Shown here in pieces: positions 1 through 64,000 of a DNA stretch of 64,000 bases. Each line of letters opens with the position of its first letter. Within the stretch, counting starts at the first letter, position 1. The notes below the pieces were generated by a model, which had not been told where the DNA came from, searched no databases, and saw only the letters and a list, made by a program, of their open reading frames with translations. The position numbers and the translations under genes were made by a program. The stretch comes from Polyangia bacterium. GTDB taxonomy: Bacteria; Myxococcota_A; Polyangia; Fen-1088. The DNA is taken from assembly GCA_036268875.1 (NCBI GenBank), contig DATATI010000014.1, positions 124,001 to 188,000 of the forward strand, given 5' to 3'.

Positions 1-1
1 G

Positions 2-508
2 GCGGTCGGCGGTTTGCCGCTGGCGTTGCTTTCGGGGCAGCGGGCCCGTCGCGTGGTGGACACCGTGACGGCGTCGTTGCTGACGCCGCTGGGGCTGCGC
101 TCGCTGGCGCCGGGCGAAGCCGGCTATTGCCCGCGCTACGCGGGCGGCGTGGCCGCGCGCGACGGCGCGTACCACCAGGGCACGGTGTGGCCGTGGCTGA
201 TCGGTCCGTTCGTCGAGGCGTACCTGCGCGTGCACGGCGGGGGTGCGGCGGCCAAGCGGGCGGCGCGCGAGAAATTCCTGGAGCCGATCCTGCGACATCT
301 GGATCAAGCGGGTCTCGGCCACGTCTCGGAGATCGCCGACGCCGAGGCGCCGTTCACGCCGGGCGGCTGTCCGTTCCAGGCCTGGTCAGTGGGCGAGGCG
401 CTGCGGCTTGATCGGGTGCTCCTGGCGGATGAGCAGCCGGCGCGTGACGGCGCCCCGCGAGCGACCGGTCGATCACCGTCGTCGCGAGCCGCCCCGGAGC
501 GGACGTGA
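2..508 (+). CDS. Glycogen debranching enzyme (amylo-alpha-1,6-glucosidase), C-terminal fragment
   Basis: The reading frame is open from the left edge, so only the last ~169 codons are present. The piece carries the hallmark of the C-terminal (alpha/alpha)6-barrel glucosidase domain of bacterial debranching enzymes: a YHQGTVWPW segment, then IGPFVEAYLRVHG, and later a GLGHVSEIADAEAPF / GGCPFQAWSVGE block next to the C-terminus. In the family this domain hydrolyses the alpha-1,6 stub of glycogen branch points in the cytoplasm. The last ~30 residues are a poorly conserved Arg/Pro/Ser-rich tail. Its TGA overlaps the GTG start of the next gene, suggesting coupled translation. The N-terminal part lies outside the window. 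Confidence 0.9.
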   Translation, partial: AVGGLPLALLSGQRARRVVDTVTASLLTPLGLRSLAPGEAGYCPRYAGGVAARDGAYHQGTVWPWLIGPFVEAYLRVHGGGAAAKRAAREKFLEPILRHLDQAGLGHVSEIADAEAPFTPGGCPFQAWSVGEALRLDRVLLADEQPARDGAPRATGRSPSSRAAPERT

Positions 509-1338
509 AAACGGCGGCCCGGATGTTGGTGGTGTCGTGCCTGGTCGCTGGCGCGGCGTGCCTGCCGGCCGCTCGCGGCGCGGCACCGGTCGCGGCCGAT
601 CGCTCGGCCGCCGGTGGGCGCCCGGTGCTGGTCGAGCTTTACACCTCGCAAGGGTGCAGTTCCTGCCCCGCGGCGGACGCCTTCGTGCGCCAGCTGCCGC
701 GGCTGGGTTTCGACCGGGCCAAGGTGGTGCCGCTGACTTTTCACGTCGACTATTGGGACGATCTGGGATGGAAGGATCCCTTCGCCGCGCCGGCCTTCAC
801 CGAGCGGCAGCGCCGCTATGTCGAGCGCGGTCGCCTGCGCAGCCCGGAAGGCGAGGATGGTTTACAAGGTCTTTACACGCCGCAGATGATCGTCGACGGC
901 GCGGTTCACTTCTCGGGGCGGCGGCGTGACGTGGCCCTGAAAGAGATCCAAAAAGCGGCGGCCGGGCCGGCGCCGATCGCGCTCGACGGTCAGGCGACGG
1001 TGCAGGGTGATCAAGCGACGGTCAGCGTGCGTTTGTCGTCGCGCGGACCGGAGGCGTTTCGCCAGCCGCTGCAATTGTTGGTGGCGCTGGCGGCGCGGTC
1101 GGCCCGCACGTCGGTCACGCGCGGCGAAAACAGCGGCGAGACGCTGGAAGAAGCGGCCGTCGTGCGCGCGCTGTCAGCGCCGGCGCGCGTGACCGCGGCG
1201 CCGGCGGCGCCGATCGCCGTCGTGGTGGACAAGCCGGCCGATCTGCCCTGGTCAGCGGTGGAAATAGACGCCATCCTGTCCTCCGAGACGACCGGGCGGG
1301 TGGTGGCGGTTCGTTCCATCGCCTTGCCCGCGCCGTAA
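505..1338 (+). CDS. DUF1223 family secreted thioredoxin-fold protein
   Basis: 277 residues starting at a GTG that overlaps the preceding stop. Residues 1-26 look like a signal peptide. The mature part opens with the DUF1223 signature VELYTSQGCSSCPAAD, giving a CxxC pair at Cys51/Cys54, followed by PLTFHVDYWDDLGWKDPFA and GLYTPQMIVDG, typical of this thioredoxin-fold family. The family is exported and often predicted to be redox active, but its substrate is not established. The C-terminal third is a less conserved beta-rich region. Gene order suggests co-transcription with the debranching enzyme, with no obvious functional link. The family call is firm; the role is open. Confidence 0.88.
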   Translation: MKTAARMLVVSCLVAGAACLPAARGAAPVAADRSAAGGRPVLVELYTSQGCSSCPAADAFVRQLPRLGFDRAKVVPLTFHVDYWDDLGWKDPFAAPAFTERQRRYVERGRLRSPEGEDGLQGLYTPQMIVDGAVHFSGRRRDVALKEIQKAAAGPAPIALDGQATVQGDQATVSVRLSSRGPEAFRQPLQLLVALAARSARTSVTRGENSGETLEEAAVVRALSAPARVTAAPAAPIAVVVDKPADLPWSAVEIDAILSSETTGRVVAVRSIALPAP

Positions 1339-1385
1339 CGGAGCGAGGCGACCGACGTAGCACCGCGCAGGAGGGAGAGGCCGGG

Positions 1386-2246
1386 ATGAAAGACTATTAC
1401 GCTGAACAGGGGTTGCCGGAGGCGGTCGAGCCGGCGTGTCCGATCGTCAAGAGCCTGCCGCGCCAGACGGCCATCGTCACCGGCGCCAACTCCGGCATCG
1501 GCAAGGGCATCGCCGTCGCCCTGGGCCACGCCGGCGCCAACGTGCTGGTGAACTATGTGTCGCGCGAGGAGGAAGCGGTGAAGGTGGTCGACGAGATCCA
1601 TCGCTGCGGCTCGCAAGCGATCGCCGTGCGCGCCGACGTCAGCAATGAAGCCGAGGTGCAGGCGATGTTCGCCCGCGCCGTCGAGACCTACGGCGCGCTG
1701 GACATCCTGGTGAACAACGCCGGCCTGCAGAAGGACGCGCCCTTTCACGAGCTGTCGCTGGAAGCCTGGGACCTGGTGATGAACGTGAACCTGAAAGGCC
1801 AGTTCCTGTGCGCGCGCGAAGCGGTGCGGGCGTTTCGCAAGCAAGGGGTGCGGCGCGACGTCTCGTGCGCAGCGGGCAAGATCATCTGCATCAGCTCGGT
1901 CCACGACGTCATTCCGTGGGCCGGCCACGTGAACTACGCGGCGTCGAAGGGCGGCGTGATGATGATGATGAAGTCGATCGCCCAGGAAGTGGCCCCGTAC
2001 CGCATTCGGGTGAACAGCCTTTCCCCCGGCGCCATCCGCACGCCCATCAACCACGAAGCCTGGAGCACGCGCGAGGCGTACAACGCGCTGATGACGTTGA
2101 TCCCCTACAAGCGCATCGGCGAGCCTTCGGAGCTGGGCCGCGCCGCCGTCTGGCTGGCGTCCGACGACTCCGACTACATCACCGGCGCCACGTTGTACAT
2201 CGACGGCGGCATGACGTTGTACCCGGGTTTCGAGACGGGCGGTTAG
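1386..2246 (+). CDS. SDR family oxidoreductase, glucose 1-dehydrogenase-like
   Basis: A 286-residue classical short-chain dehydrogenase. The NAD(P) loop TGANSGIG is at residues 32-39, the NNAG motif at 110-113, and the catalytic Ser (about 170), Tyr184 and Lys188 in HVNYAASKGG. A 25-residue N-terminal extension before the Rossmann fold is typical of the glucose 1-dehydrogenase/YhxC-like branch. SPGAIRTPI and the end DYITGATLYIDGGM match that branch. An AGGAGGGAG ribosome site lies about 10 bases before the ATG. Likely substrates are sugars or polyols with NAD(P), but substrate cannot be read from sequence. A strong hairpin terminator follows. Confidence 0.88.
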   Translation: MKDYYAEQGLPEAVEPACPIVKSLPRQTAIVTGANSGIGKGIAVALGHAGANVLVNYVSREEEAVKVVDEIHRCGSQAIAVRADVSNEAEVQAMFARAVETYGALDILVNNAGLQKDAPFHELSLEAWDLVMNVNLKGQFLCAREAVRAFRKQGVRRDVSCAAGKIICISSVHDVIPWAGHVNYAASKGGVMMMMKSIAQEVAPYRIRVNSLSPGAIRTPINHEAWSTREAYNALMTLIPYKRIGEPSELGRAAVWLASDDSDYITGATLYIDGGMTLYPGFETGG

Positions 2247-2272
2247 TCAAGGCGTCGGGTCAGAAACAGAAA

Positions 2273-2301
2273 CGTCCTCGCCACCGACGGTGACGAGGAC
2301 G
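2273..2301. terminator. Bidirectional rho-independent-type hairpin
   Basis: An inverted repeat CGTCCTCG / CGAGGACG extends through one C-A mismatch to CAC/GTG around a 5-base loop. It is followed by TCTTT on the plus strand and, read on the minus strand, by TTTCTGTTT. It lies between the converging SDR gene and the small cysteine-rich gene and could end both transcripts. Confidence 0.7.
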
Positions 2302-2319
2302 TCTTTCGAGTCGAGCCGA

Positions 2320-2580
2320 CTACTTCTTTTCTTCGGCCGCGCCGGCGGCGACAGTGCCGCCTTTGGCCTTGCAGGCCTTCTCGGACATTTCCTTCCAGCC
2401 CTTGCCCTTGCAGCCGTTCTGGCCCTTGCAGGCGTTGTCGGCGCCCTTGCAGCCGCCCTTGCCCTTGCAGGCGTTGACGCCTTCACAGTGGACCTTGGCC
2501 GCCGCGGCTGAGACCACCGCCGGCGCGCCCGCCAACAAACCGGCGGCCATCGCCGCGATCAGTGCACCCTTCGTCGTCAT
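2320..2580 (-). CDS. Small Cys-rich exported peptide, BufA2-type bufferin (RiPP metallophore precursor)
   Basis: 86 residues. AAGGAG at 2589-2594 sits 7 bases from the ATG at 2580 and only 1 base from the ATG at 2586, which decides the start at 2580. A signal peptide covers roughly residues 1-28. The mature part has six cysteines (32, 38, 44, 51, 57, 70) in CEGVNACKGKGGC and ACKGQNGCKGKG repeats and ends ACKAKGG. This pattern is that of BufA2 precursors, whose cysteines are modified by a DUF692 (MNIO) enzyme BufB with partner BufC to give periplasmic copper-binding peptides. Neither bufB nor bufC is in the window. Family assignment is from recall of the motif; metal binding is inference. Confidence 0.75.
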   Translation of the reverse strand: MTTKGALIAAMAAGLLAGAPAVVSAAAAKVHCEGVNACKGKGGCKGADNACKGQNGCKGKGWKEMSEKACKAKGGTVAAGAAEEKK

Positions 2581-2711
2581 GCTCATTCTCCTTGTCTAAC
2601 CAGTCCCCCCGCTTGGGATCATCCCGCGCAGGCACGGGCCGTATGGTACTCGCCTTACGCCGGGCAAGGCGGGAGAGTTACGGCGCGGGGGCTTTTGCCT
2701 GCGCCCGGCCT

Positions 2712-3053
2712 TCAGCTGCCGAGGACGCGGTCGAGCTGGAACAACTTCAGCATGGCCAGCGGCTGCTGGTCGGCGCCCAGAACGGACAGGGCGCAGCCGT
2801 TCTCGCGCAGCTGCGCATAAAGATGGGCGATGACCCGCACGCCGTGACCGTCGATGATGCGCAGGCGCGACAGATCGACCACCACCTGGGGCGGCTTGCG
2901 TTCGACCAGGCCGTCCAACGCGGCCCGCACATGTGGCACGGTCAGCGCGTCCAGCACGCCTTCGATCCAGATACGCGTCACCGTTCCGTCGGTGGTGGCG
3001 GAGACGTTGCCGCTTCGCATTTCTGCCGCTGCTGCCGTCTGTGTCGTTACCAC
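2712..3053 (-). CDS. STAS-domain protein (SpoIIAA-like), no phosphorylatable Ser
   Basis: 113 residues from a GTG start. A single STAS domain spans about residues 20-110: TRIWIEGVLDALTVPHVRAALDGL, then QVVVDLSRLRIIDGHGVRVIAHLY. In SpoIIAA-type anti-anti-sigma factors the loop after the third strand reads D-S-S-G and the serine is phosphorylated by an anti-sigma kinase. Here it reads D-G-H-G (residues 68-71), so that switch is missing. No kinase or anti-sigma gene is adjacent. It may be a constitutive partner-binding domain. It lies 76 bases downstream of modB on the same strand. Confidence 0.82.
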   Translation of the reverse strand: MVTTQTAAAAEMRSGNVSATTDGTVTRIWIEGVLDALTVPHVRAALDGLVERKPPQVVVDLSRLRIIDGHGVRVIAHLYAQLRENGCALSVLGADQQPLAMLKLFQLDRVLGS

Positions 3054-3129
3054 GCGAAACCGATTGTCAAAAGCCCGTCCAAGCTAACCACAGTTCTCCA
3101 TTATCTGCGGACGTGAGCCGGTTTGCCAG

Positions 3130-3969
3130 TTACATCCGTGCAACGTCCGTCGATAGCTGCAAGCGGCGAATCACGATCAGCAAAGCGAAGGCCACGCCCA
3201 CCAAGAGGACGGAAAGCGCCTGGGCGTTTCGCATATCGCTCTCCAGCGCGGAATAAATGGCCAGGGGCAGCGTCTGCGTTCGTCCGGCCATGTTGCCGGC
3301 GAACATCAAGGTGGCGCCGAACTCGCCCAGGGCCCGCGCCCAGCTCATGGCCGCACCGGCCACCAGCCCCGGCCGGGCCAGCGGCAGGCCGACCAGAAAA
3401 AAAACCCGCGCCGGCGATGCACCCAGACTGCGCGCCGCCGCCAGCAAGGCGTCGTCCATGCGCCCGAAGGCGGCGACCGCGGCGGTGAGATAAAACGGCG
3501 CCGCCACGAAGATTTGCGCCATCACCACGGCGGCCGCGCTGAACGCCACGCCGAGACCCGCGCGATCCAGCCAGGCCCCCACCACGCCACGCCGTCCGAA
3601 GGTCAGCAAGAGCGCGATGCCCGCCACCGCCGGCGGAATCACCGTGGGCAACTGCACGGCGGTTTCGATCCAGCGCGCCCGCCGCGACCGCGCCCGCGCC
3701 AGCCACCAGGCCAGCGGTGTTCCACAAACCACGATGACCAGCAACGCGACGCCGGTGGTGGCCAGGCTCAACGCCAACGCCGGCGCCACCAGCTGGTTTG
3801 AAAGGCCGGCCAGCAGACTGGCGGGGCGAGCGGTGGCGATCAGCGCCGCCGTCGGCAGCACCAGAAACAAAAGCAGTGTTGCCGACAAGACAACAGCCAC
3901 CGGCGCGGCCGCCGGCCAGCGACCCACCCGGCGGGCCGTCTGCTGGTCCGCCCGCGGCGGCGGCGTCAC
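3130..3969 (-). CDS. modB: Molybdate ABC transporter permease
   Basis: 279 residues from a GTG that overlaps the modA stop. Several membrane segments are visible (for example the first around residues 22-46). The cytoplasmic EAA-type loop reads MDDALLAAARSLGASPARVF, and ARALGEFGATLMFAGN is characteristic of ModB. In the family this inner-membrane subunit forms the channel for molybdate (or tungstate) delivered by ModA and powered by ModC. The expected modC is not downstream: the next gene on this strand encodes a STAS protein. The transporter must use an ATPase encoded elsewhere, or is incomplete. Confidence 0.9.
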   Translation of the reverse strand: MTPPPRADQQTARRVGRWPAAAPVAVVLSATLLLFLVLPTAALIATARPASLLAGLSNQLVAPALALSLATTGVALLVIVVCGTPLAWWLARARSRRARWIETAVQLPTVIPPAVAGIALLLTFGRRGVVGAWLDRAGLGVAFSAAAVVMAQIFVAAPFYLTAAVAAFGRMDDALLAAARSLGASPARVFFLVGLPLARPGLVAGAAMSWARALGEFGATLMFAGNMAGRTQTLPLAIYSALESDMRNAQALSVLLVGVAFALLIVIRRLQLSTDVARM

Positions 3970-4856
3970 GGCTGGTGCTCGTTCCTTGTCTGGGTGGCGG
4001 GCGTGGCGCTGGCCAGATCATTGGCCAAGAATCCAGCTTTGGCCAGCACCGCGCTGCCCTCCGTCGACAAAAGCAGATCGCACCACTGTCGGGCCAGCGC
4101 CGGTTGCAATGCGGTCTTCACCGGCGCCACCGCGTATTCGGCGACGACGTTGATGGTGGTGGGAATGTCGATGGTGTCGACGCCCGCCTTGGCGGCGACG
4201 GCGTCGCTGCGATAGACCACGCCCGCGTCGGCTTCGCCCAGCGACACCTTGGCCAGCACCTGGCGCACGTTCAGCTCGCGCGAGGCGATGTGGCTGTCCA
4301 GCGTTTTTCCGAACGCCTCGCCGTAGGTGGCGACGGCTTTCTTGAAGATGGCCAGCGTGTAGCGACCAATGGGCACCTCGGGCGCGCCGATCACCAGGTG
4401 CGCGGCCTTGGGCAGATCGGCGAAGGATTTCAGGCCGGCCGGGTTGGCGTGCGGCACCACCACCACCGGTAGATTGCGGGCGAAGATGCGCGGCTTGTCG
4501 GTCAGCCCGGCCTCGGCCGCCGCGCTGGCGTGCACCAGATCGGCGCTGGCGAACACGTCGGCCTTGGCCCCTTGCTGGATCTGAAAGCGCAGCTCCTGGC
4601 TGCCGGCCAGGTTGAAACGCACGCGCACGCCTGGGTGGCGCGCCTCGAACAGGTGGCCCAGCGTCTCGAACGATTCGCGCAACGACGCCGCGGCGAAGAC
4701 GATCAGCTCGCGCGCGGGCGCGGTGTTCGTCGGTTCGGCGGCGCGCGCACCGGGGAAGGCGGCGGCCAGCGTGGCCACCGCGCCGACCAGAATTAATCGG
4801 CGGCCCGGCCCGCGCGCGAACAGAGAGAACCGTCGACGACCAGATTGATTTTTCAT
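3966..4856 (-). CDS. modA: Molybdate ABC transporter substrate-binding protein
   Basis: 296 residues from the ATG at 4856. The longer in-frame extension to 5096 reads as Arg/Pro-rich non-coding sequence and was not used. The N-terminus KNQSGRRRFSLF then a hydrophobic stretch ending GARA is a signal peptide. The mature protein has the ModA signature ELIVFAAASLRESFE, GSQELRFQIQQGAKADVFASAD, and LAKVSLGEADAGVVYRSDA. It binds the oxyanion in the periplasm and hands it to ModB, whose start overlaps the modA stop. The 89-base spacer upstream is shared with the divergent TamB-like gene; I see no Moco riboswitch or ModE site there. Confidence 0.92.
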   Translation of the reverse strand: MKNQSGRRRFSLFARGPGRRLILVGAVATLAAAFPGARAAEPTNTAPARELIVFAAASLRESFETLGHLFEARHPGVRVRFNLAGSQELRFQIQQGAKADVFASADLVHASAAAEAGLTDKPRIFARNLPVVVVPHANPAGLKSFADLPKAAHLVIGAPEVPIGRYTLAIFKKAVATYGEAFGKTLDSHIASRELNVRQVLAKVSLGEADAGVVYRSDAVAAKAGVDTIDIPTTINVVAEYAVAPVKTALQPALARQWCDLLLSTEGSAVLAKAGFLANDLASATPATQTRNEHQP

Positions 4857-4945
4857 GGCGCCGCCTCGACTGTACGCACCGCCTTGGCTGCGCGCAACGC
4901 CGGGAACTGGCCGGCCGCCGACGACGGAGGTAGGAGTATTCGGAC

Positions 4946-7900
4946 GTGGGGCGAACGGAAGCGGGCCGAATCTTGCGCAGGCTGGGCTGGCTCCTCGCCG
5001 GCCTGCTGGTGGTCGGTGCCGTGGCGATCGCATTGCTGCCCTTGTTGGTGCGCGGGCCGCGCTTGGCCTGGGCGGTGCGCCGGGTGCTGCCGCCAATGCT
5101 GGGGCAGATCAACCTGAGCGGCGGCCGGCTGAGCGCGGGGACGGTCTTCGCCTTGGTCACCGGGCGGCGGTTCACCGTCGAGCTTGAGGATCTGCGCGTG
5201 CTGGATCCGGAAGGCACGGTGGTGCTGGCGTCCGCGCATCTTTCGGCGCAGGTGGCCGTACACCGCCATCCGGCCCGCGTGGTGGTAAGCGATCTGCGGC
5301 CCGGTCGCGCCACCTGGCGTCTCGGACGCATGCAGCACCACCGCGGCATCGGCTTCGTGGCGGCGTTCCTGGCCCCGGCACGCGCCGGCGGGCGAGCGCG
5401 CGGCCGCGCGGCGGTCCCGGCGGAAGAGGCCTTCGTTTTCGAGCTCGCCAACGCCGACCTCGACGGCCTCGACGCCACCTTCGATTTTCCGTCCTGGGGG
5501 CTGGAGCTCGGCAACGTCAAAGCCGCTGGTTCACTGCTGGCCGACACCCGCGATCCCGACCACCACGTGTTCGGCTTCGACGTGCACGACATCGACGCCC
5601 GCGCGGGCGGCACGCTGCGGATTCTCGACGGCGCGCAGGCGGCGCGGCTGCCGTTCGAACGCGCCCTCATCCGCCGGGTGGCCATCACGCCTCAGCGGCA
5701 AAACGATCTGCAGCTGGACGTCGAGACGGCGATGACCGGGCTGTCGCGCCTGGGCGGCCAGGCGACCTTTGGAGGGGTGGTCGGCATCGCGGGCGCCGAC
5801 ACCAAGCCGGGCCTGACCGTCGCCATCAGCCTGTCGTCGCCCGCCGAAGCGCTGGCGGCGTTGGGCGTGGGCACGCGCCTGGGCCCGGTCAGCGCGGTCG
5901 GCAGCGACGGCGTGATCGCCTTGCGGCTCACCGGTCCTTACGAAAAATTAACAGCGACGCTGACCGCGCACGATCTGGATCTGGCGTACGGCGGCCGGGC
6001 GGTGGGGCGGGCGCAACTGGACGCCACCGCCTCGATGGGGCCGCTGCAGGCGGACATTCGCCGGCTGACCTTGACCGCGCCGGGTGGCGGCCGCATCGAC
6101 GTGCGCGGCTCGCTGAACCAGGCGCTTGAATTAATGGGCGACGTGAAATTCCACCACGTGGCCACCGAAGGCTATCTGCCGCCGTACCTGCGTCGGGCCG
6201 GGACGGGCATTCTGGACGGCGAGATTCAAATGAAAGGCGGCCTGGCCTCCGGCGCCGCCGCCATCTCCCGCCTCGACGTCACCTGGGAGCGTCCGACCGG
6301 CGCGCCGGCGCCGCGGCTGATTCACCTGCGCAGCGGTCAGCCTGGCGCGGGCGGTTCGGACGGTGGCCTGACGGTGAATGCGCCCGGCCTCGGTTTTGTC
6401 GACGGTGTGCTGACCCTGCGGCGTCTTTCGCTGCCGGCGCTGGGCGGTCGTCTGCTGGTCGACGGCCAGGTGCGCTTTTGGCAAGGGCGTCCGGCAACGC
6501 TGCTCCCGTCACCGCAGGTGTCAGTGGAGGTTCGAGCGGACGGTGTCGACGTCGATCAGGCGGGCCTGGCGCCGTTTTTCAGTGGGCGCCTCGCTGTCGC
6601 GGCCCGCGTGCGCGGATCTCTGGATCGGCTGGCCATGCAGGTGCGGGTGGCGCCGTCGTCGCGGCTGATCATCCTGGGCGATGCCTACGCGGCGGCGGCG
6701 CCGGTCGACCTGCGCTGGCAGGCCAACGCGCTGACCTTGTCGTCGCTGACCTTGCTGCAAGCGGGCGGCGGCTCCCGCGTCGAACTGGGCGGGCACATCG
6801 GCGCGCACGGCGAGGGCGATGTTCACCTGATCGTCGCCGACCACGATCTGTTCGGCCTGCCAGGCCTGCGCGACGCCGGTCTGCCGATGCGCGGACGTTT
6901 CGATGCGCGTCTGCGCCTGCAGGGTCGGCTCAACGATCCGGCCCTGTCGGGTGAGGCGACGATCAAAGACGTCGCGCTGAACGGCCAGCGCCTGGGCGGC
7001 GGAACGCTGACCCTCGAACCGGCCGGCCACCGCGGCGCGCACGTGTGGGGAACCTTGTTCGATGCCTTCTCCATCGATGGCGTGATGGCCGACAAGGGCG
7101 GTGAGCCGCAGGTGGATCTGGCGGTGACGTTGCAACAGGCGAAGCTGGATCCGCTGGTCCCGGCGTTGCCTCCGCTGCTATCTCTCGGCCGCGCCACCGC
7201 GACGGGGCAGGTGTCGATGCAATTGCGCGGCGGGCGTCCGGTGGTGTTCGACGCGCACTTTACCGACCTGCGCTTGTCGTATCAGCTGCGCGCCCCGGCT
7301 TCTTCGCGCGCGGCGCGGCCGGCGCGGCGGGTGGGGATTCGCAGCGTCGGGTCAGTCGACGCCCACATGATCGGCTGGGGGACCGAGTTGACCCTGGCTG
7401 ACGCCGGTTTCGACTTCGGCGCCGGCGCCTTGCGCGCGTCCGGCACCGTGAAGCGGGGTGTGCTGGCGGCGCGGGCGCACGGACCGATCGATCTCCGGCT
7501 TTTGGCGCCGCTTTTCGATGCGCTGGCGCCGGGACAGATTGATCGCCTCAGCGGGAAGGCCGAGGCCGATGTGCGGCTGGGCGGCTCGTTGATCGCGCCG
7601 CAGGTGCAAGGCACGGTCGGCGTGGTCCGCGCCGTCGAAGTCGGATTGCGCGCACTGCCTGGCGGGCGCCTGAACCTGACCGCCGGGACGCTGGCCTTCG
7701 ACGAGCCCGATGCCGTGCGCCTGGAAGACGTGGCGGCGTCGCTGCGCTATGAGGATTCCGCCAGCTTCACCCAGGCCGAAGCGTCGTTGCGTCTGGACGC
7801 GCGCCTGGCCCAGCTACGCCGCCCGGAAGGGCCAACCTTGACCGGCGAGCTGACGGTTGCGTCGGCACAGGTGACGTCGCTGGCGCTGGGCGACACCGTG

Positions 7901-8503
7901 CGCGTGCGCGACGCGCGCGTCAGCGTCCGCGACGGGATGCTGACCGTGCCGGCGTTGGAGGTGACCAGTGATCACCATGGCCATTTATCCATCGGCGGTG
8001 CCGCTGGCGGTGCGCCGTCGGCCAGCGCGGCGATCGTTTCGACCAATCCGTTCGTGCTGGGCGCCGTCGACGTCGCCGCCCGTGGGCGCGGGATCGCCTA
8101 CGGGCCGGAGAGCGGCCTGCGCATCGACGATCTTGATCTGGACCTGCGCTTGCGCGGTGATGCCCGGCGGTCGCTGACCTTGAGCGGAGACGTCGCGCTC
8201 CGCGCCGGGCGGTTTCAAGTGGACGCGCCCAAACCGCCGCCGCCCGCCACTCCCGCTCGCACCACCGGCCACGCGCCGGGGCGGCCACGCCCCCCCACCC
8301 TGCCTGACCGCATCGCCCTCGACGTGCGCCTGCGCAGCGACGGCCAGCGCTTCGTGATCAAGCACCGCTTTCTTCCCGACCTGCGCCTGCGGCTGGATCT
8401 GCACGCCGGCGGCACCGTCGCCGCGCCAAAGATCAGCGGCCACGCTGGCGCCACCGACGTCTACAGTTGGCTGGCGCTGCTGCTGGTCCGCCCGTTTCGC
8501 TGA
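4946..8503 (+). CDS. TamB/AsmA-like large envelope protein (DUF490-type)
   Basis: 1185 residues from a GTG with GGAGGTAGGAG 10-20 bases upstream. One N-terminal membrane anchor (about residues 12-34) is followed by more than 1100 residues of repetitive beta-strand-rich sequence with recurring LxLRGxLxxPxxxG-type phrases, such as GRFDARLRLQGRLNDPALSGEATI and DVRLGGSLIAPQVQGTV. It ends in a DUF490-like C-terminus (RLDLHAGGTVAAPKISG). Such proteins span the periplasm as lipid- or protein-handling grooves in the TamB/YhdP superfamily. No TamA/BamA partner is adjacent. The general family is convincing; whether it is TamB proper or another AsmA-like member is not settled. Confidence 0.8.
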   Translation: MGRTEAGRILRRLGWLLAGLLVVGAVAIALLPLLVRGPRLAWAVRRVLPPMLGQINLSGGRLSAGTVFALVTGRRFTVELEDLRVLDPEGTVVLASAHLSAQVAVHRHPARVVVSDLRPGRATWRLGRMQHHRGIGFVAAFLAPARAGGRARGRAAVPAEEAFVFELANADLDGLDATFDFPSWGLELGNVKAAGSLLADTRDPDHHVFGFDVHDIDARAGGTLRILDGAQAARLPFERALIRRVAITPQRQNDLQLDVETAMTGLSRLGGQATFGGVVGIAGADTKPGLTVAISLSSPAEALAALGVGTRLGPVSAVGSDGVIALRLTGPYEKLTATLTAHDLDLAYGGRAVGRAQLDATASMGPLQADIRRLTLTAPGGGRIDVRGSLNQALELMGDVKFHHVATEGYLPPYLRRAGTGILDGEIQMKGGLASGAAAISRLDVTWERPTGAPAPRLIHLRSGQPGAGGSDGGLTVNAPGLGFVDGVLTLRRLSLPALGGRLLVDGQVRFWQGRPATLLPSPQVSVEVRADGVDVDQAGLAPFFSGRLAVAARVRGSLDRLAMQVRVAPSSRLIILGDAYAAAAPVDLRWQANALTLSSLTLLQAGGGSRVELGGHIGAHGEGDVHLIVADHDLFGLPGLRDAGLPMRGRFDARLRLQGRLNDPALSGEATIKDVALNGQRLGGGTLTLEPAGHRGAHVWGTLFDAFSIDGVMADKGGEPQVDLAVTLQQAKLDPLVPALPPLLSLGRATATGQVSMQLRGGRPVVFDAHFTDLRLSYQLRAPASSRAARPARRVGIRSVGSVDAHMIGWGTELTLADAGFDFGAGALRASGTVKRGVLAARAHGPIDLRLLAPLFDALAPGQIDRLSGKAEADVRLGGSLIAPQVQGTVGVVRAVEVGLRALPGGRLNLTAGTLAFDEPDAVRLEDVAASLRYEDSASFTQAEASLRLDARLAQLRRPEGPTLTGELTVASAQVTSLALGDTVRVRDARVSVRDGMLTVPALEVTSDHHGHLSIGGAAGGAPSASAAIVSTNPFVLGAVDVAARGRGIAYGPESGLRIDDLDLDLRLRGDARRSLTLSGDVALRAGRFQVDAPKPPPPATPARTTGHAPGRPRPPTLPDRIALDVRLRSDGQRFVIKHRFLPDLRLRLDLHAGGTVAAPKISGHAGATDVYSWLALLLVRPFR

Positions 8504-8599
8504 GGGGCCCTGTTCGAACCAGCGGTTTTCTGGACGCCTTCGCCGAGCCGCCTAAAATCGGTCACACGCGAGGCAACACTCGCGGCGCGGAGAATCCAA

Positions 8600-8971
8600 A
8601 TGGCCCACACCGAACGGCGGCAGCACATGCGCCTTGAGCTGAAATTCCCGGTGCGGCTTCACGTCCCCGGTCAAAAGAACCCGGTCCCCGCCGAGCTGAA
8701 GGACATCTCGATGGGCGGCTGCTTCTTTTGGGCCGCGCCGCCCGCTGACACCCAACACGTCACCGTCTCGGTCAGCTTCCGTCGCCAGCCACCGGTGATC
8801 TTCGGCGCCGGCCCGATCGTGCGCCGCGCGGGCGATCAAGGCTTCGGCGTCCGTTTCGACGACGCCAACCAGGACGGCGCGCACTTCATCAGCGCGCTCA
8901 GCGCCGTCGCGCCGGATCTTCGCCTGGAATTCGCGGAGCAGTTCTTGGACCACGAAGTTCAAATCATTTGA
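8600..8971 (+). CDS. PilZ domain protein
   Basis: 123 residues, essentially one PilZ domain. The cyclic-di-GMP motifs are both present: RRxxxR-type RRQHMR at the N-terminus (residues 6-11) and DISMGG (residues about 38-43, fitting D/NxSxxG). A PilZ C-terminal strand GDQGFGVRFDD follows. It would bind c-di-GMP and act through protein contacts; no partner gene is adjacent. It faces the convergent UDP-glucose dehydrogenase gene, with a small hairpin between. Confidence 0.85.
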   Translation: MAHTERRQHMRLELKFPVRLHVPGQKNPVPAELKDISMGGCFFWAAPPADTQHVTVSVSFRRQPPVIFGAGPIVRRAGDQGFGVRFDDANQDGAHFISALSAVAPDLRLEFAEQFLDHEVQII

Positions 8972-8982
8972 AGGAGCCGGGA

Positions 8983-9005
8983 TTCTTGTGGCGGCCGCGC
9001 AAGAA
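8983..9005. terminator. Possible bidirectional hairpin between convergent genes
   Basis: TTCTTGTG / CGCAAGAA pairs over 8 positions (one G-T wobble) around a 7-base GC loop in the 45-base gap between the PilZ and UDP-glucose dehydrogenase stops. There is no clear T run, so termination is only inferred from position. Confidence 0.35.
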
Positions 9006-9016
9006 CGGCGGTTCGA

Positions 9017-10327
9017 CTAAACGTTCTTCCCGCGACCCATGCCGTAATAGGTGAAGCCGGCGGCGCGGAGTTCCGTCGGGCTCCAGATGTTGCGGCCGTC
9101 GAACAGGATCGGCTGGCGCAGCAGCGTCTTCAGGCGATCAAAGCTGGGGCGGCGGTATTCGTGCCATTCGGTGACCAGGGCCAGAGCGTCGGCGCCCTGC
9201 GCGCAGGTGTAGTTCGACGTCTCGAACTCGACGCGGTCGCCGAAGATCTTGCGCACGCCGGCGATGGCCACTTGATCGGTAGCGCACAGCGACGCGCCGG
9301 CGGTCAAGAGCTGTTCGATCAGCGTCAGCGCGGGCGCCTCGCGGATGTCGTCGGTGCCGGGCTTGAAGGCCAGGCCCCAGATGGCGATGCGTTTGCCGGT
9401 CAGCGAGCCGCCGAAGTGGGCGATGATCTTCTCGCCCATCTTTTTCTTCTGCCGTTCGTTGACCGCCACCACCGCGTCCAGAATCTCCAGCTTGTAACCG
9501 ACCTCGCGCCCGGTGCTGACGGCGGCGCGCAGATCCTTGGGAAAGCAGCTGCCGCCGAAGCCCGGCCCGGCGAACAAAAACTTCGGCCCGATGCGCACGT
9601 CGCTGCCCATGCCCCGACGGACCAGCTCGATGTCCGCGCCCAGAAGCTCGCACAGGTTCGACAGATCGTTCATGAACGAAATGCGCGTGGCCAGCATCGA
9701 GTTGGCGGCGTACTTGGTCAGCTCGGCGGACCGGCGATCCATCACCAGCATGCGATCGCTGGTGCGCGTGAACGGCGCGTACAGCGCCCGCAGGGTTTCA
9801 ACGGCGCGCTTGTCCTCGGCGCCCACCACCACGCGATCCGGCTTCATGAAGTCGTTGACCGCGTCGCCTTCCTTCAAGAACTCCGGGTTCGAGGCCACGG
9901 CGAATTCGTGCTTGGTGCGCTTTTTCACCAGCGCTTCGATCTTGTCACCGGTGCCCACCGGCACCGTCGATTTGGTCACCAGCACCGCCCAACCGGTGAG
10001 CGCGCTGCCCACGGTTTCGGCAGCCTTGAAGATGTACTGCAGATCGGCTGACCCGTCGGGACCGGGCGGCGTGCCCACCGCCAGCAAGATCACTTCGGCG
10101 CCGGCCACGCCGCCGGCGATGTCCGTGGTGAAGGTCAGACGTCTCTCGGCGGCGTTGCGCGCCACCAACTTGTCCAGGCCGGGTTCGTAGATGGGGATCT
10201 GACCTTGGTTCAGGCTGTCGATCTTCTCGCGATCAATGTCGCAACAGACGACGTCGTTTCCCATGTCGGAAAACCCGGCGCCCGCCACCAACCCGACATA
10301 ACCAGTGCCAATCACGCAGATCTTCAT
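9017..10327 (-). CDS. UDP-glucose 6-dehydrogenase
   Basis: 436 residues starting at MKICVIGTGYVG, a canonical NAD-binding N-terminus; an in-frame ATG 18 bases upstream adds non-conserved residues and was not chosen. All family landmarks are present: GTGYVGLVAG, CDIDREKI, PVGTGDK, NPEFLKEGDAVNDFMKPDRVVVG (split here for length: NPEFLKEGDAV), the catalytic cysteine in GPGFGGSCFPKD, and the C-terminal GLAFKPGTDDIREAPA. It oxidises UDP-glucose to UDP-glucuronate for capsule or exopolysaccharide. It is divergent from a sugar nucleotidyltransferase gene, consistent with a nucleotide-sugar supply pair. Confidence 0.95.
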   Translation of the reverse strand: MKICVIGTGYVGLVAGAGFSDMGNDVVCCDIDREKIDSLNQGQIPIYEPGLDKLVARNAAERRLTFTTDIAGGVAGAEVILLAVGTPPGPDGSADLQYIFKAAETVGSALTGWAVLVTKSTVPVGTGDKIEALVKKRTKHEFAVASNPEFLKEGDAVNDFMKPDRVVVGAEDKRAVETLRALYAPFTRTSDRMLVMDRRSAELTKYAANSMLATRISFMNDLSNLCELLGADIELVRRGMGSDVRIGPKFLFAGPGFGGSCFPKDLRAAVSTGREVGYKLEILDAVVAVNERQKKKMGEKIIAHFGGSLTGKRIAIWGLAFKPGTDDIREAPALTLIEQLLTAGASLCATDQVAIAGVRKIFGDRVEFETSNYTCAQGADALALVTEWHEYRRPSFDRLKTLLRQPILFDGRNIWSPTELRAAGFTYYGMGRGKNV

Positions 10328-10338
10328 GGCTCTCTCAC

Positions 10339-10358
10339 ATAACATGTAACCGTGTTAT
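10339..10358. promoter_or_regulatory. Imperfect palindrome in divergent promoter region
   Basis: ATAACA ... TGTTAT with 8 bases between, in the 71-base gap between the divergent UDP-glucose dehydrogenase and nucleotidyltransferase genes. It is the only AT-rich stretch there. It may be an operator or contain a -10 region; no regulator is identified. Confidence 0.3.
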
Positions 10359-10398
10359 CTCCGAGTCCCTGCATGGTCAGCGCCGGGCGGCCGTCGTC

Positions 10399-11385
10399 GT
10401 GAACGTGATGCTGCTGGCCGCCGGCCGGTCGACGCGCCTCGGCCCATTGGGGCTGGCGCTGCCCAAACCGCTGGTGCCGATCTGTGGCTATCCGGCCATT
10501 GCTTTCGGGTTGACGGCGTGCGCGCGCGCCGGCTTGCGGCAGGCGGTGGTGAATGTGTTTCATCAAGGCGATCTGTTGCGCCAGACGCTGGGCGACGACG
10601 GCGCCTACGGCGTGCGCCTGCGCTATTCCGTCGAGGCCGAGCTGCTGGGCACCGGCGGCGGCATGGCCCAGGCGCGCGGGCTGTTCGCTCCCGGGCCGGT
10701 GCTGGTGATGAACGCGAAGGTGGTGGCGGATCTGGATCTGGCGGCGCTGCTGGCCGCGCACGACGCCGGCGGCGGGGTGGCCACCATGATGCTGCGCGAT
10801 GATCCCGATCCGCGCCGCTGGGGTGCCATCTGCGTCGACGAGAGCGGCCGGGTGGTGGAGATTCTCGACCACCGCTCGCCGATCGCGCCCGACGGCGCGG
10901 TCAGCGCGCGCATGTTCACCGGGGTCCACGTGTTGGAACCGGCGCTGCTGGATCGACTGACCCCACGCCCGTGCGACGTCATTCGCGACGCCTACATTCC
11001 GGCGCTGGAGGCGGGCGCGCGCATCATGGCCACGCGTCTGCCCGGGTACTTCGCCGAGCATTCGACGCCGGAACGTTATCTGGCTGGCAATCTGGCGTTG
11101 CTGGCCGATCCGTCGTTGGTACCGGGCGCACCGGGGCCGCTGGTGGGCGTCGATCGGGACGCGGTCGTCGCGGCGGGTGCGCTCATCGCCGAGCCGGTGC
11201 GTGTGCAATCGGGCGCGGTGATCGAAAGCGGCGCGCAGGTCGGGCCCGGCGTGGTGGTCGGCGCCGGCGCGCGGGTGGCGGCCGGCGTGCGTTTGCGACG
11301 CGCTGTGGTTTGGGCGGGCGTCACGGTCACCGCCGACGCCAGCGACGCCGTGCTGACCAGCGCCGGACCGGTTTCGATCGATTAG
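10399..11385 (+). CDS. Sugar-1-phosphate nucleotidyltransferase-like protein with altered metal site
   Basis: 328 residues from a GTG. The nucleotidyl-transferase loop LLAAGRSTRLGPLGLALPKP (residues 5-24) and GTGGGMAQA are intact, as in MurU/ManC-type enzymes that make NDP-sugars. Residues about 250-328 form a short left-handed beta-helix-like tail (GAxIEP, SGAxIES, GAxVGPG repeats). At the position where MurU-like enzymes have N-G-D, whose aspartate binds the catalytic Mg2+, this protein reads N-A-K (105-107). Activity with the usual two-metal mechanism is therefore doubtful or altered. Its stop overlaps the convergent truC stop by 4 bases. Confidence 0.82.
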   Translation: MNVMLLAAGRSTRLGPLGLALPKPLVPICGYPAIAFGLTACARAGLRQAVVNVFHQGDLLRQTLGDDGAYGVRLRYSVEAELLGTGGGMAQARGLFAPGPVLVMNAKVVADLDLAALLAAHDAGGGVATMMLRDDPDPRRWGAICVDESGRVVEILDHRSPIAPDGAVSARMFTGVHVLEPALLDRLTPRPCDVIRDAYIPALEAGARIMATRLPGYFAEHSTPERYLAGNLALLADPSLVPGAPGPLVGVDRDAVVAAGALIAEPVRVQSGAVIESGAQVGPGVVVGAGARVAAGVRLRRAVVWAGVTVTADASDAVLTSAGPVSID

Positions 11386-12053
11386 GACCCGGGTGTCGGA
11401 ACCAGCGCCAACAGATCAAGGGCGCGCAGGCAATCAGCCAGCGTCCCGCTGGGGACGGTGAAGGCATGGATCGCCCCGCCGTCGTCGCTGGCCGGCAAGC
11501 GCAGGGACAGGGCGTGCAGGGCCAGCCGATCCAGACCGAAGCGTTGGCGGAAGATCCGGTTGTGCTCGCCCTTGCCGTAGTTGACGTCGCCGATCAGCGG
11601 GCAAGCGATGTGCTTCAAATGCCGGCGAATCTGGTGCAGGCGGCCGGTGCGGGGGACGGCCTCGACCAGCGCGTAACGCTCCCAGGTGCCGAGGCGCCGA
11701 ATCTCCGTCACCGCCGGGACGCGCGGGCCGTCGGGTTTGGCCGGGATGGGATGGTCGATGATCAGGTGATCGGGCGGACGACCGCGCACCAGGGCCAGAT
11801 ATTTTTTCTCCACCCGCCCGTCGGCGAACGCCTGACCGACGACGGACGCTGTTTGATGGTCCAGGGCGAACGCCAGCACGCCGCTGGCCCCACGATCCAG
11901 GCGATGCAGCGGCCACACCCGCTGGCCCAGCTGATCGCGCAGCGCCACCAGCACGCCGCCGTCGTCGTCGGCCCAGCCGCGGTGAACGACCAGGCCCGGC
12001 GGCTTGTCGACCAGCACCAGCCGATCGTCGCGATGAAGAACAGGGATGATCAC
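11382..12053 (-). CDS. truC: tRNA pseudouridine(65) synthase TruC-like, RluA family
   Basis: 223 residues. The catalytic aspartate sits in HRLDRGASG. Beyond the general RluA fold it shares TruC-specific phrases: VVHRGW near the N-terminus, LRDQLGQRVW, KKYLALVRG, RTGRLHQIRRHLKH, and IGDVNYGKGEHNR. TruC makes pseudouridine 65 in certain tRNAs in E. coli. There is no S4 RNA-binding domain, also as in TruC. It is the last gene of a minus-strand run (ParB-like, HAD, FKBP, SRPBCC, TruC). A broader RluC/RluA-type function cannot be excluded from sequence. Confidence 0.87.
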   Translation of the reverse strand: MIIPVLHRDDRLVLVDKPPGLVVHRGWADDDGGVLVALRDQLGQRVWPLHRLDRGASGVLAFALDHQTASVVGQAFADGRVEKKYLALVRGRPPDHLIIDHPIPAKPDGPRVPAVTEIRRLGTWERYALVEAVPRTGRLHQIRRHLKHIACPLIGDVNYGKGEHNRIFRQRFGLDRLALHALSLRLPASDDGGAIHAFTVPSGTLADCLRALDLLALVPTPGS

Positions 12054-12095
12054 GCCGGCCCCACCATCGCACGGCGGCGCCGCGCCGGCGGCGCG

Positions 12096-12647
12096 CTAGG
12101 GCCTGGCGGCCTTGCCGGCTTCTTCTTCGGCGATGCGCTTCATGTTGGCCAGGCCCTGTTCAAAATCGTTGCCCACCATCTTGTCCATGTTCATCAGCAG
12201 CGAGAACGCCTTGTGCATGAAGTTCGACTTCCCCGACATGGCCCAGTTCACGGTGGTCTCGCCGCCGGCGGCGTCCAAGGTGAAATCCGTCTGGTTGGTG
12301 GCCTGCCACGGCTTGAAGAATTCCAGCGTGAGGCCGAGGTGCGTGGCCGGCTGGCTCTCGGTGATGGTCATGCGTCCCTCGCCGACCTTCGAATTGCCCA
12401 CCCACGAATAGACCGCGCCTTCGCCCGACGCGGCGCCGGCGTAGGTGCGCTGCAGGTTGGGATCGCGTCCCTCCCACGGCGACCAGCGCACCCACTGATG
12501 GAAATCGTTCAGCAGCGCGAACACCACGCTGGCGGGTGCGTTGATGGTGGCGCTGCGGGCGATGCGAAACGAATCCGGCCGCGTGGCGATCACCACGGCC
12601 AGCACCGCCACCGCGGCCACCAGCAACGGAACGACAGTCCTCAGCAT
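12096..12647 (-). CDS. Membrane-anchored SRPBCC (polyketide-cyclase-like) protein
   Basis: 183 residues. An N-terminal hydrophobic segment (about residues 5-22) is followed by a START/SRPBCC domain: RSATINAPASVVFALLNDFHQWVRWSPWEGRDPN is the standard opening of the family (here quoted as motif ATINAPASVVFALLND). The central FKPWQATNQTDFTLD and C-terminal helix KMVGNDFEQGLANMKRI complete the fold. Such domains bind hydrophobic ligands; ligand and role are unknown. It starts 12 bases after the FKBP stop, so probably the same transcript. Confidence 0.8.
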   Translation of the reverse strand: MLRTVVPLLVAAVAVLAVVIATRPDSFRIARSATINAPASVVFALLNDFHQWVRWSPWEGRDPNLQRTYAGAASGEGAVYSWVGNSKVGEGRMTITESQPATHLGLTLEFFKPWQATNQTDFTLDAAGGETTVNWAMSGKSNFMHKAFSLLMNMDKMVGNDFEQGLANMKRIAEEEAGKAARP

Positions 12648-12659
12648 GGCGCTGTGCCG

Positions 12660-13544
12660 CTATTTGATCGACAGAAGCTCGATGTCGAAGACCAGCATGC
12701 CGGCCGGCGCACCGGGGCGCGACGGGGTGTCGCCGTAAGCCAACGCGCCCGGGATCCAAAAGCGCGTCTTCTCGCCCACCACCATCAGCTGCACGCCCTC
12801 GGTCCAGCCCTTGATGACGCCGTTGAGCGGGAACGTCGCCGGCTCGCCGCGCGCCACCGAGCTGTCGAACATCTTGCCGTCGGTCGTCCAACCGCTGTAG
12901 TGAACCTGCACGGTGCTCTCGGCCTTGGGATGATCCTTGCCGGTGCCTTTCTTCAGCACCCGATAGGCCAGACCCGACTTCGTCTTCTTGGCGTTCTTCG
13001 GCACGGCGGCCACGTCCTCGGGGACCTTGGGCGCCTTGATGACCCCCAACAGTTCGACGTCGAAGACCAGCATTCCGGCGGGCGCGCCGGGGCGGGTGGG
13101 CGTGTCGCCGTAGGCGAGGTTGCCGGGGATCCAGAAGCGGCGCTTTTCACCCTCGACCATCAACTGCAGGCCTTCGGTCCATCCTTTGATGACACCCCGA
13201 AGAGGAAACTGCGCCGGCGATCCGCGATCGACCGAGCTGTCGAACTTCACACCGTCGGTGGTCCACCCCGTGTAGTGCACGCGCACGGTGTCGGCGGCGG
13301 TCGGCTTTTCCGTGCCCTTGCCCGGCGTCAGCACCTTCGACGCCAAGCCGCTGGCCGTCTTTTCGGCGTCGGCGGGTGGCGCCTTGACGTCGGCTGGTGC
13401 CTTCGGATCGGCGGCCGGCTTCGGTGGCGCGGGTGGCGGCGGCGGTGTGGCGGCGACGGGCGTCGCGGGGGTCTCGGCCTTCTTGCCGCAGGCGACCAGG
13501 CTCAAGGTCAAAACCAACAGGTTGGCGACAAACGGCTTGCTCAT
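12660..13544 (-). CDS. Tandem FKBP-type peptidyl-prolyl isomerase lipoprotein
   Basis: 294 residues from the ATG at 13544, giving a short signal peptide ending in the lipobox LSLVAC. A Pro/Ala-rich linker leads to two FKBP domains (about residues 70-165 and 190-294), each with VHYTGWTTDG or VHYSGWTTDG, FDSSV, GVIKGWTEG, RFWIPG, LAYGDTP.RPGAPAGMLVFD. Both keep the aromatic active-site residues. A periplasmic or outer-membrane-anchored proline isomerase/chaperone is expected. The two domains are close duplicates of each other, also at DNA level. An in-frame upstream ATG at 13562 gives a less natural N-terminus. Confidence 0.92.
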   Translation of the reverse strand: MSKPFVANLLVLTLSLVACGKKAETPATPVAATPPPPPAPPKPAADPKAPADVKAPPADAEKTASGLASKVLTPGKGTEKPTAADTVRVHYTGWTTDGVKFDSSVDRGSPAQFPLRGVIKGWTEGLQLMVEGEKRRFWIPGNLAYGDTPTRPGAPAGMLVFDVELLGVIKAPKVPEDVAAVPKNAKKTKSGLAYRVLKKGTGKDHPKAESTVQVHYSGWTTDGKMFDSSVARGEPATFPLNGVIKGWTEGVQLMVVGEKTRFWIPGALAYGDTPSRPGAPAGMLVFDIELLSIK

Positions 13545-13609
13545 GGCCGAACGGTCTAACACGGGCCACGCACCAGCCTCAAATCAGGGGCGAGGTGGAC
13601 GCCACAAGA

Positions 13610-14191
13610 TCAAAAAAGCGGCAGCAGGTCGCGCAGCGATCGCACCACCAGATCGGGCGAGCCCCAGTCGGCCAGGTCGTCGGGCGGCGTGGGGCAGACC
13701 AGCGCGGTCCGGCAGCCAGCGCCGCGGCCGGCCAGGATGTCGAACTTGTAATCGCCGACGGCCAGCGTGTCCGCGGGGGCGGCGCCCATCGCCGTGCACA
13801 GGGCCAGCGCGCCGGCCGGCGACGGTTTGGGCGGGCCGTCCTCGCGGGTGAAGGCGGCCACGAAACGCAGGTTGAACTTGCGCTGGAAGATCTCCACCAC
13901 CTCGCGAACATTTCGGGTGAGGATCGCCGTGGGGATCTCCCGCGTCCCCAGGTGCGCCAGCAGCTCGACGCAACCGTCGGCCAGGGTGGCGGCTTCGATG
14001 GCCTGGCGTTCGTGGCGGCGCATCACCACCTCGGCGCGCGCGCGCAGGTCGGCGTCGCCCGCCTCCAGTTGCTCCAAGATGGGCAGCCCCGGCACAAGCC
14101 CGATCTCCGCGCGCATGGCATCGAAGTCCAGCAGCGGTTCGGTCAGGGTGCCGTCCAGGTCGAAGATCACCGCGCGCGGCGCCGCGTTCAT
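13610..14191 (-). CDS. HAD superfamily hydrolase
   Basis: 193 residues. HAD motif I is VIFDLDGTLTEP at the N-terminus, motif II ILTRN (about 95), motif III the lysine in GPPKPSP, and motif IV GDYKFDILAG. The cap is a short helical insertion, as in phosphoglycolate-phosphatase-like members. A small-molecule phosphatase is likely; substrate unknown. Its ATG overlaps the stop of the ParB-like gene (ATGA), indicating coupled translation. Confidence 0.88.
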   Translation of the reverse strand: MNAAPRAVIFDLDGTLTEPLLDFDAMRAEIGLVPGLPILEQLEAGDADLRARAEVVMRRHERQAIEAATLADGCVELLAHLGTREIPTAILTRNVREVVEIFQRKFNLRFVAAFTREDGPPKPSPAGALALCTAMGAAPADTLAVGDYKFDILAGRGAGCRTALVCPTPPDDLADWGSPDLVVRSLRDLLPLF

Positions 14192-15180
14192 TCGCTGGCC
14201 TCGGGCGGGCCGCCGCTGCGGGCGACGTCGCCGGGGTTGATCTTCTCGACGTTCATCCCGCGGGCGCGCTTGGCCATCGACGGCAGCAGCTCTTCCAGGG
14301 GCGGCGGCTCGCCCTTCATGAAGCGCAGCGGGTTGATGCGGGCGACCACGAAGTTGCGCAGATAGGGGCTTTGCATGCCGCGCTTTTTCAGGGCGTCGAC
14401 CACGCCGGTCACCGCCTCGTCGAGATCCAGCACGATCGCCGCGCGTTGCTGCCGGCGGGCCAGCGCTTTTGACGCCGGCCCTTTGATCCAGCCGTCGACC
14501 TTGCGCAGGATCGGATGGTAGACGCCGCCCGACAGCCGCCCGCGCTGTTCGTAGGCGAACCCCAGGGTGATCAGCGCCGGCTCCTCGAACTCAAGCGCCA
14601 GATCTTCCTCGGCGCTGTCGGTGTTGGCGCAGAGGTCGACGTACATGCGGCGCACGCTGATCGCTTTTTCGCGCAGGTTGTGGGCCTTTTCGATGTTGAG
14701 GGCCAAAATCTGAAAGGCCACCGCGCGCTCGGGCACCAGCAAGGCCAGGATGGTCTTGGCGCCCAGCTCCTTCATCGCCGTCAGGCGGTGGTATCCGTTC
14801 GGCGTCCAGTAGCGGCCCGCCTCGGTCTTCTCGCGCACGGCGATGATCGGGTCCAAAAACCGCTTGGTCTTGTCCAGCGCGTGCGTCAGCCGCCGCACGT
14901 GGGCGTCGGAGATGTCGCGCTGGAACGGCGTCGGCACCACGTCGGCGATGGGCAGGGCGGCCAGCATCAACGGGTGACCGCCCAAGGGTTCACGATAGAC
15001 TGCCAGCACCGCGCCGCCGTCGGCGCGCACGTCGTCGGCCAGCTGCGCCACGGCCGGCGCCTGGGCGTCGGCGGCCAGCGGCAAGTCGGTGGGCCCCAGG
15101 TCGGTCGGGCGCACCTTCACGCCGCGGCGCCGGCGCAAGGTGCCGCTGGGTTTTTTCGTTGCGGGTTTCCTGGAAGGCAT
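14188..15180 (-). CDS. ParB/Srx-fold domain protein
   Basis: 330 residues from the ATG at 15180; longer in-frame starts run through the divergent PilZ gene and are rejected. After a basic N-terminus (KKPSGTLRRRR) comes a ParB-N-like domain at about residues 75-155: LPIADVVPTPFQRDISDAHVRRL... with the core GRYWTPNGYHRLTAMKELGAKTI, matching the G.HRl.A...lG motif. The helical C-terminal half lacks a recognisable KorB/ParB DNA-binding helix-turn-helix. With no ParA and no parS site nearby, it is probably not the chromosome-partition ParB but one of the stand-alone ParB-like proteins of unknown role. Confidence 0.75.
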   Translation of the reverse strand: MPSRKPATKKPSGTLRRRRGVKVRPTDLGPTDLPLAADAQAPAVAQLADDVRADGGAVLAVYREPLGGHPLMLAALPIADVVPTPFQRDISDAHVRRLTHALDKTKRFLDPIIAVREKTEAGRYWTPNGYHRLTAMKELGAKTILALLVPERAVAFQILALNIEKAHNLREKAISVRRMYVDLCANTDSAEEDLALEFEEPALITLGFAYEQRGRLSGGVYHPILRKVDGWIKGPASKALARRQQRAAIVLDLDEAVTGVVDALKKRGMQSPYLRNFVVARINPLRFMKGEPPPLEELLPSMAKRARGMNVEKINPGDVARSGGPPEASE

Positions 15181-15215
15181 CCGCGCAGAATGCCACACCG
15201 CCGCCGACGAGACCG

Positions 15216-15245
15216 ACGACAGCGTCGGGACCGGGGCTGTATACT
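15216..15245 (+). promoter_or_regulatory. Candidate sigma70-type promoter of TIGR02266 gene
   Basis: A near-perfect -10 TATACT (15240-15245) lies 18 bases after ACGACA (15216-15221), a partial match to TTGACA. GGAAG follows as ribosome site and the ATG is at 15257, so the leader would be very short. The promoter sits in the gap between the divergent ParB-like and PilZ genes. Confidence 0.45.
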
Positions 15246-15256
15246 GGAAGATCTCC

Positions 15257-16087
15257 ATGGCCGACGAATCGACCAAGAAGCCGGTGGCCGACGCCGGCGC
15301 TGCTCCCACCGTCGGTGGCGCGGCGGGGATTGGATTATCGACCGCGGAGATGCGCGCCTTCATCGACCGAGCGCCGCGGTCAAGGGTCAACGTGCCGGTG
15401 CTGTGCCGGTTCCCCAGCTTCATCGATTTCGTCGAGACCCAGTCGGTGAACGTCAGCGCGTCGGGGATGTTCCTTTCGTGCGATTCGCCGCCGCCCATCG
15501 GCACCAAGATCGAATTCGAGTTCAGCCTGGACGACGGGTTCGTGATGCTGAAGGGGACCGCGCTGGTGGTACGCGCGGTGACCAGCGGCGAAAAAGGGAT
15601 GGGCCTGCGCTTCATCGATCTCGACGGCGAAAGCCGCAAGCTCATCGACCGCATCGTCGAGGTCAACGCCGAGGAGGGCAAGCACCCCAGCGTGCCGTTC
15701 GATTTTTCGCGGCCCGCCACCGGCAAGACGCTGCTGCCCACGCAGGCCAACATCGCCGCCTTGACCACCGGCGTGAAAAAGCCGATCACGTTCTCCGAGG
15801 GCGAGGTGAAGGTGGTCCTGTCGGCCACCACCGCCAGCTATTTCACCTACAACCCGCTTTTGAACGTGCGCATGGGCGGGATGTTCATTCCGGCCGAGAC
15901 GGAGATCGCGCTCGGCACGCAGCTGAAGGTGGAGATCCTCGACGAGCAGGGGCAGACGCTGGTCAAGGCCAAGGGCAAGGTGGCGGCCAAGCAAGAACTG
16001 CGCATCGGCATCCGCATGACCGATCTCGACAAGGACACGCTGACCAAGCTGCAGGCCCAGGTGGCCCGCTTCGGGACCGGTAAGTAA
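15257..16087 (+). CDS. Double PilZ-type protein (TIGR02266, Myxococcus paralogous domain)
   Basis: 276 residues. After a 35-residue Ala/Pro/Lys lead come two PilZ-like modules, about residues 45-145 and 165-275. The first shows RSRVNVPVLCRF, VNVSASGMFLSC, GTKIEFEFSLDDG and GLRFIDLD; the second TTASYFTYNPLLNVRMGGMFIP, GTQLKVEILDEQG and GIRMTDLDKD. The first keeps an NxSxxG-type motif; the second has NVRMGGMF in its place, so c-di-GMP binding there is less sure. TIGR02266 domains are expanded in myxobacteria and used in motility and signalling proteins. It starts after a recognisable promoter and SD. Confidence 0.83.
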   Translation: MADESTKKPVADAGAAPTVGGAAGIGLSTAEMRAFIDRAPRSRVNVPVLCRFPSFIDFVETQSVNVSASGMFLSCDSPPPIGTKIEFEFSLDDGFVMLKGTALVVRAVTSGEKGMGLRFIDLDGESRKLIDRIVEVNAEEGKHPSVPFDFSRPATGKTLLPTQANIAALTTGVKKPITFSEGEVKVVLSATTASYFTYNPLLNVRMGGMFIPAETEIALGTQLKVEILDEQGQTLVKAKGKVAAKQELRIGIRMTDLDKDTLTKLQAQVARFGTGK

Positions 16088-16117
16088 GAAAGCTCCGCGG
16101 GCCCCTCGGTCATCGTC

Positions 16118-17707
16118 ATGCTGGTCGAACCGCCCGCCAGAGGAATTCGCATCGGAGGGATCACCATCGTGCCCGGCGAATCGCGGGCCATTCACATCGT
16201 CCTGGGGGCGGGCGGTGCCCTGGCGAAGCGGACGGCCGAGCCATCCGCGCTCGTCGCCACCGACGGTGACTCGGCCGATGCCAAGGCAGCCGCGGCGAAA
16301 GCGCGGCGGCGTGACGTGCCAGCCTGGGCGGCGGTCGGGCAGAAGGCCGGCCCGCGGGTCAGCGTGGTGGCGGCGGCGCGCGGCTTCGAAGCAGCGGCGG
16401 CGCTGGCGGCCAGCGCTTTGGTGGGCGGGATCGATCCGGCGGCGATGGCCGGCAGCGTGGTGGTGGTGCCGGTGTTGCGCCCGGGCGGGCAGTTCGCGCC
16501 CGGCGGGCGGGCGCGACCGGGCTGGGAATTTCCCGGCGACGCCGGCGGTGACCGAGCGGCGCGGGATGCCTTCACGTTGTTCTCCGAGCTGGTGGTGGGG
16601 GCGTCGCTGGTGGTGGCGCTGGGCTCGCCGTCGCCGGGGCGGCGGGGCGCTCTCACCGTGCGCGCGGATCTGGGCGAGCCGCGCACGCGGCGCCTGGCCC
16701 TGCAAAGCGGCGCCGTGGCGGCGCTGAGTACCCGGCCGCGGCCCCGGTCGCTGCTGGCGTCGGCCATCGGGTCGGGTGCCATCGCCCTCGAGCTGCGCGC
16801 CGCCGGCCTGCCCGGCAACGACTCAGCCGAGGCCGAGGATCTGGTGGCGGCGGTGCGGGCGGTGCTGATCGCCATCGGCGTCTTTCAACCGAGCCCCGGC
16901 GACGGCGCCAAGCAACAGCGCGGACTGCCGCCCACCGCGCCACCGGCGCCGCCGATCATCGACGGCGCGCTGGTGGTGCGCGCCGCGCACGGGGGGCTGG
17001 TGCAGCCGAGCGCCAGCGCCGGCCAGTATGTGCGCAAGGCGGCGGTGCTGGCGCGGGTGATCTCTCCGCTGGGCGGCAAGCCGAGCGAGATCACCGCCCC
17101 GCGCGACGGTTTGATCCTGGAAAGCACCATCCGCACCGCCGAGCGCGCCGGCGCCAAGCTGTTCCTGCTGGGCCCGCTGTCACCGACCGCCGCCCGCCGC
17201 CGTTCTCTGACCGTCGGCCGCGCTGGCGACGCCGCGCCCGCCACCGCCAAGGCGGGAAGCGCGCGCCCCCCGCCGGCCAAGCTGCACGTCGGGTGGGTGG
17301 AGAACGTCATGTTGCCGAACCTCGGCATCACGCGTTTGAAGGCGAAGATCGACACCGGCGCGCGCAGCTCGGCGCTGCACGTATCGCGCATGCGCACCGT
17401 CGACACCACCGGCGGTCCCGGCCGCCGGCCAATCCTGGAGATCGTCGTGCCGAGCGGCGTGCGTGGGGGCAAATCTTTGAAGGTGCGGGCCGCCGTGCGC
17501 GAGTACGTGGTGGTGCGCGACACCTCGGGCCGCATGGAGCGCCGTCCGGTGATCGAGACCGCGCTGCAGCTTGGGCCTTTGAAGAAACGCATCTCCGTCA
17601 CCCTGACCAACCGGGGCGAGATGCTGTTCCCGATGCTGATCGGGCGGACGGCGCTGGGGCCCGGGATCACCGTCGATCCGTCGCGGCGCTATCTGGTCTC
17701 GTCGTGA
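16118..17707 (+). CDS. Degenerate aspartoacylase (M14-like) domain fused to RimK-associated aspartic-type protease domain
   Basis: 529 residues. Residues about 10-355 follow the succinylglutamate desuccinylase/aspartoacylase plan: SVVAAARGFEAAAALAASAL, VVVVPVLRPGGQF, EFPGDAGGD, and a C-terminal beta-barrel VRAAHGGLVQPSASAGQYVRKAAVLARV. The zinc ligands are lost: H-G-x-E is R-G-F-E (88-91) and D-x-H is replaced around 166-170. Residues 390-529 are a RimK-associated protease (PF05618): GWVENVMLPNLGI, KIDTGARSSAL (Asp412), RPVIETALQLG and MLIGRTALG, with the catalytic DTGA intact. In other bacteria these are separate neighbours of rimK; no rimK is in the window. Function unknown. Confidence 0.8.
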   Translation: MLVEPPARGIRIGGITIVPGESRAIHIVLGAGGALAKRTAEPSALVATDGDSADAKAAAAKARRRDVPAWAAVGQKAGPRVSVVAAARGFEAAAALAASALVGGIDPAAMAGSVVVVPVLRPGGQFAPGGRARPGWEFPGDAGGDRAARDAFTLFSELVVGASLVVALGSPSPGRRGALTVRADLGEPRTRRLALQSGAVAALSTRPRPRSLLASAIGSGAIALELRAAGLPGNDSAEAEDLVAAVRAVLIAIGVFQPSPGDGAKQQRGLPPTAPPAPPIIDGALVVRAAHGGLVQPSASAGQYVRKAAVLARVISPLGGKPSEITAPRDGLILESTIRTAERAGAKLFLLGPLSPTAARRRSLTVGRAGDAAPATAKAGSARPPPAKLHVGWVENVMLPNLGITRLKAKIDTGARSSALHVSRMRTVDTTGGPGRRPILEIVVPSGVRGGKSLKVRAAVREYVVVRDTSGRMERRPVIETALQLGPLKKRISVTLTNRGEMLFPMLIGRTALGPGITVDPSRRYLVSS

Positions 17708-17771
17708 ACCGTCGTCGGCGATCGACGCGCGAAAAATTGACATCAGGCGGAAGCGAGCAAATCCTCATATT

Positions 17772-18068
17772 ATGAGAACCCGTCTAAGACGATCGCCGGC
17801 CACACGCGTGCGCGCGTTGCCGGCGCGGTCTCGGGTGACGGTTCGGCGCGGCGGCGCCAACCTGCTGCGGTCGGCGCAGTTCGCGGACGCCCTGCGCGAA
17901 AGCCGCGAAGCGCTGGTGAACATCGAAGGCCAGCTGGACGCGCTGCTGGCGGCGCTGCGCGATCCGCAGACCGCCCCCGACGCCGGTGCGCCAGAACGCC
18001 TGCGCGGCGCCACCCACCACGCCGGCTCGGCGCTGGCGGCGCTGGGCGCCCTGGCCCGTCAGCGCTAA
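17772..18068 (+). CDS. Hypothetical short helical protein
   Basis: 98 codons. From about residue 28 on, third positions are strongly G/C and the predicted sequence is amphipathic helical (SAQFADALRESREALVNIEG, then LDALLAALRDP and SALAALGALARQR), which looks like real coding. The first 27 residues are Arg-rich and less convincing, so the true start may be later. The ATG lies in an AT-rich palindrome (CTCAT-ATT-ATGAG, 17765-17777). No family recognised. It sits between the fusion-protease gene and the CPBP gene, same strand. Confidence 0.45.
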   Translation: MRTRLRRSPATRVRALPARSRVTVRRGGANLLRSAQFADALRESREALVNIEGQLDALLAALRDPQTAPDAGAPERLRGATHHAGSALAALGALARQR

Positions 18069-18146
18069 CCGGCGCAAGCCGGTGCAACAATAACGGCGCA
18101 AGCCACCGCGACGATAGGCGGCGCTTGGCCGTCGCTGTCGGCTAAC

Positions 18147-18893
18147 ATGACCGTCGTGGCGGAAGCGCGTCCCGGACTTACTGAACCCCTGCTGGCCTTC
18201 GCCGGCGCGACGCTGCTGGCTGCGCTGCTGGCGCAGGGGGCTTCGTCGGTCCCGTTTCTGCGCGACAACCTGCACGTGGCCATTGCGGTGATTTTTTTCT
18301 ACGCCCCGCAAGTGGCGGCGCGGTTGTCGCGGCGCCCGTTCGATTACGGCCAGGCCGGCCTGCGCCTGGATCCGCTGGGGCTGAACGCCAAGGTTCTGGG
18401 CGCCGCTCTGGCGCTGACATTCCCGCTTTTTCTGCTGGGATTCTTCTGGTTTTACGGCGTTGTCTGCGGGCCGCACGGCGCGCTGTTCGCGCGTTGGTTC
18501 GGGGGCCTGTGCGCGCGCTGGCACGGCACCGGCGGCGGCGTGCTGACCTTGCCGCCCAGCTTTCTTTTGCTGGCCTTAAACCAGCTGGTGGTGGTGGCCA
18601 TCCCGGAAGAGCTTTTCTTTCGTGGTTACCTGCAAGGACGCCTGGAAGAGCGCTGGCCGGCTCGGCGAAAATTGTTCGGTGCGCCGGTGGGCGCGGCATT
18701 GCTCGTTTCCAGCCTGCTGTTCGCCCTCGGTCACGTGGTGGTGGTGCCGAACCCGCAGCGGCTGGCGGTTTTTTTTCCCGCCCTGGTCTTCGGCTGGATG
18801 CGCGCCCGCACGGGATCGATCGCCGCCGGCGCCGCATTTCACGCCCTGTGCAACCTGTTCTCCGACGGGCTGCACACCTCGTTTTTTCACTAG
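18147..18893 (+). CDS. CPBP-family intramembrane glutamic protease
   Basis: 248 residues with about six to seven membrane segments. The abortive-infection/CPBP motifs are clear: PEELFFRGYL (EExxxR, about residues 153-162), then FALGH and FHALCNLF (motif-3 His). The family are Rce1-like membrane proteases; in myxobacteria some members (myxosortases) process C-terminally tagged surface proteins, but nothing here shows which subgroup applies. The stop codon TAG is the second to fourth base of the left terminus of the 377-bp palindromic element, so the insertion may have set the present C-terminus. Confidence 0.87.
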   Translation: MTVVAEARPGLTEPLLAFAGATLLAALLAQGASSVPFLRDNLHVAIAVIFFYAPQVAARLSRRPFDYGQAGLRLDPLGLNAKVLGAALALTFPLFLLGFFWFYGVVCGPHGALFARWFGGLCARWHGTGGGVLTLPPSFLLLALNQLVVVAIPEELFFRGYLQGRLEERWPARRKLFGAPVGAALLVSSLLFALGHVVVVPNPQRLAVFFPALVFGWMRARTGSIAAGAAFHALCNLFSDGLHTSFFH

Positions 18894-19266
18894 ACCGCTA
18901 TCGAATTGACCCGATCGCGGAGGCGGCACGGGACGAGCGGTAACCGAGGCTGGACGCGCGACTTGGACGGCGCGACAAATTCGGCGTGGTGGGCCGCTTG
19001 GCTGCTTTCGTCGCCGCATGGCATCCGACCGGCTCCGGAACAAGGCTTCCCGACGGCGGAAGGCCTCCCCGGTTCGAAGGCCCAACGGATGATATGCGGC
19101 GACGAAAGCCTTGATGGGAGAAGTGCGTAGACAGAGGCCTTCCGTGGGCGGGAAGCCGCCAAGCGGCCCAGGCCGTCCAATTTGTCGCCACGTCCAAGCC
19201 GCGCGTGCAGCCTGGGTTACGTTACCGATTCACCTTCGATCTCGCTTCAACCTGATAGCGGTCTAG
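18890..19266. repeat. 377-bp nested palindromic element (MITE-like or structured RNA)
   Basis: Terminal inverted repeat CTAGACCGCTATC / GATAGCGGTCTAG. Inside it, 18944-19001 pairs with 19159-19216 at 48 of 58 positions. Within that are X (19004-19027) and X' (19086-19109), pairing 22 of 24 with 16 in a row, and a hairpin unit Y (19043-19066) whose copy Y' (19135-19158) lies outside X', so order is H-X-Y-X'-Y'-H'. There is no open frame of note. A TA or CTAG target duplication is possible at the ends. Either a non-autonomous insertion element or a folded RNA locus. Confidence 0.75.
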
Positions 19267-19280
19267 ACTAGACCAACGTA

Positions 19281-19400
19281 GGCAATCCCGTTACGCGCGG
19301 GGCGAAGATGGGCAGCGTATTGGAGGGCGGCGTTTCGCGCGTTTGCGCTCCTGGCGGCGCGCCCTTTTCCGGATCCGTCAACGACGCGAAGCCGCCTAGG
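19281..19400 (+). repeat. Palindromic repeat family B, shortened copy
   Basis: Starts GGCAATCCCGTTACGCG, continues GGGCGGCGTTTCGCGCG and TTTGCGCTCCTGGCGG.GCGCCC, then GGATCCG and GCGAAGCCGCC. It matches the arms of the fuller copy at 51158-51386, but most of the right arm is missing. It directly follows the 377-bp element and runs almost to the serpin stop codon. Confidence 0.75.
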
Positions 19401-19406
19401 AAATGG

Positions 19407-20720
19407 CTACGGCGCCGACGGATCGACCACCCGGCCCAGGAACAGCAGCGCCCCGGTCTGGTGGTCGCGGATCAGAAACAGAAACGGGCGATCGACGGCC
19501 AAGAGCGTCACTGCCGACATGGTGGCTTGCACCGCGCCGGTGGCGGCGGCGGCTTCGGTGCCTTTTTCGGTGACGGCGATGAAAGTCTTGTGGACCACGT
19601 CGCGCACGAACAGATCGCGGGCGTCGTCGATGGCGGAAAAGTTGGCGTCGGTCGGGCTGAACGCCGCCGGCATGCCCAGCGCCGACAGCGTGTCGCGCAG
19701 GCTGAAGGCTAAGGTGAACTGAAACTTCGGCAGCAACAGGCCCTGGCCCGATGGGGCCAGCGCGGCCAGGATCGCCGCCAGCTGTTCGGCGGTGAACGCT
19801 GCTTCGAAGGCGGCGAAGGTGCCCGCGTCGGGGACGATCACCACCATCGACAGCGCCTTGCCCGAATAAGTCAGCTCGGCGGCGTGGTATCCGGCGCCGA
19901 TGGCCATCGAAAAGCCGGTCTTGCCCCTCATCATGGGCACGCTGACGTCGCTGCCGTCGGCGCGGTGGAACGGATAGTTCATGGTCGGTTCGGTGAACGG
20001 TGTCTGCCAGGCGGCGTTCAGATAGACCGCGTCGGTCAACACCAGCCGGGTTTGCGGATCGATCAATCCGGCTGGCAGCAGGTCGGCGATCTTGCCGTTG
20101 GTTTCTGCGGCCACCCATTGATTGATGGTCAGACGCGCCGGCTCGGGCGCGCCGACAAAGTCGACCTGCTGCACGCCGGCCCCATAATTTTCCGCCAGTA
20201 CATCCAGAAACGCCGGCTCCAGCGTCTGCCTTTGATCGGCCCACAGTGCATTCTTGATCCATAGGGCGAACGGCTGGCCATCGGTGCCCAGTGGCAGGCT
20301 GCCATCGGACGCCGGCTGCGCGCGGCTGTTCAAGGCCAGATCCAGCGCGTCGAACGCCGGGTGCAACCGCGCAGCCGGCAAGGTGAAGTGCAATGTGGTG
20401 GCGATCTGATCGGCGGTCAGGTCGCGGGCGCCGGCGTACACCGTGGCCATCGCCAGCGACAAGCTGGTCGGCGAAAGCACGACGTTGCCTGGCTGCGCGC
20501 TCAGCGCCCCGTAAAGCTGCACCGCGAACGTCGCGTTCTCGGCGGCCAGCATCGTGGCATCCCCAGCAACGACCGTCGGCCGCAGGATGCGGGCTTCGCT
20601 CGACCGCGCCGTCTTGATCGGCAAGGGCCCGCCCGGCGCTCCGTCGCAACCGAAGCCGAGAGCCGCCAGCGGCGTGACCACGACCAGCAAGGCCCACATC
20701 CAACAACGACGGCGGTCCAC
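19407..20720 (-). CDS. Serpin-family protease inhibitor, lipoprotein
   Basis: About 437 residues from the GTG at 20720, 4 bases after the clpB stop. An ATG at 20699 is an alternative, and both give a lipoprotein signal peptide ending LAALGFGC. The serpin fold is unmistakable: NVVLSPTSLSLAMATVYAGA, TNGKIADLLPAG, LVLTDAVYLNAAWQTPF, MVVIVPD, and FIAVTEKGTEAAAATGA. The hinge (E-K-G-T-E-A-A-A-A-T) fits inhibitory serpins, and the reactive loop continues VQATMSAVTLLA before VDRPFLFLIRD. It probably traps an extracytoplasmic serine or cysteine protease at the cell surface. Serpins are patchily distributed in bacteria. No protease gene is adjacent. Confidence 0.93.
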   Translation of the reverse strand: MDRRRCWMWALLVVVTPLAALGFGCDGAPGGPLPIKTARSSEARILRPTVVAGDATMLAAENATFAVQLYGALSAQPGNVVLSPTSLSLAMATVYAGARDLTADQIATTLHFTLPAARLHPAFDALDLALNSRAQPASDGSLPLGTDGQPFALWIKNALWADQRQTLEPAFLDVLAENYGAGVQQVDFVGAPEPARLTINQWVAAETNGKIADLLPAGLIDPQTRLVLTDAVYLNAAWQTPFTEPTMNYPFHRADGSDVSVPMMRGKTGFSMAIGAGYHAAELTYSGKALSMVVIVPDAGTFAAFEAAFTAEQLAAILAALAPSGQGLLLPKFQFTLAFSLRDTLSALGMPAAFSPTDANFSAIDDARDLFVRDVVHKTFIAVTEKGTEAAAATGAVQATMSAVTLLAVDRPFLFLIRDHQTGALLFLGRVVDPSAP

Positions 20721-20724
20721 GACG

Positions 20725-23372
<2,648 letters not shown>

Positions 23373-23376
<4 letters not shown>

Positions 23377-23783
23377 TTGGTGGCGTTCACGTACCGCAGG
23401 CGCAGATCATAAAGCAGGCTTTCCATCAGCTTTTCCTCGGCGGCGGTCAGGTTGCCGCGTGTCTTCGCCTCCAGCATGGTGAGGATGTCGATGGTGTGCT
23501 TGGCCAGCGACAGATCCTTCTCTGGCGCGCCGCCGTCCGGCGGTTCCAGCTCGCCCAGGTGCAAAAGCGCCGAGCTGCCCAGCGACAGCACGAAGGTGTG
23601 AAAGTCGACCGCCGGCAACGCCGTGGCGTCGTGGCCATGTTCAAGCGGAGGTTCCATCGCCGATGGAAGATCGGCGGCGGCCGCGGGCGCCTGGGCCGCT
23701 GGCCCGCTGGAGGCGCCGCCTTCGGTGAAACTGCGCCGATCGGTGACCGTGAACCCGCCCTGCTTCGGATCGGAGCTCGTCAT
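23373..23783 (-). CDS. DUF1844 domain protein
   Basis: 136 residues. The disordered first ~50 residues are followed by the DUF1844 core: VDFHTFVLSLGSSALLHLGE, LSLAKHTIDILTMLEAKTRG, and ENLT-type NLTAAEEKLMESLLYDLRLRYV. The family is small, soluble and common in delta-proteobacteria and Acidobacteria, with no known function. It overlaps clpB start by 4 bases, so the pair is probably co-translated. Confidence 0.88.
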
Positions 23784-23875
23784 GGCCAGAGGTTACGCAG
23801 CTATCTCCGTTGTTTCAATCTCCGTGCGCGCCGGTGGTCAGGCGGGGAGGACCGACCGCATCGAAAGCGCAATCG

Positions 23876-24109
23876 CTAGTTGTGCGAGTTGGTGCCGGCG
23901 TCGCCGGCTTCGGGCTCGTCGCGCTCGTCCGGCTCGTCGAGATCGTCGGCCGGGTCGTCGCCGCCGTGGGTGCCCTTGTCGGCGATGTCGGCCAGCGCTT
24001 TGAGGTGCTTTTCATAGTCCTTGCGGGTGACCAGCCCCTTCTTGATGTTTCTCTCCACCGTCCGCCGGTCGAAAAGCCGGGCATTCTTGGCGTCCGCGTC
24101 GCGAGTCAT
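23876..24109 (-). CDS. Hypothetical small acidic-tailed protein
   Basis: 77 residues from the ATG at 24109; upstream in-frame residues are Arg-rich noise. The basic helical N-terminal half (LFDRRTVERNIKKGLVTRKD, then YEKHLKALADIADKG) is followed by an acidic Asp/Glu/Pro tail (DDPADDLDEPDERDEPEAG). The helical part resembles small conserved proteins seen in myxobacteria, but I cannot name a family. It is divergent from the moxR operon across a 154-base gap. Confidence 0.6.
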   Translation of the reverse strand: MTRDADAKNARLFDRRTVERNIKKGLVTRKDYEKHLKALADIADKGTHGGDDPADDLDEPDERDEPEAGDAGTNSHN

Positions 24110-24263
24110 GGCGGAGTTAGCTATCACACCCGACCGCCGGGGGGAAGCGGCCCCCGCGTCGCCACCCCGCCGGGATTGGAAATATCCACCGGCCCGTCGC
24201 GGTTGTAAGCTGCGCCGTCGCCGCCGGCGGCTTTTACTGCAAAACGAGACTGACGGAGATTTC

Positions 24264-25247
24264 ATGGACGTCCGGGTCATCAATGAACTGGTTCACACGC
24301 AGTCCGCGTTCGTCGAGAAGCTGAACGCCGAGATGTCGAAGGTCATCGTCGGGCAAAAGACGATGATCGAACGGATCCTGATCGGGCTTTTGACCGGCGG
24401 GCACGTGCTTTTGGAAGGTGTCCCCGGCCTGGCCAAGACGCTGACGGTCAAGACGCTGTCCGATGCGCTGCACATGCAGTTTCGGCGCATCCAGTTCACG
24501 CCCGACCTCCTGCCGGCCGACATCGTCGGCACGGTGATCTACAACCAGGCCAAAAGCGAGTTCATCTCGAAGAAGGGACCGATCTTCGCCAATCTGGTCC
24601 TGGCCGACGAGATCAACCGCGCGCCGGCCAAGGTGCAATCGGCGCTGCTGGAGGCGATGCAGGAACGCCAGGTGACCATCGGCGACGCCACGCACAAGCT
24701 GCCGGATCCATTTCTGGTGATGGCCACGCAGAACCCGATTGAACAGGAAGGAACGTACGCGTTGCCGGAGGCTCAGCTTGATCGGTTCATGTTGATGATC
24801 AAGGTCGGTTACCCCAGCCGCGACGACGAACGCGCCATCATGGACCGCATGACGTCGGGAATGGACGTGCGCGCCGAGCCGGTGGCCACGCCGGCGGAGA
24901 TCGCCGAGGCGCGCTCGGTCGTCGGGCAGGTCTACATCGACGAGAAGATCCGCGATTACATCGTCAGCATCGTCCACGCCACGCGCGAACCAAAGGCGCA
25001 CGGCCTGGGCGCGCTGGCCGACTTCATCCAGTACGGGGCCAGCCCGCGGGCGTCGATCTATCTGAACCTGGCGGCGCGCGCCCACGCTTTTTTGCGCCAC
25101 CGCGGGTACGTCACGCCGGAAGACATCAAGGCGGTGGGCGTCGATGTCCTGCGCCACCGCGTGATCCTGACCTACGAGGCGGAGGCCGAGGAGATCACCT
25201 CCGAGACGGTGATCCGCAAGCTGTTCGAGCACGTCGAGGTTCCGTGA
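24264..25247 (+). CDS. MoxR-family AAA+ ATPase
   Basis: 327 residues from the ATG at 24264, with ACGGAG 7 bases upstream; the frame continues upstream without conservation. Walker A GVPGLAKT (52-59), Walker B LVLADEINRAP, sensor 1 MATQNPIEQEGTY and sensor 2 region SPRAS are present. MoxR ATPases act as chaperones for VWA-domain partners, and the next genes encode exactly those. First gene of a tight twelve-gene array up to 36125. Confidence 0.93.
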   Translation: MDVRVINELVHTQSAFVEKLNAEMSKVIVGQKTMIERILIGLLTGGHVLLEGVPGLAKTLTVKTLSDALHMQFRRIQFTPDLLPADIVGTVIYNQAKSEFISKKGPIFANLVLADEINRAPAKVQSALLEAMQERQVTIGDATHKLPDPFLVMATQNPIEQEGTYALPEAQLDRFMLMIKVGYPSRDDERAIMDRMTSGMDVRAEPVATPAEIAEARSVVGQVYIDEKIRDYIVSIVHATREPKAHGLGALADFIQYGASPRASIYLNLAARAHAFLRHRGYVTPEDIKAVGVDVLRHRVILTYEAEAEEITSETVIRKLFEHVEVP

Positions 25248-25257
25248 CCTTGATGTC

Positions 25258-26142
25258 ATGCTGACCCGCGACCTTCTCAAGAAGATCCGCAAGATCGAGA
25301 TCGTGACCGAACGTCTGGTTCGCGATCGCACGGCCGGCCAGTACCATTCGGTGTTCAAGGGCCGCGGCATCGCCTTTTCCGAAGTGCGCCAGTACATCCC
25401 CGGTGACGACATCCGCATGATCGACTGGAACGTGTCGGCGCGCATGAACGAGGCCTACGTCAAGCTGTTCACCGAAGAGCGCGAGATGACCGTGCTGCTG
25501 CTGGTGGACATGTCAGCGTCGGAGAACTTCGGTTCGCGGGCGCAGGAGAAACGCGAGCTGGCGGCGGAGATCGCCGCGGTGCTGGCCTTCTCCGCCATCC
25601 GCAACAACGATCGGGTCGGGCTGATCATCTTCACCGACACGGTCGAAAAGTTCGTGCCGCCGAAAAAGGGCAAGAAACACGTGCTGCGGGTGATCAGCGA
25701 GATCTTGTCGTTCCAGCCGCACAGCCCGCGCACCAACATCGCCGCCGGGCTGCAGTTTCTGGGGCGCATCGCCCGGCGGCGGGCGGTGGCCTTTCTGATC
25801 TCGGATTTTCTGGCGCCCCAGGTGAGCTATGAGCGGGCGTTGCGCCTCTCGGCCGGGCGCCACGATCTGGTTCCGGTGTCGGTGACCGATCCGCTGGAAG
25901 AGGCGCTGCCCAAGGTGGGATTGATCGAGCTGCAAGATCCGGAGACCGGCGAGGTGGTGGTGTTCGACACCAGCGGCGCTGAAAGCCGGGCCTTTGCCGC
26001 CGACGCGCGGGTGGCGGCGGTGGCGCGCCAGACGTTGTTCCGTCGGCTGTCGCTGGACGCCATCAGCGTGCGCACCGATCGCCCGTATCTGCCGGCGCTG
26101 ACCACCTTCTTCGAAGCGCGGGCGCGGAGGCTGCGGCATTGA
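25258..26142 (+). CDS. DUF58 / VWA-like protein of the Bat locus
   Basis: 294 residues. The N-terminal DUF58 signature is GQYHSVFKGRGIAFSEVRQY then IDWNVSARM and VKLFTEEREMTVLLLVDMSAS. The last is a VWA-like strand with DMSAS in place of the full MIDAS. In Bat (Bacteroides aerotolerance-like) loci this protein is cytoplasmic and works with MoxR. It begins 11 bases after the moxR stop, and its stop overlaps the TTG start of the next gene. Confidence 0.92.
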   Translation: MLTRDLLKKIRKIEIVTERLVRDRTAGQYHSVFKGRGIAFSEVRQYIPGDDIRMIDWNVSARMNEAYVKLFTEEREMTVLLLVDMSASENFGSRAQEKRELAAEIAAVLAFSAIRNNDRVGLIIFTDTVEKFVPPKKGKKHVLRVISEILSFQPHSPRTNIAAGLQFLGRIARRRAVAFLISDFLAPQVSYERALRLSAGRHDLVPVSVTDPLEEALPKVGLIELQDPETGEVVVFDTSGAESRAFAADARVAAVARQTLFRRLSLDAISVRTDRPYLPALTTFFEARARRLRH

Positions 26143-27248
26143 GGCGGGCGGCGACGCGAACGGGCGCCGCGGCGGCCGCGATGGCGACCTTGCTGGCGGC
26201 CTGGCTTTCGTGCGCTGGCGCGCCGACGGTGGTCGCCGCCGCTGAACCACCGGCCGCAGCCGCCGACGCAGGCGCCACGGCAGCAGCGCTTGCGCCCGAT
26301 CCGGAAGCGCCGACGGTCACCGCGCGGGTCGACAAGGCCGACGCGCACGTGGGCGACGTGATCACGCTGGTGGTCACCGCCATCAGCGCGCGCGGGATCC
26401 CGGTGAACCTGCCCAGCACGCTGGAGCTGGACAAGTTCTCGGTCCTTGAGCGCAAGGAAGCGGAGAGCGATCTCGGCGACGGGCGGATGCGACGGGAGTT
26501 CACCCTGAGCGTGGCCGCCTATGAAACCGGCGAGACCCAGATCCCGGCCATCGAAGTCACCTACCTCGGCAAGGGCGGCGACGTGCGGACGGCCAAGACC
26601 GACCCCGTGCCGATCAAGATCAGCAGCGTGATCGCCAACGATCCGGAGCCGACGTTGAAGGACGCGGCGCCGCCGGTGGTGGTGATGCAGCGCGATCTGT
26701 TGCTGGTGTACATCGCCGGCGGCTTGCTGGCGGCGGCGCTGGGCGCGCTGCTGGCGTGGTTGATCCTGCGCCGCCTGCGCGCGCGGGCCATCCTGCGCCC
26801 GGGCCCGCCGCCGCGCCCCGCGCACGAGGTGGCGCTGGAGCGTCTGGATCGGCTGGGCGCCTACGGCTTTCTGGAGAACGCCGACAACCGCCCGTTCTAC
26901 TTCGCCGTGTCGGAGGTGATTCGCGACTATCTGGGCACGCGCTTTGGTTTTGATTCGCTGGAGCTGACCACCGACGAGCTGATGGCCGAGCTGCGCCGCC
27001 GCGCCCCGCGCGAGCTGGTGCTGGGCGAGATCGAAGGCTGGCTGGCGGCCGCTGACCTGGTGAAGTTCGCCAAGTTCTCGCCCAGCGTGGCCGAGGCGCG
27101 CGGCACGCTGGAGACGGCGATTCGCATCGTCTCGGCCACCAAGCCGCGTCCGCTGGATCAGACGCCGTCGCCGGTCACCACCGGATCGCCGAGCGGAACC
27201 GCCCCTCCGTCGCCGCCGCCCGCCGCCGCGTCCGGAGAGCGCACGTGA
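26139..27248 (+). CDS. Short BatD-like / DUF4381-type membrane protein
   Basis: 369 residues beginning at a TTG (GGAGG lies 8 bases upstream) that overlaps the DUF58 stop. It has a signal peptide with Cys25, then an immunoglobulin-like BatD-type domain (KADAHVGDVITLVVTAISA, LPSTLELDKFSVLERKEAES), one membrane helix (about 190-213) and a cytoplasmic domain with NRPFYFAVSEVIRDYLGTRF and LTTDELMAELRRR. That tail resembles the one at the end of the full BatD later in the locus. Proline/serine tail. Likely a membrane scaffold of the MoxR/VWA complex. Confidence 0.8.
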   Translation: MRRAATRTGAAAAAMATLLAAWLSCAGAPTVVAAAEPPAAAADAGATAAALAPDPEAPTVTARVDKADAHVGDVITLVVTAISARGIPVNLPSTLELDKFSVLERKEAESDLGDGRMRREFTLSVAAYETGETQIPAIEVTYLGKGGDVRTAKTDPVPIKISSVIANDPEPTLKDAAPPVVVMQRDLLLVYIAGGLLAAALGALLAWLILRRLRARAILRPGPPPRPAHEVALERLDRLGAYGFLENADNRPFYFAVSEVIRDYLGTRFGFDSLELTTDELMAELRRRAPRELVLGEIEGWLAAADLVKFAKFSPSVAEARGTLETAIRIVSATKPRPLDQTPSPVTTGSPSGTAPPSPPPAAASGERT

Positions 27249-28333
27249 AAAAAAGCGGGCGCATTCCTTACGGCCTCATCGCGCTTTTGTTCGGGCCGCT
27301 GGCGGTGGCGTATCTGTGGATCCTGCGCGGGGCGGACGGCTTTCGTTTCGCGCACCCGGGCGCGCTGGCGATGATCCCTCTCGGCGTGGCGATGGTGCTG
27401 TGGGCGGGGATCCGGCGCGCGCCGGCGCGCAGCGCGGTCCTCACCCACGCCCGCGCGTCGGAGCTGGGCGCGCGCCGGCCGGGCCTGGTGGCGCGCCTCA
27501 AAGATCTGCCGCTGGTGCTGCGCCTGGGGGCGGTGGTGCTGGTGGGCGTGGCCCTGGCCCGCCCGCAAACCTCGCGCGTCGACGACGAGCTGGAGCTGGA
27601 AGGCATCGATATCGTCATTGCCCTGGACGTGTCGGGTTCGATGGAGGCGACCGATCTTCTGCCCAACCGTCTGGACGCGGCCAAGGCGGTGATCGAACGC
27701 TTCGTGCGCCGCCGTCCGTCGGATCGCATCGGCTTGGTGGTGTTCGGGCGCGACGCCTACACCCACATTCCGCTGACGCTGGACCACGGCACGTTCCTGC
27801 GCATGCTGGCCGAGCTGCACCTGGGGATCATCGACGGCAGCGGCACGGCCATCGGCAACGGCATCGGCGTGGCGCTCAATCGCCTGCGGCATTCGGACGC
27901 CAAGTCCAAGGTGATCATCTTGCTGACCGATGGAGACAACAACGCCGGCAACATCTCGCCGCCGCAAGCCGCGCAGTACGCGCAGACCATGGGCGTGAAG
28001 ATCTACACCATCCTGGCCGGCGACAACGCCACCGACGATGACGCGGCCAACGCGAACGCCAACAACGGACGCCCGGCCCAACCGCACCCGCCGGTGAACC
28101 CGAAGCTCTTGGAACAGATCGCCACCATCACCGGCGGCACGCCGTATCTGGCCACCGACACGGCGGCGCTGGCCCAGCGGTTTCAAAACATCCTTGAGGA
28201 TCTGGAAAAATCACGCATCAAAGATCGCGGCGTGCTGTACGCCGAGCTTTTCCAGCGCTTCTTGCTGGTCGGCTTTGCGCTGCTGGTCTTGGAGGTGGCG
28301 CTGCGCCTGACCCGGTGGAGGCGGCTGCCCTGA
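27245..28333 (+). CDS. batA: VWA-domain membrane protein, BatA-like
   Basis: 362 residues from a GTG overlapping the previous stop. Two N-terminal membrane helices, a VWA domain with complete MIDAS (DVSGSM, then the Thr and Asp in VIILLTDGDNN), and a C-terminal membrane helix (about 340-357). A stretch DDDAANANANNGRPAQPHPP forms an unusual Asn/Ala insertion before the last VWA helix. Part of the Bat complex that faces the periplasm; metal-dependent protein binding is expected. Confidence 0.92.
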   Translation: MKKSGRIPYGLIALLFGPLAVAYLWILRGADGFRFAHPGALAMIPLGVAMVLWAGIRRAPARSAVLTHARASELGARRPGLVARLKDLPLVLRLGAVVLVGVALARPQTSRVDDELELEGIDIVIALDVSGSMEATDLLPNRLDAAKAVIERFVRRRPSDRIGLVVFGRDAYTHIPLTLDHGTFLRMLAELHLGIIDGSGTAIGNGIGVALNRLRHSDAKSKVIILLTDGDNNAGNISPPQAAQYAQTMGVKIYTILAGDNATDDDAANANANNGRPAQPHPPVNPKLLEQIATITGGTPYLATDTAALAQRFQNILEDLEKSRIKDRGVLYAELFQRFLLVGFALLVLEVALRLTRWRRLP

Positions 28334-28334
28334 G

Positions 28335-29390
28335 ATGAGATTCGCCAACCATCATTTGTTGTGGCTGCTGCTGGTGGCGCCGGCCGTGGTGCTGGGATAC
28401 GCGCTGTCGTTCGCCCACCGCCGGCGGCTGCTGGCGCGCCTGGGCGACGCGCCGATGATCGCGCGCATGGCTTCGTCGGTGTCGACGGGGCGGCGGCTGT
28501 TGCGCGCCGGCGAGGTGGTGCTGGCGCTGGCCTTGCTGGCGCTGGCCCTGGCCCGGCCGCAAGCGGGCGGGCGCGCCAAGCTGACCAAGCAGCCGGGCCT
28601 GGACATGGTGGTGGCGCTGGATTTTTCGCGTTCGATGTTAGCCAAGGACGTCTATCCGTCCCGGCTGGAACGGGCCAAGCGCGAGCTCGAACGCCTGATG
28701 GACAAGCTGGGCGGCGATCGGGTCGGCCTGGTGGCCTTCGCCGGCGAGACGCTGAGCTATCCGCCGACGACGGACTATGCGGCGGTGAAGCTGTTCTGGC
28801 GCGACATGGGGCCGTGGGACATGCCCGTGGGCGGCACGGCCATCGGGCGCGCCATGCGGACTGCTCTGGATCTGCTGACGCGGCTGCGCGCGCACGGCGG
28901 GCCGACCCGGTCGCAGGTGATCCTGTTGCTGACCGACGGGGAAGACACCGACAGCGAACCGATGGAGGTGGCCGCCGAGGCGTCGAAGCTGGGCGTGAAG
29001 GTGTTCGCCGTCGGCATCGGCTCGCGCTCGGGCGAGCTGATCCCGGAGTTCGACGACAAGGGCACCATCACCGGCTACGTCAAGGATCAGGACGGCAAAT
29101 ACGTCACCTCGCGCCTGGGCGAATCGACGCTGCGGCAGATCGCCCAGATCACCGGCGGCGAATACTTCCACGCCGATCCCAAGACCTTCGGCGTCGAAGA
29201 GGTCGAGGCGGCGCTGGCGGGACTGAAGCGCACCGAAAACGAGGCGCGCGTAATCAAACAGTACGACGAGGTGTTCGAGGTGCTGCTGCTGCCGGCGTTC
29301 CTGTTGCTGGTGGGCGAGGCCTGCAGCACCGATCGGCGGCGCTCGCGGAGCAAGGCGAAGCCGGGCGCCGAGGCGGAGGCCAGGTCGTGA
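28335..29390 (+). CDS. VWA-domain membrane protein, BatA/BatB-like
   Basis: 351 residues, starting 1 base after the BatA stop. Same topology: two N-terminal helices, VWA with DFSRSM (MIDAS), LLLTDGEDTDSE and YVKDQDGKYVTSRLGE, a C-terminal helix (about 318-334), then a basic Lys/Arg/Ala tail. It is a paralogue of the preceding gene and completes the BatA/BatB pair; which is A and which is B is by order only. Confidence 0.9.
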   Translation: MRFANHHLLWLLLVAPAVVLGYALSFAHRRRLLARLGDAPMIARMASSVSTGRRLLRAGEVVLALALLALALARPQAGGRAKLTKQPGLDMVVALDFSRSMLAKDVYPSRLERAKRELERLMDKLGGDRVGLVAFAGETLSYPPTTDYAAVKLFWRDMGPWDMPVGGTAIGRAMRTALDLLTRLRAHGGPTRSQVILLLTDGEDTDSEPMEVAAEASKLGVKVFAVGIGSRSGELIPEFDDKGTITGYVKDQDGKYVTSRLGESTLRQIAQITGGEYFHADPKTFGVEEVEAALAGLKRTENEARVIKQYDEVFEVLLLPAFLLLVGEACSTDRRRSRSKAKPGAEAEARS

Positions 29391-30199
29391 AAGGCGCAGG
29401 CGCAGGCGGGCGCTGGGCGCTGCTGGTGGCGGCGTTGCCGTTCTTGTTCGGGTTCGATCTGCTGGCCAGCAAGAACCACGACGTCGAACAAGGCAACACG
29501 GCCATGAAGGCCGGCAAGGCCGAGGACGCGCTGGCGGCGTACGACAAGGCCGCGGCCAAGCTGGCCGCCGAGCCGGGGCTTCACTTTGACCGGGGCACGG
29601 CGCTTTACGCGCTGTCGCGCCTCGACGAGGCCACGCAGGAGTTCCTGCGCGCCACCGAGGCCAAGGACGGCAGCCTGAAGGCGGCGGCCTTTTACAACCT
29701 GGGCAACGCCTACGCCAAATCGAAAAAGTTCAAAGAGGCCATCGAGGCGTACAAGCGTTCGCTGGCCTTGAACCCGCGCGACAACCAGGCCAAGGCGAAC
29801 CTTGAACTGGCCCAGCGCCAGCAAAAGGAAGAAGAGAAAAAGAAACAGGACGACAAGAACAAGGACCAGAACAAAAAAGACGACAAGAACAAGGACGACA
29901 AGAAAGATCAGAACAAGAAGGACGATCAAAAGAAAGACGACAAGAAGAAGGACGATCAGGACAAAAACAAAAACGACAAGAAGGACGAAAAGCAGGATCA
30001 AAAAAACGATCAGCAGAAGCAGCCGAACCAACCGCAACCCCAACCCCAACCCGCCGAGCAGAAGCCCGAACAGAAGCCGCCCGACGACAAAGATATCGGC
30101 GCTGTTTTAGACAGCCTGGAGCGCAGCCCCAAGGACCTGGAAAAAGAGCGCGCCCGCTTGCGCGCCGTGCGCCGCGGGCCGCCGGCAAAAGATTGGTAG
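29387..30199 (+). CDS. batC: TPR protein BatC-like with long Lys/Asp/Asn/Gln tail
   Basis: 270 residues from a GTG that overlaps the previous stop (the same frame is open much further upstream, but inside the VWA gene). A signal peptide is followed by three TPR units (about 30-140: FDRGTALYALSRLDEATQEF, FYNLGNAYAKSKKFKEAIEA). Then comes a tail of about 75 residues made almost only of K, D, N, Q and E, a Gln/Pro stretch, and a conserved end LDSLERSPKDLEKERARLRA. BatC proteins couple Bat subunits by TPR contacts. The charged tail is AT-richer than its surroundings. Confidence 0.85.
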   Translation: MKGAGAGGRWALLVAALPFLFGFDLLASKNHDVEQGNTAMKAGKAEDALAAYDKAAAKLAAEPGLHFDRGTALYALSRLDEATQEFLRATEAKDGSLKAAAFYNLGNAYAKSKKFKEAIEAYKRSLALNPRDNQAKANLELAQRQQKEEEKKKQDDKNKDQNKKDDKNKDDKKDQNKKDDQKKDDKKKDDQDKNKNDKKDEKQDQKNDQQKQPNQPQPQPQPAEQKPEQKPPDDKDIGAVLDSLERSPKDLEKERARLRAVRRGPPAKDW

Positions 30200-32197
30200 A
30201 TGGCCGGCGCAACGACCGCCCCGCCTGGTAGAAGCAAGTCGCCCATGCGCAAACCGCTCGGTCTTCCAGCGTTGGTGGTCGGCGTGGCGCTGGTCGCCGG
30301 GGCCGCGCCCGTCGCGCACGCCCAGGCGCCGTCATTCGTCGCCGAGGTGGACCGCAACCAGATCGGCGTCGGCGATTCGTTCACCTATCAGGTGACGCTG
30401 AACGCGGCCAACGAATCCATCGACGGCTACCAGCCGCCGAATTTTGGCTCGCTGCGCGTGGCCTCGGCGCCCCGTGGCCCCAACCGGTCGACGCAGATGC
30501 AGATCGGCGGCGGCGGGACCTTTGTGCAGAACAGCTACACCTGGCAGTACCAGCTGGTGGCGTCGCAGAAAGGCGCGCTGTCCATCGGGCCGGCGCGCGT
30601 GCGCGTCGACGGGCGCGAGATGAAATCGAACACCGTCAACGTGCGCGTCGTCGACGCCGGGGCGGCGCCCCGGCCGGCGCCGCAACGATCACGCTCGCCG
30701 TTCGCCGGCATTCCCGGCTTCGGCGACCCGGAGCCCGAGCCGGAACCCGAGCCCGCGCGGGAGCCCGAGGCAACCCGATCACCGCCGCTGTCGTCGGCGC
30801 CGGCGGCGAATTTCATCCGCGCCGTGCCCGACAAGACGAAGGCCTTCGTCGGCGAGATGGTGACGGTCAGTTGGTTCCTTTATCTGTCGACGCGCGCCGA
30901 CCAGTTCAATCCGGTCACCGAGCCGCACACCGACGGTTTCTGGGCCGAGGACATCACGCCGCCCAACCCGACCGGTCACCTGCACTTTCAGAACGAGACC
31001 ATCACCGGCCGCCCCTATCAGGTCGCTCTGCTGTCGAGGAAAGCGCTGTTCCCGTTGCAACCCGGGAAGCTGACGGTGACGCCGATGGAGTCTGAAATCT
31101 CCCAGGTGGATTTCTTCGGCTCGACGCTGCGGCGCCAGCGTTTGAAGACCGACCCGGTGATCATCGAGGCGGTGCCGCTGCCGAAGGCGGGACAGCCGGC
31201 GGATTTCGACGCCGCCAGCGTCGGCAAGTTCACGCTGGGCGCTCACGTCGATCGCAACGCCGTCGGCGTCGGCGAGGCGGTGACGCTGACCGTGGAGCTG
31301 AAAGGCCAGGGCAACCTGCGCAACCTGCGGGTGCCGGTGTTGCCCGCGCTGGACGGCTGGAAGGCGTACCCACCGAAGACCAACCTGGCCCTGGACAGCG
31401 GCGGCGAGCGCGTGGCCGGCACCAAGTCGACGGAGTACCTGCTGCTGCCCGAGCGCCCCGGCACCACCATGGTGACGTCGTTGTCGTTGCCGTATTTTGA
31501 TCCCGAGACAAAGACGTACGCGGTGGCCAAGACCGATCCGCTGCGTCTGGAAGTCACCGGCGACGCCAGCGCGGTGGCGCAGGCGGGCGGTGCGGGGGCG
31601 ACGGTCCCCGGTGGCGCGGCCGCACCAAACGGGGCGGGCAGAGAAAACGTCATCGGCGCCGAGATTCGCCCCATCCGGGCGCCAGCGGCGCTGACCCGCG
31701 ATATCGGGGCGACTTTCTATCGATCGCCGGGATTCGCCGGGTTGCTGCTGATTCCGCCGCTGGGGTTGCTGCTGACGGTGGTCGCGGGGCGGGTGCGCGT
31801 GCGCCTGGGCGGCGACACCGAACGCACGCGCCGCCGGCGAGCCCGCACGATGGCGCACAAGCGCCTGTCGGCCGCCGAACTGCACCGCGACGCCGGGCGC
31901 CCCGCTGATTTCTACATCGAGATCGATCGCGTGCTGCGCGATCAGCTGGCCTCCCGCCTGGGTCCATCGGTGGCGGGCCTGCGCATGGACGAGCTGTCGG
32001 CGCGGCTGCGGGCGCGCGGGATGGCCGACGAAGCGGCGGCGCGGGTGATCGCCGAACTGGAAGAATGCGACCTGGCCCGCTTCGCTCCCGGCGCCGGTGG
32101 CGTGGGGCGCGAACGCATGACCGCCTCGCTGGAGCGAGCGGCCGAGCTGATCGAGGCGATCGAAAAAGCGCCGCTGCGCGCGGAGCCCACCGGATGA
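30200..32197 (+). CDS. batD: BatD protein
   Basis: 665 residues from the ATG immediately after the batC stop; an ATG at 30245 would give a cleaner signal peptide (MRKPLGLPALVVGVALVAGA). BatD features: SFVAEVDRNQIGVGDSFTYQ, SLRVASAPRGPNRSTQMQI, TWQYQLVASQKGALSIGPA, a Pro/Glu linker, a second beta-sandwich set, a membrane helix at about 515-535 and a cytoplasmic helical tail (ADFYIEIDRVLRDQLASRLG). The periplasmic Ig-like domains are thought to contact the VWA subunits. Confidence 0.88.
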   Translation: MAGATTAPPGRSKSPMRKPLGLPALVVGVALVAGAAPVAHAQAPSFVAEVDRNQIGVGDSFTYQVTLNAANESIDGYQPPNFGSLRVASAPRGPNRSTQMQIGGGGTFVQNSYTWQYQLVASQKGALSIGPARVRVDGREMKSNTVNVRVVDAGAAPRPAPQRSRSPFAGIPGFGDPEPEPEPEPAREPEATRSPPLSSAPAANFIRAVPDKTKAFVGEMVTVSWFLYLSTRADQFNPVTEPHTDGFWAEDITPPNPTGHLHFQNETITGRPYQVALLSRKALFPLQPGKLTVTPMESEISQVDFFGSTLRRQRLKTDPVIIEAVPLPKAGQPADFDAASVGKFTLGAHVDRNAVGVGEAVTLTVELKGQGNLRNLRVPVLPALDGWKAYPPKTNLALDSGGERVAGTKSTEYLLLPERPGTTMVTSLSLPYFDPETKTYAVAKTDPLRLEVTGDASAVAQAGGAGATVPGGAAAPNGAGRENVIGAEIRPIRAPAALTRDIGATFYRSPGFAGLLLIPPLGLLLTVVAGRVRVRLGGDTERTRRRRARTMAHKRLSAAELHRDAGRPADFYIEIDRVLRDQLASRLGPSVAGLRMDELSARLRARGMADEAAARVIAELEECDLARFAPGAGGVGRERMTASLERAAELIEAIEKAPLRAEPTG

Positions 32198-32988
32198 TCG
32201 GTTGGTCGCGACCAAAGCGGGTCGTCATCGCTGCGACGGGCGCGTTGCTGGTGGCCGCCTGGCTGGCGACAACGTCGGCGCCGGCGCGCGCCGATCGCCT
32301 GGACGAAGCGTGGAAGCGCGGCAACGAAGCCTATCTGCACGGCGACTATGCCGCCGCGGTGATCGCCTATCAGTCGCTGGATCGCGAAGGCGTGGTGTCA
32401 CGCGATCTGTACTTCAACCTGGGCGACGCCTTCTTTCGCCTGGGGAAACTGGGTCCGGCCATCTGGTCGTTCGAACGCGCCGCCGCCCTGGACAGCGACG
32501 ACGACGACGCCCGTTACAACCTGGAACAGGCGCGCAAGGCCGTCGCGCGCAAGACCCTGGATCGGATCGAAGGCGCCGATCGCGAGGCAGCCTGGATCCG
32601 TGCCGCCCTTGCGCTGTCGCCGTCGACCGAGACCTGGCTCTTCGCCGGCCTTTATCTGGCGTTTTTCGCCGTGCTGTTCTGGCGCCGGCGAGCCGGCGTG
32701 GACGCGCGCGGCCCGTTCACCGCCGGCGCGGCGATTTTAGGGCTGGCCTCGCTTTTGACCGGTGCGCTGCTGGTGGGACGAATGGCCCTGGATCGCGTGC
32801 CCTTCGGCGTGGTGTTGCCTGACGCGGTGGCGGTGAAGGAAGGCGCCGACGCCAGCTACAAGACCAGCTTCAACGTGCATGCCGGTCTGCGCGTGCGGCT
32901 TTTGGATCGCGATCAGGATTGGCAGCGCGTGCGGCTGGCCAACGGCCTTGAAGGCTGGGTGCGCGGCCAGGACGTCGGGCGCCTGTGA
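32194..32988 (+). CDS. batE: BatE-like TPR and SH3b membrane protein
   Basis: 264 residues from the ATG at 32194, overlapping the batD stop. Signal peptide; TPR pair (EAYLHGDYAAAVIAYQSLDR, YFNLGDAFFRLGKLGPAIWS); two membrane helices at about 150-170 and 180-200; and a C-terminal bacterial SH3 domain (VVLPDAVAVKEGADASYKTS, RVRLLDRDQDWQRVRL). This is the usual BatE layout. Last core Bat gene; its stop overlaps murI. Confidence 0.88.
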   Translation: MIGWSRPKRVVIAATGALLVAAWLATTSAPARADRLDEAWKRGNEAYLHGDYAAAVIAYQSLDREGVVSRDLYFNLGDAFFRLGKLGPAIWSFERAAALDSDDDDARYNLEQARKAVARKTLDRIEGADREAAWIRAALALSPSTETWLFAGLYLAFFAVLFWRRRAGVDARGPFTAGAAILGLASLLTGALLVGRMALDRVPFGVVLPDAVAVKEGADASYKTSFNVHAGLRVRLLDRDQDWQRVRLANGLEGWVRGQDVGRL

Positions 32989-33842
32989 TCGGCGTGTTTG
33001 ATTCCGGGTTCGGCGGGTTGACCGTCCTGTCGGCGCTGCTGGATCGCTTGCCGGCGTACGACTATCTCTATCTTGGCGACAGCGCGCGCGCGCCGTATGG
33101 GACGCGCAGCTTGAACGTGGTCCTGCAATTCACCCGCGAGGCGGTGGACTACCTGTTCGCGCAGGGCTGTCCGCTGGTGGTGCTGGCGTGCAACACGGCG
33201 TCGGCGCAGGCGCTGCGCACGCTGCAAAAGCTCGATCTGCCGCGGCGTTATCCGGATCGCCGCATCCTGGGCGTGGTGCGGCCATCGGCCGAGGCGCTGG
33301 CCGCGCTGCCGCCGGGGGCCATTCCGGGGGTCACGCCGCCGTCATCGGCGACGGGGACGGTGGCGGTGCTGGGCACCACCGGCACCATCGCGTCGGGATC
33401 GTATCGCCTGGAGCTGGCCAAGCTGGCACCGGGGATCAACCTCATCGAGAAAGCCTGCCCTATGTGGGTGCCGCTGGTCGAGGCGGGCGAGACCGCTGGA
33501 CCGGGGACCGATTATTTTCTGCACAAGTACCTGGATCCGATCCTGTCCGATGCGTCGCCGCCGTCGCGCATTTTGCTGGGGTGCACGCACTATCCGCTGC
33601 TGCTGCCGGCGATCCGGGCCATCGTCGATCCGGCGATCGAGGTGCTGACCCAGGGCGCGATCGTCGCCCAGCGGCTGGGCGATTGGTTGCTGCGCCATCC
33701 GGAGATGGAGCGCCGCCTGACCCGCGGCGGCGGCCGGCGCTATGGCACCACCGACGATCCAGGTTGGTTCGCGGCGCAAGGGGCGCGGGTGATGAACGCG
33801 CCGCTGCGCGCCGAATCGGTGCGCCTGCTGCCGGTCACCTGA
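32985..33842 (+). CDS. murI: Glutamate racemase
   Basis: 285 residues from a GTG overlapping the BatE stop. IGVFDSGFGGLTVL at the N-terminus, LGDSARAPYG, first catalytic cysteine in LACNTASAQA and second in LLGCTHYPLL, with the neighbouring His. It supplies D-glutamate for peptidoglycan in the cytoplasm. Having it inside a Bat array suggests a link of the locus to the cell envelope, although it may just be convenient co-transcription. Confidence 0.95.
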   Translation: MIGVFDSGFGGLTVLSALLDRLPAYDYLYLGDSARAPYGTRSLNVVLQFTREAVDYLFAQGCPLVVLACNTASAQALRTLQKLDLPRRYPDRRILGVVRPSAEALAALPPGAIPGVTPPSSATGTVAVLGTTGTIASGSYRLELAKLAPGINLIEKACPMWVPLVEAGETAGPGTDYFLHKYLDPILSDASPPSRILLGCTHYPLLLPAIRAIVDPAIEVLTQGAIVAQRLGDWLLRHPEMERRLTRGGGRRYGTTDDPGWFAAQGARVMNAPLRAESVRLLPVT

Positions 33843-33865
33843 CGCGTGCTAGGCTTGCGCGGCCC

Positions 33866-34183
33866 ATGGCTGAACCGCACTTTGATCGCCACGTTTTCAT
33901 CTGCACCAACCGCCGCGAGCCGGGAAATCCCAAGGGCTCGTGCGCGGACAAAGGTTCAGAAGCCGTGCGCGACGAGTTCAAACGCCTGCTGCACGAGCGC
34001 GGATTGAAGGGCCGCGTGCGGGCCAACGCCGCCGGCTGCCTGGATCAGTGTCCGCGCGGCGTGGCGGTGGTGGTCTATCCCGAACAGATCTGGTACGGCG
34101 GCGTGAAGGTGGAAGACGTCGCCGCCATCGTCGAAGAACACCTGGTCGGCGGCGTCCCCGTCGATCGCCTGCGCATGAAGTAA
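33866..34183 (+). CDS. Thioredoxin-like [2Fe-2S] ferredoxin
   Basis: 105 residues. HVFICTNRR...GSCADKGSEA and ANAAGCLDQCPRGVAVVVYPE supply four cysteines in the C-x(n)-C ... C-x3-C order of the (2Fe-2S) ferredoxins with thioredoxin fold (2Fe-2S_thioredx family). Likely a cytoplasmic electron carrier. The upstream spacer is only 23 bases, so still in the array. Confidence 0.88.
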   Translation: MAEPHFDRHVFICTNRREPGNPKGSCADKGSEAVRDEFKRLLHERGLKGRVRANAAGCLDQCPRGVAVVVYPEQIWYGGVKVEDVAAIVEEHLVGGVPVDRLRMK

Positions 34184-34191
34184 CCAACGCC

Positions 34192-35769
34192 ATGCCGTCC
34201 GCCGAAATCCCCGTGCGTTTCAATCTGGCGCATTACCTGGCGGACGCCCGCATCGACGAAGGCCAGGGCGATCGGGTGGCGCTGCTGGTGGGCGAGCGGC
34301 GGCTGACCTACGCCGACGTGCAGGACCAGGCCAACCGGGTGGCCAATCTTCTGCGCGCGCTGGGGGTGGCGATGGGTCAGCGCGTGCTGATCGCGCTGCC
34401 TGACGGCGTCGAGGCAGTGGCGGTTTTTTTGGGGACCTTGAAGGCGGGCGCGGTGGTGGCGATGGTGAACCCCGAGCTGCCGGCCGCCGACTATGCCAAG
34501 TATCTGTCGTACACCCAGGCGCGGGTGCTGGTCACCGACTGCGCGCTGGCCACGCGCGCCGAGGACGTCATCGGCGCGGCGCCGCACCTGGCGGCGACGG
34601 TGGTGGTGGGCGAGACCTGCCCGCTCGGCCGCACGGTGGTGCCCTACGGCGAGCGGGTGGCCGCGGCGTCGGTGCGCTTCACCAACGCCGACACGCGCGC
34701 CGACGACGAGGCGGTCTGGTTTTTTACCTCGGGCTCGACCGGCGATCCGCGCGCCGCCGTCCACGCCCACGGACATTTTCCGTTCAGCATCGAACGCTAC
34801 GCCAAGCGGGTTCTGGAGATGTCCGCCGCCGACGTGGTGCTGTCGGCGTCGAAGCTGTACTTCGGCTACGCCACCGGGATGAGCTTGCTGTTCCCGTTCG
34901 CGGTCGGTGCGCGGTCGGTTCTGTTTCCCGAACGGGCCACGCCGGCCACGCTGTTCGCTCTGGCGGCGCGCCATCGCCCGACGCTGCTTTCCACGGTGCC
35001 GACGATGACCGCCAAGATGATCGATGCCCGGGCAGAGACCCCGTCGCCGACGCTGCCCAATCCGTTCGCCAGCGTGCGGGCGGCGGTGTCGGCGGGCGAG
35101 GCCTTGCCGGCGGATCTGTTCGGACGCTGGAAAGCGACCTTCGGCGTCGAGATGCTGGAAGGCCTCGGTTCGGTCGAGATGTTCCACATCTTCATCTGCA
35201 ACCGAGCGGGCGACGCGCGGCCCGGCTGTCTTGGGCGCCTGGTGCCGGGGTATGACGTTCGCCTGGTGCGGCCCGACGGCAGCGATGCGGCCGACGGTGA
35301 GATCGGCACGTTGTGGGTCAGCGGCGGCTCGGCGGCGCTGCGCTATGCCGGCGATCCCGAGGGCACGGCGCGCACGATGGTGGTACGGGACGGCCGGCGC
35401 TGGATTGTCACCAGCGATCTCCTGCGCCGGGAAGGCGACTATTTCTATTATCAAGGCCGCAGCGACGACATGCTGAAGGTGGGCGGCGTCTACGTCTCGC
35501 CGCTGGAAGTGGAGAACGTCCTTCTGCAACACCCGGCCGTCGCCGAGTGCGCGGTGATCGGATTTGAGGACAACGCCGGCCTGGTCAAGGCCAAGGCGTT
35601 CGTCGTCGCGCGCGACGGCGCGCCTTCTGACGACGAGCTGTGGGACGAGCTTGGTCGGTTCGCCCGCGAGCACCTGGCGGCGTACAAGATTCCGCGCCGC
35701 TGGGAACGCTGCGCGACGCTGCCTCGAAATGACCGCGGCAAGATCATGCGCCGCCTTCTGCGCTCATGA
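34192..35769 (+). CDS. Benzoate-CoA-ligase-like AMP-forming enzyme
   Basis: 525 residues. The ANL adenylation fold is complete: ATP loop FFTSGSTGDPRAAVHAHG, VSAGEALPADLF, GLGSVEMFHIFI, SDLLRREGDYFYYQGRSDDM and the C-terminal catalytic lysine in RNDRGKIMRRLL. FPFSIERYAKRVLEM and SASKLYFGYATGMSLLFPF are characteristic of benzoate-CoA ligases. In the ATP loop the usual P-K-G is P-R-A, a conservative but real change. It probably activates an aromatic or short carboxylate with CoA. No ring-degradation genes are nearby. Confidence 0.87.
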   Translation: MPSAEIPVRFNLAHYLADARIDEGQGDRVALLVGERRLTYADVQDQANRVANLLRALGVAMGQRVLIALPDGVEAVAVFLGTLKAGAVVAMVNPELPAADYAKYLSYTQARVLVTDCALATRAEDVIGAAPHLAATVVVGETCPLGRTVVPYGERVAAASVRFTNADTRADDEAVWFFTSGSTGDPRAAVHAHGHFPFSIERYAKRVLEMSAADVVLSASKLYFGYATGMSLLFPFAVGARSVLFPERATPATLFALAARHRPTLLSTVPTMTAKMIDARAETPSPTLPNPFASVRAAVSAGEALPADLFGRWKATFGVEMLEGLGSVEMFHIFICNRAGDARPGCLGRLVPGYDVRLVRPDGSDAADGEIGTLWVSGGSAALRYAGDPEGTARTMVVRDGRRWIVTSDLLRREGDYFYYQGRSDDMLKVGGVYVSPLEVENVLLQHPAVAECAVIGFEDNAGLVKAKAFVVARDGAPSDDELWDELGRFAREHLAAYKIPRRWERCATLPRNDRGKIMRRLLRS

Positions 35770-36125
35770 ACCTGCAGCTGTTCGGGACCAAGAAGTGCCC
35801 CGAGACGCGCAAGGCCGAGCGCTTTTTTCGCGAACGCGGCATCAGGCTGCATTTCATCGATCTGGCGCAAAAGGGCATGTCCCTCGGCGAGCTGCGCAGC
35901 GTGGCCACCCGGGTGGGCGGCGCCGAGAAGCTGATCGACCGCGAAGGCAGACGCTATCTGGAAAAAGGCCTGAAATACGCGGCGCCGACCGGGCCACGGA
36001 TAGAACAGATCCTGATCGACGATTCGCTATTGCTGAAAACCCCCATTGTACGCGAGGGGGCACGCGCTACCGTCGGGTACGCGGCGGAGGTTTGGCAGGC
36101 GTGGATCGACGAAGAGAAACGCTAG
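35766..36125 (+). CDS. ArsC/Spx-fold protein
   Basis: 119 residues whose ATG overlaps the ligase stop. LQLFGTKKCPETRKAERFFRER carries the single Cys11 at the ArsC active-site place, followed by GGAEKLIDREGRRYLEKGLK and TPIVREGARATVGY. The family includes arsenate reductases and Spx/YffB-like proteins; with only one cysteine and no ars genes, arsenate reduction is not supported. Last gene of the array. Confidence 0.85.
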   Translation: MNLQLFGTKKCPETRKAERFFRERGIRLHFIDLAQKGMSLGELRSVATRVGGAEKLIDREGRRYLEKGLKYAAPTGPRIEQILIDDSLLLKTPIVREGARATVGYAAEVWQAWIDEEKR

Positions 36126-36482
36126 CGCGACCGATAGATATTAGGATTTTTTGGCGTGCGCCGGCTCCGCGTGGGCGGGTCCTGTCGCTGCGTGGACGCC
36201 TTCCCAGCGGGTTGTCTCCACCCGCGCCACTCGCCCGCGCTGCGCCGGCTGGCAACAAAAGCGACTGTCGTGTGTATCGATGGATCCGGATCTGTCGCTC
36301 AATCGTGGGCATCGGCGAAGCGCAGCGGGGGTGATGGTTACGCTCGGAGACCCGCACGAATCTTTTGCGGGTCACCTCACCGCGGGAGCGTACGAACCCC
36401 GTCCCCCGCCAGGCCAAACCCCACCCCCGCGACAGCGAAGCCGGCGCGCGCCCCACCACCGACGCGCGCCCGTGCAGGCCCG
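36126..36482. other. Gene-free convergent spacer
   Basis: 357 bases between the ArsC-fold gene (plus) and the VWA lipoprotein gene (minus). I see no credible coding frame. It contains a perfect 8-bp hairpin GACCCGCA / TGCGGGTC (36349-36373, loop with TCTT) that may help end the minus-strand transcript, and an AT-rich stretch ATATTAGGATTTTTT just after the ArsC stop that may end the plus-strand one. Confidence 0.5.
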
Positions 36483-38117
36483 TTAGGGCGCAGTCGAAGG
36501 TGCCGTCGTCCCCGCCACGCCTGGCAGCGCATTCAACACGTCGATGTATTGCTGAAGGATGGTGATGTCGTCGATGAGATCGGCGTCCGCCCAGCCGGCG
36601 ATGCGCAGCTTGAACTTCGGTTGAAACGCCGCCAGCAGATCGCGTGCACCGCGTGGATTGATCGCCGCTTGCGCCGTGGCATCGCGCAAGGCCACGAACA
36701 GGTCCAGGATGATCGTGTTCTTCTCGATGTCGTGGGTGGAGTAAAAGCCGTCCGGCGAAGCGGTCTCGTCGCCGACCTGATAGGCGATGGCGGCGTCCTG
36801 GGTCTGGAACTCCGTCTGTCCGGGTTGCCGGTAGCGCAGGTGCAGGTTGGCCACGTCGCACTGACCGGCGGTCGGGTGCGCCGGCGTCGGTGACAGCTCG
36901 GCCATGATCGCCGAGCCGCCGCCGCGCCGACCGCCGGTGGAATCGGGCATGCTGCTGGTTCGCGAGGTCAAAAACACGCTGGGGATCCGCACCTGGCCGC
37001 CGCCCATCGACGCGCGCCACAGGTTGGTGCCGTAGACCTGCTTGACGGTGTAGGCCGGCAGCTCGTCGATGGACAGCTCCAGGTCGTAGGCGATGGGCGC
37101 GACGAAGAAGGCCAGCTCTTGCGTGAAGACTTCCTGCCCGGCGGCGGGCTGTTCGACGAAATAGAAATTGCCGCCGCCCTGTTCGGACAGATCGCGCAGC
37201 AGGCCGGCGTCGACGTCAGCGCCGAGGCCGATGGTGGTGAGGCCGATGTGTTGGTCGTTGAAGCCGGCGGACATCGCCTTGATCTGATCAACGTTGGTGT
37301 CGCCGGCCGTCGGCAGACCATCGGTCAAGAAGATCACGCGCCGCTGCTGGGTCTCGTCACCGACGGACAGCGCGGCTTTGTACCCGGTCTGCAGGCCGTC
37401 GAAGATGTCCGTGCCGCCGTTGGGCTGGATGCCGTCGATGATGGTGGAGAGCTGCGCGCGGTTGGCGCCGATGCCGGTGGGGCCGAACAGCGTCTGCACG
37501 GTGCTGTCGAAGGCCACCAGCGTGAAGGTGTCGGCGTCGCCCAGTTGATCGATCAGCAGATGCAAGCCTTGCTTGGCGAAGTCCATCTTGCCGGCATCGG
37601 CCATCGAACCCGAGCGATCCAGCACCACCACCAGATCCAGCGGCGGCTTGGTCACCGTGCTTGGATCAATCGGCGAGTTCATTCCCAGTTGCAGCAGCGT
37701 CCACTGGCCGCCGTGGACCATGTCCGGCGACACCGACAGCATGCCGTGCAGGCAGAAGGTCTGGCCACAGGTGGGCGCGGGCAGCGTGGTGTAGTGCTCG
37801 GCGAAGAAGCCGGCGGCGTCCAGCGACGCGGGCGAGGGGATGCGGCGCGCGTTCAGCGCTTCGCGAAAGGCGCCGAAGTCCTGCCCGCCGCCGGTGGCCA
37901 CGTTGCTGAAGCTGCCGCTGCCGCTGGTGCCGCCGCTGCCGCTGGTGCCAGTGACCGCACCGCTGCCGCTGCCGGCGCTGGCTGGTGGCGAGCCGAACGG
38001 CCCGTTGTTGCCGCCCCCGTTGCTGGCCGGCGCGCCGCCGGCCCCGCTACTGCTGCAGCCGACCAGCAGGCCGAGCGCTGCCGCCATCACTCCCATTGCC
38101 GTCCCGTTTGGTCTCAT
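36483..38117 (-). CDS. VWA-domain lipoprotein (secreted)
   Basis: 544 residues from the ATG at 38117, preceded by CGGAGGCGTGACC. Signal peptide with lipobox LGLLVGC, then an 80-residue Gly/Ser/Ala linker (GSGAVTGTSGSGGTSGSGS). A globular domain contains CGQTFCLHGMLSV and a VWA domain with MIDAS DRSGSM and VIFLTDGLPTAGDT. The C-terminal region has ILDLFVALRDATAQAAINPR. Similar proteins are common in myxobacterial surface proteomes; ligand unknown. It is distinct from the Bat VWA proteins, having no membrane helices. Confidence 0.85.
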   Translation of the reverse strand: MRPNGTAMGVMAAALGLLVGCSSSGAGGAPASNGGGNNGPFGSPPASAGSGSGAVTGTSGSGGTSGSGSFSNVATGGGQDFGAFREALNARRIPSPASLDAAGFFAEHYTTLPAPTCGQTFCLHGMLSVSPDMVHGGQWTLLQLGMNSPIDPSTVTKPPLDLVVVLDRSGSMADAGKMDFAKQGLHLLIDQLGDADTFTLVAFDSTVQTLFGPTGIGANRAQLSTIIDGIQPNGGTDIFDGLQTGYKAALSVGDETQQRRVIFLTDGLPTAGDTNVDQIKAMSAGFNDQHIGLTTIGLGADVDAGLLRDLSEQGGGNFYFVEQPAAGQEVFTQELAFFVAPIAYDLELSIDELPAYTVKQVYGTNLWRASMGGGQVRIPSVFLTSRTSSMPDSTGGRRGGGSAIMAELSPTPAHPTAGQCDVANLHLRYRQPGQTEFQTQDAAIAYQVGDETASPDGFYSTHDIEKNTIILDLFVALRDATAQAAINPRGARDLLAAFQPKFKLRIAGWADADLIDDITILQQYIDVLNALPGVAGTTAPSTAP

Positions 38118-38306
38118 GGTCACGCCTCCGACCCCCCGGACAAAGCAACGGCGAGGCCAGCGGGAAAGCCCGCGCAAAAGCGTGGTTTCGGCGCCGGCCC
38201 GGGTTCTTCGCCGCCCGACCCGGACAGCGCTGTCCTGATCGCGTTGCGCGGGCGCGATGCGCGCGACCGCTAGCAAGATGTCCGCGTGGTGAGGGCCACC
38301 GTTTCA

Positions 38307-38348
38307 GTCAGGAGCGCGGGCTGTGCCCGCGCGGCTCACCTTGCGGAG
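38307..38348 (+). repeat. 42-bp REP-like repeat, copy 1
   Basis: GTCAGGAG, then the perfect stem CGCGGGC-TGT-GCCCGCG, then CGGCTCACCTTGCGGAG. The flanks are identical to copy 2 (49962-50003, opposite strand), while three stem pairs differ with both sides changed. It lies between the DUF2126 stop and the VWA lipoprotein start. Confidence 0.75.
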
Positions 38349-38360
38349 ACGGGGTGGGCA

Positions 38361-38385
38361 CGCGGGAGGGCCCAGCCCTCCCGCG
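38361..38385. terminator. Perfect 10-bp hairpin downstream of DUF2126 gene
   Basis: CGCGGGAGGG - CCCAG - CCCTCCCGCG. It is placed 6 bases past the stop of the minus-strand DUF2126 gene. No T run follows, so it may be a 3' end-protecting hairpin rather than an intrinsic terminator. Confidence 0.5.
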
Positions 38386-38390
38386 ACTGC

Positions 38391-41792
<3,402 letters not shown>

Positions 41793-41885
41793 GGGCGGTG
41801 GTCGCGAAGGCCGATCGGTATCTTACGGCCACTCCTGTTACCACGAGATTTCGCGTCGAACCGTTTGCAGTAACGGCGGGCGAAA

Positions 41886-42803
41886 TCAGCCCAGAACGGG
41901 CTTCCACTTCTCGACGATGGTTTTGAGCTCGGCCAGCTCGGCCAGCCGCATGGTGGGCAGGGGGGGGCGGACCGCGCCGCCTTGCAGGCCCGCCAGGGTC
42001 ATCATTTCTTTCATCACCGTGACTTCGTACCCTTTGCGCGCGCCGCGGAAGGCGTAAAGGGGCAGCACGTACTCGCTCATCAGCTTGGCCAGCGAGGCCT
42101 GGTCGCCGGCAGCGGCCGCTTCGTGCAGTTGAATGGCCAGCTTGGGCGCGACGACAGAGATGCTAGAGGTGTACGTGCGGATCCCCAGGGCATAGTAACT
42201 GGGCACGCAGTCGTCGCCGGCGCCGCCGATCCAGTACAGGCGATCGCCGACGCGGTTGATGATCTGATGATACTTGCGCATGTCGGCCTGGCCGTCCTTC
42301 CACGCCGTCAGCGTGGGGACCTTGGCGGCCAGCTTCTCGACCCAGGCGGGGCTGGGCGCCACCCAGTCGCGGCTGTACACGAGAAAGGCCAGCGGTGTGG
42401 CGGCGCCGATGGCGGCGTAATACTCGGCCAGGCCTTCCTCGTCGGCGTTCGGGTAGTACGGGGGCAAGGCCAGGATGGCGTCGGCGCCGGCGCGCGCCGC
42501 CTCTTGCGCCAGACCGATGCCGATGGCGCGGTTGAAGCCGGTGCCGGCGATGACGGGCACGCGGCCGCGCGCCTCTTCGACGGTGGCCTTCACCACCTCC
42601 AGGTGTTCGGCCGGGGTCAGCGAGTAAACCTCGCCGGTGCCGCCCGCCGCCACCACCGCGGCGAACGGATACTTCAACATCTCTTGCAGGTTCTTGCGGT
42701 AGGCCGGCAGGTCCAGGGAGAGATCGCTCTTGAAAGGCGTGACCGGAAATCCGATCACCCCGCGAAGTTTTCCGCGCAGCTCTTCTGGTCTCATCGTGCC
42801 CAC
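41886..42803 (-). CDS. kdgD: 5-dehydro-4-deoxyglucarate dehydratase
   Basis: 305 residues of the DHDPS/NAL aldolase superfamily. GVIGFPVTPFKSDLSLDLPA, AAVVAAGGTGEVYSLTPAEH, LALPPYYPNADEEGL and the Schiff-base lysine in LTAWKDGQADM match the KdgD subgroup, as does WIGGAGDDCVPSYYALGIRT. It converts 5-dehydro-4-deoxy-D-glucarate to 2-oxoglutarate semialdehyde with loss of water and CO2. It lies 15 bases after the glucarate dehydratase stop, whose product it uses. Confidence 0.93.
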   Translation of the reverse strand: MGTMRPEELRGKLRGVIGFPVTPFKSDLSLDLPAYRKNLQEMLKYPFAAVVAAGGTGEVYSLTPAEHLEVVKATVEEARGRVPVIAGTGFNRAIGIGLAQEAARAGADAILALPPYYPNADEEGLAEYYAAIGAATPLAFLVYSRDWVAPSPAWVEKLAAKVPTLTAWKDGQADMRKYHQIINRVGDRLYWIGGAGDDCVPSYYALGIRTYTSSISVVAPKLAIQLHEAAAAGDQASLAKLMSEYVLPLYAFRGARKGYEVTVMKEMMTLAGLQGGAVRPPLPTMRLAELAELKTIVEKWKPVLG

Positions 42804-42818
42804 CTCATGCTTGGGTTC

Positions 42819-44141
42819 CTACCACCGGGGAAGAATGCGTTTCCAGGTCGGGTCGACGTGCTTTTTCATTTCGGCCTCGTCGTCCCGTTTGCGATAGGGA
42901 CAGATCGCATAGCGGGCCCGACCACGCGCCAGCTGATCATAGTCCAGCGAGACGCCCAGGCCCGGCTTATCGGTGATGCGCACGTGGCCGTCGACGATGG
43001 GCACGCGGCCGCCGGCCACGATCTCGTCCTCGGCGGACTGCCACGGATAGTGCGTGTCACAGGCGTACGTCAGGTGCGGCGTGGCCGCCGCCGCGTGCGC
43101 CATGGCCATCAGCGAAACGCCCAGGTGGCTGTTCGAGTGCATGGACAGGCCAATGCCCCAGGTGCGGCAGATCTTGCCCAGGTGCTGCACCTGCTGCACG
43201 CCGCCCCAGTAGTGCGGGTCGCACAGGATCACCTGCACGGCATCCACCTTCACGCTTTCGGGAATGTCGGCGAAGCCGGTGACGGCCACGTTGCTGCCGA
43301 GGGGCGTGTCGATCCCTTCGGCCAGCAGGCGCCGGCGCACCTCGCCCATGCCTGCCAGGCTGAAGGTGGGATCTTCCAGATAGCCGCCGTTGCCCAGCTC
43401 CTTGGCCAGCGCGCGGCCGACCTTCACCGACGTCTCCACCGACCACGCCCCGTTCGGGTCCATGCGCAGCGGCACCGTCGGGCCGAGCGCGACGTGCAGC
43501 TGGCGCACCGTCTCGACCTCGATCTCCGGATCCAGCACGCCGGTCTTGAACTTGATGTCGCGAAAGCCGTACTGCGCGACCATCTGCTTGACCTGCCGCA
43601 CCAGCGATTCGGGCGTCAGCGCCTCGCCATATTCGTCGGGGCGGGCGTCTTCGCCCTCGCCGCCGCCGCCGGCGTGCTTGTAAAACGGGTAAGCGGAGAA
43701 CGGCACCTGGTCGCGGGCGCGGCCGCCCAGCAGATCGCAAACCGGTTTGCCGATGGTCTTGCCGATCAGATCCAGACAGGCGATCTCGATGGCTGAATAG
43801 AGGCGCGCCCCGGCGTCGAGCGGATTTTCCCCCGGCACATGATAGGTCTGCGAGCGATCCAGGCTGGAGGTGCCGCTGGTGTCGATCTCGATCATCGGCA
43901 GCAGCAATCCGGCCAGGCGATAGGGATCGCCGCCGACCAGGCGCGGCCGCAACAGTTCGAAGCCCTTGGCGATGGCATCGCCGCCGTGGGTCTCGCTGAT
44001 CCCGATGACGCCGTCGCCGCTGATAAGTTCAATCACGGTGCGCAGCGCGTACGGCTGGTGCAATCCGTACGAGCTGCGCAGCGGCGGATCGGCGATGGCG
44101 ATCGAATGAACCTTGAGGTCAACAATCCGAAGGTCGCTCAT
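42819..44141 (-). CDS. gudD: D-glucarate dehydratase-type enolase-superfamily enzyme
   Basis: 440 residues from the ATG at 44141. Enolase-superfamily ligands are in place: base Lys in IKFKTG, metal ligands in RMDPNGAW, YLEDPT and LGSNVAVTGF, and the catalytic His in SMHSNSHLG. The N-terminal capping domain begins DLRIVDLKVHSIAIADPPLR. In the family it dehydrates D-glucarate (some also L-idarate) to 5-dehydro-4-deoxyglucarate, the substrate of the next enzyme. An insertion HAGGGGEGEDARPDEYGEAL replaces a loop in the middle. Confidence 0.92.
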   Translation of the reverse strand: MSDLRIVDLKVHSIAIADPPLRSSYGLHQPYALRTVIELISGDGVIGISETHGGDAIAKGFELLRPRLVGGDPYRLAGLLLPMIEIDTSGTSSLDRSQTYHVPGENPLDAGARLYSAIEIACLDLIGKTIGKPVCDLLGGRARDQVPFSAYPFYKHAGGGGEGEDARPDEYGEALTPESLVRQVKQMVAQYGFRDIKFKTGVLDPEIEVETVRQLHVALGPTVPLRMDPNGAWSVETSVKVGRALAKELGNGGYLEDPTFSLAGMGEVRRRLLAEGIDTPLGSNVAVTGFADIPESVKVDAVQVILCDPHYWGGVQQVQHLGKICRTWGIGLSMHSNSHLGVSLMAMAHAAAATPHLTYACDTHYPWQSAEDEIVAGGRVPIVDGHVRITDKPGLGVSLDYDQLARGRARYAICPYRKRDDEAEMKKHVDPTWKRILPRW

Positions 44142-44295
44142 GCGAGGACCTTGCGATAACACGGCGTCCGCGCGGACAGAACAGAAAAAGGCCTGTCTTT
44201 TGAGGACGGCTGGCGCGTCGCACCGACGGTATCAAACGATCAAACAATTCGCGCGGCCAATTGGGGAAATCGTCCGTGCGAAAGTCAGCGCGCGT

Positions 44296-45834
44296 TCACA
44301 GCACCGGGCCCAGACTCCAGGGCGCGAACTCTTCTTCGCCCACGCCGGACAGCTCGCTTTTGGTCTGTTTTCCCGAGGCGACGGCGCAGAGCTCCTCGAA
44401 GATTTGCCGGCCCACGTCAGCCACCGATGCGCCCTCCAGGATGACGCCGCAGTTGATGTCCATGTCGTCTTCCATGCGCTGGTAAAGGCGGGTGTTGGTC
44501 GCCAGCTTGATCGACGGCGTGGGCTTGCACCCGAACACCGATCCGCGGCCGGTGGTGAAGCAGATGATGTTCGCGCCGCCGGCGACCAGGCCGGTCATCG
44601 AAACCGGATCGTGGCCGGGCGTGTCCATGAAGACGAAGCCTTTGCTGGTGATGGGCTGGGCGTATTCGACCACGTCCATCAGCGGCGTGGTACCGGCCTT
44701 GGCGATGCCGCCCAGGGATTTTTCGAAGACGGTGGTCAGACCGCCGGCCTTGTTGCCGGGGGCGGGGTTGTGGTTGGTCTCGGCGCCGAACTGGGCCAGA
44801 TGTTTTTTCCACCAGGCGATGCGCGCCAGCAGCTTGTCCGCCACGGTTTTTGATTGGGCGCGGGCGATCAGCACCTGTTCGGCGCCGTCGATCTCGGTGG
44901 TCTCGGCCAGCACGCCGGTGCCGCCGTAACGGATCAATTCATCCACGGCCCAGCCCAGCGCCGGGTTGGCGGTGATGCCGGAGTTTCCGTCCGAGCCGCC
45001 ACAGTTGGTGGCCAGCACCAGTTGCGACAGTGGCTGCGGCCTGCGGCGGGCGTCGTTGGCCCGCGGCAGCAGCTGGGCCACCGCCGCCACCGCGGCCTCG
45101 ACGGCTTTGCGCACGCCGCCCGCTTCCTGAATGGTGATCACCGGCGGGCGCTGCGACGGATCGTCCATCAGCGACAGCTTGTGGCGTTCGATCAATGGCA
45201 GCGGCTGGTTCACCTCGCAACCCAGGCCCACGATGACGTACGCGGCGACGTTGGGATGGCGCGCGTAACCGGCCATCACCCGTTCGAGCAGCAAATGATC
45301 GGGCCCATTCAAGACTTGCCCGCAGCCCGACTTGTGCGTCAGCGCGATGACGCCGTCGAGGTTCGGGTACTGCTGTTTGACGTCGCGAAACCGCTCGCGC
45401 ACGAACGAGCTGACGCTGGCCGAACAGTTCACCGTGGCGATCACCGCGATGTAGTTGCGCGTGCCGACCCGTCCGTCGGGACGGGCAAATCCGTCGAAGA
45501 AGCGCATCTGCCCCGGTGAATAAAAATTCACCGGGCGGGCGTTCTTGCCGACGTCGTAGGTCTGGGCCAGCGCGCCCACTGCCAGGTTGTGCACGTGCAC
45601 CCAGTCGCCGGCGGCGATGGGCGCCGAGGCGAAGCCGATGATCTCGCCGTAACGCCGCACCGGTTCGCCGGCGGCGATCGCCCGCCGGGCCAGCTTGTGG
45701 CCGGCGCGAATGTCGTCGCGCAGCGCGATCGCCGTGCCTTCGACGGTGATCGTGGCGCCGGCGGCCAGATCGTTCTTGGCGATGGCCACGTCGTCGCGAG
45801 CGTGCAGCACGATAGCGTCGTCGGGTCGTCTCAT
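44296..45834 (-). CDS. UxaA-family hydro-lyase (galactarate/altronate dehydratase)
   Basis: 512 residues from the ATG at 45834; upstream ATGs add a poor N-terminus. The N-terminal SAF domain (about 1-80) with IAKNDLAAGATI is joined to the UxaA C-terminal domain: GRVGTRNYIAVIATVNCSAS, ALTHKSGCGQ, VGLGCEVNQ, ATNCGGSDGNSGITANPALG and FTTGRGSVFGCKPTPSIKL, an Fe-binding Cys set. Members dehydrate galactarate or altronate. Next to gudD/kdgD, galactarate to 5-dehydro-4-deoxyglucarate is most economical; altronate would fit uxaC. The sequence does not decide. Confidence 0.9.
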   Translation of the reverse strand: MRRPDDAIVLHARDDVAIAKNDLAAGATITVEGTAIALRDDIRAGHKLARRAIAAGEPVRRYGEIIGFASAPIAAGDWVHVHNLAVGALAQTYDVGKNARPVNFYSPGQMRFFDGFARPDGRVGTRNYIAVIATVNCSASVSSFVRERFRDVKQQYPNLDGVIALTHKSGCGQVLNGPDHLLLERVMAGYARHPNVAAYVIVGLGCEVNQPLPLIERHKLSLMDDPSQRPPVITIQEAGGVRKAVEAAVAAVAQLLPRANDARRRPQPLSQLVLATNCGGSDGNSGITANPALGWAVDELIRYGGTGVLAETTEIDGAEQVLIARAQSKTVADKLLARIAWWKKHLAQFGAETNHNPAPGNKAGGLTTVFEKSLGGIAKAGTTPLMDVVEYAQPITSKGFVFMDTPGHDPVSMTGLVAGGANIICFTTGRGSVFGCKPTPSIKLATNTRLYQRMEDDMDINCGVILEGASVADVGRQIFEELCAVASGKQTKSELSGVGEEEFAPWSLGPVL

Positions 45835-45863
45835 GGGAGCGGTAATCATATGCCGCAAAAAAC

Positions 45864-45902
45864 AAAAGGGCCGCCCCGTCTCGCGACGGAAGCGGCCCTT
45901 TT
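45864..45902 (-). terminator. Rho-independent terminator after porin gene
   Basis: Read on the minus strand: AAAAGGGCCGC, 17-base spacer, GCGGCCCTTTT followed by GTTTTTTG. A perfect 11-bp stem with a T run, between the porin stop and the dehydratase start. It should limit read-through from the porin into the catabolic genes. The stem is symmetric in its A/T ends and could work both ways. Confidence 0.85.
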
Positions 45903-45938
45903 AGTCCTCGGCGACGACCAAGGCCGCCGAGCTTCTTC

Positions 45939-47486
45939 CTAGAAGAACATGTACGTCGAGACCATCACCCGCTGCAGCCGGGCCGACTTGCTGCCGTCGT
46001 AGAACGTGTTCTGGTAGGTGGCGTAGTTCACCGCCAGGTGCGCGGCGGGGCCCAGACTGGCGAAGAAGCTGCCGTCAATCCACTGGTTGCTCTTCATGAC
46101 AGTGGCGTTGGTCGCCATCAGGTTATACGAGCCGGTGTCCATCAGCTTCATCATGCCGAAGTTGCCGCTGATCCAGAACAGCTTTCCGTCGTAGACAGGC
46201 AGGTGATACTGAAGACCCGCCGTCAGGCCCAGCCATTTGATCGGGATCAGCTCGGTGCCATTCCAGGCCAGGACGCCGCTGTCAAAGTTCTGCGGATACG
46301 GAACCACGGCCTGCATGGCCCCGGCGTTGGCCGCCACCCAGGGCGCCGCGCCCGGCAAGCCGCCGCTACCCAGGCCGCCGTAGAAGTCGCCGATGCCCGC
46401 GGTGTACGCCGCCTCGCCAGTGAGGGCGATGGCGTTCGACTGATCCTCCATGGTCCCGCCCAGCAGCGGCAGGAAAAGATCGCCCGAGATGCCGTAACCA
46501 GCCTTTTTAACGTAGTCGTAAGTGGCCGGCGCCGCCGTCGCGCCCGCCGGAAGGGTGAACTGCGGCAGCTTGAAGGTTCGGTAGATCCCGGAGATGCCGA
46601 GCGTCGCCGAGTCGTAACCAGGCTTGCCGGCGCCGACCACGTGGACGCCCTTCCAGGTCGGAAGCTCGAACTTGATGCCGCCTTCGAAGTCGGGCGTCAA
46701 CGAATCACGCTGGAACGGGCGAACGGCCGCCAGCGCCAGCTGCACCACCACCGCGTCGGTGACGAAGCGGTGATCAAGTCGCACCTCGGGGTTGCGGTGA
46801 TAGATCTGCCCGGTGATGCCCTGGTACTCGGGGCCGGCGGCCAGGAAGGGAACGACGCCCCAGCCGAAGACGTCCCAGGTCTGGCCGGCGATGATGTCAA
46901 CGTAAGGGGTCTCCCACTTCATGTAGGCGTGGCGCATGCGCACGACGCCGGTCGTGGTGTACGCCGCTTCGTTGCCGTAGCTGTTCGAGTAAGGGGTCGG
47001 CGCGGCGGTCGCGCCACCGAGCGGGCCAGGGGCGCCGCCGGCCGGCCCGCCACCAAAGTCGAGCTCGAGGTTGGCGGAGGCCTTCATGCCCTCCCATTCG
47101 GGCGCGTTGACCTTGAAGCCGAAGCGCGAGTTGCGCGCCGTCCACACCCAGCGGCCGTTGTTTGCGGCCTGGGTGTTCGGCTTGGCGATGATCGAATTGC
47201 CGACGCCTTCACCGGCGTTGAGGATGTTGTCGTGCCAGGTGTCGAGCTCGGCGAAGCCGTAAACTTGCAGCGCGAACTTGTTGACCGAGCCGGCCGTCTG
47301 CGACGGCGGCGAGGCGGGCTTCGGCGGCGGCGGAGGCGGTGGTTCTGGCGCGGGAGGCGGCGGCATCGGCGCTGCCGCTGCCGGCGGCGCGTCGGCCGGA
47401 GGCACTGCAGGCGCCTGAGCGCGCGCAACCGCCGAGGCCAGAAAAACCGGCACGGCAGCGATGCTCATGAGAGTTCGTTGATTCAT
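45939..47486 (-). CDS. Outer-membrane porin (DcaP-like)
   Basis: 515 residues. Signal peptide (residues 1-23, ending ARAQA), then an Ala/Pro-rich spacer of ~40 residues with a run of eight prolines, then a beta-barrel beginning FALQVYGFAELDTWHDN. Typical girdle patterns alternate aromatic residues (WVWTARNSRFGFKVNAPEW, GQTWDVFGWGVVPFLAAGP) and it ends in an aromatic strand, VMVSTYMFF. The DcaP/trimeric-porin look is convincing. Its place in a hexuronate/aldarate island suggests uptake of those acids or of oligouronides, an inference only. Confidence 0.82.
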   Translation of the reverse strand: MNQRTLMSIAAVPVFLASAVARAQAPAVPPADAPPAAAAPMPPPPAPEPPPPPPPKPASPPSQTAGSVNKFALQVYGFAELDTWHDNILNAGEGVGNSIIAKPNTQAANNGRWVWTARNSRFGFKVNAPEWEGMKASANLELDFGGGPAGGAPGPLGGATAAPTPYSNSYGNEAAYTTTGVVRMRHAYMKWETPYVDIIAGQTWDVFGWGVVPFLAAGPEYQGITGQIYHRNPEVRLDHRFVTDAVVVQLALAAVRPFQRDSLTPDFEGGIKFELPTWKGVHVVGAGKPGYDSATLGISGIYRTFKLPQFTLPAGATAAPATYDYVKKAGYGISGDLFLPLLGGTMEDQSNAIALTGEAAYTAGIGDFYGGLGSGGLPGAAPWVAANAGAMQAVVPYPQNFDSGVLAWNGTELIPIKWLGLTAGLQYHLPVYDGKLFWISGNFGMMKLMDTGSYNLMATNATVMKSNQWIDGSFFASLGPAAHLAVNYATYQNTFYDGSKSARLQRVMVSTYMFF

Positions 47487-47633
47487 GTTCGGTCTCCTAT
47501 GCTGTCATGGGGGGGCGAGGGCCCCGTGGCTGCGGATGAGGCCCCCTCTTTCGCATACCAGGCTAGAGAACGCAAGCTCTGCTACGGATTTCCGCTCAGT
47601 CGGTTTTGCCTGCGTTTCAAGTGTCCTGTCGTT

Positions 47634-47643
47634 GTTTCGAAAC
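47634..47643. promoter_or_regulatory. GTTTCGAAAC palindrome upstream of porin
   Basis: A perfect 10-bp palindrome about 150 bases before the porin ATG and touching the SDR stop codon; TGCGTTTCAAG lies 20 bases nearer the porin. Could be an operator for the porin or chance. No regulator in the window is known to match. Confidence 0.25.
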
Positions 47644-48419
47644 TATTGGTTGACTCCGCTGGCGAGGAATCCACCGTCGACCACCAGAACGTCGCCGTTG
47701 ACGAAACTTGCCGCCTCCGACGACAGAAAGACGGCGGCGCCGGCCAGTTCCTCGACTTTTCCGAATCGCTTCATCGGTGTGCGAAGCAAAAATTCGCGGC
47801 CGCGGTCCGACCCGTCCAGCAGCGCTTGATTCAACGCAGTCCGGAAAACCCCGGGAGCGATCGCGTTCACGCACACGCCGCGCGGGCCCCACTCGATGGC
47901 CAGCGATTTGGTCAGCGCCGCCACCGCCGCCTTGCTGGCGCCGTACGCCGCCACTTCGTGCAGGGCGACGAACGACGATAGCGACGCAATGTTGATGATC
48001 CGGCCGTAACCACGTTCAAGCATGTGACGGCCGAATATCTGGCAAGCGCGCAGTGTGCCGGTGAGATTGGTGTCCAGAATATCGGCCCACTCTGCCTCGC
48101 CGACAGTCAGGGTGGGTGTCCGTTTGGTCTTGCCCGCGCAGTTGATCAGAATGTCGACCTTGCCGAATGCCGCCAGCGACATGGCCAGCAGCCTGTCCAG
48201 CGATCCGCGCTCCTTCACGTCGGACGTCACGCGCAGCGATCGCCGGCCCAGCGCCTCGATCTCGGCGGCGGTGGCGTCCACCTCGGATTGGCGGCGGGAC
48301 GACGGGATCACGTCGGCGCCCGCCTGCGCAAGACCCAAGGCCAGGGTCCGGCCGATGCCTGACGTGCCGCCGATGACCACCGCCGCTCGTCCGGTGAGAT
48401 CCAACGCTGGATGCCCCAT
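47643..48419 (-). CDS. SDR oxidoreductase, gluconate/uronate-type
   Basis: 258 residues. Nucleotide loop VIGGTSGIGRTLALGLA, NCAGKTKRTP (in place of NNAG), catalytic Ser/Tyr/Lys in IINIASLSSFVALHEVAAYG-ASKAAV, and GDVLVVDGGFLASG at the end. It resembles gluconate 5-dehydrogenase and 2-dehydro-3-deoxygluconate-type dehydrogenases. Its position beside uxaC suggests reduction of fructuronate/tagaturonate-type ketoacids, or oxidation of a related sugar acid. It starts divergently from uxaC. Confidence 0.86.
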   Translation of the reverse strand: MGHPALDLTGRAAVVIGGTSGIGRTLALGLAQAGADVIPSSRRQSEVDATAAEIEALGRRSLRVTSDVKERGSLDRLLAMSLAAFGKVDILINCAGKTKRTPTLTVGEAEWADILDTNLTGTLRACQIFGRHMLERGYGRIINIASLSSFVALHEVAAYGASKAAVAALTKSLAIEWGPRGVCVNAIAPGVFRTALNQALLDGSDRGREFLLRTPMKRFGKVEELAGAAVFLSSEAASFVNGDVLVVDGGFLASGVNQ

Positions 48420-48461
48420 TGCGAAAGTCCTCCTGTGGTCGTTTCCCGACCGGGCGGTGGC

Positions 48462-48490
48462 TTGACTCCCCTGCCACCGCCACGTAGGTT
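48462..48490 (+). promoter_or_regulatory. Candidate sigma70 promoter of uxaC
   Basis: TTGACT (48462-48467), a 17-base spacer, then TAGGTT (48485-48490). It would start transcription about 28 bases before the uxaC ATG. It lies in the 105-base gap shared with the divergent SDR gene. Confidence 0.5.
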
Positions 48491-48524
48491 GCCGTGCTTA
48501 ACACGAATCGGAAAGCCAGTGGGA

Positions 48525-49940
48525 ATGAGCGAGAGCCTGACTCTTCACGAAGATCGTCTCTTTGCTTCCGATCCCGAACAGCGGGCGATCGCCCGGCGGC
48601 TCTATCAGTCAGTGCGCGCGCTGCCCATCATCAGCCCGCACGGCCACACTGATCCGCAATGGTTCGCCGACAACCAGCCGTTTCCCGATCCGGCGCGTCT
48701 GCTGATCGTTCCCGATCACTATGTCTTTCGCATGCTGCACAGCCAGGGCGTGGCGCTGGAATCGCTGGGCATCCCCGCCGCTGACGGCCGGCCTGTGCAA
48801 AGCGACCCGCGCGAGATCTGGCGCATGTTCGCCCAGCACTGGTTCCTGTTTCGCGGCACGCCCACGCGGCTGTGGTTCGAGCACGCCTTGTCGACGGTGT
48901 TCGGCGTGCGCGATCGCCTGTCGCCGGCCACCGGCGACGCGATCTACGATCGCATCGCCGAATGTCTGCCGCGCGACGAATTCCGGCCGCGCGCCCTGTT
49001 CGAACGGTTCAACATCGAGGTGCTGGCCACCACCGAATCGCCGCTGGATCGGCTGCTTCACCATCAGAAGCTGCGCGCGTCCAGCTGGAAGGGCCGCATC
49101 GTTTCGGCGTTCCGGCCCGACCCGGTGGTCGATCCCGAGTTCGACGGTTTTGCCGCGAACGTCGCCCATCTGGGCGAGCTGACCGGCGAGGACACCGCGA
49201 CCTGGTCGGGGTATCTGGCGGCGCTGGCCAACCGGCGCGTCTTCTTCGCCAGCCTGGGCGCGACCTCGACCGACCACGGCCACCCGACGGCGGCGACGTT
49301 CGATCTGCCGCCCGCCGCCTGCGAGGCGCTGTTCGCCAAGGCGGTGGCCGGCAGCGCCTCGCCCGCCGAGGCCGAGCGCTTCCGTGGCCAGGTGCTGACC
49401 GAGATGGCGCGCATGAGCGTCGACGACGGCCTGGTGATGCAGCTTCACCCCGGGTCCTTCCGCAACCACAATCCGTCGCTGCGGGCGGCGTTCGGGCGCG
49501 ACAGGGGCGCGGACATCCCGACCGCGACCAACTACGTCCAGGCCTTGAAGCCGCTTCTGGATCGCTTCGGCAACGACCGGCGATTTTCGCTGATCGTCTT
49601 TACCTTGGACGAATCCGCCTACGCCCGCGAGCTGGCGCCGCTGGCCGGACATTACCCGGCCCTGAAGCTGGGGCCGCCGTGGTGGTTCTACGACAGCCCC
49701 GAGGGCATGCGCTTCTTCCGCGAGCGCGCCACCGAGACGGCGGGCTTTTACAACACAGTCGGTTTCAACGACGACACGCGGGCGTTCCTCTCGATCCCGT
49801 CGCGCCACGACGTCGCCCGCCGCATGGACTGCGCCTTCCTGGCCCAGCTGGTCGCCGACCACCGCCTGCCCGAAGACGAAGCGCGGGAGGTGGCGGTCGA
49901 CCTGGCGTACAACCTGGCCAAGCGCGCCTATCGGCTTTAA
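48525..49940 (+). CDS. uxaC: Uronate isomerase
   Basis: 471 residues from the ATG at 48525. UxaC of the amidohydrolase superfamily: metal-binding HxH in IISPHGHTDPQWFADNQPFP, DHYVFRMLHSQGV, ATTESPLD, STDHGHPT, VMQLHPGSFRNHN and GPPWWFYDSPEGMRFFRE. It interconverts D-glucuronate with D-fructuronate and D-galacturonate with D-tagaturonate in the cytoplasm. It opens the isomerase route, while gudD/kdgD belong to the aldarate (oxidative) route, so the island mixes two. Confidence 0.95.
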   Translation: MSESLTLHEDRLFASDPEQRAIARRLYQSVRALPIISPHGHTDPQWFADNQPFPDPARLLIVPDHYVFRMLHSQGVALESLGIPAADGRPVQSDPREIWRMFAQHWFLFRGTPTRLWFEHALSTVFGVRDRLSPATGDAIYDRIAECLPRDEFRPRALFERFNIEVLATTESPLDRLLHHQKLRASSWKGRIVSAFRPDPVVDPEFDGFAANVAHLGELTGEDTATWSGYLAALANRRVFFASLGATSTDHGHPTAATFDLPPAACEALFAKAVAGSASPAEAERFRGQVLTEMARMSVDDGLVMQLHPGSFRNHNPSLRAAFGRDRGADIPTATNYVQALKPLLDRFGNDRRFSLIVFTLDESAYARELAPLAGHYPALKLGPPWWFYDSPEGMRFFRERATETAGFYNTVGFNDDTRAFLSIPSRHDVARRMDCAFLAQLVADHRLPEDEAREVAVDLAYNLAKRAYRL

Positions 49941-49961
49941 CGCTCGCTGCGCCCACCCTTA

Positions 49962-50003
49962 CTCCGCAAGGTGAGCCGGCCGAGCAGAGCTCGGCCTCCT
50001 GAC
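49962..50003 (-). repeat. 42-bp REP-like repeat, copy 2
   Basis: Read on the minus strand: GTCAGGAG, stem GCCGAGC-TCT-GCTCGGC, CGGCTCACCTTGCGGAG. The 25 flank bases equal those of copy 1; the stem keeps pairing through compensatory changes at three pairs. It lies in the convergent gap after uxaC. Confidence 0.75.
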
Positions 50004-50030
50004 GAAAATATCGGCGCCTCCGCCTCCTAC

Positions 50031-50064
50031 TCCCTCGCCCTTTGCGAGAGGGTCAGGGTGAGGG
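50031..50064. repeat. CCCTCGCC...GGGTGAGGG hairpin repeat
   Basis: CCCTCGC with GCGAGAGGG, then GTCAGGGTGAGGG. Hairpins of this CCCTC/GGTGAGGG form are dispersed in many GC-rich genomes. Only one copy here. It is 14 bases from the stop of the convergent substrate-binding gene and may act as its transcript end. Confidence 0.45.
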
Positions 50065-50077
50065 TCGCCGCGTTTGA

Positions 50078-51076
50078 TCAGTTTCCGGCCAGCTTTTGCG
50101 CTTCGGGGAAGTAGACGTCCTTCCAGGTCGCCGGCTTGGTCTTCAGGATGCCGACCTTGAACATGAAGTCGGCGAACTTCATCGTGCCCCACGGCGTGGT
50201 CGAATATTTCACCGACGGGTTCTTCAAGATCTCCACCAGATCGTCGACGGACAGCTTCTCTTTGGTGGCGCCGAGATAAATCTGCGCCGCCTTCTTCTTG
50301 TCCTTGGCGATCAGCTCATTGGCCTCGTTCATCGCCTTGATCAGCGCGCCGATCAGCTTGGGGTTACCGTTGTGGAACTTGGTGGTGGTGAAGACCACGC
50401 CGTTCGACGCCGGGCCGCCCAGTACGTCGGTCGACTTCACGATGGTCCGCACGCCGGGCAGCTTCCGCTCCAGCGTCTGATACGGCTCCAGGGAGAAGTG
50501 GCTGTTGACCTCGCTGCCGCCGCTGGCGAGCGCGATCTGCGCGTCGGGGTGGCCCATGGTGACGGTGAAGGCATCCAGCTTGGAGCGATCCTTTTCCCCC
50601 AGATATTTCTCGGCGGCCATCTGCAAGACGATCGCTTGCGTCGACACCTTCACCGTCGGCAGCGCGATCTTGTCGGCGGCGGTGAAGTCCTTCAGCGTCT
50701 TGATCTTGTCGTTGCGGGTCAAAAGCAGCATGGGCGTCGCCGCTTCGCCGGCCACGCCTTTGACGTCGCCCTTGGTCTTGTCCCACAGCAAAAGCAAATT
50801 CGTCCCACCGCTGGTCACCAGATCCACGCTGCCGGCCAGCAAGGCGTCGGTGGCCGCGCCGCCGCTCTTGAAGGTGATCCAGGTGACCTTGATGTCGCCC
50901 AGGCCCGCTTCCTTGGCGGTCTTTTCCAGCAGCTTGTCCTGTTCCACCAGGACCATGGGCAGATAGTTCACCCCCGGTTGCTTGGTGATCTTCACCTCGG
51001 TTACTTCCGCGTGGACGGGGGAGCCCACGACAGCAGCCAGCAACAAGGCTACGAGGGTTCCAAAAGTGGCGCGCAT
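50078..51076 (-). CDS. NitT/TauT-type ABC substrate-binding protein
   Basis: 332 residues. Signal peptide ending SPVHAE, then the NMT1/SsuA-like fold: VKITKQPGVNYLPMVLVEQD, TFKSGGAATDALLAGSVDLV, TSGGTNLLLLWDKTKGD, IALPTVKVSTQAIVLQMAAE and SEVNSHFSLEPYQTLER. It captures a ligand for the permease/ATPase pair on the same strand (51418-53167). Family ligands include nitrate, taurine, sulfonates, pyrimidine precursors and aromatic acids; the sugar-acid context suggests an organic acid, unproven. Confidence 0.88.
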   Translation of the reverse strand: MRATFGTLVALLLAAVVGSPVHAEVTEVKITKQPGVNYLPMVLVEQDKLLEKTAKEAGLGDIKVTWITFKSGGAATDALLAGSVDLVTSGGTNLLLLWDKTKGDVKGVAGEAATPMLLLTRNDKIKTLKDFTAADKIALPTVKVSTQAIVLQMAAEKYLGEKDRSKLDAFTVTMGHPDAQIALASGGSEVNSHFSLEPYQTLERKLPGVRTIVKSTDVLGGPASNGVVFTTTKFHNGNPKLIGALIKAMNEANELIAKDKKKAAQIYLGATKEKLSVDDLVEILKNPSVKYSTTPWGTMKFADFMFKVGILKTKPATWKDVYFPEAQKLAGN

Positions 51077-51157
51077 GCAAGCTCCTTTTCAAACGGTGGT
51101 CGGGAGAAACGGACTGTCGACGGTACTGACTGTGAAAACAAAGAAGCAAGTACTTTG

Positions 51158-51386
51158 ACCATTGGTCACATTTTCGTGGGCAAACCCGTTACGCGCGGGC
51201 GAGGGTAAGCAACCGATTGGCCGGCGGCCTTCGCGCGTTTGCGCTCCTGGCGGAGCGCCCTTTTTGGGATCCGGTAAAAGAGCGCTCCTCTTCAGAGGAG
51301 CGCAAACGCGCGAAAGCCGCCCTCCCATGGGTTACCCACCTTCGCCCCCGCGTAACGGGTTTGCCTTCGGAAATGTGACTCATGGT
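51158..51386. repeat. Palindromic repeat family B, full copy (~229 bp)
   Basis: An imperfect hairpin. The left arm ACCATTGGTCACATTTTCG, then GGCAAACCCGTTACGCG... and TTCGCGCGTTTGCGCTCCT, matches the reverse complement of the right arm (ACCATGAGTCACATTTCCG, GGCAAACCCGTTACGCG, TTTCGCGCGTTTGCGCTCCT). The turn carries GGATCCGG and GAGCGCTCC-TCTTCA-GGAGCGC. The shortened copy is at 19281-19400. TGACCATTGGTCA at the left end is itself a 13-bp palindrome, placed upstream of the substrate-binding gene. The 341-base gap 51077-51417 holds no gene. Confidence 0.78.
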
Positions 51387-51417
51387 GGGCCTCGGGGAGG
51401 GACCAGCCCCTCCACGC

Positions 51418-52368
51418 TCAAGCCTGCATGCCCCATTTGCGGACCGTGCGCTGTTCGATCTGCCGAAAGACGATGGCGTCCATGAAAAGACCAATCAGGA
51501 TGACCATGAACAGACCGGCGAACACCGAGGGGATCTCCAGCTGGTTCTTGTTTTCGTAGATAAACCAGCCGAGACCGCCCGAGCTGGAGGTGACGCCGAA
51601 GACCAGCTCGGAGGCGATCAAAGTGCGCCAGGCGAAGGCCCAGCTCACTTTCAGGCCGGTGAGGATGCTGGGGAAGGCCGCCGGGATGAGGATCTTCCAG
51701 ACGTAACGAAATCCGGTCAGGCCGTAGTTGCGGCCCACCATGCGCAGGGTGGGCGACACTGACTTGAACCCGGAGTGCGTGTTCAGGGCCACCGCCCACA
51801 CCACCGAATGAATCAGCACGAAGATCAGCGCCCCGTTGCCCAGGCCGAACCACAACATCGCCAGCGGCAGCAGCGCCACGCCGGGCAGCGGGTTGAACAT
51901 CGCGGTCAGGGTCTCGAGCAGATCGTTGCCCACCTGCGAGGTGATCGCCGCGATGGTCAGCAGCGTGGCCAGCACGACGCCCAGGGCATAGCCCTGCAGC
52001 AGCACCTTCACCGAGAACCACGATCGCAGCAGCAGATCGCCGCTTCGAACGCCGTCGTAAAGCGCGCTCAGCGTCGAGGTCAGGCGCGGGAACAGCAGCT
52101 CTTTGTCCAGCCTGATCGTGTAAAGCTGCCAGATCGCGCCCAGCGCCAAGATAATCAGCAGCTTTCGCACGTCACGCCGCTGCAGGATGCGGCGCCAGAG
52201 GGGGATCGGTTTTTCCACCACGCCGAAACTGGTGGAATCCAGCGTCTCGCGCACGAACTCGGGGCGTTCGAAGACGTCTGTCAAATCGCCTGCGGCGGAG
52301 ACGGCTTTGCCGCCCGCGTCCATCGCGGGGGCAGCGCGACTCTTGGAGGGTCCCGAACTAAGTGACAT
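51418..52368 (-). CDS. NitT/TauT-type ABC permease
   Basis: 316 residues with an unusually long cytoplasmic lead (~75 residues) before the first helix (LLIILALGAIWQLYTI). The typical permease core is LFPRLTSTLSALYDGVRSGD, NPLPGVALLPLAMLWFGLG and the coupling loop TLRMVGRNYGLTGFRYVWKI with LIPAAFPSILTGLKVSWAFA. It overlaps the ATPase gene (52358) by 11 bases. The gene set is ordered ATPase, permease, binding protein, with repeat family B between the last two. Confidence 0.9.
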   Translation of the reverse strand: MSLSSGPSKSRAAPAMDAGGKAVSAAGDLTDVFERPEFVRETLDSTSFGVVEKPIPLWRRILQRRDVRKLLIILALGAIWQLYTIRLDKELLFPRLTSTLSALYDGVRSGDLLLRSWFSVKVLLQGYALGVVLATLLTIAAITSQVGNDLLETLTAMFNPLPGVALLPLAMLWFGLGNGALIFVLIHSVVWAVALNTHSGFKSVSPTLRMVGRNYGLTGFRYVWKILIPAAFPSILTGLKVSWAFAWRTLIASELVFGVTSSSGGLGWFIYENKNQLEIPSVFAGLFMVILIGLFMDAIVFRQIEQRTVRKWGMQA

Positions 52369-53167
52369 GGGCGACCTCCTGCTCGACCGGCTCGCGGAAC
52401 AGCATCTGGTGAATGCGTTCGGACAGGCGCTGGCCGGTGGCGGCGTCTTCGGTGTCGTGGCCGTTGCTGTTCAGCTCGGCCTTCACCTGACCCGGGTGGG
52501 GCGACAGCAGCAGGATGCGGTTGCCGATCTTCACCGCCTCTGGGATCGAGTGGGTGACGAAAATGACGGTGAAGCGCGTGTCTGCCCAAAGCTGCAGCAG
52601 CTCTTCGCCCATTTTTCGGCGGGTGAGGGCGTCCAGCGCGGCGAACGGCTCGTCCATCAGCAGAATGTCGGGCTCCATGGCCATGCCGCGGGCGATGGCC
52701 ACGCGCGCTTTCATGCCGCCCGACAAAGTGTGCGGGTAACTGTCAGCGAAACGCGACAGGTTCACCTTGTCGATATAGTGCAAGGCCCGCTTTTCCGCCT
52801 CCGCCGTGCGCAGCTTGCCGCTGGCGGTGAGGGCGAACATGACGTTCTGCTTGACCGTCTTCCACGGCAAAAGCTGGTCGAACTCTTGAAAGACCATCAT
52901 CCGGTCGGCACCGGGTTTCTTCACCACTTTGCCCTTGAGTTTGATCGAGCCTTCAATGGGCGCGAGATATCCACCGACCGCTTTCAGCAGCGTCGATTTT
53001 CCGCACCCCGACGGGCCGAGCAGCACAAAGCGATCCGATTGCCAGACGCTGAAGTCCACCCGGTAGGTGGCCATCACGATGTGGTCTTTGGTCTTGTACT
53101 GCAAAGTGACCCCGCGGACATCCAACAGCGGTGCTGGCGCGGGGGTTGGCGCGGTGATCATCGGCAT
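52358..53167 (-). CDS. NitT/TauT-type ABC ATPase
   Basis: 269 residues. Walker A GPSGCGKSTLLKAVGGY, Q-loop MVFQEFDQLLPWKTVKQN, signature LSGGMKARVAIARGMA, Walker B ILLMDEPFAALD, and H-loop VIFVTHSIPEAV. These match SsuB/TauB/NrtD. It is the first gene of the minus-strand importer, starting in the divergent region with the MalK-type gene. An ATG two codons later is an alternative start. Confidence 0.92.
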   Translation of the reverse strand: MPMITAPTPAPAPLLDVRGVTLQYKTKDHIVMATYRVDFSVWQSDRFVLLGPSGCGKSTLLKAVGGYLAPIEGSIKLKGKVVKKPGADRMMVFQEFDQLLPWKTVKQNVMFALTASGKLRTAEAEKRALHYIDKVNLSRFADSYPHTLSGGMKARVAIARGMAMEPDILLMDEPFAALDALTRRKMGEELLQLWADTRFTVIFVTHSIPEAVKIGNRILLLSPHPGQVKAELNSNGHDTEDAATGQRLSERIHQMLFREPVEQEVAHVT

Positions 53168-53298
53168 CGGCAGGTGCGAATCGGGCTATTTGACGGGAAA
53201 AGAACCAGCAAGGCAAACGAATTACCGACCGCGCCCGGCGATGGCGGTTCCTTTTGTGGTGGTCGGCGGCCTTTTTGATTCAGTCCGCACCGTCGAAC

Positions 53299-53318
53299 GA
53301 TGCAGTTGGATGCAGTTG
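53299..53318. promoter_or_regulatory. Tandem decamer GATGCAGTTG x2 in divergent control region
   Basis: Two exact head-to-tail copies. They lie in the ~284-base gap between the NitT/TauT-type ATPase gene (minus) and the MalK-type gene (plus), which holds no other gene. The spacing of 10 bases puts both copies on one face of the helix, as expected for a tandem regulator site; the binder is unknown. Confidence 0.35.
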
Positions 53319-53451
53319 ATCGCGGGGAGCCGTAAACGCTAGCTGACACGTCGCATGGTGCTGGTGGCTCGACCAGAAATGCCCGCGCAAATACGCGCCC
53401 GTGAAAAAAAAGATCCGCTCTCTTCAAACCATTTTGGATATAACCAGCGCC

Positions 53452-54507
53452 GTGGCACAGGTCACCATCAAGTCAGTTGAGAAGTATTTCGGGACCGCCT
53501 ACATCGTTCGCGGCGTCTCCGTTGATATCGCCGACGGCGAATTTTGCGTGCTGGTTGGTCCCTCCGGTTGTGGCAAGACCACTCTGTTGCGGATGATCGC
53601 CGGTCTCGAGGAGATCTCCGGCGGCGCCATCGAGATCGGCGGCCGGGTGGTGAACAACCTGCCGCCCAAGGAACGCGACATCGCCATGGTGTTTCAGAGC
53701 TACGCGCTCTATCCACACATGACGGTCTTCGACAACATGGCCTTCAGCATGAAGCTGGCCGGCGAGACCCGCGCCAAGATGAAAGAACGGGTCGACGTCG
53801 CGGCGAAGATCCTGGGCCTGATGGATTATCTTCAGCGTTATCCGCGCCAGCTTTCCGGTGGCCAGCGCCAGCGCGTGGCCATGGGCCGCGCCATCGTGCG
53901 CAACCCGCAGGTGTTCTTGTTCGACGAACCGCTGTCGAACCTGGACGCCAAGCTGCGCGTCTCGATGCGCACCGAACTGAAAGCGATTCACCAGCGGCTG
54001 CGCACGACGTCCATCTACGTGACCCACGATCAGATTGAAGCCATGACCATGGCCGACAAGATCGTGGTGATGAACGCCGGAAAGGTGGAACAGATCGGCT
54101 CGCCGCTGGATCTCTACGACAATCCGGCGAACCTGTTCGTGGCTGGCTTCATCGGCTCGCCGGCGATGAACTTCCTGCGTGGCACGGTTCGCAAGAACGG
54201 CAGCGGAATGGTGGTGAATCTGGGCCCGGGCACGGACCTGCCGACCAAGAGCAAGGTCGTGCGCGAAGGCCAGGAGGTCACCGTGGGCGTGCGGCCCGAA
54301 CACTTTTCGGTGCGGGCGGGCGGCGTGCAGGCGGAGGTGAAAGTCGTCGAGCCGACCGGCGCCGACACCCAGATCGCCTGCCAGATCGCCGGCACCGAGG
54401 TGATGGCCATCTTCCGCGAGCGCCACGAATTCAAGCCAGGCGAGAACATCGGCCTTTATCCCGAGCTGACGTATGTGTTCGACCCCGCCAGCGGCGCGCG
54501 TTTGTAA
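53452..54507 (+). CDS. Carbohydrate ABC transporter ATPase (MalK/UgpC/MsmK type)
   Basis: 351 residues if begun at the GTG at 53452, which restores the family's N-terminus (MAQVTIKSVEKYFG); an upstream GTG at 53401 adds 17 unusual residues. Walker A GPSGCGKTTLLRMIAGL, Q-loop MVFQSYALYPHMTV, signature QLSGGQRQRVAMGRA, Walker B FLFDEPLSNLDAKLR, H-loop VTHDQIEAMTM, and a C-terminal TOBE/MalK regulatory domain (VGVRPEHFSV). TATAAC ends 7 bases before the GTG with no ribosome site, suggesting a leaderless message. Confidence 0.9.
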   Translation: MAQVTIKSVEKYFGTAYIVRGVSVDIADGEFCVLVGPSGCGKTTLLRMIAGLEEISGGAIEIGGRVVNNLPPKERDIAMVFQSYALYPHMTVFDNMAFSMKLAGETRAKMKERVDVAAKILGLMDYLQRYPRQLSGGQRQRVAMGRAIVRNPQVFLFDEPLSNLDAKLRVSMRTELKAIHQRLRTTSIYVTHDQIEAMTMADKIVVMNAGKVEQIGSPLDLYDNPANLFVAGFIGSPAMNFLRGTVRKNGSGMVVNLGPGTDLPTKSKVVREGQEVTVGVRPEHFSVRAGGVQAEVKVVEPTGADTQIACQIAGTEVMAIFRERHEFKPGENIGLYPELTYVFDPASGARL

Positions 54508-54550
54508 GTAGCAAAGACCGCACATCCAAACAAAAAAGGCAGGAGGCATC

Positions 54551-55876
54551 ATGAGCCGAGTGAATCGTCGTGACTTCCTCAGGACCGCAGCGGGTGCCGC
54601 TGTCGGAGCGACCGTGGTGGCGGGGGGCGGAAGTGAAGGTCGGGTCGAAGCTGCGCCCGAGGTTTGGAAGAACCAGCCGGAAAAGGGCGCCAAGCTGCGC
54701 GTGCTGCGCTGGAAGCGCTTCGTCGAGGGCGAGGACGTGGCCTACATGGCCAACGTCAAAAAGTTCATCGAGAAGTACGGCATCGAGGTGCGCGTCGACA
54801 ACGAAGGCTGGGAGGACGTTCGCCCGAAGGCCGCCGTCGCCGCCAACATCGGCAGCGGTCCGGACATCATCCTGTCCACCAACGACGATCCCGATCTGTA
54901 TCCGGAGAAACTGGTCGACGTCACCGACCTTTGCACCTATCTGGGCAAGAAGTACGGCGGCTGGTATCCGGTCTGCGAGCAGTATCTGAAGAAAGACACC
55001 AAGTGGATCGGCGTGCCGCTGGGCTGCGCCGGCACGTGCGTTGTCTATCGCGAAAGCCAGGTCAAGGCGGCCGGCTTCTCCAAGATGCCACGCGACACCG
55101 ATGGCTTTTTGAAGCTGATGCAGGCGTTGAAGAAGAACAACACACCGGGCGGCTTCGCGCTGGGGCACGCCACCGGTGACGCGAATTCATGGACAAACTG
55201 GCTGTTATGGGCCTTCGGGGGCAAGCTGGTCGACGAAAAGAACAACGTCGTCATCAACAGCGCCGAGACGCAAAAAGCCCTGGAGTACGGCAAGCAACTG
55301 TATGCGACGTTCGTTCCGGGAACCCTGTCGTGGCTGGATCCCAGTAACAACAAGGCCTTTCTGGACGGCCAGTGCAGCCTGACCGGCAACGGCATCTCGG
55401 TCTATTACGCCGCCAAGACCTCCAAGGATCCGAAGATGGCGGCCATGGCCAGCGACATCCAGCACGTCAACATGCCGGTCGGGCCCGCCGGTCCCGGCGA
55501 GCAGAGCTTGTTTTTCAACCAGATGATCTTCAAGCACAGCAAGTACCCCAAGGCGGCCAAGGAATTCATCCGCTTCATGATGGAAGAGGAGCAGTTCGGG
55601 GCCTGGCTGCAAGGCGGGATCGGGTACGTCACGCAGCCACTGCGCGCCTATGAGAAGAACCCGGTGTGGAGCGAGCCGCACTCGACGCCGTACCGTGATT
55701 GCATGAAGCTGAGCCGGTCGATCGGTTACGCCGGCAAACCGGGTTACGCCTCGGCGGGTGCGGCGGCCGACTTCATCGTGGTCGACATGGTGGCCGAGGC
55801 CGCCACCGGCAAAGAGACGCCAAAGGCCGCCATGGAACGCGCCGAGAAGCGCGCCCTTCGCTACTATCGCGTCTGA
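54551..55876 (+). CDS. Carbohydrate ABC substrate-binding protein, Tat-exported
   Basis: 441 residues with GGCAGGAGG before the ATG. The N-terminus SRVNRRDFLRTAAGAAVGAT is a textbook twin-arginine signal, so it is exported folded. The mature part is a cluster-B/D family-1 binding protein: LRVLRWKRFVEGEDVAYM, DIILSTNDDPDLYPEKLVDV, GVPLGCAGTCVVYRESQVKA, GNGISVYYAAKTS and KAAKEFIRFMMEEEQFGAWL. It serves the two permeases downstream. The uronate context suggests a sugar-acid or oligosaccharide ligand. Confidence 0.92.
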   Translation: MSRVNRRDFLRTAAGAAVGATVVAGGGSEGRVEAAPEVWKNQPEKGAKLRVLRWKRFVEGEDVAYMANVKKFIEKYGIEVRVDNEGWEDVRPKAAVAANIGSGPDIILSTNDDPDLYPEKLVDVTDLCTYLGKKYGGWYPVCEQYLKKDTKWIGVPLGCAGTCVVYRESQVKAAGFSKMPRDTDGFLKLMQALKKNNTPGGFALGHATGDANSWTNWLLWAFGGKLVDEKNNVVINSAETQKALEYGKQLYATFVPGTLSWLDPSNNKAFLDGQCSLTGNGISVYYAAKTSKDPKMAAMASDIQHVNMPVGPAGPGEQSLFFNQMIFKHSKYPKAAKEFIRFMMEEEQFGAWLQGGIGYVTQPLRAYEKNPVWSEPHSTPYRDCMKLSRSIGYAGKPGYASAGAAADFIVVDMVAEAATGKETPKAAMERAEKRALRYYRV

Positions 55877-55888
55877 GTTTGAACCGCA

Positions 55889-55923
55889 GCGGCGGGAAGA
55901 ACGGTCCATCGTCTTTCCGCCGC
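55889..55923 (+). terminator. Intercistronic hairpin between binding protein and permeases
   Basis: GCGGCGGGAAG / CTTTCCGCCGC, 11 pairs with one G-T wobble, 13-base loop, followed by CGTTTGTTCT. It lies 13 bases past the binding-protein stop and before the GTG of the first permease. It probably thins transcription so the binding protein is made in excess. Confidence 0.6.
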
Positions 55924-55974
55924 CGTTTGTTCTGAGGGGCGCATTTCGAAAACCTCCGGAAGGGACGGGGACAC

Positions 55975-56970
55975 GTGCCTGCTGCTAGCAACGTCAGCGA
56001 AGAGAGCGCATCGGCTTTTCCCCCGTCCTCGTCGCCGTCGCGGGGCACGCCCATCCCGAAGGCGCGATCGCTGCGCAAGTTCCTGAACAACCGCAACGTG
56101 CTGGGCGCGCTGTTCATGGTGCCGGCAGCGACGATCTTGATCTTCTTTCTCACCTACCCGCTGGGCCTGGGCGTGTGGCTGGGTTTGACCGACGCCAAGA
56201 TTGGCCGGCCCGGCGAGTTCATTGGCCTGGAAAACTTTCGTTCGTTGCTGAACGACGACGTGATGTGGCTGTCGGTCTTCAACACGCTGCTGTACACCAC
56301 CGTCGCCTGCGTTTTGAAGTTCGCGCTGGGACTTTGGCTGGCGTTGTTGCTGAACCGCAACATCGCCTTCAAGTCGGCCATTCGCGCCGTCATGTTGTTG
56401 CCGTTCATTGCGCCCACAGTGCTGACGGCGCTGGTGTTCTGGTGGCTGTACGATCCGCAGTTTTCCATCATCTCGTGGACTCTGCAAAAGATGGGCATCA
56501 TCGACACGTACATCGACTTCCTGGGCAACCCCAACGCCGCCCGTGCGTCGCTGATCGCCGCCAACGTCTGGCGCGGGATTCCGTTCGTGGCGATCTCACT
56601 ATTGGCCGGGCTGCAGACCATCCCGGTGACGCTATACGAAGCGGCGACGCTGGACGGCGCCACCCGCTGGCAGCTGTTCCGGCATGTGACCTACCCGCTG
56701 CTGACGCCGATTGTCGCCGTGGTGATGACGTTCTCGGTGCTGTTCACCTTCACCGACTTTCAGCTGGTCTACGCCATCACCCGCGGCGGTCCGATGAACG
56801 CCACCCACCTGATGGCCACGCTGTCGTTCCAGCGGGCCATCGCCGGCGGCCAGCTGGCCGAGGGCGCGGCCATCTCGACCATGATGATCCCGTTCCTGGT
56901 GGCGGCGATCTTGTTTTCGTTCTTTGGCCTGCAGCGCCGGCGCTGGCAACAGGGCGGGACGGACCAATAG
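55975..56970 (+). CDS. Carbohydrate ABC permease, MalF/UgpA type
   Basis: 331 residues from a GTG. A ~38-residue Ser/Pro-rich cytoplasmic start, then six helices beginning at about 47 (GALFMVPAATILIFFLTYPL). The EAA loop is ETAAL-like YEAATLDGATRWQLFRHVTY. Forms the sugar channel with the next gene product. Confidence 0.92.
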   Translation: MPAASNVSEESASAFPPSSSPSRGTPIPKARSLRKFLNNRNVLGALFMVPAATILIFFLTYPLGLGVWLGLTDAKIGRPGEFIGLENFRSLLNDDVMWLSVFNTLLYTTVACVLKFALGLWLALLLNRNIAFKSAIRAVMLLPFIAPTVLTALVFWWLYDPQFSIISWTLQKMGIIDTYIDFLGNPNAARASLIAANVWRGIPFVAISLLAGLQTIPVTLYEAATLDGATRWQLFRHVTYPLLTPIVAVVMTFSVLFTFTDFQLVYAITRGGPMNATHLMATLSFQRAIAGGQLAEGAAISTMMIPFLVAAILFSFFGLQRRRWQQGGTDQ

Positions 56971-56972
56971 CC

Positions 56973-57857
56973 ATGGGGATCTTTTCGCGCCCGGTGAAGA
57001 ACGAAGGCGGGATGGGTTTCCTCGAGACCCGGTCGGCGCGGCTGGCGACGGTATATCTGCCGCTGGGTATTTTTCTGTTCGTGTTGCTCTTTCCGTTCTA
57101 CTGGATGGCCGTCACCACGTTCAAGAACAAGGACGAGCTTTACGACTTCAAGCGCTTTAACCCATTTTTCACGCTGCACCCCACGCTGGACAACATCAAG
57201 AAGCTGCTGTTCGACACCCAGTACCCCGAATGGCTGTGGAACACCATGCTGGTGTCGTTCGTGTCGACGTTCGTTTCGCTCGGCTGTGCGGTGATGGCTG
57301 CCTACGCGATTGAGCGCCTGCGCTTTCGCGGCAGCCGCTACACCGGCATGTCGATCTTTCTGGCGTACCTGATCCCGCCTTCCATTCTGTTCATTCCGCT
57401 GGCCACCATCGTGTTCAAGCTGGGCGTGTTCGACACGCGGCTGGCCTTGATCCTGACTTACCCGACGTTCCTGATCCCGTTTTGCACCTGGCTGCTGATG
57501 GGTTACTTCCGGACCATCCCCTACGAGCTGGAAGAGTGCGCGCTGATCGACGGCGCCACCCGCTGGCAGATCCTGATCAAGATCGTGCTGCCTCTGGCGG
57601 TACCGGGGCTGATCTCGGCCGGCATCTTCGCCTTCACGCTGTCGTGGAACGAATTCATCTATGCCCTGACCTTCATTTCATCGTCCGAAGTGAAGACCGT
57701 CCCCGTCGGCGTGGTGACCGAACTGGTCGAGGGCGACGTGTACCACTGGGGCTCGCTGATGGCCGGCGCGCTGTTCGGATCGCTGCCGGTGGCGATCCTG
57801 TATTCGTTCTTCGTCGAGCACTACGTCGCGGGCATGACCGGCGCCGTTAAAGAATAA
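56973..57857 (+). CDS. Carbohydrate ABC permease, MalG/UgpE type
   Basis: 294 residues, ATG 2 bases after the previous stop. Six helices; MalG features LFPFYWMAVTTFKNKDEL, WNTMLVSFVSTFVSLGCA, EAA loop ELEECALIDGATRWQILIKI and LSWNEFIYALTFISS. It completes the importer with 53452-56970. Confidence 0.93.
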   Translation: MGIFSRPVKNEGGMGFLETRSARLATVYLPLGIFLFVLLFPFYWMAVTTFKNKDELYDFKRFNPFFTLHPTLDNIKKLLFDTQYPEWLWNTMLVSFVSTFVSLGCAVMAAYAIERLRFRGSRYTGMSIFLAYLIPPSILFIPLATIVFKLGVFDTRLALILTYPTFLIPFCTWLLMGYFRTIPYELEECALIDGATRWQILIKIVLPLAVPGLISAGIFAFTLSWNEFIYALTFISSSEVKTVPVGVVTELVEGDVYHWGSLMAGALFGSLPVAILYSFFVEHYVAGMTGAVKE

Positions 57858-57874
57858 CGGCGTCGCCGGCGGGG

Positions 57875-58486
57875 TCAACGATGACCACCGGCATCGTGAA
57901 CGGTGGCGATGAGGACCGTCTCGTTGTACGGGAACAGCCCGCCCGCCCACGCAATGAACGGAAACGAATAGCAACGACTAACCTCAAGACCGACTGTATG
58001 CGCAAGACGGCGAAGCGCGGATTCGTCGAAGAACTCGACGTGCGTTGGATCGGATCGGAAGCCAGCCCTTTGTGGAACGATGAAGACAACGCGACCGCCC
58101 GGGCGGACGAGAGGAAGATATTCCGTGACCAGCGCCGCGGCCTCCGAAAAGGTCATGTGCTCGACCACGTGGGCCACCAGCAAGGCATCGAACCGATGCG
58201 ATTGAGCGAAATTCGATGAATGGAACTCTTCGGGCGTGAACGCTTGCAGGCCCCGCGCGCGGGCCCGCTCGACGGTCGCCGCGGAATGATCGACGCCCAC
58301 GCCGTTTCCGTTCAGGTGCGACAGATTGCGACCGACTCCGCAACCCAAATCCAGGACAAAACCCAAGTCCAGTCGTCTGATGTGCCACCGATAGGGCCGT
58401 TGCACGTCGAGCAGCCGACGCCACCCGCGGTCGAACCCCTCCAACCGCTCCGCGTAAGAAACGTCGCGCGTGTCCCCCGTCGTCAC
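57875..58486 (-). CDS. Class I SAM-dependent methyltransferase
   Basis: 203 residues from a GTG overlapping the stop of the upstream gene (58483). SAM motif I FVLDLGCGVGRN, motif II VGVDHSAATVERA, motif IV DALLVAHVVEHM, then LPLVRPGGRVVFIVPQ. The Methyltransf_11-like fold with HVVEHM is common for small-molecule, lipid-carrier or glycan methylation. It is translationally coupled to the polytopic protein, so probably acts in the same surface-glycan pathway. Confidence 0.88.
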   Translation of the reverse strand: MTTGDTRDVSYAERLEGFDRGWRRLLDVQRPYRWHIRRLDLGFVLDLGCGVGRNLSHLNGNGVGVDHSAATVERARARGLQAFTPEEFHSSNFAQSHRFDALLVAHVVEHMTFSEAAALVTEYLPLVRPGGRVVFIVPQRAGFRSDPTHVEFFDESALRRLAHTVGLEVSRCYSFPFIAWAGGLFPYNETVLIATVHDAGGHR

Positions 58487-60372
58487 GGCGTCCCCAGGGC
58501 GTGTCGACCCGATGGCGGAATCCAGCAGGTGCGGGCCCGGGTCCCGGCGTCGTCGCAGCTTCCCAGCGTCTGAGCTTTCTTGCAGATCGGCGTGGCAGAC
58601 GCGGCGTCCTTCGGGCAGGCCACACGCGCGGGTTCGTTGGGCGGAAAGTAACTGCGATCCATCTTCGCAAATCCTTCCGGCCCCAGCTTCGGGAAGCCTG
58701 CCAGGACCACGCCCGGAGGACCATCGTGCCCAGCGGCGAAGATCGGTCGGCAGCCCGCATAGAGATACCAGATCGGTTCGTCCACATAAGTCGGCACGAT
58801 TGGTTCGCCCATGCGCGCCCCAAATTCCTCGCGACAGTTGATCTGATATTGGCCGTTGTTGAGATTGGCTATTTCCTTCTGCGGAAGGCGGTAAAAAATA
58901 AATCCCACCGTTGAAAAGACCCCCGCCATGACGGGGGCCAGGATCACGATCGATAGCAGAGAGGCCCGCGGCAGTCTCGACGCGACGATGAGAGCGATCA
59001 TTGGCACCAGAAATCGCCCCGCGGTCACGAACCGGTGGCCTTCGTAAGTTCGCCCATTGACCTCGAAGCAAAGAAACAGCGTCAATCCCGCCGTCGCCAC
59101 GACCAGGACATACAGCGCCAGCAGGGAAGGCGCGTTCGGAGTCGCTCTGTCTCGCCACGAAAGATAGGCGACAACCAGCGCTGGAATGATCAGGGAGCCC
59201 TCGTCCAGCAGCAGCAGCTCCCAGCCCTCGGGGTCCAGGTCCAGCGGCAACCCGGGCGCCGCGAAGCGCGGCAACCGGGGCCAAAGCCAGCTGGCGTGCT
59301 GGATGGGACCACCCGGAGCGATGGTGCCAGCCAAGAAAAAATTCACCAGCAACGCCGCCGCCGCCAACCCGACCAGGACCAGCGCGCCCCGCCAGCGCGT
59401 CGCGCCCAGGAGTTCAGGCCATCCCAGCCACAATCCGAACAAAGCCGCGCCCATGATCACCGTCGAGATCTCGTCGGTGATGGAGCCAAGCGCGATGAGC
59501 GGCCCCAGCATCGCGAGCATTCCCCAGCCCGGCACACGCTGCTGCGTCCGATCGCGGGCCAGCCGGGCGACGTGGCTCAAGACCGCCAGAAGGACGACGC
59601 CGGCGATCATGCAGTGTGGGCGAAAGCTCAACGAAAGGTTGTTGAAGTCCGACTCGCCTTCGAAGGGTCCCAGACCGCTGCCCTGATTCTTCGATCGAAA
59701 CGTCATCGGCCCCGCCAGCAGTGGGACCAAGGACGCCAGCGCGGAGGTCGCCGGCGGCCAGTGACACAGCGCCCGAAAGATCAGCGCCGCGATACCCCCG
59801 GCGATGGCCGACTGGAGATCGTGCGCCAAAGATAGAGCGCGAGAGGCGCTCATCGTCGCCAAGGACAGCGACTGGAGCAACGCCGCGAACAGATCCCCTC
59901 CCAGGTGATAGCGAAAGGCGGCGGCCCGTGGATCGTAGACGTTTCGAAAAGGCATCCGCTGGACGCGCAAGCTCGCGGTGAAGGGCACATGCCACTCCCG
60001 ATCCCACATCCAATACTCGGACGACACGATCATGCTGACTGCGAAGGCGATACCCGCGGCGAGCGCCAGTGCCGCGACATCGCGGCGGGAGAGCCTCCCG
60101 AGCGGGCGGATGATGGCCCTCCCGGCCTTCGAGCGCCGGGTGGCTATTCCGGCGACGAGCGCCAACAGAAGGCCGGTGCGCACGAAGGCGACCATCTCGA
60201 CCCTGAACAGATAGGTGAGCGCGAAGCTTGCCAAGAGATCGCAAGCGAAGACCAGTCCGATCACGGCGGCCAGATCGAGAGCGCTCGCACGCTCGTCGCG
60301 GAGCAGGATCACCAGCGCCGCCAGCGGCACGAGATAAAGCACGCAGGCGAGAACGCTCAGCGAGGTGAGCAT
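58483..60372 (-). CDS. Polytopic membrane protein, GT-C-like
   Basis: 629 residues with about a dozen membrane helices and a soluble C-terminal ~130 residues containing several cysteines (CREEFGARM, CRPIF, CPKD, CKK, CDD). The first long loop has SEYWMWDREWHVPFTASL, and acidic residues placed there resemble the catalytic loop of GT-C glycosyltransferases that use lipid-linked sugars. I recognise no named family, so the glycosyltransferase idea rests on topology and neighbours only. It diverges from the GT2 genes across 132 bases. Confidence 0.65.
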   Translation of the reverse strand: MLTSLSVLACVLYLVPLAALVILLRDERASALDLAAVIGLVFACDLLASFALTYLFRVEMVAFVRTGLLLALVAGIATRRSKAGRAIIRPLGRLSRRDVAALALAAGIAFAVSMIVSSEYWMWDREWHVPFTASLRVQRMPFRNVYDPRAAAFRYHLGGDLFAALLQSLSLATMSASRALSLAHDLQSAIAGGIAALIFRALCHWPPATSALASLVPLLAGPMTFRSKNQGSGLGPFEGESDFNNLSLSFRPHCMIAGVVLLAVLSHVARLARDRTQQRVPGWGMLAMLGPLIALGSITDEISTVIMGAALFGLWLGWPELLGATRWRGALVLVGLAAAALLVNFFLAGTIAPGGPIQHASWLWPRLPRFAAPGLPLDLDPEGWELLLLDEGSLIIPALVVAYLSWRDRATPNAPSLLALYVLVVATAGLTLFLCFEVNGRTYEGHRFVTAGRFLVPMIALIVASRLPRASLLSIVILAPVMAGVFSTVGFIFYRLPQKEIANLNNGQYQINCREEFGARMGEPIVPTYVDEPIWYLYAGCRPIFAAGHDGPPGVVLAGFPKLGPEGFAKMDRSYFPPNEPARVACPKDAASATPICKKAQTLGSCDDAGTRARTCWIPPSGRHALGTP

Positions 60373-60456
60373 AGGCGCTCGCTCTTAGCCGAAAAGCTTC
60401 GATCTGGCAAGCACTGGCCTCCCGCGGGCGCGCGGCGATCGCCGGCGGCGCCTCGG

Positions 60457-60484
60457 CCGCGTCGCCTTCAAAACGGCGACGCGG
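60457..60484. promoter_or_regulatory. Perfect 10-bp inverted repeat before GT2 gene
   Basis: CCGCGTCGCC - TTCAAAAC - GGCGACGCGG, 21 bases before the ATG of the first GT2 gene, in the divergent spacer. Could be an operator or a leader hairpin that controls translation. Confidence 0.4.
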
Positions 60485-60504
60485 TCCTGTAGCATTCGCG
60501 CGCG

Positions 60505-61440
60505 ATGTATCGGGGCCTCACGGTGGCAGTCGCGATTCCCGCCTACCGGGCGGAGTCGACGATTGGGAAGGTCATCGCAACCCTCCCGTCCCTTGTTGAC
60601 CACATCGTCGTCGTCGACGACGCCTCGCCGGACGGACTGGCGAAGCAACTGGAGGCCATTGACGATCCCCGCCTCACGGTGGTCCGCCACGGAAGGAATG
60701 GTGGCGTGGGCGCTGCGATGAAGACCGCCTTTGAGCGGTGTTTGGAGTTGAACGTCGACGTCGTCGTCAAGATGGATGCCGACGGTCAAATGGATCCAGC
60801 AGCACTGCCAGCGCTGCTGGACGCTCTGATCGATACCGGCTGTGACTACGCCAAGGGGAATCGGTTCCTTGATGGGGCGGCCCTCGCCGCCATGCCTCGT
60901 CTGCGATTCCTGGGCAACCTGGCGCTGACGTTCTTGACCAAAATGGCGTCAGGATATTGGCACATCTTCGATCCGCAGAACGGCTATGTCGCCTGCCGGT
61001 CGACGATTCTCAGGCGGTTGAACCTGGCGGCGATCGCGAATGACTACTTCTTCGAAAACGACATGTTGATTCATCTCAATATCCTGCAGGGTCGAGTGGT
61101 GGACGTGCCGATGCCCGCTCGCTACGGGGACGAACGGTCGTCGATGCGCATCGGCATCATCTTGCGGCGATTTCCGGCGCGGCTGCTGGGCGGCTTTTGG
61201 AGACGCATCCTGCACCGCTATGTACTGCGGGATTTCTCGCCGGTGGCGTTGTTCCTGTTCATGGGAACGCCGCTGCTGCTGGGCGGGGCTCTCTTCGGAG
61301 CCTGGGCTTGGTACGAGTCCTGGAAGAGCGGCGTCGTATCCTCGACCGGCCGCGTGATGCTTTCGGCTCTGCCGATCGTCCTTGGATTTCAGCTGATCCT
61401 GCAAGCCATCTTGCTGGACATCAATTCAAGTCCTCGATGA
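60505..61440 (+). CDS. GT2 glycosyltransferase, polyprenyl-phosphate sugar transferase-like
   Basis: 311 residues. GT-A fold: VAVAIPAYRAESTIGKVIAT, VVVDDASPDG, RHGRNGGVGAAMKTAF, the metal-binding MDADGQMDP, then FDPQNGYVACR. Two C-terminal helices (about 245-268 and 285-305). This plan matches dolichyl/undecaprenyl-phosphate hexose synthases that charge lipid carriers at the membrane. Its stop overlaps the next gene's start (ATGA). Confidence 0.9.
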   Translation: MYRGLTVAVAIPAYRAESTIGKVIATLPSLVDHIVVVDDASPDGLAKQLEAIDDPRLTVVRHGRNGGVGAAMKTAFERCLELNVDVVVKMDADGQMDPAALPALLDALIDTGCDYAKGNRFLDGAALAAMPRLRFLGNLALTFLTKMASGYWHIFDPQNGYVACRSTILRRLNLAAIANDYFFENDMLIHLNILQGRVVDVPMPARYGDERSSMRIGIILRRFPARLLGGFWRRILHRYVLRDFSPVALFLFMGTPLLLGGALFGAWAWYESWKSGVVSSTGRVMLSALPIVLGFQLILQAILLDINSSPR

Positions 61441-62501
61441 TCGCACCGGCGCCAAGGTCGGCCCCTGTCCGATGTGCGATCGTCATCGTCAACTACAACG
61501 GCGAAGCTTTCGTAGCCCAAGCCGTTCAGTCGGCGCTGTCTCAGACCGTCCGGCGGGCCGCGCTCGAGGCTTTCCCCGTGGTGGTGGTCGACAACGCGTC
61601 GACCGACAGATCTCTCGCCGTCCTGCGAACGTTTGGTGAGGAGATCGTGTTGATCAGCTCGCTTGAGAACACCGGCTTCTCGGGCGGCAACAACCTGGCC
61701 TTCGCCCGGATCCCCGGCGCCGAAAGCTACGCGCTCCTCAACCCGGACGCCGCGGCCGATCCCGATTGGCTGGAAGAGCTGCTTGCCTGCGCTGGGCGCC
61801 ACCCGAATTGGGGTTTTGTCGGCGCCAACATCAGAGACTCCAACAGGCCCGGAGTTCTGGACAACGTCGGGCTCTGCATGGCGCTCGACGGTACGGTTCG
61901 AGGGCGCGGCCGTGGCGAACCGGATGACGGCCGCTATCGAGAGGAACGTCCCATCCTGCTGGCCAGCGGCTGCGCGATGCTGCTGAGCGGAGCCGCGTTG
62001 AGCGCCGCGGGCGGCTTTGACGAGAGCTTCTTCTGCTACTGCGATGACGTGGAGCTTTGTCTTCGCCTGAACTTGCTCGGCTACTCGGGCTGGTTCGCCC
62101 CCGCCGCCCGATCGAGTCACCGCTTTTCGGCCAGCGTGGGCCACACCTTCTCGGCGTTCAAGGCGTACCACGTCGAGCGCAACCGCTATTGGGTCGTTGC
62201 CAAGTGCTTTCCTTGGCCGGCCATCCCCGTTGCCTTGGCCGCAAGCGCGGTTCGGTACTTGTGGTCGGCCCTCGCCGTAAGCGGCAACCATGGCCCAGGG
62301 GCTCGGGCCGTCGCCAGCACCGGTCTCTACCCGGTGGTGAGCGCCGTCGCCCGCGCACACCGCGACGCGATTCTGGGGTTGCCGGAGGTCTTGCGGCACC
62401 GCCGAGTGGAGCGCTCGCGCCGCTCGCTCGGCATGGCCGAGTTCCTCGCGCGCTGGCGCCGCGACTACCTGCCTATGCGCACCGCGGTTCATCTCGAGTA
62501 A
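61437..62501 (+). CDS. GT2 glycosyltransferase, rhamnosyl/WbbL-like
   Basis: 354 residues. AIVIVNYNGEAFVAQAVQSA, VVVDNASTDRSLAVL, ENTGFSGGNNLAFARI, LLNPDAAADPDWLEEL, and FFCYCDDVELCLRLNLLGYS with the acidic acceptor motif. WbbL-type enzymes add rhamnose or similar deoxysugars to surface polysaccharide; the donor here is not known. Coupled to the previous GT2 gene. Confidence 0.9.
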   Translation: MIAPAPRSAPVRCAIVIVNYNGEAFVAQAVQSALSQTVRRAALEAFPVVVVDNASTDRSLAVLRTFGEEIVLISSLENTGFSGGNNLAFARIPGAESYALLNPDAAADPDWLEELLACAGRHPNWGFVGANIRDSNRPGVLDNVGLCMALDGTVRGRGRGEPDDGRYREERPILLASGCAMLLSGAALSAAGGFDESFFCYCDDVELCLRLNLLGYSGWFAPAARSSHRFSASVGHTFSAFKAYHVERNRYWVVAKCFPWPAIPVALAASAVRYLWSALAVSGNHGPGARAVASTGLYPVVSAVARAHRDAILGLPEVLRHRRVERSRRSLGMAEFLARWRRDYLPMRTAVHLE

Positions 62502-62519
62502 CATCGCCAACTCCGCCGG

Positions 62520-63659
62520 ATGGTCGAAACTCCAGAGAAGACTGTGGCCGTCGACGCTCAGCCTTCGCGCCACGGGCACCCGAGGGGCTCCTTGTGGTCC
62601 GCGCTCTTCCACCCCTCGTTATCGCTCGAGGCGGCGCTCGCGCGGCGGCATGACAACTTCCTGCTGCTGCGCTTCGTCGCGGCCAGCATGGTGCTCTTCG
62701 GTCACAGCTACATCCTCAGCGGCGGGCCGGGCGCGCGCGACTTCGTGGCGCGTGCAGCGCTGGGGCCGGGCGTGTACACGGGCTCCCTGGCCGTCGACGT
62801 CTTCTTCATCATCAGCGGTTTTCTGATCGCCGGCAGTTACGTCAACCACGGAAACCTCGAGACATTCCTTCGCGCTCGATTCTTTCGTCTGGTGCCCGCC
62901 TACGCCGTCTGTCTCGTGGCCAGCGCTTTCGTGCTCGGACCATTCGTCACCAAGCTCCCACTCGGCGAGTACCTGCGGGCGCCCGCGACGTTCCACTACG
63001 TCACGAAGAACCTGCGCCTCGAGCCCGAGCTGCAATGGGGCCTTCCCGGGGTGTTCGAGAGCAACCCCTATCGGAACGTGACCAACGGCTCAATCTGGAG
63101 CCTGCCGGGGGAGGTCTGCATGTACCTGTGGGTGGCGACCTTGGGCGTGGCGACGGTCTTGCGCCGACGTTCGCTCGCCAACGCCGTCCTCGTCGCTTGC
63201 CTCGTCGTCGGACTGCTCGTTCCTGAGGAGCTGCCCTTCGTCCCCGCGGCCGTCTTCGTGCGGCCGGCAGGGTTCTTCATGGCCGGGATGTTCTGCTACC
63301 TCAACCGCGCACAGAGCCCGATCCGGACGGACGTCCTGCTCGTCCTCGTCGCCGCGTGCATCTTCACCCACCACGTCGCCGTCCTCGGGCCGGCCTTCGC
63401 GTACGTCTTCGCCACCGCGCTGGTATACGGGGTTCTGTGGTTCGCGTACCGTCCGCGCCTCGGCTTCTACAATCGGTTTGGCGACTATTCGTATGGCGTC
63501 TACCTGTGGGGATTTCCCATGGAGCAGCTCGTCGTCCACGTCCATGGTCGGCCGACGTCGCCGCCCGTGTGCTTCTGGTCCGGGCTCCTTCTCACCGTGC
63601 TGTGCGCCGTCATCTCCTGGCACCTCGTCGAAAAGCCTGCCCTTCGTTGGAAGGGATGA
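62520..63659 (+). CDS. OafA/YrhL-type membrane acyltransferase
   Basis: 379 residues with about ten helices. RHDNFLLLRFVAASMVLFGH carries the acyltransferase-3 R-x10-H signature, followed by VDVFFIISGFLIAGSY, FLRARFFRLVPAYAVC and NGSIWSLPGEVCMYL. Family members acetylate (or otherwise acylate) surface sugars. It starts 18 bases after the WbbL-like gene and belongs to the same glycan operon. Confidence 0.93.
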   Translation: MVETPEKTVAVDAQPSRHGHPRGSLWSALFHPSLSLEAALARRHDNFLLLRFVAASMVLFGHSYILSGGPGARDFVARAALGPGVYTGSLAVDVFFIISGFLIAGSYVNHGNLETFLRARFFRLVPAYAVCLVASAFVLGPFVTKLPLGEYLRAPATFHYVTKNLRLEPELQWGLPGVFESNPYRNVTNGSIWSLPGEVCMYLWVATLGVATVLRRRSLANAVLVACLVVGLLVPEELPFVPAAVFVRPAGFFMAGMFCYLNRAQSPIRTDVLLVLVAACIFTHHVAVLGPAFAYVFATALVYGVLWFAYRPRLGFYNRFGDYSYGVYLWGFPMEQLVVHVHGRPTSPPVCFWSGLLLTVLCAVISWHLVEKPALRWKG

Positions 63660-63680
63660 CCGGTTGCCGGGCGCTCTCGG

Positions 63681-64000
63681 CTATTCGCCCAGGTACGCCG
63701 CCTGGATGCTGGGATTTTGCAGCAGCGCCTGCGCTTGGTCGTGCAGCGTGATGTGGCCGGTCTCCAGCACATATCCGCGGTGGGCCAGCTTCAAGGCCAT
63801 GCGGGCGTTCTGTTCGACCAGCAAGATGGTCACCCCTTCCTGGTTCAACTGTTTGATCACCTCGAAGATGCGGGCGACGATCAGCGGTGCCAGGCCCAGC
63901 GACGGCTCGTCGAGCAGCAGCAGCTTGGGCCGGCCCATCAGCGCGCGAGCCACCGCCAGCATCTGCTGCTCCCCGCCCGACAGCGTCCCGCCGGCCTGTC
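63681..64000 (-). CDS. livF: Branched-chain amino acid ABC ATPase, C-terminal part
   Basis: The gene enters from the right edge. What is visible starts at the signature ([18 protein letters not shown]), with Walker [17 protein letters not shown]-loop region [20 protein letters not shown] and the LivF end [14 protein letters not shown]. LivF is one of the two ATPases of the Liv importer; the rest would lie outside the window. Confidence 0.93.

Follow-up and report, generated by a model that had tools for sequence, protein, structure and literature searches.

The window analysed here is a stretch of 64,000 nt of contig DATATI010000014.1 (C14) in the Polyangia bacterium assembly GCA_036268875.1. 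At 18147-20783 of this window, a bacterial serpin gene and a CPBP-family protease gene are adjacent and convergent, and between them lies a 377-base element that consists largely of inverted repeats. Its parts and neighbours are given below in window coordinates.

18147-18893, + strand: upstream neighbour, CPBP/Rce1-like protease gene (PF02517, E 2.1e-21)
18890-19266 (C14:142890-143266), no strand assigned: whole copy of the very probable MITE, both terminal CTAG included (complete copies on C29 and C70, five partial copies at contig ends)
18890-18893, no strand assigned: left CTAG, target site or presumed target duplication (CTAG at all 10 copy ends)
18894-18902, + strand: left terminal inverted repeat ACCGCTATC (inverted match at 19254-19262 exact)
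18890-18923, + strand: H arm, pairs with 19233-19266 (74% complementary)
18940-19007, + strand: long outer arm, 68 nt, pairs with 19153-19220 (84% complementary)
19004-19027, + strand: X, pairs with 19086-19109 (22/24, first 16 unbroken; unbroken throughout in the consensus of the copies)
19044-19067, + strand: Y, a hairpin by itself, pairs with 19134-19157 (21/24)
19086-19109, + strand: X', partner of X
19134-19157, + strand: Y', a hairpin by itself, partner of Y
19153-19220, + strand: 3' half of the long outer arm, partner of 18940-19007
19233-19266, + strand: H' arm, partner of 18890-18923
19254-19262, - strand: right terminal inverted repeat (other copies read GATTGCGGT or a variant)
19263-19266, no strand assigned: right CTAG, second copy of the presumed target duplication
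19407-20783, - strand: downstream neighbour, convergent serpin gene (PF00079, E 1e-98)

Architecture and predicted fold

The left end of the element overlaps the CPBP gene, whose TAG stop (18891-18893) is contained in the left CTAG, and the termini, CTAGACCGCTATC at 18890 and GATAGCGGTCTAG at 19266, match exactly as inverted repeats. No Pfam family matched the longest ORFs through the element. A repeat search found four inverted-repeat pairs, the order of the inner ones being X-Y-X'-Y', i.e. crossed, and these crossed pairs are common to the complete copies. An earlier sequence-only reading of this DNA had described an element without protein-coding explanation that begins in the CPBP stop codon, with matched termini, a long outer stem, a 24-base X/X' stem with 16 unbroken pairs and a Y/Y' pair that crosses it, each unit also folding on itself; all these points were confirmed. 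To the right of the element, the window reads GGTCTAG-A-CTAGACC (19260-19274), a 15-base palindrome in which CTAGACC (19268-19274) repeats the first seven bases of the element. This repeat is absent beside the other copies and is either due to chance or the trace of a second end.

The inverted pairing is not a chance product of composition. The predicted RNA fold of the element has an energy of -227.2 kcal/mol, against -156.5 +/- 5.9 for shuffled sequences (z -12), the DNA fold gave a z of -11.9, and the best 24-nt inverted repeat in the shuffled inner sequence reached at most 17 matched positions in 60 shuffles, compared to the 22 observed. Y and Y' alone fold with -11.9 and -10.9 kcal/mol, respectively. 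Forcing Y/Y' in place of X/X' gives -217.2 instead of -227.2, a cost of about 10 kcal/mol, so that the form with X/X' is the predicted ground state and the crossed alternative would be minor. The switch between local hairpins and a pseudoknot-like fold that had been proposed is possible in physical terms, but we have found no sign of its use. The consensus of the copies folds better than the copy in the window (-242.7 vs. -227.2 kcal/mol), which fits the decay of an ancestral palindrome.

Copies, CTAG junctions and element-free loci

The host assembly comprises 95 contigs and several copies of the element terminate contigs. Three copies are complete, the one in the window and those on C29 (97% identical to it) and C70 (96%), and there are partial copies at five contig ends (C66, C74, C34, C88 and C78). 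Identity to the window copy is 95-97%, the size varies between 377 and 379 bp, without a transposase gene, and the complete copies differ pairwise by 5 to 14 substitutions. The right junction of C70 recurs on C78, and these two therefore represent a single locus. C74 ends beside lgt and C66 starts beside a MATCAP gene. In four same-family genomes these genes are neighbours and converge, and both ends can therefore be taken as halves of one locus. The same applies to C34 and C88, because each carries one half of a tyrosine-recombinase remnant (HHLRHTTASLLLMNGAD at the C34 end and GHLDPRTTTEFYGHL at the C88 end) that is split by the element copy. This remnant appears to be frame-shifted as well. 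In total there are about five unrelated loci, of which two were deduced from paired contig ends. The host-genome search that the sequence-only reading had recommended did recover several dispersed copies. A small near-perfect hairpin on C29 (93887-93923, CTAGGCCGCTATTGACC...GGTCAATAGCGGGCTAG) resembles the element end and is not a copy. The fragmented state of the assembly, with several copies at contig ends, could suggest an assembly artefact at the window locus; however, three copies are complete within contigs, each with its own flanks and substitutions, and contig breaks inside the remaining ones are to be expected from a dispersed repeat, which makes the probability of an artefact negligible.

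At all ten copy ends, CTAG is followed inward by ACCGC or by a sequence differing from it in one or two bases. Both ends carry the terminal inverted repeat CTAGACCGCWATC, which in two copies is altered at one or two bases. CTAG itself is depleted about tenfold in this genome (147 observed vs. 1428 expected from base composition in 464 kb, the window included), and its presence at every junction must therefore be a property of the target or of the ends of the element. In four cases the adjoining gene has its TAG stop within the terminal CTAG: the CPBP gene (C14), a LON-domain gene (C29), the MATCAP gene (C66) and a gene on C78. For the two genes tested in same-family genomes, LON and MATCAP, the orthologs that lack the element have their stop codon in the same position, indicating that these stops are native and that the CTAG predates the insertion. 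Three LON orthologs end in AACTAG, after which the sequence is unrelated, and four relatives of the same family have lgt and MATCAP in convergent orientation without the element, with stop-to-stop gaps of -32, -32, 57 and 152 bp. These element-free loci in other genomes of the family indicate that the CTAG sites existed before the element inserted into them.

The second CTAG is most likely a duplication, of the whole CTAG or of TA, or else was carried in by the element. As CTAG flanks every copy on both sides, the junctions fit the three origins alike. The duplication of TA or CTAG suggested from the sequence would fit the CTAG at all ten ends and the native CTAG stops at the targets, as would a CTAG carried by the element.

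Mobile element, structured RNA or transcription barrier

The sequence-only reading had left both a transposable element and a structured RNA as possibilities. The dispersed copies, the CTAG at ten ends, the native stops at the junctions and the syntenic element-free loci support the former, and we are highly confident that the 377-base stretch is a copy of a small mobile element without transposase (a MITE) that inserts at CTAG. It is short, lacks a transposase gene, has terminal inverted repeats and is present as dispersed near-identical copies, with orthologous loci that are free of it. A conserved non-coding RNA alternating between local hairpins and the crossed fold could account for the strong fold energy and for the crossed pairs common to the complete copies, but its stems should covary and its locus be conserved, whereas the copies are dispersed and none was detected in the relatives searched. 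The copies show 29 departures from their consensus, 20 of which (69%) fall in predicted pairs, which comprise 75% of the positions; the pair is lost in 14 of these 20 and preserved in six, through a G-U change on one side. None of the 29 departures is compensatory, and the share of transitions that preserve pairing, one half, is what would be expected without constraint. Neither a match above the gathering score in an Rfam search nor a sigma-70-like promoter was found. Taken together, these observations render the RNA very improbable: the element represents a new family within a well-known kind and not a new structured RNA. Its inner pairing is indeed crossed, yet there is no indication of a function for this pairing.

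The placement of the copies deserves a separate consideration. Four of the five lie in convergent gene pairs with the TAG stop of one gene inside the terminal CTAG; the fifth (C34/C88) sits in a gene remnant. Among the 147 CTAG sites sampled in the 464 kb, 31 overlap called stop codons and only 12 are stop codons of convergent pairs according to home-made gene calls; the binomial probability of the observed placement by chance is about 2e-4, a post hoc value with n=5 and crude gene calls. The simplest cause is the removal of insertions that are harmful, either within genes or by polar effects in operons; a targeting preference would be another. After insertion between convergent genes, the MITE could also have been recruited to block transcription from both sides or to serve as an RNA-processing site, given this placement and a very stable hairpin that is read from both directions. 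We regard such a recruitment as unlikely, since survival bias accounts equally well for the placement, the pairs of the inserted sequence are under no visible constraint and one of the five copies lies elsewhere, in a gene remnant. An extended version, in which transposition itself would prefer the CTAG stops of convergent pairs and the hairpin would act as their shared barrier, i.e. a mobile bidirectional terminator to which the crossed fold would add a switch, appears more doubtful still.

For the MITE, we propose that a transposase supplied in trans, probably of the DDE class, binds the short terminal repeats (ACCGCWATC), cuts the element out or copies it, and inserts it at a CTAG. Duplication of the target, as CTAG (IS5-type) or as TA (IS630-type), would then leave CTAG at both ends, and a gene with its stop codon in the target CTAG would retain it after the insertion. 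The four copies in stops of convergent genes would be those in which insertion does least harm, and the long internal palindrome, crossed X/Y pairs included, would be ancestral and decaying in the single copies.

Parent transposase, distribution and known systems

Among the transposase loci of the host assembly whose ends were examined, none had ends matching the element, nor were terminal repeats shared with an IS5-family or IS630-family element found. The sole DDE_3 locus (an IS630-type transposase gene with an open frame of 368 aa at the start of C50, 1-1200) was considered as IS630-type partner, DDE_Tnp_1 (C61, C3) and DDE_Tnp_1_2 (C54) as IS5-type partners and DDE_5 (C78, below the cut-off) as autonomous partner, and those of their ends that were examined differ. 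Following near-miss ends on C79 and C45 revealed no element. With no parent transposase found, the element is filed only as a MITE, neither IS5 nor IS630. The five joined empty sites, searched for a shared target hairpin, had no common structure. On C61, a small contig that may be contamination, there is an insertion sequence (about 4-1494) with a DDE_Tnp_1 match whose ends are CTAG and then GGCATGCACACATCT; it is distinct from the 377-base element but has the same type of target.

No copy was detected in 59 relatives, 318 genomes of the class, 379 sampled genomes of the phylum, plasmids, phages or E. coli, a set that contains no genome of the genus of the host and from which records of its own or a very near genome may be left out. 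The end pattern gave scattered single matches over the 318 class genomes, with neither extended similarity nor a good inverted partner, two matches to the pattern alone over viral contigs, and 17 single matches in public genomes of unrelated phyla, about the number expected by chance. Other genomes also gave matches of 25-46 bp, which appear fortuitous.

The identification explains an odd-looking structured spacer and is a warning that, in GC-rich genomes, long inverted repeats with crossed pairing may be the remains of transposons and not RNAs. Because the target CTAG contains TAG, insertions leave stop codons intact, a simple illustration of how the choice of target can render a mobile element nearly harmless.

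One of the closest parallels is MITEPsy1 of Pseudomonas syringae pv. phaseolicola, probably of the IS5 type, also non-coding and with short terminal repeats, which inserts at CTAG (or YTAA) and duplicates its target; it has 100 nt, and its 18-nt terminal repeats are similar to ISPsy2, an element whose listing as IS5 carries a question mark (PMC3189936). The present element differs in its size (about 379 bp), its long internal palindrome, its end sequence and in having no identified parent. MITEs thought to be moved by IS630/Tc1-mariner transposases insert at TA, for example the RUP of pneumococcus, a 107 bp MITE attributed to an IS630 element, with more than 100 copies and ends that match IS630-Spn1 (PMC2229807), and IS630 is cited as preferring the TA within CTAG (Tenzen and Ohtsubo 1991, cited in PMC2170065). 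The absence of transposase, the terminal inverted repeats and insertion at TA are features in common with the RUP type, from which our element departs in its few copies and the lack of a matching IS. Finally, the small mobile repeats (SMRs) of Haloquadratum have terminal inverted repeats, no matching transposon in the genome and no target duplication (PMC3119063); the element described here shares the first two features, whereas the CTAG at both of its ends makes a duplication likely.
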